A stretch of 64,000 nt of DNA, taken from contig NZ_PQVF01000012.1 of NCBI RefSeq assembly GCF_002920915.1, positions 62,287 through 126,286 of the forward strand, read 5' to 3'. Source of the DNA: Solitalea longa (GTDB taxonomy: Bacteria > Bacteroidota > Bacteroidia > Sphingobacteriales > Sphingobacteriaceae). Positions 1 through 64,000 of the stretch are shown here, in pieces. Every line of letters starts with the position of its first letter. The first letter of the stretch is position 1. A program made the translations under genes and the position numbers. The notes beneath the pieces were generated by a model, which saw only the letters and a program-made list of their open reading frames with translations, was not told where the DNA came from and searched no databases.

Positions 1-379
1 TTAGAGAAACCATTGGGCCTTCATTGCTTTTGCCCATTGCGGTTGGCGAAGTACTGTTCTCTGGACTAAATTTAATATTGGGAGATAAGCCGAGTTCATT
101 AAGATTGAACGAACGACCGCTTGAAGGAACGAAACTAACACTTGGTGTAATGGTGATGTCAAACCTTCCTAAACCATGAGTTTTGGCAGTTTGAAACCAA
201 CCGCTATTTAAGCCGGTTCCAAAGCCTTTTAAGAAAGGATTCAGATATGCTTGCGCAAGTTTCCCAGCATCATCCTTAGCCTTAATAATATTTACCACAT
301 CATCTTGGGCAAAGGCATTTAAACCGAAGAAAAGGATAGTTAGGATTGCGGAAAAATGTTTTGTAAAGGTTTTATACAT
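1..379 (-). CDS. DUF6588 family secreted protein (5' part only)
   Basis: An open frame on the minus strand runs from an ATG at 379 off the left edge, giving about 126 N-terminal residues. It opens with a signal peptide (MYKTFTKHFSAILTILFFG, cleavage after NAFAQ). A conserved-looking stretch, FLKGFGTGLNSGWFQTA followed by GRFDITITPS, is what I associate with DUF6588, a Bacteroidota family of predicted outer-membrane beta-barrel or envelope proteins of unknown function. The C-terminal part, where the barrel would lie, is outside the window. It is divergent from the next gene, with both promoters in 380-566. The family assignment is from memory of the motif and not tested. Confidence 0.7.
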   Translation of the reverse strand, partial: MYKTFTKHFSAILTILFFGLNAFAQDDVVNIIKAKDDAGKLAQAYLNPFLKGFGTGLNSGWFQTAKTHGLGRFDITITPSVSFVPSSGRSFNLNELGLSPNIKFSPENSTSPTAMGKSNEGPMVSL

Positions 380-507
380 ACTACTTTTTGTTTTGGTTTG
401 CTATTTATTGGTCCTCAAAACTAAACTTTTAGGCTTTGGTTTAAAGAAGAATTAATTAACAATTGGGTAAAATATTTTCTTGAATAAGTATAATAATTAT
501 TAAAAGT

Positions 508-515
508 TATCTTTG
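508..515 (+). promoter_or_regulatory. Predicted -7 box for the 567 gene
   Basis: TATCTTTG is a perfect match to the Bacteroidota housekeeping -7 consensus TAnnTTTG. It would start a transcript about 45 nt before the ATG at 567. No well-spaced TTG (-33) element is visible. Confidence 0.45.
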
Positions 516-566
516 GATCTAATTTTTTAACCATTATAACTTTAAATTAAATTTCTGTTTATTAAC

Positions 567-1175
567 ATGAAAAAAATTACATTAATCATCTGCACAATTT
601 GCTGTGCAGTGTTAGCTGCTAGTGCTCAAAAAATTAAATTACAATCTGGGGACATTAAAACATTAAAGGGAACAACCGAATTTAATGTTAAATACATTTA
701 TGAAAATATTACCGTTGGTAAGCTTACGGAGCAGGCTTATATTGAGAAGAAAGTATCGGAATATAACAAAGATCAGCAGGGAAGAGGTGATTCATGGAAG
801 AAATCATGGATCGCAGATCGTCCGGCAAGATATGAGCCTAAGTTTGAAGAGCTGATGAATAAAAGACTTAGCGCGCAGGGTATCCGTTTATCAGAAAATT
901 CAAATTCAAAATATACACTGGTCTTTAAAACAATTTTCATTGAACCTGGATTTAATGTGGGTGTTTGGCGTGAAAATGCTTCTATTAATGCGATAATTGA
1001 TATTGTAGAAACAGCTAATCCATCTAACATTATTGCAACCATTACACTTGATAAGGCACCAGGAAAAGTGTTTGGTGGTTACGATTATGATACAGGTCTT
1101 CGCATTCAAGAGGCCTATGCTAAAGCAGGAAAAGAATTAGCCGAATTTTTAATTGATGAAGGACTTAAAAAATAG
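567..1175 (+). CDS. Secreted protein of unknown function
   Basis: A 202-aa protein with a clear Sec signal peptide (MKKITLIICTICCAVLAASA, cleavage before Q), so it is probably periplasmic. The Cys-Cys near the end of the hydrophobic stretch is not in a good lipobox. The mature part is mixed alpha/beta. It ends in a helix-like YDTGLRIQEAYAKAGKELAEFL segment, which resembles the tail of small DUF4410-like envelope proteins, but that resemblance is weak. I do not recognise the family. A rho-independent terminator follows directly (1201-1236), and it appears to be a single-gene transcript. The ATG fits the signal peptide. Confidence 0.75.
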   Translation: MKKITLIICTICCAVLAASAQKIKLQSGDIKTLKGTTEFNVKYIYENITVGKLTEQAYIEKKVSEYNKDQQGRGDSWKKSWIADRPARYEPKFEELMNKRLSAQGIRLSENSNSKYTLVFKTIFIEPGFNVGVWRENASINAIIDIVETANPSNIIATITLDKAPGKVFGGYDYDTGLRIQEAYAKAGKELAEFLIDEGLKK

Positions 1176-1200
1176 TTCTTCTTTTTAATGATAAATGAGG

Positions 1201-1236
1201 GCCCGTGTTTAATCTGCACGGGCTTTCTTTTTTCTA
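1201..1236 (+). terminator. Rho-independent terminator after the 567 gene
   Basis: A 7-bp stem GCCCGTG/CACGGGC with a 9-nt loop is followed by a T-rich tail. It lies inside the N-terminal extension that a longer RluD frame would need, which argues for the later RluD start at 1257. Confidence 0.8.
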
Positions 1237-1244
1237 TTTTAATT

Positions 1245-1252
1245 TATCTTTG
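1245..1252 (+). promoter_or_regulatory. Predicted -7 box of rluD, almost touching the ATG
   Basis: TATCTTTG is followed by CCCC and then the ATG at 1257. The expected start of transcription falls on or next to the start codon, so the mRNA would be leaderless or nearly so. Genes at 26919 and 27477 show the same layout. Confidence 0.5.
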
Positions 1253-1256
1253 CCCC

Positions 1257-2309
1257 ATGTTGGAAAACGAAGAGTACAACGAGGAAGAATTTAATGAGCC
1301 GGAGGGTGCCGGCGATCTTTATGAGCATTTCAGGATAGTGGTTGACAAAGGTCAGTCACTGTTGCGTATTGATAAGTTTTTGATGTTTCGAATGGAAAAT
1401 GCATCACGAAACCGTATTCAAAATGCAATAGATGTGGGAAATGTACTGGTGAATGATAAAGTGATCAAAGCCAGTTATAAGGTTAAACCACTGGATGTGA
1501 TCTCCATCGTGATGCCTCACCCACCACGAGATACTGAAGTTTATCCGGAAGATCTACCAATTGAAATTGTTTACGAAGATGGTGACCTTTTGGTGGTGAA
1601 TAAGGCTGCCGGCATGGTGGTTCACCCCGGTTATGGAAATTACAATGGAACATTGGTAAATGCCTTAGTATTTCATTTTCAACAGCTGCCAACTTTACCA
1701 GGAAATGATGGGCGTCCGGGACTGGTTCACCGTATCGATAAGGATACTTCTGGCTTACTATTAATCTCAAAAAACGAACGTTCCATGACTTATTTGGCTC
1801 GCCAGTTTTTTGATCATTCCATTACCCGTAAATATTTAGCCCTTGTTTGGGGAGATTTGGCAGAAGATGGTACGGTTACCGGTTATATTGGTCGCAGTGT
1901 TAAGGATCGTCGTGTACAAGATGTTTTTGATTCAGAAGAGAAAGGGAAATGGAGTGTTACTCATTACCGGGTTTTGGAACGATTGAATTATGTAACATTG
2001 ATCGAATGTGAACTCGAAACAGGAAGAACACACCAGATACGTGCTCATATGAAAAGCATCGGTCATCCCTTATTTAACGATGAAACCTATGGTGGCGATA
2101 AAATATTAAAAGGAACCGTGTTTGGTAAATACAAGCAGTTTGTAGAGAATTGTTTTGAGCTGCTGCCACGTCAGGCTTTACATGCCAAAACCTTGGGTTT
2201 TATTCATCCTACCACTAAAGAATACATTCATTTTGAAACGGAGCTGCCCGATGACTTTAAAGCCGCTTTAGATAAATGGAAGAAATACTCAGCACAACGA
2301 GAAGAATAG
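1257..2309 (+). CDS. rluD: 23S rRNA pseudouridine synthase, RluA/RluD family
   Basis: A 350-aa pseudouridine synthase of the RluA/RluD family, which isomerises uridines in 23S rRNA (helix 69 for RluD). After an acidic N-terminus (NEEYNEEEFNEPEG), an S4 RNA-binding domain spans about residues 20-85 (LRIDKFL...NRIQNAI). The catalytic domain follows, with the signature HRIDKDTSG and catalytic Asp161. The late motif GRTHQIRAHMKSIGHP is typical of the family. I start at ATG 1257 and not at the in-frame ATG 1188, because the upstream terminator and the promoter box lie between them. In many Bacteroidota this RluD-like gene stands alone, as here. Family certain, exact target site inferred. Confidence 0.93.
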   Translation: MLENEEYNEEEFNEPEGAGDLYEHFRIVVDKGQSLLRIDKFLMFRMENASRNRIQNAIDVGNVLVNDKVIKASYKVKPLDVISIVMPHPPRDTEVYPEDLPIEIVYEDGDLLVVNKAAGMVVHPGYGNYNGTLVNALVFHFQQLPTLPGNDGRPGLVHRIDKDTSGLLLISKNERSMTYLARQFFDHSITRKYLALVWGDLAEDGTVTGYIGRSVKDRRVQDVFDSEEKGKWSVTHYRVLERLNYVTLIECELETGRTHQIRAHMKSIGHPLFNDETYGGDKILKGTVFGKYKQFVENCFELLPRQALHAKTLGFIHPTTKEYIHFETELPDDFKAALDKWKKYSAQREE

Positions 2310-2312
2310 TTT

Positions 2313-2391
2313 TATAGTCCATGGTCAGTAGTCCATAGTCTATAGAGAAAATGTGTAGTTGCTATTAACCATGGACTATGGTCTGTTTTTA
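2313..2391 (+). terminator. Word-repeat hairpin after rluD, probably a terminator
   Basis: AGTCCATGGT (2316-2325) pairs perfectly with ACCATGGACT (2368-2377). A second copy of the word, CCATAGTC (2333-2340), can pair with GACTATGG (2374-2381) instead. A T-run (TCTGTTTTT) follows. It belongs to a set of intergenic hairpins built from repeated short words (see findings). Confidence 0.55.
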
Positions 2392-2458
2392 TAATATAAA
2401 TAAGATGAAAGATGCGACTCGGTAAATCCGAAATCGTCACTCAAAAATCTACAATTCA

Positions 2459-3295
2459 ATGGCTCAATTCATAAATTTTAATGGGGATATTTTACCCGCT
2501 CAGCAACCACTATTTACCACTAGTAACAGAGCTTTCAGGTATGGCGATGGCCTTTTTGAAAGTGTTAGGATGATCAAAGGAGAACTTAAGTTCTTACCTT
2601 TTCATGCAGAACGTTTGCAGCAGGGGATGAAGCTTTTAATGTTCTCGAATTATAAAACATTTACCGCAGATTTTTTAAACGAACAGGTGCATCAGCTGGC
2701 CAAAAGCAACAAGATATTTGATAACGCACGTATTCGTATAGCCATTTTCAGAGAAGGTGAAGGTCTTTACACACCCGAAACTAATAAAGGTTCATTTGTA
2801 ATTGAAATGCAAAAGATGGATGAATCGGCTTATGAAACCAATAAAAAAGGGGTGATCATTGATTTATTCAATGGTGTACGCAAAAATTACAATCAACTTT
2901 CGGGAATAAAAACCAGTAACTGCCTGCCTTATGTTTTGGCTGCTATTCAAAAGCAACAAACCGGTGTTGATGATGTGATTTTGTTAAACGATGAGGGCTA
3001 TCTGGTTGAAGGGATAAGCTCTAATTTGTTTTTGGTAAAGAATGGGGAGTTTTACACTCCGGCTTTAACAGAAGGCTGTGTTGCCGGTGTAATGCGCAGG
3101 GTAATGCTTGAAATGGCACTTCAAACCGGTTTAAAAATGCATGAGGTGAAAATTAAGCCCCAGGCTTTACGGGATGCAGATGAAATATTCTTAACCAATG
3201 CAACACAAGGTATTCGTTGGGTGGTTGGCTACCAGGAAAAACGCTTTTTTAACAGCTACTCTAAAATGCTTACCGATATGCTAAACCGGTTTTAG
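2459..3295 (+). CDS. Class IV PLP aminotransferase (PabC/IlvE/Dat type)
   Basis: A 278-aa fold-type IV PLP enzyme. It has the N-terminal RAFRYGDGLFESVR segment, the presumed PLP lysine K151 (SGIKTSNCLPYVLAA) and the cofactor-binding EGISSNLFLVKNG and LTNATQGI regions. The family covers branched-chain aminotransferases, D-amino-acid aminotransferases and 4-amino-4-deoxychorismate lyase (folate synthesis). The short length and overall style fit PabC- or Dat-like members better than IlvE. No pab or ilv genes lie beside it, so the substrate cannot be settled. Its 3' end is only 6 bp from the convergent membrane protein gene. Confidence 0.88.
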   Translation: MAQFINFNGDILPAQQPLFTTSNRAFRYGDGLFESVRMIKGELKFLPFHAERLQQGMKLLMFSNYKTFTADFLNEQVHQLAKSNKIFDNARIRIAIFREGEGLYTPETNKGSFVIEMQKMDESAYETNKKGVIIDLFNGVRKNYNQLSGIKTSNCLPYVLAAIQKQQTGVDDVILLNDEGYLVEGISSNLFLVKNGEFYTPALTEGCVAGVMRRVMLEMALQTGLKMHEVKIKPQALRDADEIFLTNATQGIRWVVGYQEKRFFNSYSKMLTDMLNRF

Positions 3296-3301
3296 AACTT
3301 T

Positions 3302-3856
3302 TTAGTCCTGCCACATTACTTTTCGTTTTTTTTTACTTAAGCTATTGAAGGCAAGATAGGTGATACTGATTATTAAGGCAGTAAGCGCTAACGCAAACTT
3401 TGCAAGTATTAAGTAATGAACCACTTCATATGCTTTTTCGTTGATAGGAAAACCGGTGATCCATTTTTCAAGGTAAATATTTTCAATTACATCAATTATC
3501 CATGCCGCTGCCGGAAATACGATAAGCAGTAAAAAAACGCTTCTCAAAAATAATCCGGCTTTTACCGAGGCGGCATAGCACACAAGCATAATATATCCAT
3601 AACAAAACGGCATAAAAAAATAATCAATTCGCAGGCTCTTAACTACACTATCTAGGGCCAGTGGTGTCATGCAATCTTTTAATTTGATGAAATCGGATGG
3701 ACTTTCAGCGGTTTCAACCTGCATTATTGAAAAAATATTAAAGGGAGAGTTTACAGAGCACCGGTCATGCAGTTTGAAATTTTGGGATAATTGATGCATA
3801 AGAAAAAATGTTGTAAAAAAACCTATAAGAGAGAGTAGTAAAAGGTATTTTTTCAT
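3302..3856 (-). CDS. Four-TM membrane protein of unknown function
   Basis: A 184-aa integral membrane protein with predicted helices at about residues 3-21, 78-100, 103-121 and 146-170, and a Lys/Arg-rich cytoplasmic tail (SKKKRKVMWQD). The loop between helices 1 and 2 (about 22-77) would be extracytoplasmic and holds two cysteines. I do not recognise the family. It is transcribed alone, divergently from the glycosyltransferase at 3942 and convergently with the aminotransferase. Confidence 0.7.
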   Translation of the reverse strand: MKKYLLLLSLIGFFTTFFLMHQLSQNFKLHDRCSVNSPFNIFSIMQVETAESPSDFIKLKDCMTPLALDSVVKSLRIDYFFMPFCYGYIMLVCYAASVKAGLFLRSVFLLLIVFPAAAWIIDVIENIYLEKWITGFPINEKAYEVVHYLILAKFALALTALIISITYLAFNSLSKKKRKVMWQD

Positions 3857-3941
3857 GATGCCAATGTTTCTTTAAGTTACCCATTTATTGGTTCTAACTA
3901 AAAGAAAAGTAATATCTTTCGGAAACTATCAACCTTAAGCA

Positions 3942-5516
3942 ATGACTGAGAACAAACAATTGTGGGTTCGTCAAAACGCCATTATCATCTTCTTCTTCCT
4001 GGTGAAATTTGTACAGCTTTTTTTTACTTCTTCTAATTATGAGCTTCATCGGGATGAATACCTGTACATCGCTGAAGGTGATCATCTCGCCTGGGGGTAT
4101 CTGGAAGTTCCTCCATTGGTCCCTTTTTTAGCATTTATTACAAAGAGCGTATTTGGCGGATCTGTTACAGCTATAAGATTGTTTCCGGCATTATTTGGGG
4201 CCAGTATGGTGGCCTTTGGCGGTTTAATAGCTCGCGAAATGGGTGGCAGGAAATATGCAGAAATTTTGGGTTGCTGTGCCATATTGTTTTCATCGGCATT
4301 TGTGCGGACAAGTATTTTGTTTCAGCCGGTAATTGCTGAGCTTTTCTTCTGGACGCTTTACTCTTATTTAATGGTCCGTTATTTAAATGAGCGGTCCACT
4401 AAAGTTTTAATTTTTTTGGGGATTGCTTTTGGTTTGGGAATGATGACAAAATACTCATCAGCGTTCTTCATTGTTTCCCTTTTATTGAGCCTTGCCATAA
4501 CAACAGAGCGTAAAGTGTTTGTTAATAAGTGGTTTTGGTGGGCGGTAGCAATTGCTGTTATCATCTTTCTTCCGAACCTAATTTGGCAGTACAGCTATCA
4601 TTTTCCGGTGGTGCATCATATGAAAGAGTTACGCGACACACAGCTGGTTAATGTTAACTGGGGAGATTTTTTAAAAGATCAGCTGATAATGAACCTTACA
4701 GTACTACCTGTCTGGATCATTGGTTTAGTTAGCTTATTGTTCTCTAAAGCACTGGCTAAATACCGAGTAATTGGCCTAACGGCCTTTTTTGTAGTTTTAA
4801 TTCTGATGGTTTCGAGTGGTAAAAGCTATTATACATTAGGCGTTTATCCGGTGTTATTGGCTGCCGGTGCCGTGCAGCTCGAACGTTGGTTAGATGGAAG
4901 GGTGGCTTATTGGTTCAGGCCAGCGTTTGTCGTTGTTCCGGCTTTGCTGCTTTATTTAATTCTCCCAATTTGTGTTCCTTATTTGCCTACCAACAAAATG
5001 ATTGATTTCGGAAAGAAAATGGTTGCCAAAGGTATTGATGGTCCTTGGCGTTGGGAAGATGGAAAAATTCATGATCTGCCTCAGGATTATGCTGATATGT
5101 TTGGATGGAAAGAGATCGCCGTTAAAGTGGCTCAAACCTATCATTCACTTTCGCCAGATGAGCAAAAGGAAACGATAATATTTTGTGACAATTATGGATT
5201 TGCCGGTGCGGTGCACTATTACAATCAACAGTTAAAATTGAATTTACCTGAACCGCAAAGCTTAAATGCAAGTTTTATACTTTGGACACCCGCTGAACTT
5301 AAATTTAAAACCATGATTTATGTTGATTGGGTACAAAATAACCAGGCGGGAGCTTTCAAACTATTTCACTCGGTTAAACAAACCGGGGCAATGACCAATA
5401 TCCACTCTCGCGAAAGAGGAACAGGAGTGTATCTGTTACAAAAACCGGTGGATAATATTGATGAGCTGATTAAAGGTGCTGTTAAGGAAGAAAAGGCATT
5501 CTTTGCTGAAAATTAA
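3942..5516 (+). CDS. GT39-like (PMT_2) membrane glycosyltransferase
   Basis: A 524-aa polytopic membrane protein of the dolichyl-phosphate-mannose mannosyltransferase/ArnT superfamily (GT-C fold). The hallmark acidic pair follows the first helix: ELHRDEYLY, Asp38-Glu39. Next is a WGYLEVPPLVPFLA loop of the kind seen in PMT_2 proteins. About ten TM helices run to residue ~345, followed by a soluble C-terminal domain. Such enzymes move a sugar from a polyprenyl-phosphate donor to a lipid or protein on the outer face of the inner membrane. The acceptor is unknown. A near-consensus -7 box (TATCTTTC) lies at 3913-3920. Confidence 0.85.
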   Translation: MTENKQLWVRQNAIIIFFFLVKFVQLFFTSSNYELHRDEYLYIAEGDHLAWGYLEVPPLVPFLAFITKSVFGGSVTAIRLFPALFGASMVAFGGLIAREMGGRKYAEILGCCAILFSSAFVRTSILFQPVIAELFFWTLYSYLMVRYLNERSTKVLIFLGIAFGLGMMTKYSSAFFIVSLLLSLAITTERKVFVNKWFWWAVAIAVIIFLPNLIWQYSYHFPVVHHMKELRDTQLVNVNWGDFLKDQLIMNLTVLPVWIIGLVSLLFSKALAKYRVIGLTAFFVVLILMVSSGKSYYTLGVYPVLLAAGAVQLERWLDGRVAYWFRPAFVVVPALLLYLILPICVPYLPTNKMIDFGKKMVAKGIDGPWRWEDGKIHDLPQDYADMFGWKEIAVKVAQTYHSLSPDEQKETIIFCDNYGFAGAVHYYNQQLKLNLPEPQSLNASFILWTPAELKFKTMIYVDWVQNNQAGAFKLFHSVKQTGAMTNIHSRERGTGVYLLQKPVDNIDELIKGAVKEEKAFFAEN

Positions 5517-5520
5517 ATTT

Positions 5521-5585
5521 AACCACCGTGTTCAGAGTTTCACAATCTGCCTTCAGCTCCGTGAAACTCCCTGTCCTCTGTGGTT
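5521..5585. repeat. Imperfect inverted repeat between convergent genes
   Basis: AACCAC (5521-5526) and AGTTTCAC (5536-5543) pair with GTGAAACT (5561-5568) and GTGGTT (5580-5585), bracketing a mismatched middle. The right arm, GTGAAACTCC through CTGTGGTT, is the same word found twice as direct copies at 18959 and 19070. It lies between the converging GT39 and fmt genes and is followed by an ATTCAATCATTC-type repeat up to 5660. Confidence 0.6.
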
Positions 5586-5663
5586 CTCATTCCTGTAAAA
5601 GTAGATTGGGAAGTGTGAGATGACTGGCTCATTCAATCATTCTTTCATTCCCTCCTTCAATCA

Positions 5664-6596
5664 TTAAATTTTATAGCCTCTCAAAAATTCCTCAACGTTC
5701 ATTCTTTTTTTACCCTGCAACTGGAGCTCTAAAACATTGATATAACCATCTGTTGTGGTAAACTTAAGGTGTTTTTTTCCATCCGAAATCACTGCACCCG
5801 GAGTTTTATCATGATGTTCCAATTGCTTTTCAACCTTGAAAAGTTTTAGTCCTAATCCGTTTAATTCAGAGAATGCGGTAGGGTATGGACTTAAGCCTCT
5901 TATAAGGTTAAATATCTTTTCTGTGGGCTGATCCCAGTCAATTTTACAATCGTCTTTAAATATTTTAGGGGCATGGTTTAAGTCCGAAATTTGTAAACCC
6001 AGTTCAGCAATTACCTCGTCCTGTGTTTTTGCTACCGCTTCATTGTTTTCAACGGCTTTCACGGTTTTTAAAACCAGCTCAGCGCCAATATGCATTAAAC
6101 GGTCGTGAACCGAACCTGCATTATCCTCGTCGGAGATAGGCGTCTTTGCATTGAAAATGATATTGCCTGTATCGATCTGATGCTGTAAAAAGAAGGTAGT
6201 TACGCCAGTTTCTTTCTCACCATTAATAACCGCCCAATTTATTGGAGCGGCACCACGGTATTGAGGCAATAATGATCCGTGTAAATTGAACGTTCCTTTT
6301 GACGGCATGCTCCAAACCAATTCTGGTAACATACGGAATGCCACCACAATAAATAGATCAGCATTTAATGCTTTTAGTTCATCTATAAATTCAGGACTGC
6401 GAAGTTTTTCGGGTTGTAAAACTTTTAGCCCTTTTTCAATTGCGTATTTTTTTACCGCCGATTCTGATAATTGTTGTCCACGGCCGGCAGGTTTGTCGGG
6501 CACGGTAACAACCGCAGCTATATCATAATTATTTCTGACTAAAATATCTAAAGAGGCCACCGCAAACTCAGGTGTACCCATAAAAACGATCTTCAT
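5664..6596 (-). CDS. fmt: Methionyl-tRNA formyltransferase
   Basis: A 310-aa enzyme that formylates initiator Met-tRNA using 10-formyl-THF. Its length is the usual one. The N-terminal formyltransferase domain begins KIVFMGTPEFA and holds the catalytic Asn104, His106 (FNLHGSLLPQYRGAAP) and Asp142 (HQIDTGNI). A C-terminal OB-like domain ends in EEFLRGYKI. It stands alone here. A perfect -7 box lies at 6615-6622, and the terminator at 6678-6710 isolates it from the genes upstream. Confidence 0.97.
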   Translation of the reverse strand: MKIVFMGTPEFAVASLDILVRNNYDIAAVVTVPDKPAGRGQQLSESAVKKYAIEKGLKVLQPEKLRSPEFIDELKALNADLFIVVAFRMLPELVWSMPSKGTFNLHGSLLPQYRGAAPINWAVINGEKETGVTTFFLQHQIDTGNIIFNAKTPISDEDNAGSVHDRLMHIGAELVLKTVKAVENNEAVAKTQDEVIAELGLQISDLNHAPKIFKDDCKIDWDQPTEKIFNLIRGLSPYPTAFSELNGLGLKLFKVEKQLEHHDKTPGAVISDGKKHLKFTTTDGYINVLELQLQGKKRMNVEEFLRGYKI

Positions 6597-6614
6597 ACTT
6601 TGCTAAATGAACTG

Positions 6615-6622
6615 CAAAGGTA
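6615..6622 (-). promoter_or_regulatory. Predicted -7 box of fmt
   Basis: On the minus strand this reads TACCTTTG, a perfect TAnnTTTG match placed so that the leader would be roughly 10-15 nt. Confidence 0.45.
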
Positions 6623-6677
6623 AAGTTTCATAGCAGACTTATTATATGCAGCCACCAAAGGTTGGGTTTTTACAATC

Positions 6678-6710
6678 AAAAACGGAGCTTAAAGTTTAAG
6701 CTCCGTTTTT
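6678..6710 (-). terminator. Strong rho-independent terminator of the VOC/NamZ operon
   Basis: A long near-perfect inverted repeat AAAAACGGAGCTTA/TAAGCTCCGTTTTT with a very short loop, flanked by A/T runs on both sides. It is just downstream of the minus-strand gene ending at 6734. Confidence 0.88.
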
Positions 6711-6733
6711 ATTTCTGATTTCTTCGGAATAGA

Positions 6734-7123
6734 TCATCTTTCGTAAAACTCCAACGGCAAACCATCCGGATCGGCAAAAAAAGCAAACTGCTTTCCGGTC
6801 AATGTGTCCACTCTGATTTCCTGAACTTCAATTCCTTTTTGCTCCAATTCAGCTTTTGCCGCTTTTACATCATCCACCTCAAAGGCCAGATGACGCAAAC
6901 CACAAGCCTCCGGAAAAGAGGGGCGAGGCGGTGGATCGGGGAAAGAGAATATCTCAATAACATAATTTTCACCCAAAGCGAGGTCCAGTTTATACGATTG
7001 CCGCTCTTCTCTGAACGTTTCTCTCACAATTTTTAAACCTAATATGGCGGTATAAAAATGTTTACTGCGTTCATAATCCGAACAGAGAATGGCAATATGA
7101 TGAACAGAATTTAGTTTCAGCAT
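6734..7123 (-). CDS. VOC family metalloenzyme (YaeR/glyoxalase I-like)
   Basis: A 129-aa single-module vicinal-oxygen-chelate protein. The four expected metal ligands are visible: His9 (VHHIAI), Glu57 (VIEIFSF), His78 (LRHLAFEV) and Glu125 (PLEFYE). The closest relatives I can think of are YaeR-like proteins, whose substrate is not established, so lactoylglutathione lyase activity should not be assumed. The ATG overlaps the stop of the upstream NamZ-like gene (TAATG), which implies translational coupling. A strong terminator follows. Confidence 0.87.
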   Translation of the reverse strand: MLKLNSVHHIAILCSDYERSKHFYTAILGLKIVRETFREERQSYKLDLALGENYVIEIFSFPDPPPRPSFPEACGLRHLAFEVDDVKAAKAELEQKGIEVQEIRVDTLTGKQFAFFADPDGLPLEFYER

Positions 7124-8325
7124 TATTTGTAGATCAAATATTTTTTACGCATTTGCTTGTATTTTGATAAGGCAGGCTCCCAGCTTTTGCGAATTTCTGT
7201 CTCGGTTTTGCCGGCAATAATTTGATTGCGCAATTGGTCGGTTCCGGCTAACTTATCAAAAAATAAGGTTTTTAAGAAAAAATTACTTTTATCAGGGTAG
7301 GCCTGATACATATCCAATAACCATTTAAGGTTTAAGCGTTTTGTTTTGGCAAACACCGTACAATCGAAATTGCGAAGATCAACACCATTACACACCTTAT
7401 TTTCATGTGGCGGATTTTTGCTCATGCCTTGTATGCTTTTTGGAGTGAATGAAAAAGGTTGGTTACTAAGCTCGGGCGCGCCAAATGCCTGAAAAGGAAA
7501 CATCGTTCCCCGGGCAAGGCTAATTTCAGTGCCTTCAAAAAAGCAAATGCTTGGGTAAAGGTAGATCGCCTGATTGTTTGGAAGGTTAGGTGAAGGCTTT
7601 ACAGGCAGTTTATACGGTTTTTCGTGATCCCAATTTTCCATCGAAATCACTTTTAATTTACATTGAATACCTTCTTTAAGCCATTTTTCCCCATTAATCA
7701 TTTTGGCATATTCTCCAACGGTCATTCCATGCACAACCGGAACCGGGTGCATGCCCACAAATGATTTGAATTTTGGATCCAACACCGGGCCATCAACATA
7801 AAAACCATTTGGGTTTGGCCGGTCAAGCACCATCAATTCCACACCGTTTTCAGCACAGGCTTCCATCACATAATGCAAGGTTGAAATGTAGGTGTAAAAA
7901 CGAGCTCCTACATCCTGAATGTCAAAAATAACCAGGTCAACACCTTGCAGATCTTCCGGATAGGGTTTATAATGCTTGCCATAAAGCGATACAATGCTTA
8001 ATCCGGTCTTTTTGTCAACGGTATTGTCTACTTTTTCACCTGCATCAGCGTCGCCTCTAATGCCATGCTCAGGAGCAAAGACAACCTTTATTTTGGTGCC
8101 CAATCGTTGCAAACTGTCAACCAGGTGAGTGGTACCAATTGTGGAGGTTTGGTTTACAACCAGTGCAATGGTTTTATTCTTCAGATAGGGAACATAACTG
8201 GTTGTTCTTTCCGCTCCGGTTATAATTTTTCCCTGTTTCTTTGATAAAGGAATAATGAACTGAGCATAACTGGTTATAGAGCAGGCAAAAAGGATAAAAA
8301 AAAGAAAGAAAAAAACTCTTTTCAT
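7123..8325 (-). CDS. DUF1343 / NamZ-like exo-N-acetylmuramidase, secreted
   Basis: A 400-aa protein with an N-terminal signal peptide (MKRVFFFLFFILFACS..YAQ). The DUF1343 domain shows typical blocks: VVNQTS, FAPEHGIRG, VIFDIQDVGARFYTY, VLDRPNP and HGMTVGE. DUF1343 members (NamZ/YbbC) have been shown to be exo-beta-N-acetylmuramidases that release MurNAc from peptidoglycan fragments. The same role is inferred here, in the periplasm. It is first in a two-gene unit with the VOC protein, with overlapping stop and start. The divergent neighbour is the permease at 8438. Confidence 0.9.
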   Translation of the reverse strand: MKRVFFFLFFILFACSITSYAQFIIPLSKKQGKIITGAERTTSYVPYLKNKTIALVVNQTSTIGTTHLVDSLQRLGTKIKVVFAPEHGIRGDADAGEKVDNTVDKKTGLSIVSLYGKHYKPYPEDLQGVDLVIFDIQDVGARFYTYISTLHYVMEACAENGVELMVLDRPNPNGFYVDGPVLDPKFKSFVGMHPVPVVHGMTVGEYAKMINGEKWLKEGIQCKLKVISMENWDHEKPYKLPVKPSPNLPNNQAIYLYPSICFFEGTEISLARGTMFPFQAFGAPELSNQPFSFTPKSIQGMSKNPPHENKVCNGVDLRNFDCTVFAKTKRLNLKWLLDMYQAYPDKSNFFLKTLFFDKLAGTDQLRNQIIAGKTETEIRKSWEPALSKYKQMRKKYLIYK

Positions 8326-8437
8326 AAAAGGTAACTCTGACAGATTGATTTGTTTGGTTTAAAATTGTTTACACAGGTCATTCTATTTTTCGAAAATTCC
8401 TACACCTTTGTAAACAGTCTAAAAATGCATAAAAATA

Positions 8438-9655
8438 TTGAACACTGAACTGTTTATCGCAAAACGAATTTCATCATCTTCACAACGTACTTTTTCAAGA
8501 GTAATTGTGCAGGTAGCTATAACAGGTATAGCATTGGGTTTAGCCGTAATGATTGCCTCATTTGCAATTGTAACAGGATTTAAAGCCGAAATTCGCGATA
8601 AGATCATCGGCTTTGCAGGTGCCATTCAGTTGGTTAAGTATGATTTAAGTACATCGCTCGAAAACAATGCGATCAAATTAAATGATAATGCTCGCCAGGC
8701 CATTCGTTACACCCCCGAAATTACCCATGTCCAGTCGTTTGCCACCAAAACAGGCATTATTTCGGCCAACAGTGAAATTGAAGGCGTAGTATTAAAGGGT
8801 ATTGGAACCGATTTTAACTGGAAGTTTTATGCCGATAAAATGGTAGATGGCTCAGTTTTAAAATTGAATAACGATAGTATCACCAACGAGGTTATGTTAT
8901 CGAAGTTTACAGCCGATCGACTTAAAATAAAAACAGGCGACAATATATTGATGTATTTTGTTCAGGAGCCATTGCGTCGGAGGAAATTTAAGGTTGTGGG
9001 AATTTTTGACCTGGGTATTGAGGAACTTGATAAAATGTACGTACTCGGGGATATTAAAGTAGTGCAGCGCTTAAATAATTGGGACAATGGCCAGGTAGGA
9101 GGGTATGAGCTTGCCGTAAATGATTATCGTAAGATCGACACTGTATCAAAATACATTTTTGAAAATGCCGGAGAGGACCTGGCTGCTTATTCGGCGCAGG
9201 AACGGTTTCCCGCTATATTCGATTGGCTGGCTTTGTTGGATGTAAACGCCATTGTTATTTTGGCATTAATGCTTTTGGTTGCCGGGATAAATATGATCTC
9301 AACCTTGCTGATACTTATTTTGGAACGAACCAATATGATCGGTTTGCTGAAAGCACTTGGTTACACCAGCTGGAACATTCGTAAAATATTCCTTTACAAA
9401 GCATCTTACTTGATAGTAAGAGGCATGATAATCGGTAATATTATCGGCGTTGGTTTCTGTCTAATACAACAACATTTCCGCATTATTTCGCTCGATCAGC
9501 AATCGTACTACATGAAATTTGTGCCGGTTGAAATAAACTGGATAACCGTTCTTTTACTGAATGTGGGGACGCTGGTAGTTTGTGTGCTTATGCTATTGAT
9601 CCCTTCATTGCTGGTTACCCGTATTACCCCTGTTAAAGCGCTGCGATTTAAATAA
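8438..9655 (+). CDS. LolC/E-like ABC transporter permease (FtsX domain)
   Basis: A 405-aa MacB/FtsX-fold permease. An N-terminal NTELFIAKR segment and TM1 (about 25-47) are followed by a large periplasmic region and three C-terminal TM helices (about 265-295, 315-345, 365-395) in the FtsX domain, ending in TRITPVKALRFK. These features match the LolC/LolE lipoprotein-release permeases. No ATPase gene is adjacent, as is common for this gene in Bacteroidota. The protein must start at TTG 8438: no in-frame ATG lies nearby, and MNTE(L/Y)FIAKR is the usual N-terminus of the family. Confidence 0.87.
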   Translation: MNTELFIAKRISSSSQRTFSRVIVQVAITGIALGLAVMIASFAIVTGFKAEIRDKIIGFAGAIQLVKYDLSTSLENNAIKLNDNARQAIRYTPEITHVQSFATKTGIISANSEIEGVVLKGIGTDFNWKFYADKMVDGSVLKLNNDSITNEVMLSKFTADRLKIKTGDNILMYFVQEPLRRRKFKVVGIFDLGIEELDKMYVLGDIKVVQRLNNWDNGQVGGYELAVNDYRKIDTVSKYIFENAGEDLAAYSAQERFPAIFDWLALLDVNAIVILALMLLVAGINMISTLLILILERTNMIGLLKALGYTSWNIRKIFLYKASYLIVRGMIIGNIIGVGFCLIQQHFRIISLDQQSYYMKFVPVEINWITVLLLNVGTLVVCVLMLLIPSLLVTRITPVKALRFK

Positions 9656-9745
9656 TTTTCGGGTAGTTGATATTCAAAAAGTTGCACATTTTGTGGAACC
9701 TTTACTACAGTTCTGTCGTAAGAAGAAGTTAAGCTTTGGACGATT

Positions 9746-10894
9746 ATGCGTAGGACTGTATTTCTTGTTTTTCTTCTGGTTTTTTCATTTAAAGCTTTCG
9801 GTCAGCAAAATGTAGTTATCTCCGGAAAGTTTGAGAACATTAAGCCTGGTGCCTTTTTGATTCTTAACCGAGTAGGTTATTTGGGGCTGGAAGGAATAGT
9901 TGATAGTATTTGCATACATGACGATGGATCATTTTTAGATACCGTACGCAATGTAAAAGAAGGTCGTATGACCCTGCTTAGCATTAGTAATGAAACCGGT
10001 TGGCAAAACAATCAAATTAAAGGCTTTCTTTTTCCCTACTATAGTTTGTACATGACAGGCGATGTGCAAAAAGGTCTTGTCAACACCCTTAAGTATTATG
10101 ATTGCGGATCGATTGTTAATAATTTTATCATCGATCGCGAACGTAAGTTTCCCTTTGATGATAAAGATTTTACCATTATAAAGCCTTTGGAAAATCGTCA
10201 GCGGGATTATGCTTCGCTAAATAAGAATATCAATAAGTACAGTCAGAATTTTACCCAGGCCATTCTTTTATTTGAAGCTGAATATACCGATACCGTTACA
10301 GCCTATTTCGAGAGGAAACGAAAATTTGCTCAGGACACTTTTAGAGGTGGTTTAGATCTGGACGGTGATTTTTCAGTTCGATATTTCGAAGCATTGGATG
10401 CTGTGAACAACCAATATTTGGAGGCCTTGTCGCTCCTAAAATATCCTTCACAAAATGTACTCATAACACATCAGCTGGGTTTGCCCTGGTCGGATGTGAA
10501 TGTTCATTTTTATCGCCAGTTCGAGCCTATTTCTTCAAATCAGTTTGATGTTTATTTGATTGTGGACAACTACCGACGATTTTTCAGGGAATATGTTAAT
10601 TTGTTGGCCGGCGATTTTGATGAGATATTAAATACTAATCCTCAATTATCAAGCTATACAAAACTTTTTGGTATTGCTCAAAAGCAGTATAATAGGGTTC
10701 TCAGGGATCATGTATTGGCAACGATCATTGTTGAAAAGATCGATGATTATCTTAAAACCGGTGAAAATCCCGCAGAACTGGATGACTTGATGGTTAAGTT
10801 TAAAGAGCTCAATCCTAATAATAGAATATTAACCCAGGTAGAAGCCTATTATCAAACTACCAAAGAGAAAAAAGTTAGTGCGATAAATAAATAA
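9746..10894 (+). CDS. Secreted protein of unknown function with DUF4369-like start
   Basis: A 382-aa protein with a signal peptide (MRRTVFLVFLLVFSFKAFG, cut before QQ). The first mature segment, VVISGKFENIKPGAFLIL, resembles the beta-strand opening of DUF4369, the domain that precedes thioredoxin folds in Bacteroidota disulfide proteins. No CxxC or thioredoxin domain follows. The rest is predicted mostly helical and is not recognised. It lies 90 bp after the permease, with no terminator seen between, so co-transcription is possible. It ends at the shared terminator at 10893-10929. Confidence 0.7.
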   Translation: MRRTVFLVFLLVFSFKAFGQQNVVISGKFENIKPGAFLILNRVGYLGLEGIVDSICIHDDGSFLDTVRNVKEGRMTLLSISNETGWQNNQIKGFLFPYYSLYMTGDVQKGLVNTLKYYDCGSIVNNFIIDRERKFPFDDKDFTIIKPLENRQRDYASLNKNINKYSQNFTQAILLFEAEYTDTVTAYFERKRKFAQDTFRGGLDLDGDFSVRYFEALDAVNNQYLEALSLLKYPSQNVLITHQLGLPWSDVNVHFYRQFEPISSNQFDVYLIVDNYRRFFREYVNLLAGDFDEILNTNPQLSSYTKLFGIAQKQYNRVLRDHVLATIIVEKIDDYLKTGENPAELDDLMVKFKELNPNNRILTQVEAYYQTTKEKKVSAINK

Positions 10895-10929
10895 TAAAAT
10901 AGGCTCCGATACTCGGAGCCTATTTTATT
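10893..10929. terminator. Bidirectional terminator
   Basis: A perfect 16-bp inverted repeat, AATAAAATAGGCTCCG with its complement, around the loop ATACT. T-runs lie on either strand. It sits between the convergent genes ending at 10894 and 10934, and its left arm includes the end of the stop codon. Confidence 0.92.
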
Positions 10930-10933
10930 AGGG

Positions 10934-13009
10934 TTAATTCAAATAGGTTTTCAACCAATCTTGCAGTTGCTGGTAAAAGAACTTACTATTTTCGCCTTTT
11001 AATATCCAATGGTTCTCTTCCGGAAATACGATCAGTTTCGAAGGTACTTTCATACGTTGCAATACCGACCAGTTTTCTAAAGAATTATTCAAGGGAACGC
11101 GGAAATCTTGCTCTCCTACAGTAACCAGAATAGGTGTTTTAAAGTTTGAGGCATAACGAATTGGGTTTTGGCTTTTCCAGGTTTCATTTTGCGACCATGG
11201 AGGGCCACCGGCTCCAATTTCACGATGGTAAATGGCATCACTAGTTCCCCATTGCGATTCAGAATTCACCAATCCTGCATGGCTGATCAAGCATTTGTAA
11301 TGCGAAGTAGTTGCCTCCAGCCAATTAGCCAAATGGCCGCCATAACTGGCTCCGCCTGCAGCCTGCCTGCTTCCGTCAATAAAAGGATAATTTCTAACAG
11401 CAAAAGCCGCCGCTTCGTTGACCTCTTCGCCCGGGCCTTTAAACGGATCGCCGTCAATCTCTTGTCCAAACTTTTCGCCAAAACCGGTGGAGCCGGTGTA
11501 ATTAGTCAGCAAAAGCACATACCCGGGTTGTGCAAGCAAATGATAGTTCCAACGGTAACCAAAGTTATCCATCCATGCGCTTGCGGGGCCACCATGTATA
11601 ACTACAAACAAAGGATATTTCTTACTGGCATCAAATCCGGCTGGTAACACCATCAGGCTATGGATCTTTTTACCACGACTGCTGGTGATCCATAAGCTTT
11701 TAATTTCAGGCATATCCAAGGAAGCTGCTTTAGCTGTATTGAAAAAGCTTAGTTGCTGATGTTGAGTTCCTTTTAAAGGCACTTTAATAATTTCTGCAGG
11801 CATGGATGCATTTTCATATGAAGCTACCACCACGGTTTCTTTTCCTTGTGATGAAATGCTTAAACCGTTATAACAACCTCTTGCATTATCAATTAATAAG
11901 TTTGCTTTTCCGCCGTTAGATGAAACCGTGAATAATTTCTGTTGCCCCTGGTCTTCGGCATTCAGGTAAACGGTTTTGCCATCGGCAGAAATATCGAACG
12001 AACTAACCGGACGGTCCAGTTCTGAAGTGATTAATTTAAAGCCTTGCATCGTAGGCCAATCGTAGCGCGCAATTCGCGGTAAATTGTAAACCTTGCCACT
12101 GGTAGTAATGGAATTGGTATAAATGCAATACAGGTATTTTCCATCAGGACTGAACTTTGGATTGTCAACATCATCTTTTGATGTGGTCAATTGATTAGGT
12201 TCACCGCCAGAAAGATTAACCTTATAAAAGTTCGAATAAACATCTTCATAAGCAGCGCCGTTTCGATTAGTTGTAGCAGCGAAAACAATTGAGTTGCCAT
12301 CAGGAGTCCATTCTGCTGAACCACCGAAATTGAATCCAACGTTTTTAATGAACTGCGTACCGGCTAACAAATCTTTCGCTTTTGCATCCGGATCTGTTGA
12401 TTGGATAAATAAATGGGTTTGTTTTTCATCCACCCATTGGTCCCAGTTTCTTACGGGGAACGACGTATATACACGAGCTTTATATTTTAACTTTTTCTTG
12501 TCTTCTGCAATTTTCTTGTTTGCTGAATCGGTTAAGGATTCGGCATAAACTTTACTGGTAAACAGCAATTGTTTGCCATCAGGGCTCCATTTTGGTGCTG
12601 ATGCGCCGGATGATAAATTTGTAAAACGAAGTGCTTCTCCGCCTTCTTTTAAATTGATGATATAGATTTGCGCAAGCTCGTCGGCATCACGTTTGGCTGT
12701 GAAAGCAATCTTGCTTCCGTCGGGGCTCCAAACATAGCCTGATTCGCCTCCTTTGCTGGAGGTGAGTTTTCGTGGTTTTAAGCCACCATCAGAAGGAACG
12801 ATCCATAAATCGGATGATTGGTCTTTTTCATCATAAGCGGCATCGGTAACATTAAACACCACCCATTTCCCATCGGGGCTAACTTCGGGCATTCCCACCC
12901 GTTTCATCAGCCATAGGTCTTCGTGGGTTATTGCTTTTTTAGTTTGAGCATAGCCAAAACTCGCCGAAACCAGTAATGCGATAACTAGTAATCTTTTCTT
13001 CATAAACAA
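10934..13009 (-). CDS. S9 family prolyl oligopeptidase-type peptidase, secreted
   Basis: A 691-aa secreted serine peptidase. The signal peptide is MFMKKRLLVIALLVSASFGYAQ. A seven-bladed beta-propeller of WSPDGKQ/SADGKTV-type repeats spans about residues 40-420. The C-terminal alpha/beta hydrolase has oxyanion HGGP and the triad Ser555 (GGASYGGH), Asp635 (GEQDFRVP) and His667 (EENHWI). This is the acylaminoacyl-peptidase/dipeptidyl-peptidase group, which cuts short peptides, presumably in the periplasm. An alternative start two codons later (MKKR) looks equally good. Single-gene unit. Confidence 0.92.
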   Translation of the reverse strand: MFMKKRLLVIALLVSASFGYAQTKKAITHEDLWLMKRVGMPEVSPDGKWVVFNVTDAAYDEKDQSSDLWIVPSDGGLKPRKLTSSKGGESGYVWSPDGSKIAFTAKRDADELAQIYIINLKEGGEALRFTNLSSGASAPKWSPDGKQLLFTSKVYAESLTDSANKKIAEDKKKLKYKARVYTSFPVRNWDQWVDEKQTHLFIQSTDPDAKAKDLLAGTQFIKNVGFNFGGSAEWTPDGNSIVFAATTNRNGAAYEDVYSNFYKVNLSGGEPNQLTTSKDDVDNPKFSPDGKYLYCIYTNSITTSGKVYNLPRIARYDWPTMQGFKLITSELDRPVSSFDISADGKTVYLNAEDQGQQKLFTVSSNGGKANLLIDNARGCYNGLSISSQGKETVVVASYENASMPAEIIKVPLKGTQHQQLSFFNTAKAASLDMPEIKSLWITSSRGKKIHSLMVLPAGFDASKKYPLFVVIHGGPASAWMDNFGYRWNYHLLAQPGYVLLLTNYTGSTGFGEKFGQEIDGDPFKGPGEEVNEAAAFAVRNYPFIDGSRQAAGGASYGGHLANWLEATTSHYKCLISHAGLVNSESQWGTSDAIYHREIGAGGPPWSQNETWKSQNPIRYASNFKTPILVTVGEQDFRVPLNNSLENWSVLQRMKVPSKLIVFPEENHWILKGENSKFFYQQLQDWLKTYLN

Positions 13010-13140
13010 TAAAATAGGACCGCAAAATAGCTAAGAGATCTTTTCCTTTAAACTACTTCTTGTAACATATTTAATGTTTAAGAAAATGGAGATTTAAGTC
13101 ACTTGGAAATGAGGAAAGCTAAAATGAGTAGTTGAGAATG

Positions 13141-13653
13141 CTAAATAGCAGGTTCATAACTCACAACCGATAGGCCGGGCTGCATTTTGATTACAATTGT
13201 ATCAGTTGATGTACCTGCTGTTGAAGCTGTGTTTGTTGACAATACTAAATATTCTCCAAATGAGGTTAATAAAGTAAAAGTAGCTGTCAGGTAAGTGATC
13301 GATACTTTGTGTTTTTGCCTGTTCTCAAAATGAGAGTCAATAATTTCGAATTTATAGTTTGCGAAAGGAATATTGGCTTGGTCCAGATTATCTGTAAGCC
13401 CCGGGATAACATTAGTCAATTCTTTGACATATAACCCTATTGAAAAGGCCGTTTTATAAGGAACATTTTGAGCTGCTTTAGGCACAGCGGTGGTTAGTTC
13501 GGCCCAATTGTTAAATAATTTCTGCGGATTATAAACCTGAACCTGCATTAAAAGTTCAGCGTAGGTATCATTAAAAACAGCTTGTTCAAAAGGTGTTACC
13601 GAGCCGGAATGGATAACTTGTTTATAAGCCAGTTTGATGAAGGCTTTGCTCAT
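13141..13653 (-). CDS. Protein of unknown function
   Basis: A 170-aa protein without a signal peptide or TM helix. The N-terminal half is helical (SKAFIKLAYKQVIHSG), and the C-terminal half is Thr/Ser-rich and beta-like (ITYLTATFTLLTSFGEYLVLSTNTAS). I do not recognise it. Its ATG overlaps by 4 nt (ATGA) the stop of a possible 33-aa frame (13650-13751) lying just after the dioxygenase gene. All three may therefore be one transcription unit, but no shared function is evident. Confidence 0.6.
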   Translation of the reverse strand: MSKAFIKLAYKQVIHSGSVTPFEQAVFNDTYAELLMQVQVYNPQKLFNNWAELTTAVPKAAQNVPYKTAFSIGLYVKELTNVIPGLTDNLDQANIPFANYKFEIIDSHFENRQKHKVSITYLTATFTLLTSFGEYLVLSTNTASTAGTSTDTIVIKMQPGLSVVSYEPAI

Positions 13654-13751
13654 CGTTTGAGAGTTAAAAAAGCGTTAGCCAGGAACGAAATATTTTGGAG
13701 AACCGAACCCGGCGTAACGCCATCTACATGTAATTTATTATTGGAAAGCAA
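13650..13751 (-). CDS. Possible 33-aa coupled small protein
   Basis: This short frame starts at TTG 13751, 5 nt after the dioxygenase stop, and ends in a TGA that overlaps the ATG of the next gene (ATGA). It encodes LLSNNKLHVDGVTPGS... ending LTLKR. The tight spacing on both sides is what a coupled gene would show. The non-ATG start, short length and lack of any recognised homologue keep confidence low. It could instead be a remnant or chance frame. Confidence 0.3.
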   Translation of the reverse strand: MLSNNKLHVDGVTPGSVLQNISFLANAFLTLKR

Positions 13752-13756
13752 ATCTC

Positions 13757-14476
13757 TTATGCCGAAATATAAATGGTATGCTCAAGGTCATAACCTCCTG
13801 TTTCGGCATTGGCTACAACTTTGGCTAGCTCATTATCTAGTGAGTCACCGATAATGCCGTCATTGGCATTTTTTGTCGTGTTTTGCCCATGGGCCGAGTA
13901 CAGTTCAGATTTATATACCACTGTGTTGATATCTTCCGGAAAGGCAATCTGACTGGTTAATTTCAACGAATTGTTTACATAGATCTGCACGTGAATATGG
14001 GTGGGTCTTCCTTGATACCAACCTGGATAAACAGTTAAAAACTTTGCTTGTCCGGCCTCGTCGGTATATTGCAAGCCCCGGCAGAAAACCGCATTGCTAT
14101 TATCCTGTGTGCCTAAATAACTGGTGTTGGTATATCCTGAGTAGTAACCATCTTTATCGCAATGCCAAATATCTACGCGGGCATTGTTTACCACCTCGCA
14201 GTTTGTTTTCACGTTTCTAACCGTAATGGTCATGTTTAACGGAACTCCTTGCTTGCCATCGGTAATATCTAATCGCTGAATGGCTGAACCTCTGCTTTTA
14301 TAAAGTGGGTAGGGGCCGTCCGTTTCCGTGTCGGTAACGGAGCAATTTCCGTTAGGAGAACTTTCTGAATCTAAATCTGATGAATTTCCATTTTTGCATG
14401 CTCCTAAAATGGGCGCAATTGCCGAAATGCCGATAATACCGCTAATGCTGTTCTTCAAGAAGTCTTTTCTTTCCAT
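13757..14476 (-). CDS. Intradiol ring-cleavage dioxygenase-like lipoprotein
   Basis: A 239-aa protein with the intradiol dioxygenase fold. The likely Fe(III) ligands are present: a Tyr in HCDKDGYYSGY (111 or 112), Tyr154 (PGWYQGRPTHIH), His160 and His162. Unlike classical catechol or protocatechuate dioxygenases it carries an export signal with lipobox ILGAC (Cys27), so it is probably a membrane-anchored lipoprotein. The N-terminus ERKDFLKN recalls Tat-type signals but lacks the twin Arg. No aromatic degradation genes are nearby, so the substrate is unknown. Confidence 0.85.
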   Translation of the reverse strand: MERKDFLKNSISGIIGISAIAPILGACKNGNSSDLDSESSPNGNCSVTDTETDGPYPLYKSRGSAIQRLDITDGKQGVPLNMTITVRNVKTNCEVVNNARVDIWHCDKDGYYSGYTNTSYLGTQDNSNAVFCRGLQYTDEAGQAKFLTVYPGWYQGRPTHIHVQIYVNNSLKLTSQIAFPEDINTVVYKSELYSAHGQNTTKNANDGIIGDSLDNELAKVVANAETGGYDLEHTIYISA

Positions 14477-14579
14477 GAGAGTAACGATTTTCTGATGATC
14501 AAATATGATCTTAAAATCGAAGGGCCTGAAAAAAATGAGGTGAATGTAAAGTTTGTTGAGGTAGAGCGAAAATAGAAGA

Positions 14580-15272
14580 CTATTGGTTCAGTAATTTGCT
14601 CAGATTTTCTTCATAGCTACTACCAACAGGAATTTCAGCATCCTTAATATGGATGGTTTTATTCCTGATGCTTTCTATTTTATCTTTTGAAACCACAAAA
14701 GAACGATGAACACGCGCGAAACCTGTGGCCGGTAATTTTTCTAATAGGCTCTTAAAGGTCATGCGGGCAACCAATGGCTTACCGGATACTTGGTGAATTT
14801 TGAGGTAATCGTCTAATCCTTCAATATAAAGAATATCATTGATGGCTATTTTTATCAGGCTATAATCGGCTCTGATAAACAGAAACTGGTTGGCATTGGC
14901 CGACCGTTGGTGCTGATAGTTGTAAAAATCATGGGCCTTATTTACAGCCAGTTCAAATCGCTCAAAAGTAAAGGGTTTCAACAGGTAATCAACTGCGCTT
15001 AAATTAAAGCCTTCAACGGCATATTCACTATAGGCGGTTGTAAAAATGGCCATTGTGTTTTGCTGCACCGATTTATAAAAATCGATGCCGTTTAATGATG
15101 GCATATTTATATCGAGGAACACCAGGTCTACAGGGAACTTTTTGATGTATTTTAAAGCTTCTGTGGGTTTATTGAAAGTTTTCTGCAAGTCAATAAAATC
15201 TACCTTATCGCAAAAGAATTCAATCACTTTTAAAGCCGGCAATTCATCATCAATGGCAATGGCGCTGATCAT
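14580..15272 (-). CDS. LytTR-family response regulator
   Basis: A 230-aa response regulator. The receiver domain (1-115) has acidic Asp8-Asp9, phospho-acceptor Asp54 (VFLDINMP), switch Thr (FTTAYSEYA) and Lys (LLKPF). A LytTR DNA-binding domain (about 130-230) follows, with IEGLDDYLKIH and ARVHRSFVVS. Its start overlaps the kinase stop by 4 nt (ATGA), so the two are translationally coupled partners. Such regulators bind direct repeats in promoters. The target is not evident. Confidence 0.93.
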   Translation of the reverse strand: MISAIAIDDELPALKVIEFFCDKVDFIDLQKTFNKPTEALKYIKKFPVDLVFLDINMPSLNGIDFYKSVQQNTMAIFTTAYSEYAVEGFNLSAVDYLLKPFTFERFELAVNKAHDFYNYQHQRSANANQFLFIRADYSLIKIAINDILYIEGLDDYLKIHQVSGKPLVARMTFKSLLEKLPATGFARVHRSFVVSKDKIESIRNKTIHIKDAEIPVGSSYEENLSKLLNQ

Positions 15273-16426
15273 ACAAGATTCAATGTTAATGAAACGGAAA
15301 AACTGTTTGGCGTATCAGTGATTACCAAATTATGCTTTGCCGGATACAATAAATGTAAGCGATTTTTAGTGTTCTCAATTCCTAATCCACCCGATTCTTC
15401 GGCTCTGTCAACAGTGACTTTATTGTTGAAGACCAAAAACTGTAGCTGATCATTTTCAATCGAAATATCAATTTTAATCAACGAACTTTCTTCAGCGTTT
15501 ATTCCATGTTTAAAAGCATTTTCAATAAACGCGATCAGAATTAACGGAGCAATTTGCCAGCCTGTAATATCACCTGTTACGTTGAAAGTTATTGTCACCG
15601 AATCATCGAAACGAAGTCGTTGCAGATCAATAAAATCTTTTATATAGTTAATTTCCTTTTCCAAGGAAACAAATTGATGATCGGCTTCACTGATCACATA
15701 ACGCATCATTCCAGAAAGTTTGACCACGGCGGTAGGGGTGAGGTCCGATTTGATGATGGCCAGGGAATAAATGCTGTTTAAGGTATTGAATAAAAAATGA
15801 GGGTTTATTTGAGCCTTTAAATACGACAATTCGGCATTGAGCCGTAGCTGTTCCGTTTGTCGCAAACGGTTATTGATTCGGATGGCCAGCGATAAAAATA
15901 AAGCCGATAAGAACAAGAATAAATTTTGGCTCAGCTGAAACGAAAAATGACTGGGTCGTGGACCTTGCATAGGGCCGGGATCGTTTTTAAAATCAAAATC
16001 AGGTTCAGGTTTCCCAGACCTTGGTTCCCGAAACTCAGCTGGCGCTGGTGGTTTATGATCAACCTCCGGCCGTTTATGTATCAAAGAGTCGGGTAGGAGA
16101 ACAACGATCAGAAAACAAAAGATGATGCTACTAAAATAGGTTATATACTGTTTTTTGAAGTAGTAATTGGGAATCAGGTAAAGGAAATTGAGATAGAAGA
16201 AAGTAAGGACAAACAGCTTCCCCAATAAATATTTTTGTCCCTCAGGATTCTGAAAAATAGCCATAGGCTCTTTCCTTTCCGGAGAAAGAATCAATAGGGA
16301 AACAATAAAAATAATGCAGCAAATTAGGTGTATTAAAATTTGCCCCGATCTACTTTTCAACGATAATAGTTTTAATCCGTAAATATCCGAGGTTTTACGA
16401 GCTGTGGAAATAAAAGAGGTGATCAA
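15269..16426 (-). CDS. LytS/YehU-type sensor histidine kinase
   Basis: A 385-aa membrane kinase. Four TM helices (about 29-48, 67-86, 92-112, 165-185) are interrupted by a Pro-rich loop (HKRPEVDHKPPAP..GPMQGPRP, about 116-160). The His_kinase domain follows with phospho-acceptor His210 (AQINPHFLFNTLNSIY), then a HATPase_c domain (N-box IENAFKHG, G-box GGLGIENTKNRL). The frame starts at TTG 16426; the first internal Met is near residue 55, which would remove TM1, so the TTG is preferred. It is paired with the LytTR regulator downstream. Confidence 0.9.
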   Translation of the reverse strand: MITSFISTARKTSDIYGLKLLSLKSRSGQILIHLICCIIFIVSLLILSPERKEPMAIFQNPEGQKYLLGKLFVLTFFYLNFLYLIPNYYFKKQYITYFSSIIFCFLIVVLLPDSLIHKRPEVDHKPPAPAEFREPRSGKPEPDFDFKNDPGPMQGPRPSHFSFQLSQNLFLFLSALFLSLAIRINNRLRQTEQLRLNAELSYLKAQINPHFLFNTLNSIYSLAIIKSDLTPTAVVKLSGMMRYVISEADHQFVSLEKEINYIKDFIDLQRLRFDDSVTITFNVTGDITGWQIAPLILIAFIENAFKHGINAEESSLIKIDISIENDQLQFLVFNNKVTVDRAEESGGLGIENTKNRLHLLYPAKHNLVITDTPNSFSVSLTLNLV

Positions 16427-16458
16427 CCCAATTTTGTCGGTCGAAACTTTGTTCCCAA

Positions 16459-17046
16459 TTAATTGGCTGCTTTCATGATCAGCTCTCTGACTTTAGTAGT
16501 CATAGGAATTTGTAAAGTGGCTTGTACTGCTTTAGGTGTCATTTTACGGATAGTTTTCTGCAAAATATCCACAATTTTTTCGTCCTCATGTTCTGCGGCA
16601 AAATGATCAAGGTAATAATGCACAAAAACCAAGCAGATGACATCTTCAAGAAGCTGTGTATCCGGGTTTTGGGCAAGCTGTTTTTTCTGAAGCAGGAATT
16701 TTACCTTTTCAATTGTTTGAATATCAAATCCGCATTCAGTTAAGATCTTTTCTGCAATGCTTGCATGATGCGAATACAGCTGAGTGCGCCACATCAGATA
16801 ACCCTTACGGTCCATCGGAAAACTACTCCTTGGGCTTTCCCAACGGCCAATATGCTGACTGCGGGCTGCTAGTTGAACATAATCGGGAGCATTAGGTTCA
16901 TATTTATTCAATTGCTCCGTCATTCTAACGGCATAAAGAACTTCTTTGGGGTATTCTTTTCCTTCAAAAGTTTCTTTATTCGGATCGTTTGCGTTGTAAG
17001 CGTCAAAAGCAGCAAAAGCCTGGATGAGTTTTTCAGATAAGGACAT
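16459..17046 (-). CDS. DUF4202 family protein
   Basis: A 195-aa cytosolic protein. The pattern QHIGRWESPRSSFPMDRKGYLMWR, followed by the helical region LEDVICLVFVHYYLDHFAAEH, matches DUF4202, a family of unknown function with conserved His/Arg/Glu residues that suggest a metal or phosphate site. It starts 77 bp from the OmpA gene end and stops 32 bp before the kinase, so it may share a transcript with the two-component genes. No functional link can be shown. Confidence 0.78.
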   Translation of the reverse strand: MSLSEKLIQAFAAFDAYNANDPNKETFEGKEYPKEVLYAVRMTEQLNKYEPNAPDYVQLAARSQHIGRWESPRSSFPMDRKGYLMWRTQLYSHHASIAEKILTECGFDIQTIEKVKFLLQKKQLAQNPDTQLLEDVICLVFVHYYLDHFAAEHEDEKIVDILQKTIRKMTPKAVQATLQIPMTTKVRELIMKAAN

Positions 17047-17123
17047 GGTTATGATAGAATCAGTATTTCTGCAATTTGCAAAAAAATCGCTTACTAAATA
17101 CGCTTATCATTCCATTAGACTAA

Positions 17124-17963
17124 CTAAAGCTTCACAATTTCCACTCTTCGGTTTTTGGCTTTGCCTTCATCGGTGGTATTATCGTCAATTGGTTTTGTTT
17201 GGCCCCAACCTTTAGCGGTTAATCGGGTTTTGTCGATGTTTTTGGCGGTCAGCGCATTTAATACAGATGTGGCCCTGTTTTCTGATAAGGTTTGGTTGGA
17301 GGCTGCATTACCAACATTATCTGTGTGGCCTTCAATGCTTACTTTTAACGCAGGGTTATTGCTCAGCATGGCAGCGATCTCATCAATTATTTTTTGAGAC
17401 TCGGGTTTGATGGTCGATTTTCCGGTTTCAAAATTTATATACAAAGCAATATGCCCATCATTGTTCAATGCTGTGAGAATATCGTCTGCAGTAACCTCCT
17501 GTTTCATTTGCTCAAGTTGTACAATGGTCAGGATATAAAAATCGGTATTGTCATTCCCCCCGCCTTCTACCTTGATCCAGGCTGTTACTTGTCCGTTCTT
17601 AACGATCTTGTATGTAGCGATGCCTTGAATGCCGTTTTGCAGCACGGTAACACCTCCAATGCTTTTTGAAGCATTCTCGTAATTTTTTAAGATCTGTAAG
17701 GCGCTGGGTTTTTGTTGATTGGATTCTGGATTGAAGTCGTAACGGATCAATGTCATCGTTCCTTCTTTAACTTCCGGATCGCTAAAATCAGGTTTAATGT
17801 AAAATTCTGCGGCATCAAAGTTTGATTTACATTCCGAAATGAAATAATTAGGCATTCTTTTTGGAAACAAAGGGCTGTCTTTACAGCCTTCAGCATCTTG
17901 CTGCGCAAATGCGGCGGTCACACCAAAGAGAATGAAGAGTAGGGAGAAGATAATCCGTTTCAT
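17124..17963 (-). CDS. OmpA family outer-membrane/peptidoglycan-binding protein
   Basis: A 279-aa protein with a signal peptide (MKRIIFSLLFILFGVTAAFAQ) and a C-terminal OmpA-like domain (about 165-279). The domain contains INFETGKSTIKPES and the peptidoglycan-binding signature around EGHTDNVGNAASNQTLSENRA, ending RRVEIVKL. The N-terminal ~150 residues are a globular periplasmic module (MPNYFISECKSNFDAAEF) that I do not recognise. There is no obvious beta-barrel. Presumed to link envelope layers to peptidoglycan. Confidence 0.9.
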   Translation of the reverse strand: MKRIIFSLLFILFGVTAAFAQQDAEGCKDSPLFPKRMPNYFISECKSNFDAAEFYIKPDFSDPEVKEGTMTLIRYDFNPESNQQKPSALQILKNYENASKSIGGVTVLQNGIQGIATYKIVKNGQVTAWIKVEGGGNDNTDFYILTIVQLEQMKQEVTADDILTALNNDGHIALYINFETGKSTIKPESQKIIDEIAAMLSNNPALKVSIEGHTDNVGNAASNQTLSENRATSVLNALTAKNIDKTRLTAKGWGQTKPIDDNTTDEGKAKNRRVEIVKL

Positions 17964-18065
17964 TGTAGTGTTTTGTATATCTACTAAATATATAAAAATG
18001 ATTGATTAAGTGTTAATACTTTGCATATTAACTACTTATATCATTTTGATATAATGAATATAGCT

Positions 18066-18863
18066 TTACAACTTCTTCGCTTCATTCCAATAAACATCCA
18101 TTTCGGCTAGGGTCATGTCTTTCAGATTTTGCCCATTTTCCTTTGCCTTACTTTCGAGGTACTGGAAGCGTTTGATGAATTTCTTATTGGTTTTTTCCAA
18201 GGCGTCTTCGGCATTGATATCTAAAAAACGTGCATAGTTAATTAATGAAAACAGTAGGTCTCCAAATTCAGCTTCTGCTTTTTCTTTATCAATAGGTTTA
18301 TCTTCGTTGAACTCTGCCCTGAACTCTGCCATTTCTTCTTCTACCTTTTCCCAAACCTGGTGTTTTTCTTCCCAGTCGAAACCAACTCCGCGTGCCTTTT
18401 CCTGAATGCGCGATGCTTTTACCAAAGCCGGCAATGAAACAGGCACTCCTTCTAAAACCGATTTGTTGCCTTCTTTTAATTTCAATTGCTCCCAGTTGCG
18501 TTTTACTTCCTCCTCGTCCTTTACGGTAACATCGCCATAAATATGGGGGTGACGAGAAATGATCTTGTCGCAAATGCCATTTAAAACGTCGGTAATAGTA
18601 AAGTCATTGGTTTCAGAAGCGATCTTTGCATAAAAAACCAGGTGAAGCATGATATCGCCCAGCTCTTTCTTAACCTCTTCCATATCCTTATCTAAAATGG
18701 CGTCGGCCAATTCATAAACCTCTTCGATGGTTAAATGACGCAAACTTTCATGCGTTTGTTTCATATCCCATGGGCAACCTGCGCGAAGGTCATCCATAAT
18801 GGTTAATAATCGCTGAAAAGCTTCCTGAGGGTTATAGGTGGTGATTTTACGATCGTCGAGCAT
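18066..18863 (-). CDS. mazG: Nucleoside triphosphate pyrophosphohydrolase MazG
   Basis: A 265-aa two-domain MazG of normal length. The first domain has CPWDMKQTHESL and the metal-binding EEVYELADAI...EELGDIMLHLVF-like ExxE12-28ExxD pattern. The second has KAEAEFGDLLFSLINYAR. MazG hydrolyses NTPs to NMPs and PPi and is linked to house-cleaning of abnormal nucleotides and to ppGpp control. A -7 box lies at 18889-18896, within the edge of the repeat region upstream. Confidence 0.95.
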   Translation of the reverse strand: MLDDRKITTYNPQEAFQRLLTIMDDLRAGCPWDMKQTHESLRHLTIEEVYELADAILDKDMEEVKKELGDIMLHLVFYAKIASETNDFTITDVLNGICDKIISRHPHIYGDVTVKDEEEVKRNWEQLKLKEGNKSVLEGVPVSLPALVKASRIQEKARGVGFDWEEKHQVWEKVEEEMAEFRAEFNEDKPIDKEKAEAEFGDLLFSLINYARFLDINAEDALEKTNKKFIKRFQYLESKAKENGQNLKDMTLAEMDVYWNEAKKL

Positions 18864-18869
18864 GGAATA

Positions 18870-19210
18870 AAGTTAAAAGTTAGAAGGACAAAGGTAGAAG
18901 TTAGAAGAAGAATTTTAGAATTGGGATTTTGGATTTTAGAAGAAAGAAGGTAGAAAACTGTGAAACTCCGTGTTACTCTGTGGTTAATTAAAGTACAAAG
19001 TAAGAAGTACAAAATACAAGTTTAGAATGGGTGATTTTAGATTTTAGAAGAAGGCTGGGAGAATAACTGTGACACTCCGTGTAACTCTGTGGTTAAATAA
19101 AGTACAAAGTAAGAAGTACAATTTTAGAATGAAGATTTTGGATTTTAGAAATAGTAGTTCTGTAGTGAGTTTTTTTATACTTCTACAATCGTAAGTCTAA
19201 AATCTAACTT
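18870..19210. repeat. Noncoding tandem word repeat, 109-bp period, with an inverted end
   Basis: This intergenic stretch holds no gene. It is about two direct copies of a 109-bp unit: AACTGTGAAACTCCGTG begins at 18956 and AACTGTGACACTCCGTG at 19065. Each is followed by CTCTGTGGTTAA, AAAGTACAAAGTAAGAAGT, a TTTAGAATG word and GATTTT-GATTTTAGAA. A further partial copy precedes them. At the right end (about 19174-19208) the same words occur inverted (TTCTACAATCGTAAGTC, TAAAATCTAAC), so the whole can fold into a large imperfect hairpin. Identical words recur at 5561, 20185, 28503 and 49283. Confidence 0.75.
18889..18896 (-). promoter_or_regulatory. Predicted -7 box of mazG
   Basis: On the minus strand this reads TACCTTTG, a perfect TAnnTTTG match about 26 nt from the ATG. 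It is embedded in the first words (AAAGGTAGAAG) of the intergenic repeat region. Confidence 0.45.
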
Positions 19211-19214
19211 CAAT

Positions 19215-19376
19215 CTATTCTTCCGGATCAACTAAATGATAACTGCCGTTTTCACGAGGAATATCTCTAACATCATCAAAGCAAAAATATTGACCCTGAA
19301 AATAGAACATCGGTAATTGAAGTAACAATTGATGAAAAAAACGGCTGTTTTCAATTTCAAATTGTGGCTTTTCCAT
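19215..19376 (-). CDS. Small 53-aa protein of unknown function
   Basis: This frame encodes 53 residues, beginning MEKPQFEIENSRFFHQLL and containing PMFYFQGQYFCFDDVRDIP and YHLVDPEE. It has no signal or TM segment, is rich in aromatics, and has normal Bacteroidota codon use. A full promoter (TTG, 18 nt, TATATTTG) lies 30 nt upstream of its ATG, which is the best support that it is expressed. I believe it is a conserved small protein of the group but cannot name a family. Confidence 0.65.
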   Translation of the reverse strand: MEKPQFEIENSRFFHQLLLQLPMFYFQGQYFCFDDVRDIPRENGSYHLVDPEE

Positions 19377-19405
19377 GTGAGTTTTTGCGATTTGATTTAA
19401 TAATA

Positions 19406-19434
19406 CAAATATAAATAGTTTGAAATTTTTTCAA
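19406..19434 (-). promoter_or_regulatory. Predicted promoter of the 53-aa gene
   Basis: On the minus strand TTG (19434-19432) is followed after 18 nt by TATATTTG (19413-19406). This is close to the Bacteroidota TTG/TAnnTTTG arrangement and is the most complete promoter match I found in the window. Confidence 0.55.
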
Positions 19435-19593
19435 AATAATATTTCATATTTTTTTAAAAATGCAAATTATTGTTTTTTATTATAACATAATTGCAAACTA
19501 TTGGAATGTTTTAACTCTTAGGTGTATAAGTCTAATTTTACAATTTGTTTAAAAAAATTTTAGCTAACCAGTAATTATAACCCTCTTAAAATT

Positions 19594-20205
19594 ATGCTTT
19601 CATTTTATGAACTAACTGATACGGAAGGCCTTGATTTTGAAAAGGCAATGGAGATTTATACAGAAGCCTTTCCGGCGCATGAGCGTCCTTCAATTGCTAT
19701 TATCAAAAACCGGATAAGATCAGGAGCAGAGCAGTTGATAATTGGTAAGCAGGGCGATGATGTAGGCCTAATGGCCTTGCTATGGAAACTTCAGGGTACA
19801 CGTTTTATTTTGCTTGATTTTTTGGCAACTGCTGCTACCTACCGAGGCACAGGTATTGGCGGCAAGTTCATGGAATTTATTAAGGATTGGATAATACACC
19901 AAAATGAAAACTTGCTGTTTGAAGTAGAACATCCTGATTTCGGCGAAAACACGGAGCAGCGAATAAAGCGAATAAGGTTTTATGACAAGTACGGAGCCTA
20001 TACTATCAAGGAGGTGATTTATTACTTACCGGATATGGAAGGAGGAGAGCCTAAAGAAATGCTTATCATGACCATTCCTGCCATTGATTTAGACCGTAAT
20101 GAGTTAAAGCAGGTAGTAAAAGCCATCTACGAACAACTATACGGACTTAATGAGGAGGATGAACCGTTTAAAAGGTTTTTAAGGAATTTAGATCTTAGAT
20201 TTTAG
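19594..20205 (+). CDS. GNAT family N-acetyltransferase
   Basis: A 203-aa GNAT-fold protein. The acetyl-CoA pyrophosphate-binding loop is YRGTGIGGK (about residues 87-95), preceded by the beta-4 strand FILLDFLAT and followed by a C-terminal Tyr-containing IRFYDKYGAY. The substrate is unknown. The last codons (NLDLRF-stop) are encoded by the left copy of a 22-bp inverted repeat (20185-20206), so a repeat appears to have replaced or extended the original 3' end. Confidence 0.82.
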   Translation: MLSFYELTDTEGLDFEKAMEIYTEAFPAHERPSIAIIKNRIRSGAEQLIIGKQGDDVGLMALLWKLQGTRFILLDFLATAATYRGTGIGGKFMEFIKDWIIHQNENLLFEVEHPDFGENTEQRIKRIRFYDKYGAYTIKEVIYYLPDMEGGEPKEMLIMTIPAIDLDRNELKQVVKAIYEQLYGLNEEDEPFKRFLRNLDLRF

Positions 20206-20663
20206 AGTTACGAACTGGTCGGTATTTAGAAGATGTTTCAATCATTTAGATTCCGTTTTGCTGAGTTTATAGAAGAAACAAAGATTGCCGTAAGTTCATT
20301 GGCTTCTTTCTTTAGTTCAGCCAGCTGAATTGGTTTTAAAATATTGGCTTCCTCCAATAATTCTAGCCAAAAAAGACATTCATCACTTTCTTCTTCAACA
20401 GTTTTGAGCTTATTAATGAAATCTTTGGATGATTTTGCTCTACAAGCAGATCGATAATTTGCTCCAACTGAGGTTCCTGATCTTAATAGTTGATTTCCTA
20501 AAACATTTGCAACCTGAGTATTGGGCAAGTGGTTTACCAAATTAATAATTCTTAGTCCAAAATGCTTGGTTCTGTTTTTCAATTCAATGGTGTTCATAGA
20601 TTGTTAGGTAGAACACTAAAGTAAAAATTCCCAAGCGATAATCTAAAATCGTAAATCTAAATT
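20185..20663. repeat. Inverted 9-4-9 repeat pair bracketing the four-helix-bundle gene
   Basis: The left copy (20185-20206) is AATTTAGAT, four bases, GATTTTAGA. The right copy (20642-20663) is its reverse complement, TCTAAAATC, GTAA, ATCTAAATT; only the 4-bp centres differ. The left copy contains the GNAT stop codon, and the right copy abuts the mnmD stop. Without the 435 bp between them, these would form one hairpin between two convergent genes, like those at 28503 and 49283. Confidence 0.75.
20238..20597 (-). CDS. Four-helix-bundle protein (23S rRNA IVP / TIGR02436 type)
   Basis: A 119-aa all-helical protein with the family signature NQLLRSGTSVGANYRSACRAKSSKDFINKL (read in parts) and ESDECLFWLELL. 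The family was first known from ORFs in intervening sequences of bacterial 23S rRNA genes. It includes the Avd accessory proteins of diversity-generating retroelements, which bind nucleic acid, but free-standing copies have no established function. No reverse transcriptase or rRNA is nearby. It sits in the loop of a word-repeat hairpin (20185/20663) with a near-consensus -7 box (CTAAAGTA at 20616-20623, minus), as a self-contained insertion would. Confidence 0.88.
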   Translation of the reverse strand: MNTIELKNRTKHFGLRIINLVNHLPNTQVANVLGNQLLRSGTSVGANYRSACRAKSSKDFINKLKTVEEESDECLFWLELLEEANILKPIQLAELKKEANELTAIFVSSINSAKRNLND

Positions 20664-21350
20664 CTACAATTTCTTGGCTCTCAGCATTTCCCGTTTTCCG
20701 GCTGCTCCTTTAGGTTTTTCGATGGTAAAGCCCAATGCTTTTAAGATCCTTTTAAGATTGCCGGTGATGCTGTAGGTGACAAATAATCCGCCAGGTTTTA
20801 AGAACGAGCAAACATGTTCAATGGTTTCTTTTGACCACATTTCGGGTTGAATAAGAGGGGCAAAAGCATCGTAATAAATAATATCGAAAATTGGCTCAAG
20901 GTGGGCTTCCATAACAGGTTTTTGCTCCATTTGAAGACGAGTCAATTCGCTGAGCTCAATGGGTTGTCCTTCAATTAAATCAGGGTACCTTGTCGAGTAT
21001 CGTTGCCATATTGCTTTGTTCGAGATAAATGGCTCAAAATCTATCTCATTGATCACATCGGGTTTCACCGGAAAGGCCTCTATGCCAACATAGTTCAGTT
21101 TTAATTTTTCTTTCTCGCAATAATCCGCAGTAACCAAAAAGTTAAGACCTGTTCCAAAACCAACCTCCAGAATGGTTATTTCTTCAAAATTGCTGATCGT
21201 TCTGAAATACATCAGTCCGGTTTCCAAAAAAACATGTTTAGCCTCTTGCAGTGCACCGTTTACCGAATGGTAAGTTTGCATCAGGTCCTGCTGTAAAAGG
21301 GTAAAACTTCCGTCGGCGGTTTTTAATAACTGAACGTTGCTGAATTGCAT
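20664..21350 (-). CDS. mnmD: tRNA mnm5s2U34 methyltransferase MnmD (DUF752)
   Basis: A 228-aa SAM-dependent methyltransferase equal to the N-terminal half of MnmC, in the stand-alone MnmD form usual in Bacteroidota. It has ILEVGFGTGLNFL (SAM binding, about 60-72), the conserved YYDAFAPLIQPEMWS and, near the end, GFTIEKPKGAAGKREMLRAKK. It would methylate the nm5s2U wobble base of tRNA to mnm5s2U. No FAD oxidoreductase half is present. The stop codon directly abuts the right copy of the inverted repeat. Confidence 0.9.
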   Translation of the reverse strand: MQFSNVQLLKTADGSFTLLQQDLMQTYHSVNGALQEAKHVFLETGLMYFRTISNFEEITILEVGFGTGLNFLVTADYCEKEKLKLNYVGIEAFPVKPDVINEIDFEPFISNKAIWQRYSTRYPDLIEGQPIELSELTRLQMEQKPVMEAHLEPIFDIIYYDAFAPLIQPEMWSKETIEHVCSFLKPGGLFVTYSITGNLKRILKALGFTIEKPKGAAGKREMLRAKKL

Positions 21351-21529
21351 GGGAACTAATTGAATTATCCTGCGAAATTAAGGCAAAAAAAGTTGACTGT
21401 CTATTGAACAATGTTTTTAGCTTATGGACAATGCAAAGTTTTCAGTACGAAAGATTTGAAAAAGGATGATATGAATGGTTTACCCGAGCATAAATCTTTA
21501 ATTTTAAACGAATAGTCAATAAATGAACC

Positions 21530-21877
21530 ATGGCTTACAATGAACTTTTGGCTAACCGGGTACGGGAAGCGCTGATTGATTTCCCTGACGTTGAAGAAAA
21601 GAAAATGTTCAAAGGCATCACTTTTATGGTGGACGGTAAAATGTGCGTCAGCGTTTCGGGCGATGAGTTAATGTGTCGTGTTGACCCTATGCTTACAGAT
21701 GAGATTTTAGAGCGAAACGGCTGCCGGGCCATGATCCATAGCGGTAAAATAATGAAAGGATTTGTGTATGTAGATCAATCGGTGTTGAAGAACACTGCTG
21801 AGTTTGACTATTTTATCAACCTTTGCAAAGCATATAATAAAGTTGCAAAAGCTGCTAAGTCAAAGAAAAAAGCCTGA
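21530..21877 (+). CDS. TfoX/Sxy N-terminal domain protein
   Basis: A 115-aa single-domain protein with the TfoX_N features: an N-terminal helix (ELLANRVREAL), EKKMFKGITFMVDGKMCVSV and MKGFVYVD, with a Lys-rich tail. In Proteobacteria TfoX regulates competence together with CRP. Stand-alone TfoX_N proteins in Bacteroidota have no proven role, so competence should not be inferred. Single gene. Confidence 0.83.
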   Translation: MAYNELLANRVREALIDFPDVEEKKMFKGITFMVDGKMCVSVSGDELMCRVDPMLTDEILERNGCRAMIHSGKIMKGFVYVDQSVLKNTAEFDYFINLCKAYNKVAKAAKSKKKA

Positions 21878-21939
21878 ATTCGAACACTTTTTCTTCGCTA
21901 AATCTTTGTAAGCGTATCAATCATCTGTAGCTAATTTCC

Positions 21940-21947
21940 TATTTTTG
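21940..21947 (+). promoter_or_regulatory. Predicted -7 box of valS
   Basis: TATTTTTG is a perfect TAnnTTTG match, with the ATG at 22008 giving a leader of about 55 nt. It overlaps the TTG at 21945 that would begin a longer frame, which rules that start out. Confidence 0.5.
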
Positions 21948-22007
21948 CAGACTTTTGATTACACCCATTATCAGTGTAATCGTAAATTAAATCGGTTTAA
22001 TCCTATT

Positions 22008-24629
22008 ATGTCAATATCAAAAACATACAATCCACGCGAAACGGAAGATAAGTGGTACAGCTACTGGTTAGAGAAGAAGTTTTTTAAATCTGTTCCAGAT
22101 GAGCGTGAGCCTTATACCATTGTAATCCCTCCACCAAACGTTACCGGAGTGTTGCACATGGGCCACATGCTGAACAATACCATTCAGGATGTTTTAGTGC
22201 GCAGAGCTCGTATGCAAAATAAAAATGCCTGCTGGGTTCCGGGTACCGACCATGCTTCTATTGCAACGGAGGCAAAAGTGGTTGCTATGTTAAAAGAACA
22301 AGGCATTAATAAAAAAGATCTTTCGCGCGAGGAGTTTTTGACATATGCCTGGGAATGGAAAGAAAAATACGGGGGAATTATTCTCGATCAGTTGAAGAAA
22401 CTGGGTGCTTCATGTGATTGGGACCGTACCAGTTTCACCATGGATGCTCCGTTATCGGAAGCAGTTATTGATACGTTCATTCATTTATATAAAAAAGGAT
22501 GGATATACCGTGGCGTGCGTATGGTCAATTGGGATCCGCAAGGTAAAACCGCGGTATCTGATGAAGAAGTGATCCGCAAAGAAGTAAATCAGAAATTATA
22601 CTATATCAAATACAAAGTTTCGGGTGAAGATGGTTATGTTATGATCGCCACTACTCGTCCGGAAACCATTATGGCCGATACGGCTGTTTGTATCAATCCT
22701 AACGATGAGCGCTTTACCCATTTACATGGTAAAAAAGTGTTTGTACCGTTGATCAACCGTGAGATTCCAATCATTTTAGATGAATACGTTGATATGGAGT
22801 TTGGTACAGGCTGCTTGAAAGTAACGCCAGCACACGATTTGAACGATTATGAGCTGGGGGTAAAACACAAACTTCCTGTTATCGATATTTTAAATGACGA
22901 CGGAACCCTAAATGAAAAAGCCGAGATTTTAGTAGGAGAGGACCGTTTCATTGCACGTAAGAAAATTTCCAAACAGCTCGAAGAAGCTGGTCAGTTAGAG
23001 AAAGTGGAAGATTACAAAAGTCAGGTTGGTTTTTCGGAACGAACTGATGCGGTAATTGAGCCAAAGCTTTCATTACAGTGGTTCTGTAAAATGAGTGAAC
23101 TTTCACAGCCTGCTTTAGAAGTGGTGTTAATCGGAGAAGTTCAACTGATCCCTGATAAGTTCATCAACACCTACCGTCACTGGATGGAGAATGTGAAAGA
23201 CTGGTGTATTTCTCGCCAGTTATGGTGGGGGCAGCGTATTCCGGCTTGGTATAATGAGAATGGGGAATTTGTAGTTGCTAAAACACTTGATGTAGCGGTT
23301 GAGGAATTCAAAAAAGCAAACCAATCAGCTAGTGGTATTGCTCAGGATGAAGATGTGGTGGATACCTGGTTCTCATCTTGGTTATGGCCAATTTCAGTAT
23401 TTGACCCTACTGTTTTCGGTAACCCAGAAAGTGCCGGCAATGCTGATCTTCAATATTATTATCCAACTAATGATCTGGTAACGGCTCCTGAAATCCTTTT
23501 CTTCTGGGTTGCACGTATGATCATGGCGGGGAAAGAGTTTAAAGGAGAAGTGCCTTTTAAAAATGTGTATCTAACAGGTATTGTACGTGATAAACTGGGA
23601 CGTAAAATGTCTAAGTCGTTGGGTAACTCACCCGATCCTTTAGACCTGATCGAAAAATACGGAGCTGATGGCGTACGTGTTGGTATGTTATTATCATCAC
23701 CAGCAGGTAACGACCTTATGTTCGACGAAGCTTATTGTGAACAAGGAAGAAACTTCGCCAATAAAGTTTGGAATGCCTTCCGTTTGGTAAAAGGCTGGGA
23801 AGTTAAAGAAGGTGGCGATGATAACAATGAAATTGCCATTGCCTGGTTCGAAAATAAATTTAACGCGTCACTTGCCGAGATCGAAGAGCATTTCAACGCT
23901 TTCCGCTTGTCGGATGCGTTGATGAGTACCTATAAATTGGTATGGGATGATTTCTGTGCCTGGTATTTGGAGATGATCAAACCGGTTTATGGCCAGCCAA
24001 TTGACCGTGAAACGTATAATGCTACTATCGAGATCTTCGAGCGAATTTTAAAGCTTGTGCATCCGTTTATGCCATTCTTATCAGAAGAATTATGGCATGA
24101 GATCGCTGAGCGTTCGGAGATGGATTGCATTATAGTTTCTCATTATCCAAAATCAGTTCCTGCGGATGCCAAGGCATTAAAAGCAATGGATGCTGTTTTG
24201 AATGTGATCTCACAGGTTCGAAATATCCGCAACTCAAAACAAATCAGTCCGAAAGAGGCATTGCCTTTGGCGGTTAAAATTAATAGTGATGTTCATTATC
24301 AGTCGTATGTTGGCTTAATTGCTAAGCTAGCAAACACGTCATCAATTGATTTTGTGACGGAGAAGGTAGCTGGAGCGGGTTTCTTAATTGGTACCGATGA
24401 GTTTTTTGTTGATCTGGGTTCAAACATCGACGTAGAGGCAGAACGCGAGCGTATTGCCAAAGAATTGGATTATCTGAAAGGGTTCCTGAAATCTGTTGAT
24501 GCTAAATTAAGCAACGAACGCTTTGTTCAAAATGCAAAACCAGAGATCATTCAGAATGAACGCAATAAAAAAGCCGATGCGGAATCGAAAATAAAGGCTT
24601 TGGAAGAAAGTCTGGCCACATTAGCCTAA
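22008..24629 (+). CDS. valS: Valyl-tRNA synthetase
   Basis: An 873-aa class I aminoacyl-tRNA synthetase that charges tRNA-Val. HIGH-type motif at residue 50 (LHMGHMLN) and KMSKS at 533 ([12 protein letters not shown]). The CP1 editing domain holds [14 protein letters not shown] and [12 protein letters not shown]. The anticodon-binding domain and C-terminal coiled coil ([20 protein letters not shown]) are complete. Start chosen at ATG 22008 ([17 protein letters not shown]); an upstream in-frame TTG lies inside the promoter. A strong terminator follows. Confidence 0.97.
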
Positions 24630-24651
24630 TATTCAGATATTATTAAATATT

Positions 24652-24683
24652 GAAACAGGCCATCTCTTTTGATGGCCTGTTTC
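24652..24683. terminator. Terminator after valS, probably bidirectional
   Basis: A perfect 13-bp stem GAAACAGGCCATC/GATGGCCTGTTTC with a 6-nt loop and an A/T-rich flank on both sides, between convergent genes. Confidence 0.9.
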
Positions 24684-24761
24684 AGTTTAAAAGAAAGAAA
24701 TCATTAATTGTGGATTTCTGTTCCTGATCCTTAGTCTTCGTTTAGGTAGTCGACTGCAGAT

Positions 24762-25277
24762 CTATAGTGAAGCTCTCACCTCATCCGGCATTGTTTTTCT
24801 CAGGGTTCTAACCTCATTCATATCGCCATCAGCCATTCGTAACACCACATATCCTTTATCGTTTTCTAAATTTACCATCCAAACATTCGCACCACCTTGT
24901 TTAATATTTATGGCTCTGTTAACAGCATATGCTTTGTATTTGCTTTTTACCTGCGATAAAAGATCAGAAGGAAGGTTTTTCTCAAATCCATAAAGGACAT
25001 GATAAATGATCTGACCTTTTTTAGTGTACAAAATATGATTGCGAATATCATCCATCATAAAATTAACCAGGTAACGATTGTTGCTTTCAAACCATCTAAC
25101 ACTAGTGGCTCCTTTAAATGCAGTATTAAAAGAGGTAAACACCTTTTGATTGGTAATGGTGCTCTTAGCACTTTCGGTAATAGTAATTTCAGGTAGCTGA
25201 ACCTGAGCCAAAGCAGTTCCTGCCATAAAAAGTGTTATTACAAATCCGGCAGTTAGAGAGATAAATTCCTTTTTCAT
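24762..25277 (-). CDS. PepSY-like periplasmic protein
   Basis: A 171-aa protein with a signal peptide (MKKEFISLTAGFVITLFMAGTALA, cut before Q). The mature part reads like two PepSY-like/BLIP-like beta-alpha-beta units. The first is FNTAFKGATSVRWFESNNRYLVNFMMDD and the second is the LSQVKSKYKAYAV...GYVVLRMADGD region, a fold common in small Bacteroidota periplasmic proteins. No function is known. Divergent from the NlpE-like gene, with a 375-bp shared upstream region. Confidence 0.72.
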   Translation of the reverse strand: MKKEFISLTAGFVITLFMAGTALAQVQLPEITITESAKSTITNQKVFTSFNTAFKGATSVRWFESNNRYLVNFMMDDIRNHILYTKKGQIIYHVLYGFEKNLPSDLLSQVKSKYKAYAVNRAINIKQGGANVWMVNLENDKGYVVLRMADGDMNEVRTLRKTMPDEVRASL

Positions 25278-25652
25278 GATTTAGTAGTTTTAGTGTTGTA
25301 GACAAGTGCTTTATAAATTATTTAAGCGCTTGTGTTTGTTCAGTTTTATTTTTAAAAGAGATAGTTTGATAAGGATGAATTTATACAAAGCCTTGTTTTT
25401 CAGATGTTTATTTATGTATCAAAGAGATGGAGTTTAATGTATCAAAGTGGTGTTATTGTATTATCGGGGATACATAAACTCATTGAAGTTTTTACATGAT
25501 TTTTGCAGATATCTTTAGGAAAGGCTGCTTTTAGTAGATTGTTTGGTAGTGTTAGGCTATTGATATTTAAACAGCTATTTTATTTGGTCATACGTAACTC
25601 TTTTATTTACATCTTTATTGTTACCCAAAACGCATCTTATAAAATCAAAGCT
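25278..25652. other. Divergent intergenic region without a supported gene
   Basis: 375 bp between the PepSY-like and NlpE-like genes. An in-frame extension of the NlpE-like gene reaches back to 25503 but has no signal peptide logic and looks noncoding. The region contains a direct repeat (see 25414-25447). Confidence 0.6.
25414..25447. promoter_or_regulatory. Direct repeat ATGTATCAAAG, possible regulator site
   Basis: ATGTATCAAAG occurs at 25414-25424 and again at 25437-25447, a spacing of 23 bp (about two helical turns), followed by a partial inverted copy (GATACAT, about 25469). LytTR-type regulators bind direct repeats with similar spacing, but no regulator can be assigned. Confidence 0.3.
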
Positions 25653-26138
25653 ATGAACAAGTATTTTTTTATTATTCCAATCGTGGTATTATTGGTTGGA
25701 TGTCAGTCGAACCAAAAAGAAAAAGCTGCAGAAAAAGCTGCAGACAGTATAGCGGCAAGCACAGATTCACTCGATTTTGATTCAACAGATGCAGCAGATG
25801 CTAAGCCGGTAAAACGACTGGCAGCTGCATATCATGGTACTTTGCCCTGTGCCGATTGTGGAGGAATTACCACGGAATTATCATTATATGAAGATAATAC
25901 GTATGAACTTTCAGAAGTTTACCAAGGGAAGGGCGATGGAAAACCTTTTTTATCTAGGGGAAATTATACTACTGATAAAGGATTTGAAAATGATGATAAA
26001 GCGGTTCTTTATGTTTTGGATTACGATAGGCAAGGACACGAACGTTACTTTTTGAAAAGCAATAGTGAGCTTATCATGCTCGACAGGACAGGAAAACGGA
26101 TCAAATCAGTACATAATTATACATTAGTAAAGAAGTGA
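25653..26138 (+). CDS. NlpE-like N-terminal domain lipoprotein
   Basis: A 161-aa lipoprotein. The signal peptide is MNKYFFIIPIVVLLVGC with lipobox LVGC (Cys17). A charged Ala-rich linker (KEKAAEKAADSIAAST) precedes an NlpE_N domain beginning YHGTLPCADCGGITTELSL, with the family CxxC. NlpE in E. coli signals surface and copper stress through Cpx. Bacteroidota lack Cpx, so only the fold is transferable. Start chosen at 25653 because it begins the signal peptide; the longer frame from 25503 is not supported. Terminator at 26171. Confidence 0.87.
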   Translation: MNKYFFIIPIVVLLVGCQSNQKEKAAEKAADSIAASTDSLDFDSTDAADAKPVKRLAAAYHGTLPCADCGGITTELSLYEDNTYELSEVYQGKGDGKPFLSRGNYTTDKGFENDDKAVLYVLDYDRQGHERYFLKSNSELIMLDRTGKRIKSVHNYTLVKK

Positions 26139-26170
26139 TCATGAAACAGTTAGTTTGAAATAAAAAGAAT

Positions 26171-26197
26171 AAGGCTGTCGGAGATTCCGGCAGCCTT
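26171..26197. terminator. Terminator between convergent genes
   Basis: AAGGCTG-T-CGG and CCG-G-CAGCCTT pair around AGATT (one G-T wobble) between the NlpE-like gene and the convergent gene at 26228. Confidence 0.82.
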
Positions 26198-26227
26198 ATA
26201 AAACAATTAACCAAATAAGTATTTACA

Positions 26228-26650
26228 CTAATTTTTCTTTGCAGGAGCAGCTTGATTGGCTTTGTAGCGCATATCAGGGGTTCCATCTTTTTTAACAGGA
26301 CCAGTTGTTTTCGCAGCTTCCTGATTGGCTTTATAGCGCATGTCAGGAGTGCCGTCTTTCTTTACAGGTGCTGCAGCAGTAGTTGTTTTTGTTGTCTCGG
26401 TGGCTTTTACTTTACTAACGTTTTTTGTGTCAGCAGAGGCATGCTTAGCAGAAGCTTTCGCAGCTTTAGCATCAGTTGATGCCTGTTTAGTAGTTGCATT
26501 GGCTGTTGCTTTAGCATCTGTTGAAACATGCTTAGCAGTAGTACTTGCAGCCTTAGCATCCTTTTTGGCCGTCGCAACAGGGGCTGTTTGGGCAAAGCTC
26601 AACGATGTACCTACAAATAAAGCGGCGGTAAATAATAATAGCTTTTTCAT
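26228..26650 (-). CDS. Secreted Ala/Lys/Thr-rich protein with duplicated KDGTPDMRYKANQ motif
   Basis: A 140-aa exported protein (signal MKKLLLFTAALFVGTSLSFAQ). Residues 25-95 are low-complexity Ala, Lys and Thr with repeated (S/T)TDAKA and AKHVST/AKHAST words, strongly basic and resembling histone H1-like tails. The C-terminus has two exact copies of VKKDGTPDMRYKANQ joined by EAAKTTGP. Single KDGTPDMRYK-type motifs occur in small exported Bacteroidota proteins I have seen, but no function is known. Low-complexity tracts would make this gene prone to length change. Confidence 0.75.
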   Translation of the reverse strand: MKKLLLFTAALFVGTSLSFAQTAPVATAKKDAKAASTTAKHVSTDAKATANATTKQASTDAKAAKASAKHASADTKNVSKVKATETTKTTTAAAPVKKDGTPDMRYKANQEAAKTTGPVKKDGTPDMRYKANQAAPAKKN

Positions 26651-26906
26651 AATTTTTATCTTTTGTAAAGCCTAATATGGAAATAGAAAGTGAAGTATTG
26701 ATGAAGTTTTTTAGTTAATAATTATGAATGAATTTTTTCAAAAGAATAAGTCTGATGCCTAATTAATTGGTTGGCAAAGTTTCTATAAGTGTCAATCATG
26801 TTACCTGTTAGGTGTGTTCAATGGAAGGAGGCAAGGAGTTACTTTTTGTTGCTCATAGATTCAATTTTTTCATTAATTATTTCAATTAACAATCAAGTAT
26901 GAGTTT

Positions 26907-26914
26907 TACCTTTG
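26907..26914 (+). promoter_or_regulatory. Predicted -7 box touching the HSDR_N start
   Basis: TACCTTTG, then CCCC, then ATG at 26919: the same arrangement as at rluD, predicting a leaderless or near-leaderless mRNA. Confidence 0.5.
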
Positions 26915-26918
26915 CCCC

Positions 26919-27380
26919 ATGCAACAATTGCCACCATTAAACCTTCCGCCGTATCCTTTTCAGCTAAAAGAAGAAGGAGGGAGGCTTTTTATCTTTGATG
27001 AGATCCGCAAGAAGAATTTAGTGTTAACGCCTGAAGAATGGGTCCGTCAGCATTTTATTCAATACCTGATCAATCAAAAGAATTACCCTAAAGGCTTGAT
27101 CAATATAGAAGGTGGTTTAAAAGTGAATGAGCTGAGCAAACGGTCAGATATTTTGCTTTTTAATACCAATGCCGAAAAATATCTGTTGGTGGAATGTAAG
27201 GCCAGTTCGGTTAAATTAACCCAAAAGGCATTTGACCAATTAGCCCGATATAATACAACCCATAAAGCCAGGATCATAATTTTAACGAATGGTTTAGAAC
27301 ACTATTGCTGCGAAATTGACCATGAACTGAAGAACTACAAGTTTTTAGCAGAAGTACCAGATTATAGCAGTCAGCAGTAG
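26919..27380 (+). CDS. HSDR_N-domain protein (type I restriction R N-terminal-like nuclease fold)
   Basis: A 153-aa stand-alone HSDR_N_2 domain. The PD-(D/E)xK-like core is visible as RSDILLF followed by YLLVECKAS, then a helix with LTQKAFDQLARYN. In type I enzymes this domain cleaves DNA, but single-domain copies beside holA are common in Bacteroidota and no methylase or specificity gene is here, so this is not a restriction system. The last codons (SSQQ-stop) lie inside the left arm of a 12-bp hairpin (27368-27442). Confidence 0.83.
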   Translation: MQQLPPLNLPPYPFQLKEEGGRLFIFDEIRKKNLVLTPEEWVRQHFIQYLINQKNYPKGLINIEGGLKVNELSKRSDILLFNTNAEKYLLVECKASSVKLTQKAFDQLARYNTTHKARIIILTNGLEHYCCEIDHELKNYKFLAEVPDYSSQQ

Positions 27381-27442
27381 CCAGTTCCTAGTCGGCAGTC
27401 TCCAATAGCCAGTCTGGATTGTAGAATGAATACTGCTGACTG
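27368..27442. repeat. 12-bp perfect inverted repeat spanning the HSDR_N stop
   Basis: CAGTCAGCAGTA (27368-27379) and TACTGCTGACTG (27431-27442) are perfect complements. The space between holds further CAGT-type words (GTCGGCAGTC, CCAGTCTGG). The left arm includes the last codons and most of the TAG of the HSDR_N gene. It is part of the word-repeat hairpin set. Confidence 0.75.
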
Positions 27443-27464
27443 AGTACTGTTAACTGAAATTTCC

Positions 27465-27472
27465 TATTTTTA
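27465..27472 (+). promoter_or_regulatory. Predicted -7 box touching the holA start
   Basis: TATTTTTA (one mismatch to TAnnTTTG), then CCCC and ATG at 27477. Spacing is identical to that at 1245 and 26907. Confidence 0.45.
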
Positions 27473-27476
27473 CCCC

Positions 27477-28502
27477 ATGACCGCCGCCGAAATACTAAAA
27501 GAATTAAAAGCCAAAAAATATCGCCCTATTTATTTTCTGCATGGAGAAGAAGAGTTCTATATCGACTTGATTAGTAATTATATTGAGGATAAAGTGCTTT
27601 CAGACGCCGAGAAAGGCTTTAATCAAACAGTGTTGTATGGCAAGGAAACCGATATGACCACTGTTTTGAATAATGCGAAACGTTATCCAATGATGTCCGA
27701 TTATCAGGTGGTTTTGATTAAAGAGGCTCAGAATATTAAGTTCGGTAAAGATAAGGGGGATAAGGATCAGGATCCATTTGCTGCTTATGTTGATAACCCA
27801 TTGCGTTCAACAATTCTAGTTTTCTGCTATAAACACGGTAAAATAGATGGTCGTTTAAAATTGTTTAAGAACATTGAAAAGCACGGTGTTTTATTTGAAT
27901 CGAAGAAATTATATGATAACCAGGTGCCAGCCTGGATTGCCGATCATGTTCAGGAGCACGGATTTAAAATAAGTCCGCAGGCAACAGCGCTATTGGCAGA
28001 ATACCTGGGAAATGATCTGTTAAAGATCTCCAATGAGTTAGAGAAGCTGATGATCAATATTCAGAAAGGTGCTGAAATTGGTGTGAAGGAGATCGAAACC
28101 AATATCGGCATCAGTAAAGAATACAATGTTTTTGAGCTGCAGAATGCGTTAGGTAAACGTGATGTATTAAAGGCAAACCAAATCATCAATTATTTTGCTG
28201 CTAATAAAAAAGATAACCCAGCTGTTGTGGTTTTGGCTACCCTTGCTGGTTATTTCAGCAAACTGTTTGTGTACCATTGTTTAAAAGATAAATCTAAACC
28301 TGCAGTGGCTTCTGCTTTAGGCGTTAACCCTTATTTTGTTGGCGATTATGAGCTAGCTGCAAGGAATTACCCTCAAGGAAAAACCATGCAGATCATTAGC
28401 TTTTTAAGGGAGTATGATTTGAAAAGCAAAGGCGTTGGCAGCACCGGTAACACCGATGAAGGCGACCTGATGAAAGAGTTGGTTTGGAAGATATTGCATT
28501 AA
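27477..28502 (+). CDS. holA: DNA polymerase III subunit delta
   Basis: A 341-aa clamp-loader delta subunit of normal length. The N-terminal domain has IYFLHGEEEFYID and YPMMSDYQVVLIKEAQ; the middle has LAEYLGNDLLKISNELEKL; the C-terminal collar has ISKEYNVFELQNALGKRD. It opens the beta clamp and belongs to the replisome. It follows the HSDR_N gene with its own near-consensus promoter. Its 3' end runs into a word-repeat region shared with the convergent membrane gene. Confidence 0.93.
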   Translation: MTAAEILKELKAKKYRPIYFLHGEEEFYIDLISNYIEDKVLSDAEKGFNQTVLYGKETDMTTVLNNAKRYPMMSDYQVVLIKEAQNIKFGKDKGDKDQDPFAAYVDNPLRSTILVFCYKHGKIDGRLKLFKNIEKHGVLFESKKLYDNQVPAWIADHVQEHGFKISPQATALLAEYLGNDLLKISNELEKLMINIQKGAEIGVKEIETNIGISKEYNVFELQNALGKRDVLKANQIINYFAANKKDNPAVVVLATLAGYFSKLFVYHCLKDKSKPAVASALGVNPYFVGDYELAARNYPQGKTMQIISFLREYDLKSKGVGSTGNTDEGDLMKELVWKILH

Positions 28503-28645
28503 AAGTTAGAAGTACAATTCCAATAAAGTTAGATTTATGAATTTAGAAGTACGAAAGAGTAAACAATTTACCAACTAGCCTGAACTACTATTTCTAAAAT
28601 CTAAAATCCTCAATCTGAAAATGTATTTTTTCCTTTGTACTTTAG
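28503..28645. repeat. Word-repeat region between convergent genes
   Basis: No gene. The left part carries AAAAGTTAGAAGTACAATTC and TTTAGAAGTACGAAAG. The right part carries their inverted counterparts CTAAAATCTAAAATCC and TTTGTACTTT. It can fold into a long imperfect hairpin and would act on transcripts from both sides. Same vocabulary as 18870-19210 and 49283-49482. Confidence 0.6.
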
Positions 28646-29833
28646 TTAAAACTTATCTCCTGCGCCTCCGCCACCAAAATCACCGCCCCCAAAACCTGGT
28701 TGTGTATCAGGTTGAATAGGCTGCGTCTTAAAGGTCTCGGCAATAACCAGTGATTCAATATTGAGTTTATCCATTAAATGTGCATCATCTAAATCATCAT
28801 AGGTAAAGCCATATTTAGGTGTTTTTAAGTATTTTATGATGGCATAGGAACCTAAAAGCAATGCAGCGCCCGAAAGTGTAAGTACTGATTCAAGAGGCAT
28901 TACTGTGTAAAAACTTCGGATGGTAAACGCAGTGGCTGCCACCAATAAAAGTCCAATCCTCAATAAAACCGTATTTTTCTTTTGTAACCCTCTTACTATG
29001 TAGGCGAATGGTATTGCAATGGTCCAGGTCCAGAACAACCATCCAAAAGGTATATGCAGTCCTTTGGGTTCAGCAGATTCATAACCCGAATCAGCAGCAA
29101 ATAAGCTTACAACAAAGAAGTTTCCGGCTGCGTAAAACACCACCAACGCAATAGTTTCAACCACTAACAAGCAGTTGGTATAATGAATGAATTTCTCATC
29201 TTTCAAGAATTTTGCAGCTAAAAGATATAAGGCCGCCGCAATTATCATAAAGAAAAAAGAAGCTGTTGCTAAACCCCAAGGGAGCTTTAGCCAGCTATGG
29301 AAGAAAAAGCTTAAAAGCGCAATAACAGTAGCTCCAGCCATCAAGAAATCAGCAAAACGGATGGTTAGTACTGTCCCAATTAGGAAAGCCAAGAGGTAAA
29401 TGACGATAAACAGTAGGGTGTCGAAATTATAGCCTAGTAGTTTTTCAAGAAAGATAAATAAGCCGCCAAGGATAAAGCCTCCTGAAAGCCATAAAAGAGC
29501 ATCATCAACACCTGAGCGGTAATGATGCTTTTGTTTTACCATTTTTTCGAGAACAACATAATTTGCTACCCCAAAGAATATCATAAAAAAGGAAATAGAA
29601 CTTTCCCCAAATCCGGTCATCAAACCAAATAAACCTGCCGAAAAAAATGAAATTACTACGGTTAAAATGAACAAACCAATACGAATGAAGAAATTAGGCG
29701 AATAAAATCCAACCGGATGATGGGTTTTAATGGCTTTAAGCTCCTCGGCGCTAATGGCTTCTGCTTTATACAAATGATTGATATCCTGATGCAGATATAA
29801 ATTATTGAGCCAGGTTTTATTGTAGATGATCAT
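28646..29833 (-). CDS. Multi-TM membrane protein with Gly-rich tail (DUF2157-like partner)
   Basis: A 395-aa protein with a cytosolic N-terminal helix (HLYKAEAISAEELKAIKTHH), about ten TM helices (48 to ~330), and a cytosolic tail ending GFGGGDFGGGGAGDKF. That Gly-rich ending resembles those of TPM-domain membrane proteins. The start ATG lies inside the end of the upstream gene (17-nt overlap), so the two products are made together and probably interact. Function unknown. Confidence 0.72.
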   Translation of the reverse strand: MIIYNKTWLNNLYLHQDINHLYKAEAISAEELKAIKTHHPVGFYSPNFFIRIGLFILTVVISFFSAGLFGLMTGFGESSISFFMIFFGVANYVVLEKMVKQKHHYRSGVDDALLWLSGGFILGGLFIFLEKLLGYNFDTLLFIVIYLLAFLIGTVLTIRFADFLMAGATVIALLSFFFHSWLKLPWGLATASFFFMIIAAALYLLAAKFLKDEKFIHYTNCLLVVETIALVVFYAAGNFFVVSLFAADSGYESAEPKGLHIPFGWLFWTWTIAIPFAYIVRGLQKKNTVLLRIGLLLVAATAFTIRSFYTVMPLESVLTLSGAALLLGSYAIIKYLKTPKYGFTYDDLDDAHLMDKLNIESLVIAETFKTQPIQPDTQPGFGGGDFGGGGAGDKF

Positions 29834-30803
29834 GTTTCTTTAGTTTTTTGTTAAGATTTATAAGGAATAAAATAACTCCAATGCCCGAAGCGATGAAGTA
29901 CATCAATCCAAGATAAATAGCACCTGCATCACCCAAAGATGCCAATACGCGAATAATAACACTGCTAGCAGCAACATACCCATAAAGAGTAATGATCAAG
30001 AGGAAATAAAAGGAATGCTCACGTATTGCTTCTTTATAATAAAACAATGCTATAACTGCAAGAGCAACAATCCACAGTAAAGTTGAGCTTCCGAATGAAT
30101 AATAACCTGCCAGCAAGGCAATGAAAGTAAGATTGAGCCCAAAGTTTTGATACGTAAATTTAAAGTGCTTTTTAATGTTATAACGTTCGGAAAGGAAAGC
30201 GGCAAAAAGTAAAATAATACCCAACAACAATCCTGAGTAAATGATCTGATCGCTGTTAAAATCATTATTCGAAAGAATTTGAGCAGGGGTAACGGCAATT
30301 CCCATCCAAAGTCCTAGGTTGGTAATAGCAAGGCTTAAAATACCCAAATGATCAAAATAATAAGCGACAAAGAATAAAACCAGCATTGGGATAAAGGTGG
30401 CCATTCCGTAACGAGTACCAAACACATCATATTGAAACTGCAGATAACCCACAAACGTTAAAAACGAAAGGCAGCCCAGCAATAAAACATAATCGAAGAA
30501 AGAGTTGGGCGACTCAACTTTGTTTAAAGAGAATGGCAACTTCTTTTTTAAATAATAGCTAAAGCATCCAACGCAGATGGCGGCAATTAAAGCAAGTATA
30601 GCCTGATGGCCTATGGTGTCAATATTCTTATAGATGAGCACTCCCAAGCCCGTACTTAAAAGCATAACGCCTAAATAGAGCAGGGTTTTTAGTTCCCAAT
30701 GAACCGAAAATAATTGATTGGTCTTTTTTAATTTGATCCTGGATAAAGATTCAGCACTGAGCAAGCCCTCAGCGTATAAATCATCATATATTTTACTGTT
30801 CAT
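29817..30803 (-). CDS. DUF2157-like multi-TM membrane protein
   Basis: A 328-aa protein. The N-terminal cytosolic segment (YDDLYAEGLLSAESLSRI) matches the short helical region typical of DUF2157 proteins and of its downstream partner. About ten TM helices from residue 38 to 315 are followed by a basic tail (NKKLKKHDHLQ). The two proteins share architecture and may be distant paralogues. Function unknown. Confidence 0.72.
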   Translation of the reverse strand: MNSKIYDDLYAEGLLSAESLSRIKLKKTNQLFSVHWELKTLLYLGVMLLSTGLGVLIYKNIDTIGHQAILALIAAICVGCFSYYLKKKLPFSLNKVESPNSFFDYVLLLGCLSFLTFVGYLQFQYDVFGTRYGMATFIPMLVLFFVAYYFDHLGILSLAITNLGLWMGIAVTPAQILSNNDFNSDQIIYSGLLLGIILLFAAFLSERYNIKKHFKFTYQNFGLNLTFIALLAGYYSFGSSTLLWIVALAVIALFYYKEAIREHSFYFLLIITLYGYVAASSVIIRVLASLGDAGAIYLGLMYFIASGIGVILFLINLNKKLKKHDHLQ

Positions 30804-30936
30804 GGATAGCGTTAGGTGAAGTTTTTAATAAATAAATGTGATTAAAATCTTTATGAAAACCAACAAAGTAATAAGGTTAAAACAGCGTGTTTATCCAAAA
30901 AAATCAATAAATTGTATGTAATCTTCTCAACTAACT

Positions 30937-31512
30937 ATGTATGATCAGATTTTTGAGCAAATGAAAGCTCAGGTTTGTAAAAAACTCGACAACCTTGATA
31001 AACATCTTACTTACCACTGCAAGGAACATACATTTGACGTACTGGAACAGAGTATTCGTATTGCCAAAGCAGAAGGTGTTACCAATGCACATCAGTTACA
31101 TTTATTGAAAGTTGCAGCCTTATATCATGATTCTGGCTTTCTTGAAACCTATGCCGATCATGAGACACATAGCTGCATGATTTTTTTAAGTGAGGCCAAC
31201 CGATATGGTTTCAGTGATGAAGACAAAGAACAGATTATACAGTTGATCATGGCAACAAAAATTCCTCAGGCTCCTGATAATCTCATGGAAAGAATAATTT
31301 GCGATGCCGATCTCGACTATTTAGGTCGTGATGACTTTTATAAAATAGGAGATACCTTAAGGCAGGAATTTCTTCATTATTCAATCGTTAAGTCCGATGA
31401 TGAATGGGAAGCCCTGCAATTGAAATTCCTTTTAAACCATCATTATCATACCCAAGCATCACAACAACTTCGCGAACCTGTTAAACAGCGTCATCTGCAT
31501 CAATTACAGTAA
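30937..31512 (+). CDS. HD-domain phosphohydrolase
   Basis: A 191-aa HD-superfamily protein. Candidate metal ligands are His27/His31 (TYHCKEHT), His64-Asp65 (ALYHDSGF) and the late Asp in ICDADLDYLG. Stand-alone HD proteins of this size include nucleotide phosphohydrolases and phosphodiesterases; the substrate is not determined. Its last 32 bp overlap in antisense the end of the adenylate cyclase gene, an arrangement worth noting because HD enzymes can act on cyclic or other nucleotides. Confidence 0.87.
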   Translation: MYDQIFEQMKAQVCKKLDNLDKHLTYHCKEHTFDVLEQSIRIAKAEGVTNAHQLHLLKVAALYHDSGFLETYADHETHSCMIFLSEANRYGFSDEDKEQIIQLIMATKIPQAPDNLMERIICDADLDYLGRDDFYKIGDTLRQEFLHYSIVKSDDEWEALQLKFLLNHHYHTQASQQLREPVKQRHLHQLQ

Positions 31513-33460
31513 TATCAGGTTTTGACAAATTGTTAACAGCAATGCTATTCGGCCTTACAAAATACATATCTATCTCTCCTGCATTTTTCGCATAAATTTT
31601 ACCGCGGTACTCACATTCATATTTGTGCTTTACCAGGTTGTAATGCGCCGCCGATATATTTATTTGTCCAGGCATACCATTACTCTCCATACGACTGGCA
31701 ATATTTACCGTACTGCCCCAAATGTCATAAGCATATTTTTTTCTGCCTACCACCCCGGCAACCAAAGGGCCTGAGTGAATTCCAATACGCAATTCCCATG
31801 GCTGCTCACCACTTTCTATTTTCTTTTGATTTACGCCTTTCATAAAGTCAAGAATTTCAAAAGCCGCATTTACAATATTCAGGGCATGTGTACTATCTTC
31901 TGTCGGAATTCCTCCGGCACACATATACGAATCACCAATGGTCTTAATTTTTTCCAGGTTGTTTCGTTCCATTATATTGTCAAAAACGGTAAAGCATTCG
32001 CTCAGCTGTGCTACAACTTCCTGGGGTGAAAGTGTTTCAGCTATGGCAGTGAAGCTTTTGAAATCGGTAAACAGCACCGAAACGTTTTCATAAAATCGTG
32101 GAGTAGCCTGACCCTTTTGCTGCAGTTCTTTAGCCACTTCAGTTGGCAGAATGTTCGATAATAATCGTTCGATTTCGGCATTTTGCTGATCAAGCAGTTT
32201 ATTGACCCTTACTTTATTTCGATAATCTCTATAAAGCAACAAGCCGAGAATGCTTAACAATCCTAAAAAAGCGATCAGTGAGTTTTTGGCTAGTTTTTGT
32301 CGTTGTAAATCGAGTTGTTGCAAGGCTTTGTCTTTGGTCAACAGGTTAATCTCACCTTGCTTTTTCTGTAAGTCGAAATCAAATTGAAGTTGTCCTAACT
32401 TTTTATCCGTTTCGGCATTATAGATCGAATCCTTAACGTTTGAAAAAAGTGATTGATATTCAAATGCCTTTTGATAGTCGCCGGTTTTGGCGTAAACGCG
32501 CGAAAGAACTTCGTAAAGTTCTTCCATCTGATGTCGGGCCTGTATGGCTATAGCATCTGTTTTAGCTTTGTTGAAATAAAAGAGAGCGGTTTTATAATCA
32601 CCTTTGTCTGCATAAACATTTCCCACACCCAGCAAAGATTGTATGGTGGCCAGTTTATTTTCCAGATTTTGAGCTAATGTTAAGGCATTCTGATGGTTTT
32701 CAAGTGCGAGATCATATTTCTTTTCGCGTTTATAAAGCCTTCCCATTGCATTGTATGCATTTAAACTGCCTTCAGAATTTCCATAAGCCTTTAATGCCCT
32801 GTTATAATACAGCAGTGCTTTTGCATCGTCATTTTTATCAAAGTAAATCGAACCTATGTTTACGCAAATAGCACCCAACTCGTCTGTTCGCTTTAGTTCT
32901 TCACATAAAGGAAGCGCTCGATGGTAGTAATCCAACGCTTTATCATATGTGGCCACCTTGTTATAATACACTGCCCCCACATTGTTTAAAGCCGAAAGAA
33001 TACGGAGTTTATCACCTGAAAGTTCGGAGTATTTCAACGACTGGAGGTAATTGTCGAGCGCCTCTGCATCATCTCCCTGATCATAATAAATAACACCGAT
33101 ATTGTTGTATAAATTGGCAATGCCCACATTGTCTTTATGCTCTTTAAAAATGCTCAGCGATTGATGATAATTGCCCAGGGCTTCTACATATTTCCCCTGA
33201 AAATAATAGGCAATTCCGATGTTTTTTAAGGCATAGGCTTTTCCTTTTGCAAAATTCGATTTCTCTGCCAGTTCAACAGCTTTTTGGGCAAGCTTAATGG
33301 CCTTTTCAGGTTCATCGGCTAGTCGTTCTTTACTTTGTTTTAAATAGTCATTAACCAATAGGGTATCGGCTGCGTTTGTCGGTTTTTTTTCATCCGATTG
33401 ACAAAGGCCATAATTCGGTAGCAGTAGTAACAATATGAAAATTCTCCAGGCTATTTGCAT
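31481..33460 (-). CDS. TPR-containing class III adenylate cyclase
   Basis: A 659-aa protein. A signal peptide (ends NYGLC) precedes seven or so TPR units (about 45-345) lying outside the membrane, a coiled coil (about 350-390), one TM helix (about 394-412) and a cytosolic class III cyclase domain (about 450-635). Metal-binding Asp466 (LFTDFKSF) and Asp510 (KTIGDSYM), purine-selecting Lys506 and Asp579 (YAYDIWGS), and transition-state Asn586 and Arg590 are all present, so it should be active and make cAMP and not cGMP. It lies 6 bp downstream of the giant T9SS gene, in one operon. Confidence 0.93.
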   Translation of the reverse strand: MQIAWRIFILLLLLPNYGLCQSDEKKPTNAADTLLVNDYLKQSKERLADEPEKAIKLAQKAVELAEKSNFAKGKAYALKNIGIAYYFQGKYVEALGNYHQSLSIFKEHKDNVGIANLYNNIGVIYYDQGDDAEALDNYLQSLKYSELSGDKLRILSALNNVGAVYYNKVATYDKALDYYHRALPLCEELKRTDELGAICVNIGSIYFDKNDDAKALLYYNRALKAYGNSEGSLNAYNAMGRLYKREKKYDLALENHQNALTLAQNLENKLATIQSLLGVGNVYADKGDYKTALFYFNKAKTDAIAIQARHQMEELYEVLSRVYAKTGDYQKAFEYQSLFSNVKDSIYNAETDKKLGQLQFDFDLQKKQGEINLLTKDKALQQLDLQRQKLAKNSLIAFLGLLSILGLLLYRDYRNKVRVNKLLDQQNAEIERLLSNILPTEVAKELQQKGQATPRFYENVSVLFTDFKSFTAIAETLSPQEVVAQLSECFTVFDNIMERNNLEKIKTIGDSYMCAGGIPTEDSTHALNIVNAAFEILDFMKGVNQKKIESGEQPWELRIGIHSGPLVAGVVGRKKYAYDIWGSTVNIASRMESNGMPGQINISAAHYNLVKHKYECEYRGKIYAKNAGEIDMYFVRPNSIAVNNLSKPDITVIDADDAV

Positions 33461-33466
33461 CAGGCT

Positions 33467-36400
33467 TTACTCCTTAATAATTCTTCCAAATTTATAACCG
33501 TTTTGGCCGCTCACCCGTAAATAATACAGGCCTTCGCGTAAACCGGTCATGTCTATTTCAAATGAATCGTCGTTTTGTTTAGTGATCCTTACCTGGTAAA
33601 ACTGACCATATATATCGTATAGCAGGCAGGTTTTCGTGTTCAGCTTATCATTCTCCCATTTAAAGGTTACCAATGTTTTAGCCGGATTAGGGTAAACAGA
33701 AAGACTTGCTTTCAGATCTACATCATTACTATAACCAAAGCTTCCATTATTATTCTGATTGGAGGCTGATGATGCCGCTTTATGACAACGGGTAGAAGTT
33801 GAACTTGCTGTACCGGCAATGGCAGTTTTCTTATTGCTTTCAATGGTGTTTATTTCCCAGCGTAAGCTTAGACCATCAAAGGGAATATCGAAAGTGGTTG
33901 TACCTGATTGAAAATACTGAGGTAACAAACTATCGTCATATTTACCTGCAGAGGTAATATGGTTGTCATCACCTTTTTCAATGTAAACCGAAGACGAGTT
34001 CGGGTTCTCGCATTTGAAATGGGCAATATATTTATAGCCCGATACACTCGAGTTCTCTTCTACGCAATCGAGATAGATTCGTAATTTTTTGGTGTACCTA
34101 CAGTCGGGATTAACATGCAAGGTGCCGTTGGTATACGTGATTGTATAGTTTGAAGCATTTGGGAACCTGCACGCAGAGGGAACGATGTCATAATCGCCAA
34201 CTTTTCCTTTGTAATGCGGACTTACATTAAATGTTAATGTTGGAGTTTCTCCTGCTTTTAAAGTGATAAACCGGGCAGTAAATTGAGGTAGAGTGTCACC
34301 TTGATTAATCACTTTATCATCAGCGATAATATTCAGAGGGGCCTTTCTTATGCGCAACTCTGCATTACAATTACTAAAGTCGAAGTCGTAATTGGATGAG
34401 GAAAGTGTTCCAATGGATACTGAAATAGGATAAACTCCAACGTTACTAAACTGTGTAGCCGAGGTTGAAAATGCAGGTGTTCCGGTAATACCGCTTGTTT
34501 CAAAAGTTTGTCCGTTTAAAAATCCTTTAAACCCGACTGTAAACGGAGGATTAGGATCACCAAACTCTTTGCTGGCGTTGTTAGCTTTTACGACCAATAG
34601 CGCTTTTGAGATAGTTAATTCCCCATTGCTATCGGTAAAATCAAACTCATAATTCTCAGAAGACAATGTTCCTGCCGAAACTAAAATCGGATATAAGCCA
34701 GCGTTGCTAAACTGCGTAGCAGATGTTGAAAATGCAGGTGTTCCTGTGATTCCACTGGTTTCAAAAGTTTGTCCGTTTAAAAGACCATTAAATGTTGCAG
34801 AAAAGGTTGGATTTGGTTGGCCATATACTTTGCTGGCATCATTTGCTTTTACCGCCAATGGAGCTTTTGTGATAGTTAATTCTCCATCGCTATCGGTAAA
34901 GTTAAACTTATAATTCTCAGAAGACAGTGTTCCTGCTGAAACTGAAATAGGATAAATTCCAGCATTGCTAAACTGTGTTGCCGGAGTTGAAAACGCCGGT
35001 GATCCTGTGATTCCGCTGGTTTCAAAAGTTTGTCCGTTTAAAAGACCATTAAATGCTGCAGAAAAGATAGGATTTGGCTCGCCATATACTTTGCTGGCAT
35101 CATTTGCTTTTACAGCCAATTGAGCTTTTGTGATGGTTAATTCCCCATCGCTATCGGTAAAGTTAAACTCATAATTTTCAGAAGACAGTGTTCCTGCTGA
35201 AACTGAAATAGGATAAATTCCAGCATTGCTAAACTGTGTTGCCGGAGTTGAAAATGCCGGTGATCCTGTGATTCCGCTGGTTTCAAAAGTTTGTCCGTTT
35301 AAAAGACCATTAAATGCTGCAGAAAAGATAGGATTTGGCTCGCCGTACACTTTGCTGGCATCATTTGCTTTTACAGCCAATTGAGCTTTTGTGATGGTTA
35401 ATTCCCCATCGCTATCGGTAAAGTTAAACTCATAATTTTCAGAAGACAGTGTTCCGACTGAAACTAAAATTGGATATAGACCAACATTGCTAAATTGTGT
35501 TGCTGATGTTGAAAATGCAGGTGATCCTGTGATTCCACTGGTTTCAAAAGTTTGACCGTTTAAAAGGCCATTAAATGCTGCAGAAAAGATAGGATTTGGC
35601 TGACCATATACTTTGCTGGCATCATTTGCTTTTACCACCAGCGTAGCTTTGCCAACAGTAAGTTCGCCATTTATATAGGCAATGTTATAATTGGAGAGTA
35701 CCGTATTCTCCCCTCCAATGGCCGCACTTGGTATTATAGGATATTGTCCTGCAGAAGCAATAGCACTTGTTCCAGCACTGCTTAAGGTTACCGTTTTTAT
35801 CGAATCATCAAACATTAATACGCCATCGCTTATTGAAAAGGCCGTAGAATCTAATGAAAGTGCCTGACCATATAATTTACTGGTGTCGCGAGCTGTAATG
35901 CTTAAAGCTGCCGGTAAAATGGTAAGATTTCCTAAGCCATATGAAATATCAAAGTTGTCATTTCGCAAAGCGCCCGGAATAATATAGTTCAATCCGTTAT
36001 TTAAGCCCGTGATCATATTCAGTGCTTTTAATTCACTATTTAATCCCAGACCAATTTCTTGTTCATCAATAATTATAGCTGTTTTGTTCTCACTGTTTAC
36101 TATTGGTATTGCTCGTCCGTTTACAATGGTAACAGCTCTTCCATTCACTATACTAACAGCTCTTCCATTCACTTCCGAAATTTCCAAACCATTTACAATT
36201 GAAATAGCCCGCCCATTGACTATGGTTACTGCTTGTTTATTAGTATAAGATTCAATATCAACCAAACCTTTTGGACTTACACCGGTAATGGAATTAAGCA
36301 TTGAGGTTTGTGCCGAATTAATATTGAAATCCAAAACTGATTCTTGGGTAATGTCAATGATATTGCTGGTTTGATTCACAACAGCGCCATTTATAACTTT

Positions 36401-39400
36401 TTGATTAGTAACCTGACGAGCTCCTTCAAGCGTTTTTTCGGTGGCCAAAAAACTAATGTTGTTAAGTTGGGTGTCGGTCAAATTGTTAACAATAGAAACC
36501 GCTCTGCCATTTACAATGCTAATAGCTTGTTTATTCACAATTGGAAACGATTCTCCATTTACAATCGTAATAGCCCTTCCATTTTCAATGCTAACTTCTT
36601 GTCCGTTTACAATTGGAATGGCCCTTCCGTTTACAATTGAAACGGCTCTGCCGTTTACAAGTCCGATGTAATCATTCGCCAGCTGGTTGTTATGGTAATT
36701 AAAAACGGTATCGAGTAATGCCGAAGGATCATCCAAAACAACTGAAGGGTCGAACTGATAATTGAAATGTATATCTCCAACCTTTTCACCATAGGTTAGG
36801 GTAGTATCTCTCGGGGTTATCACCAATGGCATTTTTGCAATTGAAATAAAGCCGTTGTTAAAAGTATAGTTATACAGTTCTGTAAAACCAGCATCAACAG
36901 AGTTTTCGGGATCGAAAATATGAGTCGGTCTGATGATGTAATTGTTTACATTGCTATAACTGGTGGCAGGTGTCAGATAAGTAATACTGTCTAAACCGAT
37001 ATCTGCTAAAGTCAGTTCGGTACTGTCTAAGGCTACTCCATTCACTTTAATTGTTGAAGTAAACTCAGGAAGGCGTTCACCATATTTTATCGTTTTATTA
37101 TCGGCAGTTATTTCAATGGTTTTCTTTGCAATTTCGAAGAAGGTAATTGAATTTGAAACCCCTCCGTCTAAACCGCTGGGAGCTTTTGATGGGGTGAATG
37201 CCCTGATAGAAGGGTTTCCTGTAAAGCTGGGAATACTGGCTGTTGCAGTGCTGTCGTTTACTACCGTTGTAGAAAGGGTATCTTCCCTGAAAAGCACCTT
37301 AGTATCCGGACTGATGAACTTGGCCCTTAAGGTTAAGGTAAAGTCTTCGGCACCCGGGGTTACATTTTCAGGTACAATTAATCTGATCAAAGAAGGCTTG
37401 GCTGCCGCAAACGATTGGATAGCTGCATCGGCACGTATAAAGCCATTTCCACTTATATAATCAAATCCAGGAGTGTTCATATCAACAGCAGTGCTTGTTA
37501 AGAGCGACCGTAAATCGGTATTGCTGTAGTTTTGATTATAGTATCGCTTTCTGGCCTGTTTGATCAAGGCTGCAACGGCGGCGGCATGTGGCGCAGCGGC
37601 AGAGGTCCCAAAGAAATTGAATAACCCATCGCCTTCATAATCTAATGAACCAAGGTTTACAGAAGTATTTATTCCATCAGGTGCCGTAAAGTCAGGCTTG
37701 TTCCTAGGGATCCCATTAATATTAACAGGGCCTCCAACGGACGAGAAGCTTTCAATTTCAGGAGGGTTTACACCTGCCAATGGAGTGCGGTTATATCGAA
37801 CCGCTCCGATTGTAAAGGCTCCGGTCGCATTTGCCTGTCCAATTATCGTTGAAGTTCCAGTGTTGTATTCATTTATGGTAGCATCGCCTCTGAAAATTAT
37901 ATATTTCAAATCTACATTTCCTGAACCTGCAGCTCTTGTAATTAAAATATTGGTGGAGGTAGCCTGAGTTACCGTAAATGGCAATATTTCAATAGGATCT
38001 CCTCCTAAATTGTTGCGGTTAAAACCAAACAAAGCCGATCCTGCATCGTCGGTCAGATAAATATCCAGGTCATTTACTGTTCCTGTGGCCGTTTGTCCTA
38101 GCGAATAAATAGGGTCCTGCCATTGCAGAACAATCGTATAGGTTCCGGGTTGCAGCGATATGTTCTGAAGAACATCACCTCCTCCAAAGTTATGTGCAGT
38201 GCCAACAATTCCTGCTGGAGGAGTTGTTGGGTTAAATGTACTTTGATAGGACTTATTAGCAAAGTTTCCTGCGGAAGTGAAATAAGCCACCCCTTGAGCG
38301 CTAACCTCATTTACTGCCTGAGCAACCACTCCATCCTGAAAAAAAGGCTCGGTTATAAAGGTTACATCATCCACCATCACATCGCAGTTGGCTTGCTGCA
38401 ATTGACGGATGCCTTGTGCTAAATCTCCGGGGCTTACAAAACCGGTTCTGAACGCTAGTTTAGCTTTCGGAGCTATATCGTGAATAATTTGCAGCATGGC
38501 CCTGCCTTCATCAGCTCTTCGGCCAAAAGGGTATTCGGCAAAAACTTCTACCGGTTCGGTATAATCAGGGTTGGTCAGGCCAGGTAAATCACCATTGGAC
38601 ACATCCACTGCAGCCGGATTTCCGGGTAAGGTATTATAACTGTCTGATAAAACGCCAACTTTAATACTGTCCCCATCCAGATCGTATCCGTTTCTTAAAA
38701 AATCACTTCCCTGTGCCCTGTCGCCTTGAGTTTGGGCAATACCAGCACCTGAAATAGCCGGAAATAAAGGCCGGCAATAGTTTATTAGGTCATCCCTCTC
38801 ATTTAACTTTTCGAGATTTTTAATGGGTAGTTTACCCGAAATGATGAATTGTGAGTTACCATTGTTAATAATGTTTGTAAGCCCGAATTCAGCGGATGTT
38901 AACAAAGCCAGGGTTTCTTGGAATCGGCCTTCATTTACTATAACTTCCACCCAAACGCTGTCGCTGTTAAGGATAAATATATTTTGCTGCGGATCACTGA
39001 TGCTGTCTCCTTTTTCTGCTAAAGCTGCCAATTCAGCGCCTATAAGCTCATTTTCCTTGCCGTTTTCAGGAGGTGGATAATAAGGCAAAATACATGGAGT
39101 GTAGTTTACCGTAACCGTGTCGCTTGCGGTGCAACCACCTTTGGGACTTGTAACAGTTAATACATATTTGCCTTTTTTATTTACAACCGGAGATTTAGTA
39201 TCTGCTCCCGAAAGTATATTTCCACCCTCAATGGCAGTCCATAAAAACTTTACATCAGGGGTTGAACACGAACCGCTAAGGGTTACTTGGGTTTGAGGAC
39301 AAGTGAAGGTAACATCATTGCCGGCATTAACCACAGGTTTGCTGCACTCGCTGAATGGGGCATATATTATTTTAACACCACACTGAATATTGATTTTTGT

Positions 39401-40432
39401 ACCACTCCAAAGAGCACCTGTAATGGTTGAATTTCCGCTGCTGCTACCAATATTAATGCCCGAAAATGGAGCCCATACGGTTCCAAACCATTCAGAACAA
39501 CGGCCGGCTGAAGAATAATTGTTCATCGTAAAGGCATAATCACCCAATTTGCAACTGCTGCCTTTACCGTGTGTTTCGGTATATATCTTTGAGGCGTTGC
39601 ACCCGTTTATAAAATCAACCTGTGTAATGTTCAAGTCAATATCATCGTGCACATAAATTTTAATGGTACCATTAGGGTCGTTTTTTAAATCGAAAATGAA
39701 TTTATTAGGTAGAGCTCCTGAGTTTTTAATCGAACTGAAAACATAAACGCCGGCCCCTCGAAAAGTAATAGTTTGTCCGCCGCCAAGTTCCATAACCCCA
39801 TAACAGCCAGGTTTTATGGTTTGACTCGAAGTGATCTTTTCAGTACCGGCATTGGGGAAATAAGTGATTGCAGGAAGTTGAGGGGGAAGTGGTTTTGAAG
39901 GAGTGCCAAATAGCTTTCCACCAGCGGGCGGTGGCCCGGTATATGTGCTACCTTTGGGCAGGGTAACCTTACCTAAAACGTTGCCGCCGCCAATATTAAC
40001 CGATCCATTTACATCAATATTCGTTTTTAAATATTGATCAGAAGCCGTTTTCAAAATAATACCTGAAGCGCCTGAAGAATTTGTGGCCGTAATGGTGCCA
40101 TAAACAATGTTCCCTTTTGCCAGGTAAATTGTTCCGCCAGAATAAAGGTTGCATGTAAACTTAACTCCACCCAGGGTTTTAATAAGATTTGTACTGCCCA
40201 CTGAACCTCCGTAAACCCCCGATCCATTGTCTAAAATAACCGAAGGTTTCTCGGCATATGACTTTATCTGAGGATTTCCTCCGAATAATACAAAGTCGTT
40301 AATACTTAAGTTTTGACCATTGGAAAATGCAGGAATTAGTAAAATGATGAACAGGAAGGGGGTGGAAAGCAATAAATGCACGCAAAAACGGGCTGGCTCC
40401 AAACAGGACTTTTTGCCGGTAGATATTCTCAT
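33467..40432 (-). CDS. Giant T9SS-secreted subtilase-like protein with MBG repeats
   Basis: A 2321-aa surface or secreted protein. Order: signal peptide (1-40), a beta-rich region (40-360, GGGQTITFRGAGVYVFSS), a PKD-like module (about 368-450), a subtilisin-like domain (about 590-990) with Asp597 (GVLSDSYNT), an Asn in TSAGNFA and nucleophile Ser944 (FFGTSAAAPHAAA), then MBG-type beta domains. Two blocks of an NGRAVSIV octapeptide lie at 1260-1315 and 1398-1445. Five near-identical 87-residue MBG units span 1595-2029. The end is a T9SS type A sorting domain (SLSVYPNPAK...GLYYLRV). The usual catalytic HG(T/H) is missing: D641-E642 (DEGRAMLQIIHD) stands there. The likely role is an adhesin or autoproteolytic surface protein. 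It shares an operon with the cyclase. Confidence 0.88.
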   Translation of the reverse strand: MRISTGKKSCLEPARFCVHLLLSTPFLFIILLIPAFSNGQNLSINDFVLFGGNPQIKSYAEKPSVILDNGSGVYGGSVGSTNLIKTLGGVKFTCNLYSGGTIYLAKGNIVYGTITATNSSGASGIILKTASDQYLKTNIDVNGSVNIGGGNVLGKVTLPKGSTYTGPPPAGGKLFGTPSKPLPPQLPAITYFPNAGTEKITSSQTIKPGCYGVMELGGGQTITFRGAGVYVFSSIKNSGALPNKFIFDLKNDPNGTIKIYVHDDIDLNITQVDFINGCNASKIYTETHGKGSSCKLGDYAFTMNNYSSAGRCSEWFGTVWAPFSGINIGSSSGNSTITGALWSGTKINIQCGVKIIYAPFSECSKPVVNAGNDVTFTCPQTQVTLSGSCSTPDVKFLWTAIEGGNILSGADTKSPVVNKKGKYVLTVTSPKGGCTASDTVTVNYTPCILPYYPPPENGKENELIGAELAALAEKGDSISDPQQNIFILNSDSVWVEVIVNEGRFQETLALLTSAEFGLTNIINNGNSQFIISGKLPIKNLEKLNERDDLINYCRPLFPAISGAGIAQTQGDRAQGSDFLRNGYDLDGDSIKVGVLSDSYNTLPGNPAAVDVSNGDLPGLTNPDYTEPVEVFAEYPFGRRADEGRAMLQIIHDIAPKAKLAFRTGFVSPGDLAQGIRQLQQANCDVMVDDVTFITEPFFQDGVVAQAVNEVSAQGVAYFTSAGNFANKSYQSTFNPTTPPAGIVGTAHNFGGGDVLQNISLQPGTYTIVLQWQDPIYSLGQTATGTVNDLDIYLTDDAGSALFGFNRNNLGGDPIEILPFTVTQATSTNILITRAAGSGNVDLKYIIFRGDATINEYNTGTSTIIGQANATGAFTIGAVRYNRTPLAGVNPPEIESFSSVGGPVNINGIPRNKPDFTAPDGINTSVNLGSLDYEGDGLFNFFGTSAAAPHAAAVAALIKQARKRYYNQNYSNTDLRSLLTSTAVDMNTPGFDYISGNGFIRADAAIQSFAAAKPSLIRLIVPENVTPGAEDFTLTLRAKFISPDTKVLFREDTLSTTVVNDSTATASIPSFTGNPSIRAFTPSKAPSGLDGGVSNSITFFEIAKKTIEITADNKTIKYGERLPEFTSTIKVNGVALDSTELTLADIGLDSITYLTPATSYSNVNNYIIRPTHIFDPENSVDAGFTELYNYTFNNGFISIAKMPLVITPRDTTLTYGEKVGDIHFNYQFDPSVVLDDPSALLDTVFNYHNNQLANDYIGLVNGRAVSIVNGRAIPIVNGQEVSIENGRAITIVNGESFPIVNKQAISIVNGRAVSIVNNLTDTQLNNISFLATEKTLEGARQVTNQKVINGAVVNQTSNIIDITQESVLDFNINSAQTSMLNSITGVSPKGLVDIESYTNKQAVTIVNGRAISIVNGLEISEVNGRAVSIVNGRAVTIVNGRAIPIVNSENKTAIIIDEQEIGLGLNSELKALNMITGLNNGLNYIIPGALRNDNFDISYGLGNLTILPAALSITARDTSKLYGQALSLDSTAFSISDGVLMFDDSIKTVTLSSAGTSAIASAGQYPIIPSAAIGGENTVLSNYNIAYINGELTVGKATLVVKANDASKVYGQPNPIFSAAFNGLLNGQTFETSGITGSPAFSTSATQFSNVGLYPILVSVGTLSSENYEFNFTDSDGELTITKAQLAVKANDASKVYGEPNPIFSAAFNGLLNGQTFETSGITGSPAFSTPATQFSNAGIYPISVSAGTLSSENYEFNFTDSDGELTITKAQLAVKANDASKVYGEPNPIFSAAFNGLLNGQTFETSGITGSPAFSTPATQFSNAGIYPISVSAGTLSSENYKFNFTDSDGELTITKAPLAVKANDASKVYGQPNPTFSATFNGLLNGQTFETSGITGTPAFSTSATQFSNAGLYPILVSAGTLSSENYEFDFTDSNGELTISKALLVVKANNASKEFGDPNPPFTVGFKGFLNGQTFETSGITGTPAFSTSATQFSNVGVYPISVSIGTLSSSNYDFDFSNCNAELRIRKAPLNIIADDKVINQGDTLPQFTARFITLKAGETPTLTFNVSPHYKGKVGDYDIVPSACRFPNASNYTITYTNGTLHVNPDCRYTKKLRIYLDCVEENSSVSGYKYIAHFKCENPNSSSVYIEKGDDNHITSAGKYDDSLLPQYFQSGTTTFDIPFDGLSLRWEINTIESNKKTAIAGTASSTSTRCHKAASSASNQNNNGSFGYSNDVDLKASLSVYPNPAKTLVTFKWENDKLNTKTCLLYDIYGQFYQVRITKQNDDSFEIDMTGLREGLYYLRVSGQNGYKFGRIIKE
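34346..35650 (-). repeat. Five tandem 261-bp (87-aa) MBG-domain units
   Basis: Each unit starts K-A-x-L-x-V-K-A-N and contains SKVYG(Q/E)PNP, NGLLNGQTFETSGITG and TLSSENYEFNF. The spacing of identical DNA words (for example TTGAGCTTTT at 35120 and 35381) is exactly 261 bp. Units two and three are almost identical at DNA level, showing recent duplication or gene conversion. The fifth unit is the most diverged (SKEFGDPNPPF). Confidence 0.93.
36098..36241 (-). repeat. Octapeptide (24-bp) repeat block 2, six units
   Basis: Six in-frame units of consensus NGRAVSIV, including NKQAVTIV, NGRAISIV, NGLEISEV and NGRAIPIV, in residues 1398-1445 of the giant T9SS protein. Confidence 0.9.
36488..36655 (-). 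repeat. Octapeptide (24-bp) repeat block 1, seven units
   Basis: Seven in-frame units of consensus NGRAVSIV (NGRAVSIV, NGRAIPIV, NGQEVSIE, NGRAITIV, NGESFPIV, NKQAISIV, NGRAVSIV), residues 1260-1315 of the giant T9SS protein. Confidence 0.9.
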
Positions 40433-40936
40433 GTGACAACGGTTTTATAGATACCCATAGGGGGTGTGTTTAAAAAAAACAATGGAAACTTAAGCCAGTA
40501 AAAGCAAAAGGGACGTGAAGTGCTATTTATTCCAAGGCAAGCTGGCTAATTTTAAACTATCGATTAATGACGGAAGGATGGATCGCGGAAAGGCTCTTTT
40601 TACAATAAATTTAATTTAGGCATTTTTTTTATTTTTTAGATGGCGGAACATGTTTTTCTTCAAATCAATAATTCTACTATATTTTATAAAATGTTAAGAA
40701 AATGGTGAGTAGATTCTGTGTTTTAATTGTAAAATATCTTCTATTGTAGCTCTTTATTCGGACTAAATCATTTAAATAATAGATAAATAAACTTTTTTAG
40801 CTTAAAATAAAAAGGATTTAAGTTACAGTTTGAGGTGTTTGATAGTTTTTTTCTGAAAAATCAGTCGCAATTAAAATTTGGTTGGAGTGCTTTTCAATGA
40901 TAATTTTTATCAGCCCTGTTTTGTATATTTAATTAT
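40433..40936. other. Divergent promoter region, no gene
   Basis: 504 bp, very AT-rich, between the giant T9SS gene and the NTT-like gene. It should hold promoters for both: TATATTTA (40924-40931, one mismatch) lies 5 nt before the ATG of the plus gene. For the minus gene, a CCCCCTA word (minus strand, 40464-40458) lies 25 nt before the ATG and recurs upstream of the T9SS cargo gene at 50464. No coding frame is supported. Confidence 0.6.
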
Positions 40937-43678
40937 ATGAAAAACAAGGTATTAAGCGCCCTCAATATTAAGGTTTCTGAATCGGCATATGTTTTTGATT
41001 TGCTTAGAGTGCAAATATTCATCGGGATAGCCGTCTCATACGTTAATATAATTGCCTACACATTATTTCTTAAAACACTTTCCATTCATTTACTGCCTTA
41101 TGCCTATTTAACCATGGCGGTTTTATTGCTGCTGTTAAATATTGTTTATGAAAAACTTGAGCATCGATTGTCGCCATTGAATTTGTTGAAATACATTGTG
41201 GTATTTTCAATTGTGATTTTGGTAAGTCTTTGGCTGGGTTTGTCCTTAGGTTTTAAAAATAGCTTTGTTTTTGCTTTAATGGTATGGTCCGTATTGTTTT
41301 ATATGCTGAACGGTTATACTTATTGGGGATTGGTTTCACAGTTATTCAACATTAGGGAAAGTAAGAGGGTGTTTTCAATTATTGGTGCTGGTGATATTCC
41401 GGCAAAGCTTATCGGATACCTTTCGGCTCCTTTACTTATTCCATTGTTTGGCCTTACACATTTGCTTTGGTTTTCGGTTATTGCCATGCTGGCAGGTCTT
41501 TGGTTTTTTAATAAAGCGGTAAAGGAAAGAAACTGGGATGCCATTAATGAGCAATCGCATGAGAGCCTCCCGCATGTCCACCATAAGCACGAAACTTCGG
41601 TTCAAAAGAAGGGATTGATGAGCGTTATTTTTAAGAATGAACTGATTTTCAGCATCTCCATTTTAACAATTCTTAGCTATAACGTATTCAATATTATCGA
41701 CTTCACATTTCTTTCGCAGGTGAAAATGAAATATGAGGATGTGGCCACGCTTGCAGCTTTTGTGGCAACATTTTTTGCTGTAGGTCGCTTTATTGCTTTG
41801 GCGCTAAAACTTTTGATCACCAGTCGGGTAATAGAGCGCTGGGGTATAATCAAGGGGTTGTTCGCTACCCCGTTAATATTGTTGACCTTCAGTATGATAT
41901 TTTTTGCATTGAACCAGCAATCGCAATATATGTTGTATGTTTTTGGGGCAATGGTGCTGCTTACGGAAGTACTACGTTCAACCATGCAGGAACCGGTTTT
42001 CTTTATTCTATTTCAACCCCTGAAAGAAAAACTTCGCTTGCATGGTCATCTTATTTCCAAAGGCTATATGTTGCCACCTTCATTAATGATCGTTGGCCTT
42101 TCGCTGATTTTTTTGGACAAGATAGGGGTGGATGTAACCATTTTGCTTACCATTAAAATTGTTTTGTTGAACCTGGTAGTATGGGCCGTTGTAATTCTGT
42201 ATGTAAAAAAAGCTTATCTAAATACCTTACATCAATCAATAAAGAAAGGGTTTTTCAGTAGCGAAGATGTTTACCTGAATGATAAAAAATCAATAGATAT
42301 TTTACTCGACAAGATTTACAATGGCTCTAAGTCGGAAGTTATTTATGCGCTTAAATTATTGGGTAATGCCAATCACCCCGAAATTAATAACCTTTTGCAC
42401 CAGCAATTACTGGGTAATGACCCGGATATAAAATTATATGTTTTGTCAGAGTTGAAAAGGAGCAATGCTGTCGACATTAGTTTGTTAAAGCGATTGATCA
42501 CCCAAGAGCCTGATTTGGAAATAAAGCAGAAATTAACTTCTATAATTTGCAGGCATGACCCGGAATACCTGCACGAAATGGCTAAAAATATCAGTCATCT
42601 GGAGTATCCGATCCGTAAAGTTGTGATCATAAATTTGTTGAACCAGGAAGAGTTTAATCACTTGATCATTGCCGGTAATGAATTGAATAACCTAATACAA
42701 TCGGAAGTTCCGGAAGAGAGGGAGTTAGCAGTAAAAATTATCAGTGAGTTAAAGAACGTGCGCTTTACTGCCGCCATAGAGCAATTGATAGATGACGAGG
42801 ATGCCACGGTAAAACGCTCGGCCATAGTGGCGGCTTGCAAACTGAAGATGCAAAAAACACTGCCGGAAATTTTGAATATGCTTAACCGTCCCTCCGAAAA
42901 ATACATTGCCTTGCAGGGATTATTACAGTACGGAGATGAGCTTTTCGTTGATGTTGATCCGGAAATCACCGATGATTATTCAACTGAATTGATTCGCCTG
43001 GCCGGAAAAATGAAAGGAAGCCATTCCACGGGCTATTTGATTGCCTCAATCCAGTCCTCTACCGAAGATATTTATAAAATCGTTTATTCGCTGTGGAAAA
43101 AAGAATACAAGCCGCTTACAGGAAAAGAAACTAGTTTAATGAACCATTTGCTTGAGACTTGCTTTCAGAATGCCAGGAATAAGCTGGAGTATTTTTATTC
43201 AATTCAATCTTTAAAAAATCATTTTTTAGTTCGAAATTCATTGCACAGCGAAATTCAGAGTGACTTGGAAACAGCTCTTCGGATTTGCTGTTTACTATAT
43301 GAAAAGGGCGAGATAAATCGAATTTTAGAATTGATTGAAGTGGGTGATAATTCGAAACTTTATAATGCAATAGAAATTTTGGAAATAGTTTTGCCGCAAC
43401 GAATCACGAAAGAGTTAAACGTGTTGTTCGACCATGTGATCGATCCAAATGATACCCGAAAAGCTTATAAAGCTCAGGATATTGATGCCATGTTCGATAA
43501 GATAGTGTTTACTCAAGCTGATGAGTTTAATCCATGGACAAAATCGGTTTGCATTTACAGTTCATGGCAAAATAAAGATTATGGTTTTATTCAAAAACTT
43601 GCTGTAAGCCCTGTGGTATCCCGACAGTCTTATGTGATGAAGGAGACCACTGCATATGTTTTAAACGCTCTAACTTAA
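40937..43678 (+). CDS. NTT (ADP/ATP carrier)-like transporter with C-terminal HEAT repeats
   Basis: A 913-aa protein. Residues 1-430 hold about eleven TM helices in an MFS-like arrangement resembling Npt1/Npt2 nucleotide transporters (YWGLVSQLFNIRESKRVFSIIGAGDIPAKLIG; EVLRSTMQEPVFFILFQPL). Residues 450-850 are soluble helical HEAT-like repeats (PEERELAVKIISEL, DEDATVKRSAIVAACKL). NTT proteins fused to HEAT repeats and a cyclic-nucleotide-binding domain are known in free-living bacteria, where nucleotide transport is unproven. Here the cNMP domain is a separate gene 5 bp downstream. Candidate promoter TATATTTA at 40924. Confidence 0.83.
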   Translation: MKNKVLSALNIKVSESAYVFDLLRVQIFIGIAVSYVNIIAYTLFLKTLSIHLLPYAYLTMAVLLLLLNIVYEKLEHRLSPLNLLKYIVVFSIVILVSLWLGLSLGFKNSFVFALMVWSVLFYMLNGYTYWGLVSQLFNIRESKRVFSIIGAGDIPAKLIGYLSAPLLIPLFGLTHLLWFSVIAMLAGLWFFNKAVKERNWDAINEQSHESLPHVHHKHETSVQKKGLMSVIFKNELIFSISILTILSYNVFNIIDFTFLSQVKMKYEDVATLAAFVATFFAVGRFIALALKLLITSRVIERWGIIKGLFATPLILLTFSMIFFALNQQSQYMLYVFGAMVLLTEVLRSTMQEPVFFILFQPLKEKLRLHGHLISKGYMLPPSLMIVGLSLIFLDKIGVDVTILLTIKIVLLNLVVWAVVILYVKKAYLNTLHQSIKKGFFSSEDVYLNDKKSIDILLDKIYNGSKSEVIYALKLLGNANHPEINNLLHQQLLGNDPDIKLYVLSELKRSNAVDISLLKRLITQEPDLEIKQKLTSIICRHDPEYLHEMAKNISHLEYPIRKVVIINLLNQEEFNHLIIAGNELNNLIQSEVPEERELAVKIISELKNVRFTAAIEQLIDDEDATVKRSAIVAACKLKMQKTLPEILNMLNRPSEKYIALQGLLQYGDELFVDVDPEITDDYSTELIRLAGKMKGSHSTGYLIASIQSSTEDIYKIVYSLWKKEYKPLTGKETSLMNHLLETCFQNARNKLEYFYSIQSLKNHFLVRNSLHSEIQSDLETALRICCLLYEKGEINRILELIEVGDNSKLYNAIEILEIVLPQRITKELNVLFDHVIDPNDTRKAYKAQDIDAMFDKIVFTQADEFNPWTKSVCIYSSWQNKDYGFIQKLAVSPVVSRQSYVMKETTAYVLNALT

Positions 43679-43683
43679 TTTTC

Positions 43684-44127
43684 ATGCTGATCATTGAAAA
43701 AGTACTACTTCTAAAGAATTCTGAAATTTTTAAAAATAGCCGAGAAACCGACCTGGTAGAAATTGCTTCCATCTGTAAAGAATGTTCTTTTGATAAAAAC
43801 GTTTTGATCTTCAGTAAAGGCGACAAAGGAAATTGTATGTATTTTATTTACTCCGGAAAAGTATTGATACATGATGAGAGACATGAGATCGTTACACTGG
43901 CAGAAAATGAAATATTCGGAGAACTTTCTCTGCTCGATACCGAGTCGCGCTCGGCAAGTGTAACTACTTTAACCGACTGTGTTTTGCTAAAAATTGAACA
44001 AGAAGACTTTTATGATGTTATTGCCACGAACACCGATATTTTAAAGGGCATTATGCGTACACTTTGTAAACGCTTAAGGGAACAAGACCGAGTTACGGTT
44101 GAAATGAAAAAAGTAATGGGTAGTTAG
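43684..44127 (+). CDS. Cyclic-nucleotide-binding domain protein, no DNA-binding domain
   Basis: A 147-aa cNMP-binding (CAP_ED) domain. The phosphate-binding cassette is FGELSLLDTESRSASVTT, with the conserved Glu and Arg that hold the cyclic phosphate, followed by a C-terminal helix. There is no HTH, so it is not a Crp-type regulator. It starts 5 bp after the NTT-HEAT gene, and in related proteins this domain is the C-terminal part of the same chain, so it probably works as a regulatory subunit of that protein. Stop codons of this and the convergent gene share TTAG. Confidence 0.9.
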   Translation: MLIIEKVLLLKNSEIFKNSRETDLVEIASICKECSFDKNVLIFSKGDKGNCMYFIYSGKVLIHDERHEIVTLAENEIFGELSLLDTESRSASVTTLTDCVLLKIEQEDFYDVIATNTDILKGIMRTLCKRLREQDRVTVEMKKVMGS

Positions 44128-45110
44128 CTTTCTGTAATTAAAACAATTTTCCCCATGTGAGTACTGCTTTCCATCAGCGCATGAGCCTCAGCAGCATTTT
44201 CCAAAGTAAATGTTTTGTAGATTACCGGTTTAATAGCTCCGTTTTCGAGCAGAGGCCAGATATGTTTTTTAAGATTGTGGGCAATTTCGGATTTAAACGC
44301 ATTAGGGCGGGGACGAAGTGTACTTCCGGTGATCAATAATCGTTTTTGCATCACTTTCAGGAAATCTACCTCTGTCTTAAAACCTTTCATGGCGTTGATA
44401 AATACCAGTCGGCCATCATCGGCAAGTGTATTGATGTTTTTGCCTATGTATTCGCCGCCAACCATATCCAAGATCACATTCACACCTTTCCCTTCGGTTA
44501 ACTCTAGTACGGCTTTTTCAAAGTCTTCGGTTTTATAATTAATGCATTTGTCGGCTCCGAGATCTTCACTGTAATTGCATTTTTCTGTACTTCCGGCTGT
44601 TGCGTAAACAGTGTTTCCCATAGCCTTCGCCATTTGTATGGCTGCAGTCCCAATTCCGCTACTACCACCATGCACCAATAAGCTTTCCGTTTTTTTTAAT
44701 CCTCCACGGTCAAAAACATTGCTCCAAACAGTAAAAAACGTTTCGGGTATGGAGGCTGCTTCGGCCATTGATAAGCCCTGTGGAATTGGCAGGCAAAGTT
44801 CAGCAGGTACGGCACAATACTCAGCGTAAGCGCCGCCTGCAACCAGGGCGCAAATGTTATCACCTGTTTTAAGGTTGTTAACATTTGCACCTAATTGCAT
44901 TATGGTTCCGGCCAGTTCCAGACCGGGTATGTCGGGAGGTGCTCCGGCAGGAGCAGGGTATCTTCCTGAACGTTGGGCCACATCGGGCCGGTTTATTCCG
45001 GCAGCCATTACCTTTACCAATACCTCATCAGCTTTAATTGATGGTGTTGGACGTTCCTGAATTTGTAAAACGTCAGGCCCTCCGGGTTGGGTAATGACCA
45101 CAGCTCTCAT
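44124..45110 (-). CDS. NAD(P)H quinone oxidoreductase, PIG3-like MDR family
   Basis: A 328-aa zinc-independent medium-chain reductase. GroES-like N-terminal half (AGINRPDVAQRSGRYPAPAGAPPDIPGLELAG) and a Rossmann half with VHGGSSGIGTAAIQMAK, the NADPH-binding motif. The sequence is closest in style to PIG3/TP53I3-type quinone oxidoreductases. It is third in an apparent operon: beta-propeller gene, secreted unknown, then this (gaps of 7 and 3 nt). Confidence 0.92.
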   Translation of the reverse strand: MRAVVITQPGGPDVLQIQERPTPSIKADEVLVKVMAAGINRPDVAQRSGRYPAPAGAPPDIPGLELAGTIMQLGANVNNLKTGDNICALVAGGAYAEYCAVPAELCLPIPQGLSMAEAASIPETFFTVWSNVFDRGGLKKTESLLVHGGSSGIGTAAIQMAKAMGNTVYATAGSTEKCNYSEDLGADKCINYKTEDFEKAVLELTEGKGVNVILDMVGGEYIGKNINTLADDGRLVFINAMKGFKTEVDFLKVMQKRLLITGSTLRPRPNAFKSEIAHNLKKHIWPLLENGAIKPVIYKTFTLENAAEAHALMESSTHMGKIVLITES

Positions 45111-45113
45111 AGA

Positions 45114-45866
45114 TCAGGGTTTTATCAGTTTTATGGCTTCTTCGTTCCAAATCGTTTCATTGCCTGATTCGTCAACCAGGGTAAATGTAGCTTCACAATC
45201 ATCCATCTCACCAAATACAAACTCACCATAACATTCATTATGGCCAATACGGATCTGGTGGTTGATAGGTAAAAGATAAAATACAGTTGATTTGCCGGTT
45301 TTACTGTTTGTCAACGTTGTTTTATACAAATACTCCGATGATTCCTCAATGTCGGCACTTAACCTTACCAAAGACGATTGTCCTTTAGCCAATTGAATGG
45401 TGGTGCGTTCAAGAACCTGTGGTTTTGCTTGCCATACAGGGGCAATGGTATCCGGTATTGAACGTACTATCCACTTCGGCAGAATTACCTTTTTATCTAG
45501 TTTTAATTTTTTGATCGTATTCGGGTCCTTGATCTTAGGATTAATATCAATTTTAAGCTCGTAGGTTTTTCCGGGGCTGAGGTTGCGCTCCAGTGTAAAT
45601 AACGACTGCTTCATCGCTAAATCGCCTGTAAAGGTTTCCTTTGCATTCAGTTTCACCACCTCGTTTCCCGATTTTAGGTAAATAACATACGAGTGATTGA
45701 GTTCATTAAGTACTCCAATTTTGTTGCCTGTAGCGGTAATTAAAACAATGCTGTTGGTATTAATAGAATGTTGTTTAGGCCAAAATGATAATTCATTCTT
45801 GGTACAATCGGCAAAAACGTTTAATGACGAAATAAAAAGGATAGTCAGTAACAGGCACTTTCTCAT
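45114..45866 (-). CDS. Secreted protein of unknown function
   Basis: A 250-aa exported protein (signal MRKCLLLTILFISSLNVFA). It reads as a beta-sandwich protein: a first Ig/FN3-like half ending SPGKTYELKIDINP and a second with VRLSADIEESSEYLYKTTLTN and a Cys-containing NECYGEFVFGEMDDCEATFTLVDESGNE. No family recognised. The gene sits tightly between the beta-propeller and oxidoreductase genes, so the three are co-transcribed. Confidence 0.72.
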   Translation of the reverse strand: MRKCLLLTILFISSLNVFADCTKNELSFWPKQHSINTNSIVLITATGNKIGVLNELNHSYVIYLKSGNEVVKLNAKETFTGDLAMKQSLFTLERNLSPGKTYELKIDINPKIKDPNTIKKLKLDKKVILPKWIVRSIPDTIAPVWQAKPQVLERTTIQLAKGQSSLVRLSADIEESSEYLYKTTLTNSKTGKSTVFYLLPINHQIRIGHNECYGEFVFGEMDDCEATFTLVDESGNETIWNEEAIKLIKP

Positions 45867-45873
45867 ATTAAAA

Positions 45874-47061
45874 TTAAATTCTTACGGCGTAAAAATAGCC
45901 ATCTGCGCTTCCAAAGTAAACAATATTTTGTTCAACTATTAGAGATCCCATTATACTGCCTAAGTCCATTATTTGTTTTTCTCCTTTTAGGGTGATAGAC
46001 ATATCATTTCCGTAGTATTGGTAGGTGGGTTGAAAATGGCCCTTTTCGTCGTAAACCACGCTCCAGTTTTGTTTGCTGGCCTCAGTTTGAAACTCCCAAA
46101 ATGTTTTACCACTTAATTTATCCACAGCATATAGCTTACCATTGAAACAGCCGAAAAGTACCAGGTTTTCATAAAAAGCTGCTTGACCATAAATGCGTTC
46201 ATTCAAAGACATCTTCCATTTAACATCACTTGAATAGGCGTCCAGGCAATAGAAAGAATGGGTATCGGAAGTCCCAAAGTAAGTTAGTTTATTCGATTGA
46301 GCAGGAGTGGCAATAACCCAACTTCCGCGTTCTTTCATGTTCCACATGCCTGTACCTGTTTCGGGGTTTATGGCATAAAGGTTATAATCCCTCGAACCGA
46401 AATAGACCATATCGTTTGCAATGGATGCTCCATTTTGAATCTCTCCTTTAGGAAAATAAGCGTCGCCAATGGTTTTAAATTTCCATTTTAGGGTACCTGT
46501 TTTAGCATCCAATGCATAAAAACTACCGTCAAAGCTTCCAATGTAAACCTTTTGATTGTTGATCAATGGATCGGCATGAACCACACCCTCCGTTTTGTAT
46601 GACCAAACTTTGGCGCCGGTTTGTTGATCAAGGGCATACACCTGATGATCTCCCGAACCAACAATTACCAGGTTATCAATTGTTTTAGGTGAAGAAAGAT
46701 AATAATCCCACAAATCGACCTGAGTTTCACCCGCTGTGCTAAACTTCCAAACTAATTCTCCTGAATTTGCATTTACAGCGTAAATATTGCCATCGCTACT
46801 GTTAACGAACACTTTACCATTTTCAAACTTCGGTGTCGACCGTATTTGTCCCTGTGTTTTAAACTTCCATTGTTCTTTGCCCGTAGATTTATCTATGGAA
46901 TATAGAAAGCCATCCTGACTGCCAAATAAGATCCTGTTTTCGGAAATTGTGGCTGCACCAACAATTTTATCTTTGGTTTTAAACTTCCAAACCTGGGTTT
47001 GAGCTGCACAGGTTAGCTGAAAGCTAATTAGTAATAAAATAAAGAAAAGCTGTTTTTTCAT
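45874..47061 (-). CDS. PQQ-like beta-propeller repeat protein, secreted
   Basis: A 395-aa protein with a signal peptide (MKKQLFFILLLISFQLTCAAQ). About seven to eight PQQ-type blades follow, each with a V(Y/V)FGS.DG..YAID..TG...W.(F/Y)KT pattern. It resembles BamB-like or quinoprotein propellers but lacks the dehydrogenase active site, so it is a binding or scaffold protein in the periplasm or surface. First gene of a three-gene operon. A near-consensus -7 box and a repeated palindrome lie upstream (47086-47167). Confidence 0.88.
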   Translation of the reverse strand: MKKQLFFILLLISFQLTCAAQTQVWKFKTKDKIVGAATISENRILFGSQDGFLYSIDKSTGKEQWKFKTQGQIRSTPKFENGKVFVNSSDGNIYAVNANSGELVWKFSTAGETQVDLWDYYLSSPKTIDNLVIVGSGDHQVYALDQQTGAKVWSYKTEGVVHADPLINNQKVYIGSFDGSFYALDAKTGTLKWKFKTIGDAYFPKGEIQNGASIANDMVYFGSRDYNLYAINPETGTGMWNMKERGSWVIATPAQSNKLTYFGTSDTHSFYCLDAYSSDVKWKMSLNERIYGQAAFYENLVLFGCFNGKLYAVDKLSGKTFWEFQTEASKQNWSVVYDEKGHFQPTYQYYGNDMSITLKGEKQIMDLGSIMGSLIVEQNIVYFGSADGYFYAVRI

Positions 47062-47085
47062 TGTATAAGTATAGTTAGTCTATAA

Positions 47086-47167
47086 CGAAGGTATAATTTT
47101 GAAGTTAAGGGTTTCATAAATTAACTGTTACAGATAGTTGGATAGCTCTATAATTTAGCTGTTACAG
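47086..47167 (-). promoter_or_regulatory. Promoter and repeated CTGTTACAG palindrome upstream of the propeller operon
   Basis: On the minus strand 47093-47086 reads TACCTTCG (one mismatch to TAnnTTTG). Further upstream the odd palindrome CTGTTACAG occurs at 47125-47133 and 47159-47167, 34 bp apart and each followed by AT. This could be an operator for a dimeric regulator. The alkB gene end at 47191 is close by. Confidence 0.35.
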
Positions 47168-47190
47168 ATGGAGAAAGGGTAGAAGATTAT

Positions 47191-47802
47191 TTACTGGTCG
47201 ACAATGGTGCGGAAAGTAAGATTGATACGCGGCGTTATAATTTTCTTACTCTTAGGTAAACTGTGCAGCCAATTTGTTTGGGTGCTTCCTTTCATTAGTA
47301 GTAAACTACCGGGTTCGAGGTTTAGGGAAATGGTTGCTTTGGTTTGTTTATGCTTAAACGAAAACTTGCGTTCGGCACCTAAACTTACGGAAGCAATAAT
47401 GGTGTTTCTGCCCAGTGATTTTTCATCGTCGCTGTGCCAGGTCATTCCTTCTTCTCCGTTATGATATAAATTCAAAAGGCAGGAATTGAATTTTGTAAAG
47501 GATAACCGTTCGATAAGGAGTTTAAGTTCAAGGAGTTCTTTAGTCCAGGGTAAGGCCTTCTTTGTAGTGTTTGAATAGGTATATTCATACTCTTTGTCGC
47601 CATACCAGGCTGCTTTACGTTTGGTGATAATATGTTTTCCGTAAATGATGGCCTCGTCATGCTTCCACTCTATTGTTGTTAACAAATCGAGAAAATATTG
47701 ATGCGCTTTATTTGGGGGTAAAATGGGGCCAAAGTAATTTACTATGCCATCATAAGGTAGGAGGTTATCTTCAGCAGTTCTTTTATTTCCAAATAAATCC
47801 AT
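47191..47802 (-). CDS. alkB: AlkB-like 2-oxoglutarate/Fe(II) DNA repair dioxygenase
   Basis: A 203-aa AlkB-family protein that removes methyl groups from 1-meA/3-meC in DNA by oxidation. It has the iron ligands in MTWHSDDE (HxD) and WLHSLPKS, and the 2OG/substrate-binding RINLTFR. It sits 24 bp after the Ada-like gene, giving a compact direct-reversal alkylation repair operon. Length is typical of the AlkBH2/AlkBH3-like bacterial forms. Confidence 0.92.
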   Translation of the reverse strand: MDLFGNKRTAEDNLLPYDGIVNYFGPILPPNKAHQYFLDLLTTIEWKHDEAIIYGKHIITKRKAAWYGDKEYEYTYSNTTKKALPWTKELLELKLLIERLSFTKFNSCLLNLYHNGEEGMTWHSDDEKSLGRNTIIASVSLGAERKFSFKHKQTKATISLNLEPGSLLLMKGSTQTNWLHSLPKSKKIITPRINLTFRTIVDQ

Positions 47803-47826
47803 TACCGAATTCAGTTTAAATCAACT

Positions 47827-48690
47827 TTACCCATTTTTCGATGCAGTTTCCAGTTCCACCTGTGCAGCTTCCCAACCAATTATGGCTGTCTTTCGCAAGC
47901 TGCCCCAATGATATTGGCCAAAGGTTCCAGTTGATTGAATTACACGGTGGCATGGAATTAAAAATGCAACAGGGTTGTCTCCAACTGCACTACCAACTGC
48001 TCTTGAAGCTTTCGGATTATCGATTTTACCAGCAATGTCGCCATAGGTTGAAACGTTTCCCACAGGAATTTTTAACAATGTTTCCCAAACTTTAAGTTGA
48101 AATGGAGTTCCTTTTAAATGAAGCTTTATTTGTTCCAGCTCTGTCCAATCTCGTTTAAAAATAAGCAATGCGTTTTGCTGAAATCGATCTGTTAACTGAT
48201 TATATCCAGCATTCGGGAAGCTTTTTTTCAATTCATCAAATGCAGATTGCTGTTCATCGGCAAAGGCGATGTAACAAATGCCTTTTGTTGTGGAAGCAAT
48301 GATAACGGTGCCAAAAGGGGTTTCGGCGAAACTGTAATTCAGAACAAGATTTTCGCCACCGTTTTTATATTCTCCGGGCGTCATACCCTCAATATTAATA
48401 AACAGATCGTGTAAACGTCCCGTACCCGACAAACCTGTGTCGACTGCAGTTTCAAAAAGGCTCGACTGTGTTTCCTTCAATATCTTTTTAGCGTGCTCAA
48501 CGCTTATGTATTGTAAAAACTTCTTCGGACTGGTACCGGCCCATTCCGTAAATATGCGTTGAAAGTGAAATGGACTTATATTTACTTCCTCAGCAACTTC
48601 ATAAAGCAATGGTTGCGATCTGAAGTTCTGCTGCAGGTATTCAATTGCTTCGGCTACCCTTTTGAAATTGATTTCATCTTGTTCTTTCAT
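47827..48690 (-). CDS. ada: AraC-HTH + O6-methylguanine-DNA methyltransferase (Ada-like, no N-domain)
   Basis: A 287-aa two-domain protein: an N-terminal AraC-type HTH (about 5-105, SPFHFQRIFTEWAGTSPKKFLQYI) and a C-terminal Ogt/AGT domain with acceptor Cys247 (IPCHRVIQ) and VGNVSTYGDIA. The four-Cys zinc domain that lets E. coli Ada sense methyl-phosphotriesters is missing, so how the HTH is controlled is open. ATG 48690 is preferred to the GTG one codon earlier. First gene of the operon with alkB. Confidence 0.9.
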   Translation of the reverse strand: MKEQDEINFKRVAEAIEYLQQNFRSQPLLYEVAEEVNISPFHFQRIFTEWAGTSPKKFLQYISVEHAKKILKETQSSLFETAVDTGLSGTGRLHDLFINIEGMTPGEYKNGGENLVLNYSFAETPFGTVIIASTTKGICYIAFADEQQSAFDELKKSFPNAGYNQLTDRFQQNALLIFKRDWTELEQIKLHLKGTPFQLKVWETLLKIPVGNVSTYGDIAGKIDNPKASRAVGSAVGDNPVAFLIPCHRVIQSTGTFGQYHWGSLRKTAIIGWEAAQVELETASKNG

Positions 48691-48712
48691 CACTTTAATT
48701 GTTTGCTGATAA

Positions 48713-48720
48713 CAAATGTA
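48713..48720 (-). promoter_or_regulatory. Predicted -7 box of the ada-alkB operon
   Basis: On the minus strand this reads TACATTTG, a perfect TAnnTTTG, about 22 nt before the ATG. Confidence 0.45.
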
Positions 48721-48819
48721 GAAATGAAATTAACCTTTCACCACCCGAAACTTGCTAAGTTTAGTACTATTTAATGAATCATTCCAAGATGAAATTTTAA
48801 TCCGCAAATAGTCTTTTTA

Positions 48820-48827
48820 TATCTTTG
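48820..48827 (+). promoter_or_regulatory. Predicted -7 box of the EVE gene
   Basis: TATCTTTG, a perfect match, about 47 nt before the ATG at 48875. Confidence 0.45.
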
Positions 48828-48874
48828 GCATCGTCTATAAATTAAAGAATCAGGTATCTAAAAATTTAATATAA

Positions 48875-49282
48875 ATGAATCATTGGTTAGTAAAATCAGA
48901 ACCGCATAAATACAGTTGGCAGAAATTTAACGAAGATGGCCGTACCTTTTGGGATGGAGTGCGTAATTACCAGGCGCGTAACAACCTGAGAGAGATGAAA
49001 GAAGGTGATCTGGTGATGTTTTATCACAGCAACGAAGGGAAAGAAATTGTTGGCATAGCAAAGGTTGTAAAGGAGTCCTATCAAGATCCAACAACCGATG
49101 ATACCAATTGGGTGGTTGTTGATCTGTCACCTGTACAAACATTAAAAAACACCGTTACATTAGCAACCATTAAAGCGGATGAGCGATTAAAGGATATTTC
49201 ATTGGTTCGTCAGGGCCGACTTTCGGTTATGCCGTTGAAACAAGAAGAGTTTGATCGGATTTTAGAATTGGCAGAAAACTAA
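48875..49282 (+). CDS. EVE domain protein
   Basis: A 135-aa single-domain EVE protein (PUA-like fold). Signature MNHWLVKSEPHKYSWQ, WDGVRNYQARNNLREMKEGDLVMFYHS and the C-terminal RQGRLSVMPL. EVE domains are thought to bind modified bases in DNA or RNA; in bacteria stand-alone copies have no defined role. It lies next to, but divergent from, the alkylation-repair operon, which may be chance. Confidence 0.93.
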   Translation: MNHWLVKSEPHKYSWQKFNEDGRTFWDGVRNYQARNNLREMKEGDLVMFYHSNEGKEIVGIAKVVKESYQDPTTDDTNWVVVDLSPVQTLKNTVTLATIKADERLKDISLVRQGRLSVMPLKQEEFDRILELAEN

Positions 49283-49482
49283 GTAAAGTACGAAGTTAGA
49301 AGTAAAATAAAGTACGAAGTTAGAAGTACAATTTTAGAAGTACAATTTTAGAAGTACGATGTAAAAAGTACCAAGTACGAATTGGGATTTTAGATGTTAG
49401 TAAAGCCTACAATCTAAAATCCCACCTCTAAAATCGTAAGTCTTATACTTTGTCCTTCGTACTTTGTCCTTTGTATTTTATT
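49283..49482. repeat. Long word-repeat hairpin between convergent genes
   Basis: No gene. The core is a perfect 13-bp inverted repeat TGGGATTTTAGAT (49383-49395) and ATCTAAAATCCCA (49412-49424) with a 16-nt loop. The left flank repeats AAAGTACGAAGTTAGAAGTA and AATTTTAGAAGTAC in direct copies; the right flank has inverted counterparts CTAAAATCGTAAG and CTTTGTCCTTCGTACTTTG. The whole 200 bp between the EVE and thioesterase stops is filled by these words. Confidence 0.78.
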
Positions 49483-50001
49483 TTATTCTTCAGGAAAGAA
49501 AAGTGCTTTAAGCTCTGTGGCTTCGTCAGGGTTCATTTTTCCACCCAGGATCAAACGTAACTGACGACGACGCAGTGCTCCATCGTAATATTTTACCTCA
49601 TTTTCGGTTTCGGCAATTACTTCTGGTACCTGAATCGTTTTACCGGTTTGATCAACGGCTACAAAAGTGTAATAGGCCTCGTTGCTTTTAAATTTAGTGC
49701 CGTTCGGAATATTCTCGGCCCAAACTTCCAGACGTACTTCCATTGATGAGGTAAAAGCGCGCGTTACCTGTGCTTTAATGGTCACCACATCACCCAAACC
49801 AATAGGATGGCGGAATGAAACATTATCAACAGAAGCCGTTACCACCACATGATTTGAATGCTTTTGAGCTGCAATGGCAGCTGCAATATCCATCATATGT
49901 AATAATCGTCCTCCCATTAAATTGTTTAAAGGATTGGTGTCGTTGGGTAACACCAGTTCATTCATAATTGTAAGCGATTCTTTAGCAGTTTTTGCTTTCA
50001 T
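49483..50001 (-). CDS. Acyl-CoA thioesterase, hotdog fold (YciA/ACOT-like)
   Basis: A 172-aa hotdog-fold thioesterase that hydrolyses acyl-CoAs. It has the typical LPNDTNPLNNLMGGRLLHMMDIAAAIAA with active-site Asn/Asp region, VDNVSFRHPIGLGDVVTIKAQV and the C-terminal RRRQLRLILGGKM. Single gene, ending in the word-repeat hairpin. Confidence 0.92.
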   Translation of the reverse strand: MKAKTAKESLTIMNELVLPNDTNPLNNLMGGRLLHMMDIAAAIAAQKHSNHVVVTASVDNVSFRHPIGLGDVVTIKAQVTRAFTSSMEVRLEVWAENIPNGTKFKSNEAYYTFVAVDQTGKTIQVPEVIAETENEVKYYDGALRRRQLRLILGGKMNPDEATELKALFFPEE

Positions 50002-50463
50002 CAGTAATTTGTTATGATGTATTCTATCTCAAAATACATCTCATCATCATTAAGGGTTAAATTCTGTCGCCAAAGATACTCACCAACTGCCTATACTTAT
50101 AATCTTATAGTTCGATTCCCAATTTTGTACTGAAATGAATACAATTTTTACCAAAAGGATCTCTCGTTCTGTGCAAAATGGGATTGGCGCTTTTTATGAG
50201 TTGCACGCTGATAATAGTTGTTTGCCACGTTTATAATGTATTAATTAATAGTTCAATACATATACTTATTGTTAAAAAAATGCATGGCATAAGGTTTGAC
50301 ATTTCTTCATTAAATAAAAAAATGCTTTCTGTCTAAATAAAAGTCTCGTGACTAAGGTTTAAACAATGTATAAACTGAGGTCGTTAAGTACAAAACAAGA
50401 ATGTGATATAAAAAGCTTTAGTATGTAATCAATAAGAACGCCCCCTATCTAAATTTTCGCTCT
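50002..50463. other. Intergenic region upstream of the T9SS cluster
   Basis: 462 bp, AT-rich, divergent between the thioesterase and the T9SS cargo gene. It contains CCCCCTA (50441-50447) directly before a TAAATTTT box (50450-50457), 6 nt from the ATG at 50464. A 33-codon frame at 50135 is not convincing. Nothing else is seen. Confidence 0.6.
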
Positions 50464-52023
50464 ATGTGTATCTTCTCTCGCTCTTTTTTAAGGAGCAATG
50501 CTTATAAGCATCAACGATGGTTGGTGCTATTCTTCATAAGTTTTACCTGTTCCGTTTTTTGGTGCTCATTTGCCGAGGCAAAAAATAGCAGCAATCGGGC
50601 CATTGAAACTTACGTCTCTTTTGTTAACCTTCCAGATAGTGCTGATTTGGCAATTCAAAAAACAATCAATACCAAATCGGTGGCAGTGGGAAAAACGCTT
50701 ACCTATTCTATCAGAATTAATAATAAAGGACCTGCTGACGCGGAAAATGTTGTGGTTACCGATACATTACCTAATGAACTGGTTTATGCAAGTTCGAAAG
50801 TTAATATAGGTACAGTTGAAGTAAACGGTCAAACGGTTAAATGGATGGTAGGAACTTTGCCCAAAAAAACTATTCAGGGAATGCAGTTAACTGTTAAGGT
50901 GGTAAAAGCGGGAACCTTTAAAAATAAAGCGAAAATTACCTCAACAACAAAAACCATTTGTCAATGCAATGATAAGTCAACGTCAACCGAAGTGGTGGCA
51001 AAAGATACTGCCGATGTAAGCATTGTTAAAACGGTTAATAAAAAAATGGTAACTGAAGGTGATACGCTCAGTTATTTTATCACGGTAAAAAATGATGGTC
51101 CTTCGCCTGCTAATAATATACGGGTAAAGGACATTTTGCCCAATAACTTTTCATTCGAATTTTCATCAAATAATAAAGTAACCTTTGATACAGGCACGCA
51201 TCAATTAGCCTGGGAGATTGATCAGTTGCAAGTAGGGGAGAGCGCTTCGGTAGCAATAAAAGTTAAAGCCTTAAAAGAAGGAACAGCCACCAATACTGCC
51301 GTAATTACTTCTGATGCTTTTGATCCTGCTTTATGCAATAATGTATCAACCGCCGAAGATGTGGTGATTAATGCTAAACCCAAAATTAAGAAGGCGGATG
51401 TAAGCATTACCAAATCGGCCGACAAACAATTTGTGCCTATTGATACGGAGTTTCATTATGCTTTTCTGATTGAAAACAAAGGACCTGACACAGCCAGGTT
51501 TGTGGTGCTGAAAGATACATTAAACGAGAAAACACAATATGTAAGCTATAAAGTTGATCAGGGATTGTTTATTTACGATGCTTTCACCAATTCATTCACA
51601 CTGAGCGTTGATGAGCTTGCCCCTGGCCGGCAGTTGGTTTTATCGGTTAAAGTAAAAGGTATTAATACCGGATCGGTAATTAACAAAGCTACTGTGGAGT
51701 CGGAAACAGAAGATCCAGTTTTGGTGAATAATAACAGCGTTTATATCAATAAAATTGTTGGTTTAAAGGTTCCCAATGTATTCACTCCTAATGGCGACAA
51801 TCAAAATGATACTTTCCAGATCAGAGGTCTTGATTTGTGGTCATACAATGAGTTGAGAGTGATGAACCGCTGGGGCAATAGTGTGTATGAGACAACTAAT
51901 TATGCCAATGATTGGGATGGTGACCATTTGGCGCCTGGTACATATTATTATGTGCTAACGGTGAAAAATGAAATGGTTGATCCGCAATGTATTACTGGTT
52001 GGGTCGCAATTCTAAGAAAGTAG
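50464..52023 (+). CDS. DUF11-repeat T9SS type B cargo protein
   Basis: A 519-aa secreted protein. After an N-terminal signal (hydrophobic WLVLFFISFTCSVFWCSFAEA, residues ~19-40), three DUF11 beta-sandwich modules span about 58-160, 175-295 and 310-425. Each opens with ADL(A)I(Q)K or ADVSI(V/T)K and contains (N/E)NKGP or KNDGP. The gliding-motility-associated C-terminal domain (about 435-519; VPNVFTPNGDNQNDTF, NRWGNSVYET, DWDGDHLAPGTYYYVL) is the T9SS type B sorting signal. It stands ahead of PorP/SprF and OmpA genes, the usual partners for type B cargo. Adhesin-like; substrate unknown. Confidence 0.9.
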   Translation: MCIFSRSFLRSNAYKHQRWLVLFFISFTCSVFWCSFAEAKNSSNRAIETYVSFVNLPDSADLAIQKTINTKSVAVGKTLTYSIRINNKGPADAENVVVTDTLPNELVYASSKVNIGTVEVNGQTVKWMVGTLPKKTIQGMQLTVKVVKAGTFKNKAKITSTTKTICQCNDKSTSTEVVAKDTADVSIVKTVNKKMVTEGDTLSYFITVKNDGPSPANNIRVKDILPNNFSFEFSSNNKVTFDTGTHQLAWEIDQLQVGESASVAIKVKALKEGTATNTAVITSDAFDPALCNNVSTAEDVVINAKPKIKKADVSITKSADKQFVPIDTEFHYAFLIENKGPDTARFVVLKDTLNEKTQYVSYKVDQGLFIYDAFTNSFTLSVDELAPGRQLVLSVKVKGINTGSVINKATVESETEDPVLVNNNSVYINKIVGLKVPNVFTPNGDNQNDTFQIRGLDLWSYNELRVMNRWGNSVYETTNYANDWDGDHLAPGTYYYVLTVKNEMVDPQCITGWVAILRK

Positions 52024-52522
52024 ACGGTTATTTACTTTAAATGATCCTTTTATGCTTTTTAAAACCAAATGATTGTGGTTAAAATAATACAGTAGAAGAA
52101 GAGTATTTAATACACTGAGGTCTGTTTAGATAAGGAATAATTAAATACTGGTTATGTGTAGTTTATGTATTTAATTAAAAAGAAATAAAATTGTTTATTA
52201 GAAATATGCTTGAAATTAATGAAAGTTGTTTTTGGTAAATGGTTTAAAATCAGTTGGATGTATTTTAAAGCCAGCGATAAATCTCTATTTTAGTTGGAGT
52301 TGATAAATATTAATATTAGTAACCAATATAATCTTATAATTAAAGAAACTTTTGTTTCGGATTTTAAAAATAATATTTGGTACTAAGCTTGTTGATCTTA
52401 ACCATTTAACGAATAACAAACAGTTTACAGGGAGTTAGGGGGAATGTGCGTTTTCTTGTGAGTTTTAATAACTGAGTAATTGCTGGGATACTTGCTCATA
52501 AATTTTCATTAGTCGGATTGCT
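52024..52522. other. Intergenic region between T9SS cargo and porP/sprF
   Basis: 499 bp, very AT-rich. No gene, terminator or clear -7 box is supported. A TAGGGGG word at 52436-52442 and ACTGAGGTC near 52124 (also seen near 50376) are the only shared words noted. Confidence 0.55.
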
Positions 52523-53497
52523 ATGATTCTAAAAAGGTTATTGCTGTTGTTTTTTTTATTCCTTGCGATGAATGCGCATGCCCAGCAGGATGCACAATTT
52601 TCGCAATACATGTTCAACGGTATTTATATAAACCCAGCTTATGCTGGATATAAAGAGCAGTTAAACATGCATTCTTTCTACCGCAGTCAATGGACCGGAG
52701 GATTGGAGGGACATCCCGAGACTTTTAGCTTCGCACTTGATGCCATTGCTAACAATGGAAATGTAGGCCTTGCTTTTACTTTGTTAAAGGATAAATTAGG
52801 TGCTGAAAGTACTTTGGCAGCCTATGCCAACTATGCTTACCGATTAAAAGTAGGAGATGTTTCGCGTCTGGCCTTTGGTTTAGGAATAGGTATCGCTCAA
52901 TATGGCCTTGATGGAACTATGTTAGAGTCGTATTCTCCCAATGATCCCAGCGTTCCTAATATGATGCAATCGGTAATTGTACCCGATATCAGGGCCGGTA
53001 TCTATTATTCGTCCGACAGGTTTTACGCAGGGGCTTCGGCCGATAATTTAATCGGTAAGTACTTAAATTACACTAAAGATCCCTCGATATTAATTCCTAC
53101 CAAAATGCCCCACTTTTATTTAACGGCAGGTGGTTTAATTCCGGTCTCAAAACAAGTCTTGTTAAAGCCTTCCTTCATGCTTAAAAATGAATCACACGGA
53201 CCGGCCAATTTGGATATAAACACTTTTGTATTATTTAATGAGCGGTTATGGTTAGGAATGTCTTACAGAACAGGTATTGGGGTTTGGAACAAGCAAAATT
53301 TACAAGATAATCTTTCAACGACCGACGCATTGGTTGGTTTAGCTGAAATATATGTAACAGACAGATTGAGAATTGGTTATGCCTACGATTTTTCGTTTAC
53401 AAAGTTTAAGGATTATAACTATGGTACCCATGAAATTTCTATGGGATATTCGTTCATACCAAAGAAAATTCGAATGCTAAATCCAAGGTATTTTTAA
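52523..53497 (+). CDS. PorP/SprF family T9SS membrane protein
   Basis: A 324-aa outer-membrane protein of the PorP/SprF family. Signal peptide (MILKRLLLLFFLFLAMNAHA), the hallmark QDAQFSQYMFN and NPAYAGYKEQLNMH..YRSQWTG, then beta-barrel-like strands to the C-terminal Phe (RYF). Such proteins attach type B T9SS cargo to the surface or help its export, as SprF does for SprB. The preceding and following type B cargo genes fit that job. Confidence 0.95.
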   Translation: MILKRLLLLFFLFLAMNAHAQQDAQFSQYMFNGIYINPAYAGYKEQLNMHSFYRSQWTGGLEGHPETFSFALDAIANNGNVGLAFTLLKDKLGAESTLAAYANYAYRLKVGDVSRLAFGLGIGIAQYGLDGTMLESYSPNDPSVPNMMQSVIVPDIRAGIYYSSDRFYAGASADNLIGKYLNYTKDPSILIPTKMPHFYLTAGGLIPVSKQVLLKPSFMLKNESHGPANLDINTFVLFNERLWLGMSYRTGIGVWNKQNLQDNLSTTDALVGLAEIYVTDRLRIGYAYDFSFTKFKDYNYGTHEISMGYSFIPKKIRMLNPRYF

Positions 53498-53536
53498 TCA
53501 GAAAGAGCAGGCAAGTGCACTATAAATAGATGAATC

Positions 53537-55525
53537 ATGATAAGACGTTTTACATACCTTATAATCAGCTTTTTGCTACTTGGTTGCCAATATGTGTTTG
53601 CACAGGCTACATTGCGTGAAGCTCAACGTCAGGCCGAATTACTGAATTTCAATGATGCCATCAATTTATATGAAAAGGCATTTGACAAGCGGGAAACTTT
53701 AATGGCGGCACGAGGGCTTGCCGATAGTTACCGCCAGCTGCATAATTACCCATTTGCCGAAAGCTGGTACGCTAAAGTGGTTCAAATGGAAGGCCATGAG
53801 CCCATGGATCTTTTCTATTATGCCGAAGCTTTACAAAACAATTCTAAATATCATGAAAGCAAGCAATGGTACCTGAAATATAAAGAAGAAGCTGGTGAGG
53901 AGGTTCTATCCAACCTAGAACAATTGATCAGTGCCTGCGATTCAGCAGGCTACCGCATGCAGCATCCGGTAAATTTTGTTTTCAAATTAGATACTTCCCT
54001 CAATACACTGCAAAGTGATTGGGGGGCTTTCCCCTATAAAAATGGTATTGTTTTTACTTCCGACAGGATTATAAATCAAAAGGCAAGCAAAAAACCGATT
54101 CTTTTTTTTGATGCCAACAATACCTTAAAAAAAGATGTGTCGGGCTGGACTGGTTTACCTTATCTCAAGTTATTTTATTCAGAAAGAAAAGGAGAAAAAT
54201 GGGATGAGCCACAGGTGTTTTCAAATACCCTCAACGGTAGTTTCCATAACGGCCCGGCAAGCTTTTCAAAAGATGGGAAAGAGGTATATTTTACGCGTAC
54301 CAGGGAAATAAAAAATAGCAAGGCTTATACACATGACAAACGAAAGCAAAAGGATTATACGATAAGGCTTGAAGTGTACAGCTCTAAATTGGATGAACAG
54401 ACCAGTAACTGGTCCGAACCTCAGCCTTTTGCCTATAATGCCCCTTTGGATTATTCGGTAAGTGATGCCTGTTTAAGTGCTGATAGCAAATACCTCTATT
54501 TTGCATCGGATATGCCGGGCGGAGAAGGTATGTCGGACCTGTACTACTGCAAACGCCAAAGTGATGGATCATGGGGAAAACCAGTTAATTTGAAAGGATT
54601 GAATACGGCAGGAACCGAACGCTTTCCAAGTTTCGATAATGAGAATAATCTGTATTTCGCAAGCACAGGGTTTGGAGGTATGGGAGGCCTCGACATTTAC
54701 CGTGCTGGTTATTTAGATGAAAATAAATGGGCAAAAGCCCAAAATATAGGCTATCCGGTTAACACTCCACAAGATGATTTTAATATAGTGTTTGCAGCTG
54801 ATGGTAAAAGTGGCTATTTATCAAGCAACAGAGACGGAGGGAAAGGGATGGATGATATTTACCAGTTCACAAAAAAAGAACTAATGTTTAAACTGGAAGG
54901 AACTGTGGTGAATAAGAAAACGGGTGTTCCTTTAAACAATGCTATTGTAACACTTTACAATAAAAAAACGAATACAAATATAAAGGCTCCAACTGATGCT
55001 AAAGGTGCTTTTGCATTTAATCTGGAAGAAAACAGTGAATATACTGTTACCGCCGAAAAAACCAATTTTATTACCTCTCGCAAGGACAGTTTGAGTACAA
55101 TAGGGTACACCGAATCAAAAACCTTGCACGCCAAACTATCATTAGGTATTGATTCGATTGAGTTGTATAAAGGAATCAGGTTGGATAATATTTACTACGA
55201 CTTTAATAAATGGAACATCCGTGCCGATGCTGGCCCTGAACTGGATAAGTTAGTTCAGGTGATGACTGATAATCCAACAATGATCATTGAATTGAGTTCG
55301 CATACTGATTCGCGGGGAGCTGATAGCTATAACCTGCAATTGAGTCAGAAAAGAGCGGAAGCTGCGGTGAACTATATTATTTCAAAAGGAATTGATACTA
55401 AACGTATAACAGCCAAAGGCTATGGCGAAACCAAACCTGTAAACAATTGCGGTAATGGAACCAACTGTTCTGAAACAGAGTTTCAGCTAAACCGCAGAAC
55501 AGAGTTTGCAATCTTAAGGTATTAG
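53537..55525 (+). CDS. OmpA-family protein with TPR and PD40 repeats (T9SS partner)
   Basis: A 662-aa protein beginning with a signal peptide carrying a possible lipobox (LLGCQ, Cys17). An N-terminal TPR-like region (about 25-140) precedes a PD40/WD40-like propeller (about 150-450; GPASFSKDGKEVYF, DACLSADSKYLYFASD, FPSFDNENNLYFAS). A carboxypeptidase-regulatory-like beta module (about 455-530) and a C-terminal OmpA peptidoglycan-binding domain (ELSSHTDSRGADSYNLQLSQKRA) follow. This architecture is the standard partner of PorP/SprF in Bacteroidota. Probably co-transcribed with the 52523 gene (39-bp gap). Confidence 0.92.
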   Translation: MIRRFTYLIISFLLLGCQYVFAQATLREAQRQAELLNFNDAINLYEKAFDKRETLMAARGLADSYRQLHNYPFAESWYAKVVQMEGHEPMDLFYYAEALQNNSKYHESKQWYLKYKEEAGEEVLSNLEQLISACDSAGYRMQHPVNFVFKLDTSLNTLQSDWGAFPYKNGIVFTSDRIINQKASKKPILFFDANNTLKKDVSGWTGLPYLKLFYSERKGEKWDEPQVFSNTLNGSFHNGPASFSKDGKEVYFTRTREIKNSKAYTHDKRKQKDYTIRLEVYSSKLDEQTSNWSEPQPFAYNAPLDYSVSDACLSADSKYLYFASDMPGGEGMSDLYYCKRQSDGSWGKPVNLKGLNTAGTERFPSFDNENNLYFASTGFGGMGGLDIYRAGYLDENKWAKAQNIGYPVNTPQDDFNIVFAADGKSGYLSSNRDGGKGMDDIYQFTKKELMFKLEGTVVNKKTGVPLNNAIVTLYNKKTNTNIKAPTDAKGAFAFNLEENSEYTVTAEKTNFITSRKDSLSTIGYTESKTLHAKLSLGIDSIELYKGIRLDNIYYDFNKWNIRADAGPELDKLVQVMTDNPTMIIELSSHTDSRGADSYNLQLSQKRAEAAVNYIISKGIDTKRITAKGYGETKPVNNCGNGTNCSETEFQLNRRTEFAILRY

Positions 55526-55552
55526 ATTCAATACAAATAATAGCGTTTATAA

Positions 55553-55586
55553 GTCCCTGGATATTAATTAATCCGGGGATTTTTTG
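55553..55586 (+). terminator. Rho-independent terminator after the OmpA gene
   Basis: TCCCTGGAT and ATCCGGGGA (one mismatch) around ATTAATTA, followed by TTTTTT. It separates the PorP/SprF-OmpA unit from the Calx-beta genes. Confidence 0.75.
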
Positions 55587-55729
55587 TATATAATATATTT
55601 GAGATTCATCCTTGAAACAGCAAATGTTTTCCGTTAACTTAATAGTAAGTCATTGTATTGATCGTTAACGGTTTTTCCATCTGCTTGGCGTTGCTTTCCC
55701 TAAACATTTCAAATTACTTATATACTATT

Positions 55730-58594
55730 ATGAAAACATTTACATGCCTAATTAAACCCGTTTTAATTTTTATTCTACTATTTACATCAATAGAAACCTA
55801 TGCAAATAGTAAAAACGTCCAATCATCACTTCAGGTTGATCCCATTTGTGTAAGCATTGAAGGGGCAACGGTTATTGAGCCTGATGAAGGAAGCAGTACG
55901 GTAACACTTAATCTCACGTTGAACCGGATCTCTAACCAAGCCGTTAAGGTGCATTATTCCACCACTTCAAGAGCAATTGATCCTTATTTTCCAGAAAATT
56001 ATAATGCAACTGCTAAGTGGGACCTTGATTTTACCGGAGTTGGTGGATATGTAACTTTTTATCCTGGTGAGTTAAGCAAACAAATAAGTGTGGTAGTAAA
56101 AGGAGATAAAATAGATGAAGACGACGAATTTTTCTATGTCCATTTAACCCATTCAAGTAACGCGGTATTATGTAACAGTGAAGTAGCGGTTTTAATTATT
56201 GATAATGATAATCCTCCTGTTTTAGCTGTGAACGATATGGCTGTTAAAGAGCAGGATGAAGGTCAGGTCCAAATGAAGTATTATGTTAATTTATCCAGCC
56301 ATAGCGGGAAGGAAATAAGTTTTGAATATTTCACCGAACAAGGTACAGCCAGGGCCGGTTCGGATTATATAGCAAAATCAGGCAAATTGATTATTCCTCC
56401 GGGACAAACCAGGGCCGAATTTGTAATACCTGTACTGGGAGATACCGAAATTGAACCAACGGAAAAATTTAAGGTAAAGATTTTTAATGCTCAAAACGCC
56501 GTTCTATCAAAAAACGAACTGAATGCCACCATTTGGAATGACGATGGCACTTTACCGGCAATTAATATTACGGGCTCTGCAGAAGTGCAGGAGGATGCGG
56601 ATAGTGTTGTTTTTTATATCACCTTAAGCAAACCCAGCACAGATACTGTAAAAGCAGATATTAAAACCAATTCAAATTCGGGTTATGGATTTGCGACACC
56701 TGATCTTGATTTTAATACGTTAGATCAACGCCTTGTTTTTTTACCCGGTGAAACCAGTAAAGCCGTTGCAGTTTATATTCTTGAAGATACTTTAAGTGAG
56801 CCTAACGAGGTATTCAATGTCTCTTTAACAAATTTCATTAATTCCGGACATGGACATTCAGTAAGAGAATGTAAAATACTTGATAGTGAGTCTATAACGC
56901 TTATTCAGTCGCCGTTGATTGTGCAAAAAGCCGAAGATAATGGCAATGTCTTCATTAAGTTAAATTTATCAAGACCAGCGCCAGATACTGTAAGAGTTCA
57001 GTATGCTACGCAGGATAGTACCGCAATAGCAGGACAAGATTATATTTCTGAATCCGGAATAGTAACCTTTTTACCCGGTCAAACGGAACAATCCATTTCT
57101 GTAGCAGCTATCTTAAACACAGGTGCAGAAAGTACCGAATACTTTTTTGTCAATTACACAGCAGCAACAGGGGCGGTTTTAGCTAACAACAGAACTACTG
57201 TTGCTGTATATGACTTTTACGATAAACCATCTCTCTATACCGAAGTTGGAAAATTAAACGTAATAGAGGGAACAGGTGGTATTACAAATGTTGATGTTAA
57301 AATTTTGCTAAGCCATCCAACACATTTGCCTGTTCCTGTTTACCTATATGTGGGTGGAAGGCCTGGGATATATGGTCCTGATGCTGTGAATGGATCTGAT
57401 TACGAACAAATTAAAGACACCATAACAATTCCTGCTGGAGATACCTCCATACTCTACACCGTTAAAGTTATAGCCGATAATTTATATGAACCCGAAGAGG
57501 TGATTCAGTTAAATGTTGACCCGATAGGTGATGTAGCATTGCCTTCGGGAGGTATTGATTCTGATTTATATCTCTACATTGAAAACGATGACAATCCTCC
57601 GTTAATTTATATTGATGATGTTTCAATACCCGAAGGGAATGCGCCAACATATGTAAATTTTAAGGCAAGGCTCGATAAACGAATAGCGACCATTGTAAGA
57701 GCTAATATAACGCCAGTTGTTAACGGAATAGAGCAGAGCCCGTTTGAAATATCAGCTGAAAACTTCACATCAGGGAATAGTATTGATTCACTAATAGAGT
57801 TTTCTTACCTGGTCAATGGAGATTTAATTATAGAACCGGATGAAACAATTGTGTTCAAACTTTCAAATCCCTATGAAAGCACTATAGGAGACAGTACCGG
57901 AATTATCACTTTATTAAATGACGATGGCAGTTCGTTAAAGGTAACAGTTAATGTACCCGACAGTATTGTTGCTAATGAAGGCGAGGACTTTTATTTAACT
58001 TTTTTTCTTACAAATCCGCTAGATGCAAGCTTTAATTATTCTACCGAAAATGGAACTGCTATAAATGGTTTAGATTATCAAGCTGATAATTCTACTGCTA
58101 ATTTCTTCTCGAATACTCTTCCTGATTTTTCTTATAGTTATGGCTTTGGTACTTATACAGATGATCTAATTGAAGGAACTGAATATTACTATATCAACCT
58201 CTCAACCCCTTCTAATCCAAATTTAATTTTAACAAATAATCGGGTAAAAATAGTGTTGATGGACAAAACTGAACCTTCGGCTAGATCAGGCTCATCCTCT
58301 ATATCCTCCGTAGATGAAAAGAATAGCAGATCCAAGATCACCAATGTGTTCACCCCCAATGGCGATGGAATTAATGACCTGTTTGTAATTCCTAATCTCG
58401 AAACTTCCGTAAATGAATTGCAGGTCTTTAACAAACAAGGAATGCAGGTTTATAAACGATCAAATTATCAAAATGATTGGGATGGTCAGGGCTGCGCCGA
58501 TGGCACCTATTTTTACTCCTTAAAACTCCAAAAGGCTTCAGGAGAATATGAAGTTAAAAAAGGTTATATCACTCTTATAAGAAGTCTAAAGTAA
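55730..58594 (+). CDS. Calx-beta repeat T9SS type B cargo protein (copy 1)
   Basis: A 954-aa surface protein. Signal peptide (MKTFTCLIKPVLIFILLFTS..YAN), then about seven Calx-beta modules, each closing with an E(P/D)DE.F.V.L.N and I.NDD-type strand. The last ~95 residues are a T9SS type B sorting domain (KITNVFTPNGDGINDLF, DWDGQGCADGTYFYSLKL). Calx-beta modules bind Ca2+ and occur in adhesins. Start at ATG 55730 begins the signal peptide; the frame open from 55658 is not supported. Its C-terminus is almost identical to that of the next gene. First of three tandem paralogues. Confidence 0.9.
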   Translation: MKTFTCLIKPVLIFILLFTSIETYANSKNVQSSLQVDPICVSIEGATVIEPDEGSSTVTLNLTLNRISNQAVKVHYSTTSRAIDPYFPENYNATAKWDLDFTGVGGYVTFYPGELSKQISVVVKGDKIDEDDEFFYVHLTHSSNAVLCNSEVAVLIIDNDNPPVLAVNDMAVKEQDEGQVQMKYYVNLSSHSGKEISFEYFTEQGTARAGSDYIAKSGKLIIPPGQTRAEFVIPVLGDTEIEPTEKFKVKIFNAQNAVLSKNELNATIWNDDGTLPAINITGSAEVQEDADSVVFYITLSKPSTDTVKADIKTNSNSGYGFATPDLDFNTLDQRLVFLPGETSKAVAVYILEDTLSEPNEVFNVSLTNFINSGHGHSVRECKILDSESITLIQSPLIVQKAEDNGNVFIKLNLSRPAPDTVRVQYATQDSTAIAGQDYISESGIVTFLPGQTEQSISVAAILNTGAESTEYFFVNYTAATGAVLANNRTTVAVYDFYDKPSLYTEVGKLNVIEGTGGITNVDVKILLSHPTHLPVPVYLYVGGRPGIYGPDAVNGSDYEQIKDTITIPAGDTSILYTVKVIADNLYEPEEVIQLNVDPIGDVALPSGGIDSDLYLYIENDDNPPLIYIDDVSIPEGNAPTYVNFKARLDKRIATIVRANITPVVNGIEQSPFEISAENFTSGNSIDSLIEFSYLVNGDLIIEPDETIVFKLSNPYESTIGDSTGIITLLNDDGSSLKVTVNVPDSIVANEGEDFYLTFFLTNPLDASFNYSTENGTAINGLDYQADNSTANFFSNTLPDFSYSYGFGTYTDDLIEGTEYYYINLSTPSNPNLILTNNRVKIVLMDKTEPSARSGSSSISSVDEKNSRSKITNVFTPNGDGINDLFVIPNLETSVNELQVFNKQGMQVYKRSNYQNDWDGQGCADGTYFYSLKLQKASGEYEVKKGYITLIRSLK

Positions 58595-58617
58595 GCTAAA
58601 CTTTAACTCTTTATACT

Positions 58618-61600
58618 ATGAATGCGCTCTATTTAAAAGTACTCGTTGGTCTCTTTTTTATGCTAACGGGTACTATTTTTAATTGTTCAGCACAGCTTTC
58701 CTGTTTAACGGTAAACGATATTGCTGTAACTGAACCCGACAATGGAGGTGGCTCCGCCAGCTTTAAAATAAGCCTGAGTACCCCCAGCACACAGGAAGTA
58801 ACGGTGTATTACTCCACTTCAAATGGTACGGCCAGTTCGAGGAACGATTATACAGCTGCTTCGGGCTATTTGACCTTTCAACCAGGTGAAACCACTAAAT
58901 TCCTTTTCTTATCCATTGCTGGAGATCTGCATGATGAGTATGACGAAACATTTTATCTTAACCTCAGCAATGCAACAAATGCCACTATTTGCGACAATAA
59001 AGGTACTGCTACTATTTTGGATAATGATGCTCCTCCAACAATGACTATTAGTAACATGGCAGTTCGGGAACAAGATTCTGGAACGGTGAAGGTGAAATTT
59101 TTGATTCAGTTAAGCAATTGGAGCTATAAGGACATTACTTTTGATTATGCCACCATCAACGGTACAGCTACAGCAGGCTCCGATTACCAGGCATCCAGCG
59201 GAACATTTACCATACCTGCAGCCCATATCAGATCCGAAATCGTAGTAACCTCTTATGGCGATACCACGAAAGAAAGTAATGAAACTTTCACCGTCAATTA
59301 TTCAAACCCAGTGAATGTTCAATTGACGAACACTTCTTCTTCAGCTACCATTTCAAATGATGATTTGCAGTACCCGGTAATCTCAATCAAACCATATCAG
59401 CAAAATGTATCTGAGTCGACAGACAGCGTTGTTTTTGATCTCAAACTAACCCGCAAAGGTTCAATTCCTTTAAGTGTGAAAGTATCTACGCCTTATTCAA
59501 GTTTGTCTTCTGAAGTTGAAGCCAAGCCCAATATTGATTTTTTTCCACTGGATACAACCATTACTTTTTTACCCGGAGAACTTGTAAAGCCAGTAAAACT
59601 GGCCATTATAGATAATGCCGTGGATAATATTGATAAACGGATTTTGGTGTGGCTTTCTAGTCCTCAAAATGTGATACTTGATGGATATCAAACTTCTGAA
59701 GTTTGGATTAAAGATGATGAAGAAGCAGTTACTATTAGTGTACCTGACAGTATTATTGTTTCAGAGGGCGGGGCAGCTGTGTTAAATTTTACTCTTTCAA
59801 GTCCGGTAAATGTAACTTTTGATTATTCTACTGAAGATGGAACCGCTGTGAATGGTTTGGATTATTCTGCTAAGCAAGGGCCCCTTACATTTTATTGGTA
59901 TTCACCAACCACTTATCCTCTTTATTTTTTTACAACCAACGATGAAGTTTTTGACGGGAAGGAATATTTCTATATCAATCTCTCAACTCCCTCTGATCCC
60001 AATGTAATTTTAACTAATAATCGAATAAAAGTAATTGTTAATGAAGCCACGCGGCCTACGGCCTCTTTTACAGAGCCAAGTGTAATTGAAGGTGGAGCAG
60101 GGGACACTACCGATTTAATTATTCAGGTAAAGCTGAATTTTCCTTCACCCAATAAGTCTAAGTTTATCTATCGAGTTTTTGGTGATATAGAAGATCATTA
60201 TGATTTTACTGCAGGACCTATTGCGAGACCAGGGGTCGAGTATATATCAAAGATTGATAGTGTGGTTTTTATGCCTGGAGATACGGTGAAAAATATTATT
60301 GTTAAGGTGCTGGGTGATGATATGAAAGATGGGAGTGATATTGAGAACGTTTTAATAAAATACATTAGTGTAGAAAATGTTATTGTACCCGGTTATTATC
60401 CCGTAAACTCTCCTTTCATAGCCTTAGGGAAAATTATAGATGATGACGATCTGCCCACCATCAGTATAGACAGCATTAGTGTTGTGGAAGGAAATAGTGG
60501 CACTACCAATGCTGTTTTTACCCTTAATTTAAATCATCCCAATGAAGATCAGGTATATGTTGATGCACGATTAATTGATGTTTCAGCCAGTAAAGCATCC
60601 GATTATAATGACTTGAATGTTTCATATGTTTCTTTTGAAAAAGAAGCAACCAGTAGCCAATTAATAGTTCAAATTAAAGGAGACATCCTCGCTGAACTCA
60701 ATGAAACTTTTAAAATTGTTCTTTCCAATCCGCAGAATGGAATTTTATCAACCGATTCTATAGGATTAGGTACCATTATAAATGATGATGCTGTTTCATT
60801 GCCAATTATCGGTGTTGAAACAGAATCAGTAAATGAATCGACTGGAATATTGAATTTTAAGGTAAAGTTAAATGAACCAGCCCAACAGTCTATCAGTGTT
60901 AATTATACTACAGCCGATTCAACAGCATTGGCAACACACGATTATACTGCTGCATCCGGAGTATTAAATTTTGCAATTGGTGATAGTGTGAAAACAATAT
61001 CCATAACACTTATTGATGATGATCAATGGGAGGTTGATAATGTTTTTAATTTGAAACTGAGTAACCCAATAAATGCAGCTTTTGGAACTCGTCAAGCAAT
61101 GGGAACAATTTTAAACGATGATGAACCACGATATAATTCTACTGTTATAATCTCTGATGGGTTTCTTTATTCTAATGGTACTTACAATTTTATAGTCAAG
61201 CTAGTGTTTCCTAACAACCACACAGTTACAGTTGATTATTCAACTGCTGATGGAACAGCGGCTGCTGGTAGCGATTATTCACCTGCTTCCGGAACATTAA
61301 CTTTTTTGCCTGGTCAAACAGAGAAAACCATATCAATCACTCCGGTAGCTCCTACAAGCGGCGAAGGCGATGAATATTTTTATGTGAATTTAAGCAATCC
61401 TGTATATGGAGTTTTTGTTGATAGTGTTGGAATAGCAGCTATAAGAAATAATAGTTTCCTCAAACCTTACCTAAGTTTTAATAATTTATGGTATATGGTC
61501 AATGAAGGAGATGAGAGCGATACTACTGATATGGTTATGACACTTTCATTATCTGATCCTTCTTCATTACCGGTAATTATGGAATATACTACTGTCTTTA

Positions 61601-62136
61601 ATAGAGACGATTTTCGAGCTTTCTTTGATGACGATTATATTCCATCTATAAATGAACGGATAACTTTTGCGCCCGGAGAGACCTCAAAAAATATAATTAT
61701 TAAAGTTATTGGAGATAATTCCGAAGAAATAGATGAGGAATTTAAATTGTATCCAACATTAGTAATAAACGCTACATTGAGTTTCGATTATGTAAATGGT
61801 CAAATCTTAAACGATGACGGCAGCTCATTAAGGGCATCCTCCCTTTATTCCGTGGAAAACTCAAAATCTTCAGCTAAAATCACCAACGTGTTCACCCCCA
61901 ACGGTGATGGTATCAATGACCTGTTTGTAATTCCTAATCTCGAAACCTCCGTAAATGAATTGCTGGTCTTTAACAAACAAGGAATGCAGGTTTATAAACG
62001 ATCGAATTATCAAAATGATTGGGATGGACAAGGCTGTACCGATGGCACCTATTTCTATTCCTTAAAATTGCAAAAGGCTTCAGGCGAATATGAAGTTAAA
62101 AAAGGTTATATCACTCTTATAAGAAGTCGAAGGTAA
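58618..62136 (+). CDS. Calx-beta repeat T9SS type B cargo protein (copy 2)
   Basis: A 1172-aa paralogue of its neighbours. Signal peptide (MNALYLKVLVGLFFMLTG, cut after CSAQ), about nine Calx-beta modules (for example DYTAASGVLNF, DYSPASGTLTFLPGQTEKTISI, GTILNDDEP), then the type B sorting domain, nearly identical to copy 1. The first ~265 residues are nearly identical to copy 3. The 23-bp gap before it and the gap after share GTAAGCTAAA(C/T)TTTAACTC. Likely a Ca2+-stabilised, filament-like surface adhesin exported by T9SS with the PorP/SprF and OmpA proteins upstream. Confidence 0.9.
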   Translation: MNALYLKVLVGLFFMLTGTIFNCSAQLSCLTVNDIAVTEPDNGGGSASFKISLSTPSTQEVTVYYSTSNGTASSRNDYTAASGYLTFQPGETTKFLFLSIAGDLHDEYDETFYLNLSNATNATICDNKGTATILDNDAPPTMTISNMAVREQDSGTVKVKFLIQLSNWSYKDITFDYATINGTATAGSDYQASSGTFTIPAAHIRSEIVVTSYGDTTKESNETFTVNYSNPVNVQLTNTSSSATISNDDLQYPVISIKPYQQNVSESTDSVVFDLKLTRKGSIPLSVKVSTPYSSLSSEVEAKPNIDFFPLDTTITFLPGELVKPVKLAIIDNAVDNIDKRILVWLSSPQNVILDGYQTSEVWIKDDEEAVTISVPDSIIVSEGGAAVLNFTLSSPVNVTFDYSTEDGTAVNGLDYSAKQGPLTFYWYSPTTYPLYFFTTNDEVFDGKEYFYINLSTPSDPNVILTNNRIKVIVNEATRPTASFTEPSVIEGGAGDTTDLIIQVKLNFPSPNKSKFIYRVFGDIEDHYDFTAGPIARPGVEYISKIDSVVFMPGDTVKNIIVKVLGDDMKDGSDIENVLIKYISVENVIVPGYYPVNSPFIALGKIIDDDDLPTISIDSISVVEGNSGTTNAVFTLNLNHPNEDQVYVDARLIDVSASKASDYNDLNVSYVSFEKEATSSQLIVQIKGDILAELNETFKIVLSNPQNGILSTDSIGLGTIINDDAVSLPIIGVETESVNESTGILNFKVKLNEPAQQSISVNYTTADSTALATHDYTAASGVLNFAIGDSVKTISITLIDDDQWEVDNVFNLKLSNPINAAFGTRQAMGTILNDDEPRYNSTVIISDGFLYSNGTYNFIVKLVFPNNHTVTVDYSTADGTAAAGSDYSPASGTLTFLPGQTEKTISITPVAPTSGEGDEYFYVNLSNPVYGVFVDSVGIAAIRNNSFLKPYLSFNNLWYMVNEGDESDTTDMVMTLSLSDPSSLPVIMEYTTVFNRDDFRAFFDDDYIPSINERITFAPGETSKNIIIKVIGDNSEEIDEEFKLYPTLVINATLSFDYVNGQILNDDGSSLRASSLYSVENSKSSAKITNVFTPNGDGINDLFVIPNLETSVNELLVFNKQGMQVYKRSNYQNDWDGQGCTDGTYFYSLKLQKASGEYEVKKGYITLIRSRR

Positions 62137-62159
62137 GCTAAATTTTAACTCTTTATACT

Positions 62160-64000
62160 ATGAACGCGTTATCTGCAAAAGTGCTAATTGGCATCTTTTT
62201 TATGCTAACGGGCACTGTTTTTAACTGTTCAGCACAGCTTTCCTGTTTAACAGTAAACGATATTGCTGTAACTGAACCCGACAATGGAGGTGGCTACGCC
62301 AGTTTTAAAATAAGCCTGAGTTCCCCAAGTACGCAAGAAGTAAAGGTGTATTACTCTACCTCAAATGGTACGGCAAGTTCGAGGAATGATTATACTGCCA
62401 ATTCGGGTTATTTGACCTTTCAGCCTGGCGAAACCGTTAAATTCCTTTTCATAGCGATTAACGGAGATCTATATGATGAGTATGACGAGACCTTTTATCT
62501 TAACCTAAGCAATGCAACAAATGCCACAATTTGCGACAATAAGGGTACTGCCACCATATTAGATAGTGATGCCCCGCCCACCATGACCATCAGTAATATG
62601 GCTGTTCGGGAACAAGATTCTGGAACGGTGAAGGTGAAATTTTTGATTCAGTTAAGCAACTGGAGCTATAAGGATATTACTTTTGATTATGCCACCATCA
62701 ACGGTACTGCTACAGCGGGCTCCGATTACCAGGCGGCTAGCGGAACTTTTACCATACCTGCTGCCCATATTCGGGCCGAAATAGTGGTCACCTCCTACGG
62801 CGACACCACCAAAGAAGAAAATGAAACCTTCATCGTTAACTATTCAAATCCGGTAAATGTTCAACTGACCAATACTTCTTCTTCAGCCACCATTTGGAAT
62901 GACGATCTGGAGTTTCCGGTAGTTTTGATTTCTCCTTATCATCAAACTGTTTTGGAGTCGGTTGATAGCGTTGCTATGAATTTAAGATTAACCAGAAAGG
63001 GAAATATCCCATTAATTGTTAGGTTAATGTCTTTTTATGGAAATCAACCCTGGATAGTGGATGAAGCAATTCCGGATGTTGATTACGTTGCTCTTGATTC
63101 TCTTGTAACTTTTCTTCCGGGAGAACTTTCGAAACAGATCAAGTTTAAGATCATTGACAACGCGATCGATAATCATGATAAGTTTATTCATATTGTGATG
63201 CTTGAGCCTCAAAATGGAATATTAGATGGACTTATTGATGCTGGTATTGATATTATAGATGATGAGAATAACGTAATGATCAATGTTCCGGATAGTATCG
63301 TAGTGTCCGAAGACTGGAACAGTTTTATTCTACAGCTATCAAGTTCGACCCCTATTTCAACTAATTTAAGTTACAGTACCGAAGACGGCAGTGCAGTTGC
63401 AGGATCAGACTATGATCAAAAGAGTGGAAATTTGACCTTCAATAATTTTGATAAGTTCTTCTTTGATCTAAATGTGATCAAAACGGATGACTTTGAACAA
63501 ACCGAATACTTCTATGTTAATTTTTCTACACCAACCGATCCAAATATTTCATTATCACGGAATCGAACCAAGATCATTATAAAAGATACTACAAAGCCTA
63601 CCGCTATTTTTAGCGCGCCCAGTGTAATTGAAGGTAACAAAGGTGATACTACTGATGTCAACTTTCAGGTGAAATTGAATTTCCCATCGCCTAAAAAAGT
63701 AAAAATTGAGTATGCTATGGATAGTTATGTGACCGAAAATGTTGGAGGAGGTATCATAGCTGATTCTAACATCGATTTTATTCTTAAGAGTGACAGCGTG
63801 GTTTTTATGCCCGGCGACACAGCTAAAGTAATAACAGTTCGAGTTATTGGAGATGATACGGATGAAAATAATGAACAGATCTTTGTTTTAGCCAGAAACG
63901 AAGAAAATGTAATACTAAATAGAAATACTGGAGACCCTTACTGGGGAGATGTCGCAAGAGGAAATATTATTGATGATGATGATACCCCATCAATAAGTAT
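62160..64000 (+). CDS. Calx-beta repeat T9SS cargo protein (copy 3, 3' end outside window)
   Basis: Open from ATG 62160 to the window edge (613 codons) with no stop. The signal peptide MNALSAKVLIGIFFMLTG and the first ~265 residues closely match copy 2 (SCLTVNDIAVTEPDNGGG; TMTISNMAVREQDSGTVKVKF). After that it diverges, then keeps paralogous Calx-beta modules (VPDSIVVSED, YSTEDGSAVAGSDYD, APSVIEGNKGDTTDVNF). A type B sorting domain is expected beyond the edge but is not seen. Third tandem copy. Confidence 0.9.
   Translation, partial: MNALSAKVLIGIFFMLTGTVFNCSAQLSCLTVNDIAVTEPDNGGGYASFKISLSSPSTQEVKVYYSTSNGTASSRNDYTANSGYLTFQPGETVKFLFIAINGDLYDEYDETFYLNLSNATNATICDNKGTATILDSDAPPTMTISNMAVREQDSGTVKVKFLIQLSNWSYKDITFDYATINGTATAGSDYQAASGTFTIPAAHIRAEIVVTSYGDTTKEENETFIVNYSNPVNVQLTNTSSSATIWNDDLEFPVVLISPYHQTVLESVDSVAMNLRLTRKGNIPLIVRLMSFYGNQPWIVDEAIPDVDYVALDSLVTFLPGELSKQIKFKIIDNAIDNHDKFIHIVMLEPQNGILDGLIDAGIDIIDDENNVMINVPDSIVVSEDWNSFILQLSSSTPISTNLSYSTEDGSAVAGSDYDQKSGNLTFNNFDKFFFDLNVIKTDDFEQTEYFYVNFSTPTDPNISLSRNRTKIIIKDTTKPTAIFSAPSVIEGNKGDTTDVNFQVKLNFPSPKKVKIEYAMDSYVTENVGGGIIADSNIDFILKSDSVVFMPGDTAKVITVRVIGDDTDENNEQIFVLARNEENVILNRNTGDPYWGDVARGNIIDDDDTPSIS

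Follow-up and report, generated by a model that had tools for sequence, protein, structure and literature searches.

The window, by which we mean the whole stretch of 64,000 nucleotides of Solitalea longa that was analysed, contains a GNAT-like gene on the plus strand (19594-20205) and an mnmD gene for an MnmC2-type methyltransferase on the minus strand (20664-21350), and between these two flanking host genes lies a small gene on the minus strand (20238-20597) that encodes an IVP protein of 119 amino acids. The assignment of mnmD is solid (NCBIfam profile NF033855, 188.9 bits with a cut-off of 136), and that of the GNAT gene is marginal, with 26.6 bits for the Pfam profile PF13508 (cut-off 27) and 20.9 bits for PF00583 (cut-off 20.7). 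The IVP protein clearly matches both of its profiles, PF05635 with 63.6 bits (cut-off 33.8) and TIGR02436 with 88.4 bits (cut-off 24), and is modelled as a confident four-helix bundle (four helices, pLDDT 95.2). Among the solved structures the model comes closest to the S23-family structure 2rld_B (Z 18.9, rmsd 1.5, 111 residues aligned) and also resembles 2gsc (Z 16.1). The gene is enclosed by two arms of 23 nt, one on the GNAT side (left arm, 20184-20206, plus strand) and one on the mnmD side (right arm, 20642-20664, minus strand), which are complementary to each other at 87% (20 of 23) of their positions, are spaced by 435 nt and form the sole inverted repeat reported within 19800-21000. 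The GNAT stop codon TAG (20203-20205) lies within the left arm, and the right arm is abutted by the mnmD stop codon. Read on the mnmD strand, the arm words are TTGTAGA ATTTAGA TTTACGA TTTTAGA, the heptamers of the right arm thus ending in AG, AG, CG, and AG, and the left arm has four in-phase RG heptamers at 20183-20205. The initial annotation had given the word a 9-4-9 structure; the inverted words are indeed there, but they are better described as heptamers with a period of seven. In the predicted RNA fold 21 of the 23 right-arm bases are paired into the left arm, although the fold of the whole element reaches a z of only -1.90, which counts against reading it as one element. The outer limits of the whole proposed element, arm to arm, are put at 20183-20666 (minus strand) by analogy with the 23S insert of Azospirillum described below. 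The IVP gene is the single ORF between the arms and no recombinase is encoded by the element, which lies between GNAT and mnmD and not in 23S rRNA; Rfam at gathering thresholds had no match in the whole window.

Inverted heptamer arrays without a gene are also present in the window, at 2316-2384, 18864-19200, 27369-27455, 28503-28616, and 49283-49470, and they differ in their words; the arrays at 2316 and 27369 each have a five-unit arm. The GNAT-mnmD words had been said to recur as plain hairpins at other convergent gene pairs, which holds at 28503-28616 and 49283-49470, whereas the array at 18864-19200 lies between divergent genes and the further hairpins at 2316-2384 and 27369-27455 have other words.

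For a wider comparison, the best complementary match between the two 120-nt flanks of a gene was scored as z versus shuffles. The window IVP gene has a score of 20 and a z of 4.8, and in a second run a z of 4.3 with 1 of 200 shuffles equally good, so that the proposed position of an IVP gene between inverted words at this junction is borne out. The window genome has six further IVP genes, around which the exact window words form no flanking pairs; four of the six were testable, and three of these (L056, L058, L061, not L057) have a z above 3 with other words. The family set consists of 60 regions around IVP genes of the window's family, the window itself and region L023, and holds 68 IVP genes. 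Its regions were picked among the matches listed and are mostly high-scoring, and therefore weak or degraded IVPs are under-sampled; L059 and L060, which have no ATG-started IVP ORF by profile, were left out. A second, named set comprises the best 80 of 580 relatives among the candidates listed from a contig scan (Pedobacter, Mucilaginibacter, Algoriphagus, Hymenobacter, Chryseobacterium, other Bacteroidota, and single MAGs of Chlorobiota, Balneolaceae, and Ignavibacteriae); it partly repeats species of the family set. Here L126 and L175 were left out, again for want of an ATG-started IVP ORF, as were 2 of the 90 IVP ORFs due to a too short flank. In the family set 49 of the 68 IVP genes exceed a z of 3 (mean z 4.83) and in the named set 63 of 88 IVP ORFs, versus 9 of 404 and 5 of 128 genes that do not adjoin an IVP gene, respectively, as was predicted by the initial annotation. 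Genes adjoining an IVP gene exceed it in 9 of 128 and 15 of 151 cases, which makes 18 of 532 for all other genes of the family set. A significant stem within 120 nt is missing for 19 of the 68 and 25 of the 88 IVPs, and this counts against the element reading. It is scarcely credible that the arms are mere simple-sequence drift, that is, heptamer slippage and hairpin-templated copying with an IVP gene nearby by chance. Some bacteria are rich in heptamer repeats (PMC4692102; PMC4679880), but non-adjacent genes of the very same loci seldom have arms, only 4 of 147 other genes of at most 200 amino acids in the family set have a z above 3, and the coupling of words and proteins among close relatives (see below) speaks against drift as well.

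The arms are not confined to chromosomes of Bacteroidota. Plasmid-borne IVPs, for which 15 of the 41 records of one search and 8 of the 26 of another were used, exceed a z of 3 in 5 of 6, in 3 of 8 (L232-L239), and, with 160-nt flanks, in 7 of 8 cases (L284-L291), the sole miss in the latter set being its one Bacteroidota record. Their hosts are mostly Cyanobacteria, with additional cases in Chloroflexota and Treponema saccharophilum. The window subgroup is represented on plasmids of both Gloeocapsa and Chlorohelix (L285, L286) by IVP genes that are flanked by a DUF1156 gene and a Swt1-HEPN gene. A search of 50,697 phage records with one IVP query had no match; three relatives were found in viral contigs, all with a z above 3, and two of these are nearly identical in sequence. 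Exceptions to the general design are L284 and L289, with reversed polarity, and L287 and L023, whose arms fail to pair.

The pooled arms of 162 elements, 158 after removal of repeats, have a common design without a common sequence. Identity at a lag of 7 is 0.40 in both arms, in comparison to 0.27-0.29 at lags that are not multiples of seven and to 0.29 for control genes that do not adjoin an IVP gene. In the aligned heptamer NNNNNAG the last two positions are occupied by A and G with frequencies of 0.76 and 0.94, respectively, and in-phase RG runs of at least five units occur in 96 of 158 elements at period 7, but in only 0-4 at periods 4-6 and 8-11; after shuffling, such runs would be expected in about 1.5 of 158. 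Upstream arms have runs of exactly five units in 57 of 158 elements, of four in 17, and of six in 19. The peak at five appears in the family set (21 of 68 upstream and 21 of 68 downstream arms) as well as in the named set (34 and 36 of 84), and it is retained after clustering of the proteins at 60% identity, with 21 upstream and 27 downstream arms among the 69 clusters. Each arm of the window element has only four heptamers, one of them with CG instead of RG, which counts against the five-unit reading. The solved IVP relatives 2gsc and 2rld comprise five chains each, and S23p of Xanthomonas is a homopentamer of four-helix bundles (PMC4990558), so that five heptamers may meet five subunits. A fixed word or fixed terminal repeat was rejected, since 197 of 356 heptamers from 105 arms are distinct and the match between elements scores 10.9 versus 10.1 for shuffled sequences. 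Likewise, the arrays were considered as all-frame stop signals, but all three frames are closed in 52 of 113 arrays versus 198 of 565 shuffles, which is only a modest excess.

Within elements the complementarity of the arms amounts to 19.1, far above the value between elements. Together with the predicted pairing of the window arms, this would also fit a pure RNA-processing stem, in which the arms are kept only for the release of the IVP transcript by RNase III and are not read by the protein, and the 28-bp stem of the 23S IVS of Coxiella is known to be cut by RNase III (PMC4990558). However, such a stem leaves the period of seven, the RG core and the peak at five unexplained, and it does not explain why related proteins have words in common at different sites and in different phyla. 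We consider it unlikely.

The relation between words and proteins was analysed for 121 elements with a stem score of at least 14, using pairs without homologous neighbor genes. The word cosine falls from 0.59 for IVPs of 70-80% identity (n = 21) to 0.25 for those of 60-70% (n = 74) and is about 0.08 for pairs below 40% (n = 2677), hence the coupling is visible only above about 60% identity, where the pairs come from few clades. Over all non-homologous pairs a rank (Mantel) test is weak, with 26 of 500 permutations as high. Unrelated IVPs at one common junction have words no closer than others (cosine 0.063, n = 159), and the coupling is broken by the pairs L158/L173 (0.33), L162/L173 (0.20), and L172/L200 (0.04). 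For the window IVP the three best word matches among 173 belong to IVPs of Bernardetia, Gloeocapsa, and Chlorohelix that are 51-53% identical to it, and a GATTTTA-like word goes with the window IVP subgroup across three phyla (group test, p 0.025); the window word is little matched in L061, L288, L289, and the sister IVP of Solitalea genome G001 (cosine 0.079). As judged from these sequence comparisons, the arm words tend to be tied to the subgroup of the IVP protein and not to the site.

Occupied and empty junctions can be compared at two places. In G001, which belongs to the same genus, the GNAT-mnmD junction also has an IVP gene, which is 74-75% identical to that of the window, groups as its sister (support 0.80) and is oriented oppositely relative to its neighbors, with an IS-like insert beside it. 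This insert (L023, 2669-3793) separates the IVP gene from the mnmD-side arm and contains an ORF that by eye is transposase-like. In G002, again of the same genus, the GNAT-mnmD junction has about 57 nt between the gene matches and neither an IVP gene nor pairing words. In G003 (L025, 2311-2412) only a GNAT remnant is left beside mnmD, and this genome has no IVP match and 16 reverse-transcriptase matches. At the argC-argD junction, which was followed through 30 genomes of the family, an IVP gene is present in 19, and several IVP types can be told apart there by eye from their protein starts. Nine of the 11 IVP-free junctions have no heptamers, one has a remnant and one, in G002, a gene-less heptamer hairpin. 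Other palindromic stretches are seen by eye at argC-argD in L206, L208, L213, L225, and L231, where the IVP gene is absent. Because of these comparisons at both junctions, arms and gene appear mostly to come and go together, and the arms look like the element's own ends, unlike a pre-existing host hairpin.

The initial annotation had proposed the opposite order, with heptamer hairpins of the host existing first and IVP genes entering their loops as cassettes, and had expected an empty site with an intact hairpin in close relatives. Gene-less heptamer hairpins do exist in the window and at argC-argD in G002, and the Azospirillum target described below reads as a small hairpin. On the other hand, the empty GNAT-mnmD site in G002 has no such hairpin, most IVP-free argC-argD junctions have no heptamers, unrelated IVPs at one junction have no common word, and the Azospirillum target has no heptamer array. 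Furthermore, gene-less hairpins are rare, as a strict scan revealed five in about 800 kb of family genomes, including genomes in which no IVP was found, and their number does not correlate with that of IVPs over 21 genomes (rho -0.19, p 0.42). We consider the cassette form of the idea very improbable.

One plasmid IVP, L240 of Azospirillum lipoferum 4B, is encoded within a 23S rRNA gene, with RF02541 spanning the insert, and the arms of this IVS are 36 nt long, 86% complementary and have RG in phase five times on each. The likeness of the window gene to IVP insertions in 23S rRNA, already pointed out in the initial annotation, is supported here, since the arm-ORF-arm layout matches that of a true 23S rRNA IVS. 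Two further plasmids of this strain have 23S copies (L292, L293) that lack the IVS, so that L292/L293 and L240 form a natural before-and-after pair; L293 is identical to L240 over flanks of 597 and 591 nt and has 19 nt where L240 has the insert of 473 nt. At either end, the distance between heptamer arm and insert boundary is at most 3 nt. As far as a comparison of sequences can tell, this single pair places both boundaries of an IVS-type insertion at the arms. The 19 nt that were replaced in this one mapped insertion can be read as a small hairpin and contain no heptamer array; no target was duplicated, and the replacement hints at an RNA-level step.

Among 151 IVPs with both neighbors called (repeats included), 135 are in sense orientation with co-directional neighbors, 5 are antisense, and 11 lie between non-co-directional genes. 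By best NCBIfam match the neighbors include fadB-fadA, argC-argD, metH-metF, mreB, and murE-mraY, and further neighbors are ribonucleotide reductase genes (antisense) and CRISPR operons. The distance of the first RG from the upstream stop codon was taken for the 102 elements that have four or more units in a run and a sense upstream gene no more than 250 nt away, and this offset is 0 or +1 in 49 of them. TAG is the stop codon in 76 of 146 genes upstream of an IVP gene versus 140 of 585 others, so that the element seems to bring, or to aim at, a stop codon. The sense orientation, found in 135 of 140 co-directional settings, and the recurring sites in metabolic operons such as fadB-fadA, argC-argD, and metH-metF could also suggest that the IVP is a resident, non-mobile operon regulator that binds an NAG array in its own 5' leader. 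The NAG-type repeats recall the sites of TRAP, a ring protein that binds evenly spaced (G/U)AG repeats, but has 11 subunits and a shorter repeat period. Yet a resident regulator accords badly with the patchy presence at argC-argD (19 of 30), with differing IVP types at one junction, with antisense IVPs and with the same design inside 23S rRNA, and we regard it as most unlikely.

We consider it likely that the IVP gene and its arms together are one small, free-standing, IVS-like mobile element between protein genes, with a ring protein that would read the heptamer ends; both binding and movement are deduced. The differing IVP types at argC-argD and the opposite orientations of the window and G001 IVPs at one junction count toward mobility. 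Further points on the opposite side are the weak rank test, the little-shared word of the G001 sister IVP, the exceptions in polarity and pairing, the gene-less heptamer hairpins, the single mapped 23S case with its replaced 19 nt, and the mostly four-unit arrays of Xanthomonas. Each arm would be an array of NNNNNRG heptamers, mostly five, the second arm being roughly the reverse complement of the first, and a pentameric IVP ring would recognise its own array on single-stranded nucleic acid, with one heptamer per subunit. In transcripts the arms may pair as a stem whose loop contains the ORF, and RNase III may excise the element RNA from messages, as in rRNA. Because the window element has no recombinase, an outside activity would have to move it. 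Entry in sense orientation at the upstream gene's stop codon would spare the operon, and we propose that the element is tolerated because its entry is often at stop codons. More tentatively, and with less than even confidence, these could be recombinase-less transposable elements that have a heptamer code at their ends for the encoded pentamer ring to read, five heptamers for five subunits, and that spread, probably via RNA, through transcribed regions, where they would enter or replace hairpins or stop-codon sites; the 23S rRNA IVSs would then be a minority borne by rRNA. A reverse transcriptase in the same genome was considered as the mover and rejected as a need for carriage, since IVP-bearing genomes without PF00078 exist: the window genome (G000), G001, G002, and G028 have no PF00078 match and hold 7, 10, 5, and 14 IVP matches, respectively. 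In the family a reverse transcriptase is present in 34 of 70 genomes with and in 11 of 31 without IVP.

Structures of IVP proteins have been solved since 2006, and the excerpts of open-access literature examined give no function for them. The matches listed from the open-access literature, a scope that mostly leaves subscription papers outside, contain nothing that joins IVP genes to heptamer arms. An end code with a period of seven and mostly five units, common to free-standing elements and one 23S IVS, would be open to a direct and cheap binding test. It would moreover explain IVP genes inside metabolic, CRISPR, and other operons and would be a handle on the entry of intervening sequences into rRNA. 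TRAP is of use here as an analogy only, a ring protein with evenly spaced NAG motifs; binding by IVP is conjectured.

Several known systems resemble the proposed element in part. Unlike a DNA transposon or insertion sequence, the window element has no recombinase and IVP elements have no fixed terminal inverted repeat. The Avd proteins of diversity-generating retroelements (DGRs), whose relation to IVP is already known (PMC10053308), have the same fold as the window model, which aligns with 4dwl_C, Avd of the Bordetella phage DGR (Z 14.2, rmsd 1.7, 109 residues), and with 8ub8_C of the 8ub7 series (Z 14.3), but the window genome gave no match to the reverse transcriptase profile PF00078. IVP genes in CRISPR-cas loci have been listed among CRISPR-Cas-associated functions (PMC3936711), the excerpts of which do not mention flanking repeats; IVP genes between cas genes were also found here (L121, L232, L233, L289), but look like insertions. 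Heptamer repeats are known as GGGAATC in Xanthomonas and GGGGA(T/C)T in Nostoc (PMC4692102), and like the IVP arms they have a period of seven, contain G and are mostly intergenic. The Xanthomonas heptamers often form convergent inverted pairs, 70 in Xcc and 75 in Xac, and the GGGAATC arrays have mostly four units, with one word type per genome studied; the excerpts of that paper draw no connection of the Xanthomonas and Nostoc heptamers to IVP (PMC4692102). Xcc, the host of GGGAATC repeats, also encodes the IVP of 2gsc. The closest system is that of the 23S rRNA IVSs, which are already known to have arms and an S23/IVP ORF (PMC4990558), although the excerpts of this source make no mention of a heptamer design. 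In Coxiella, Leptospira, and Azospirillum these IVSs have the same protein family, the ORF in the loop and complementary terminal arms, of 28 bp in Coxiella and 36 nt in Azospirillum, with five plus five heptamers in Azospirillum lipoferum, whereas the window element and its relatives are situated between protein genes, outside rRNA.
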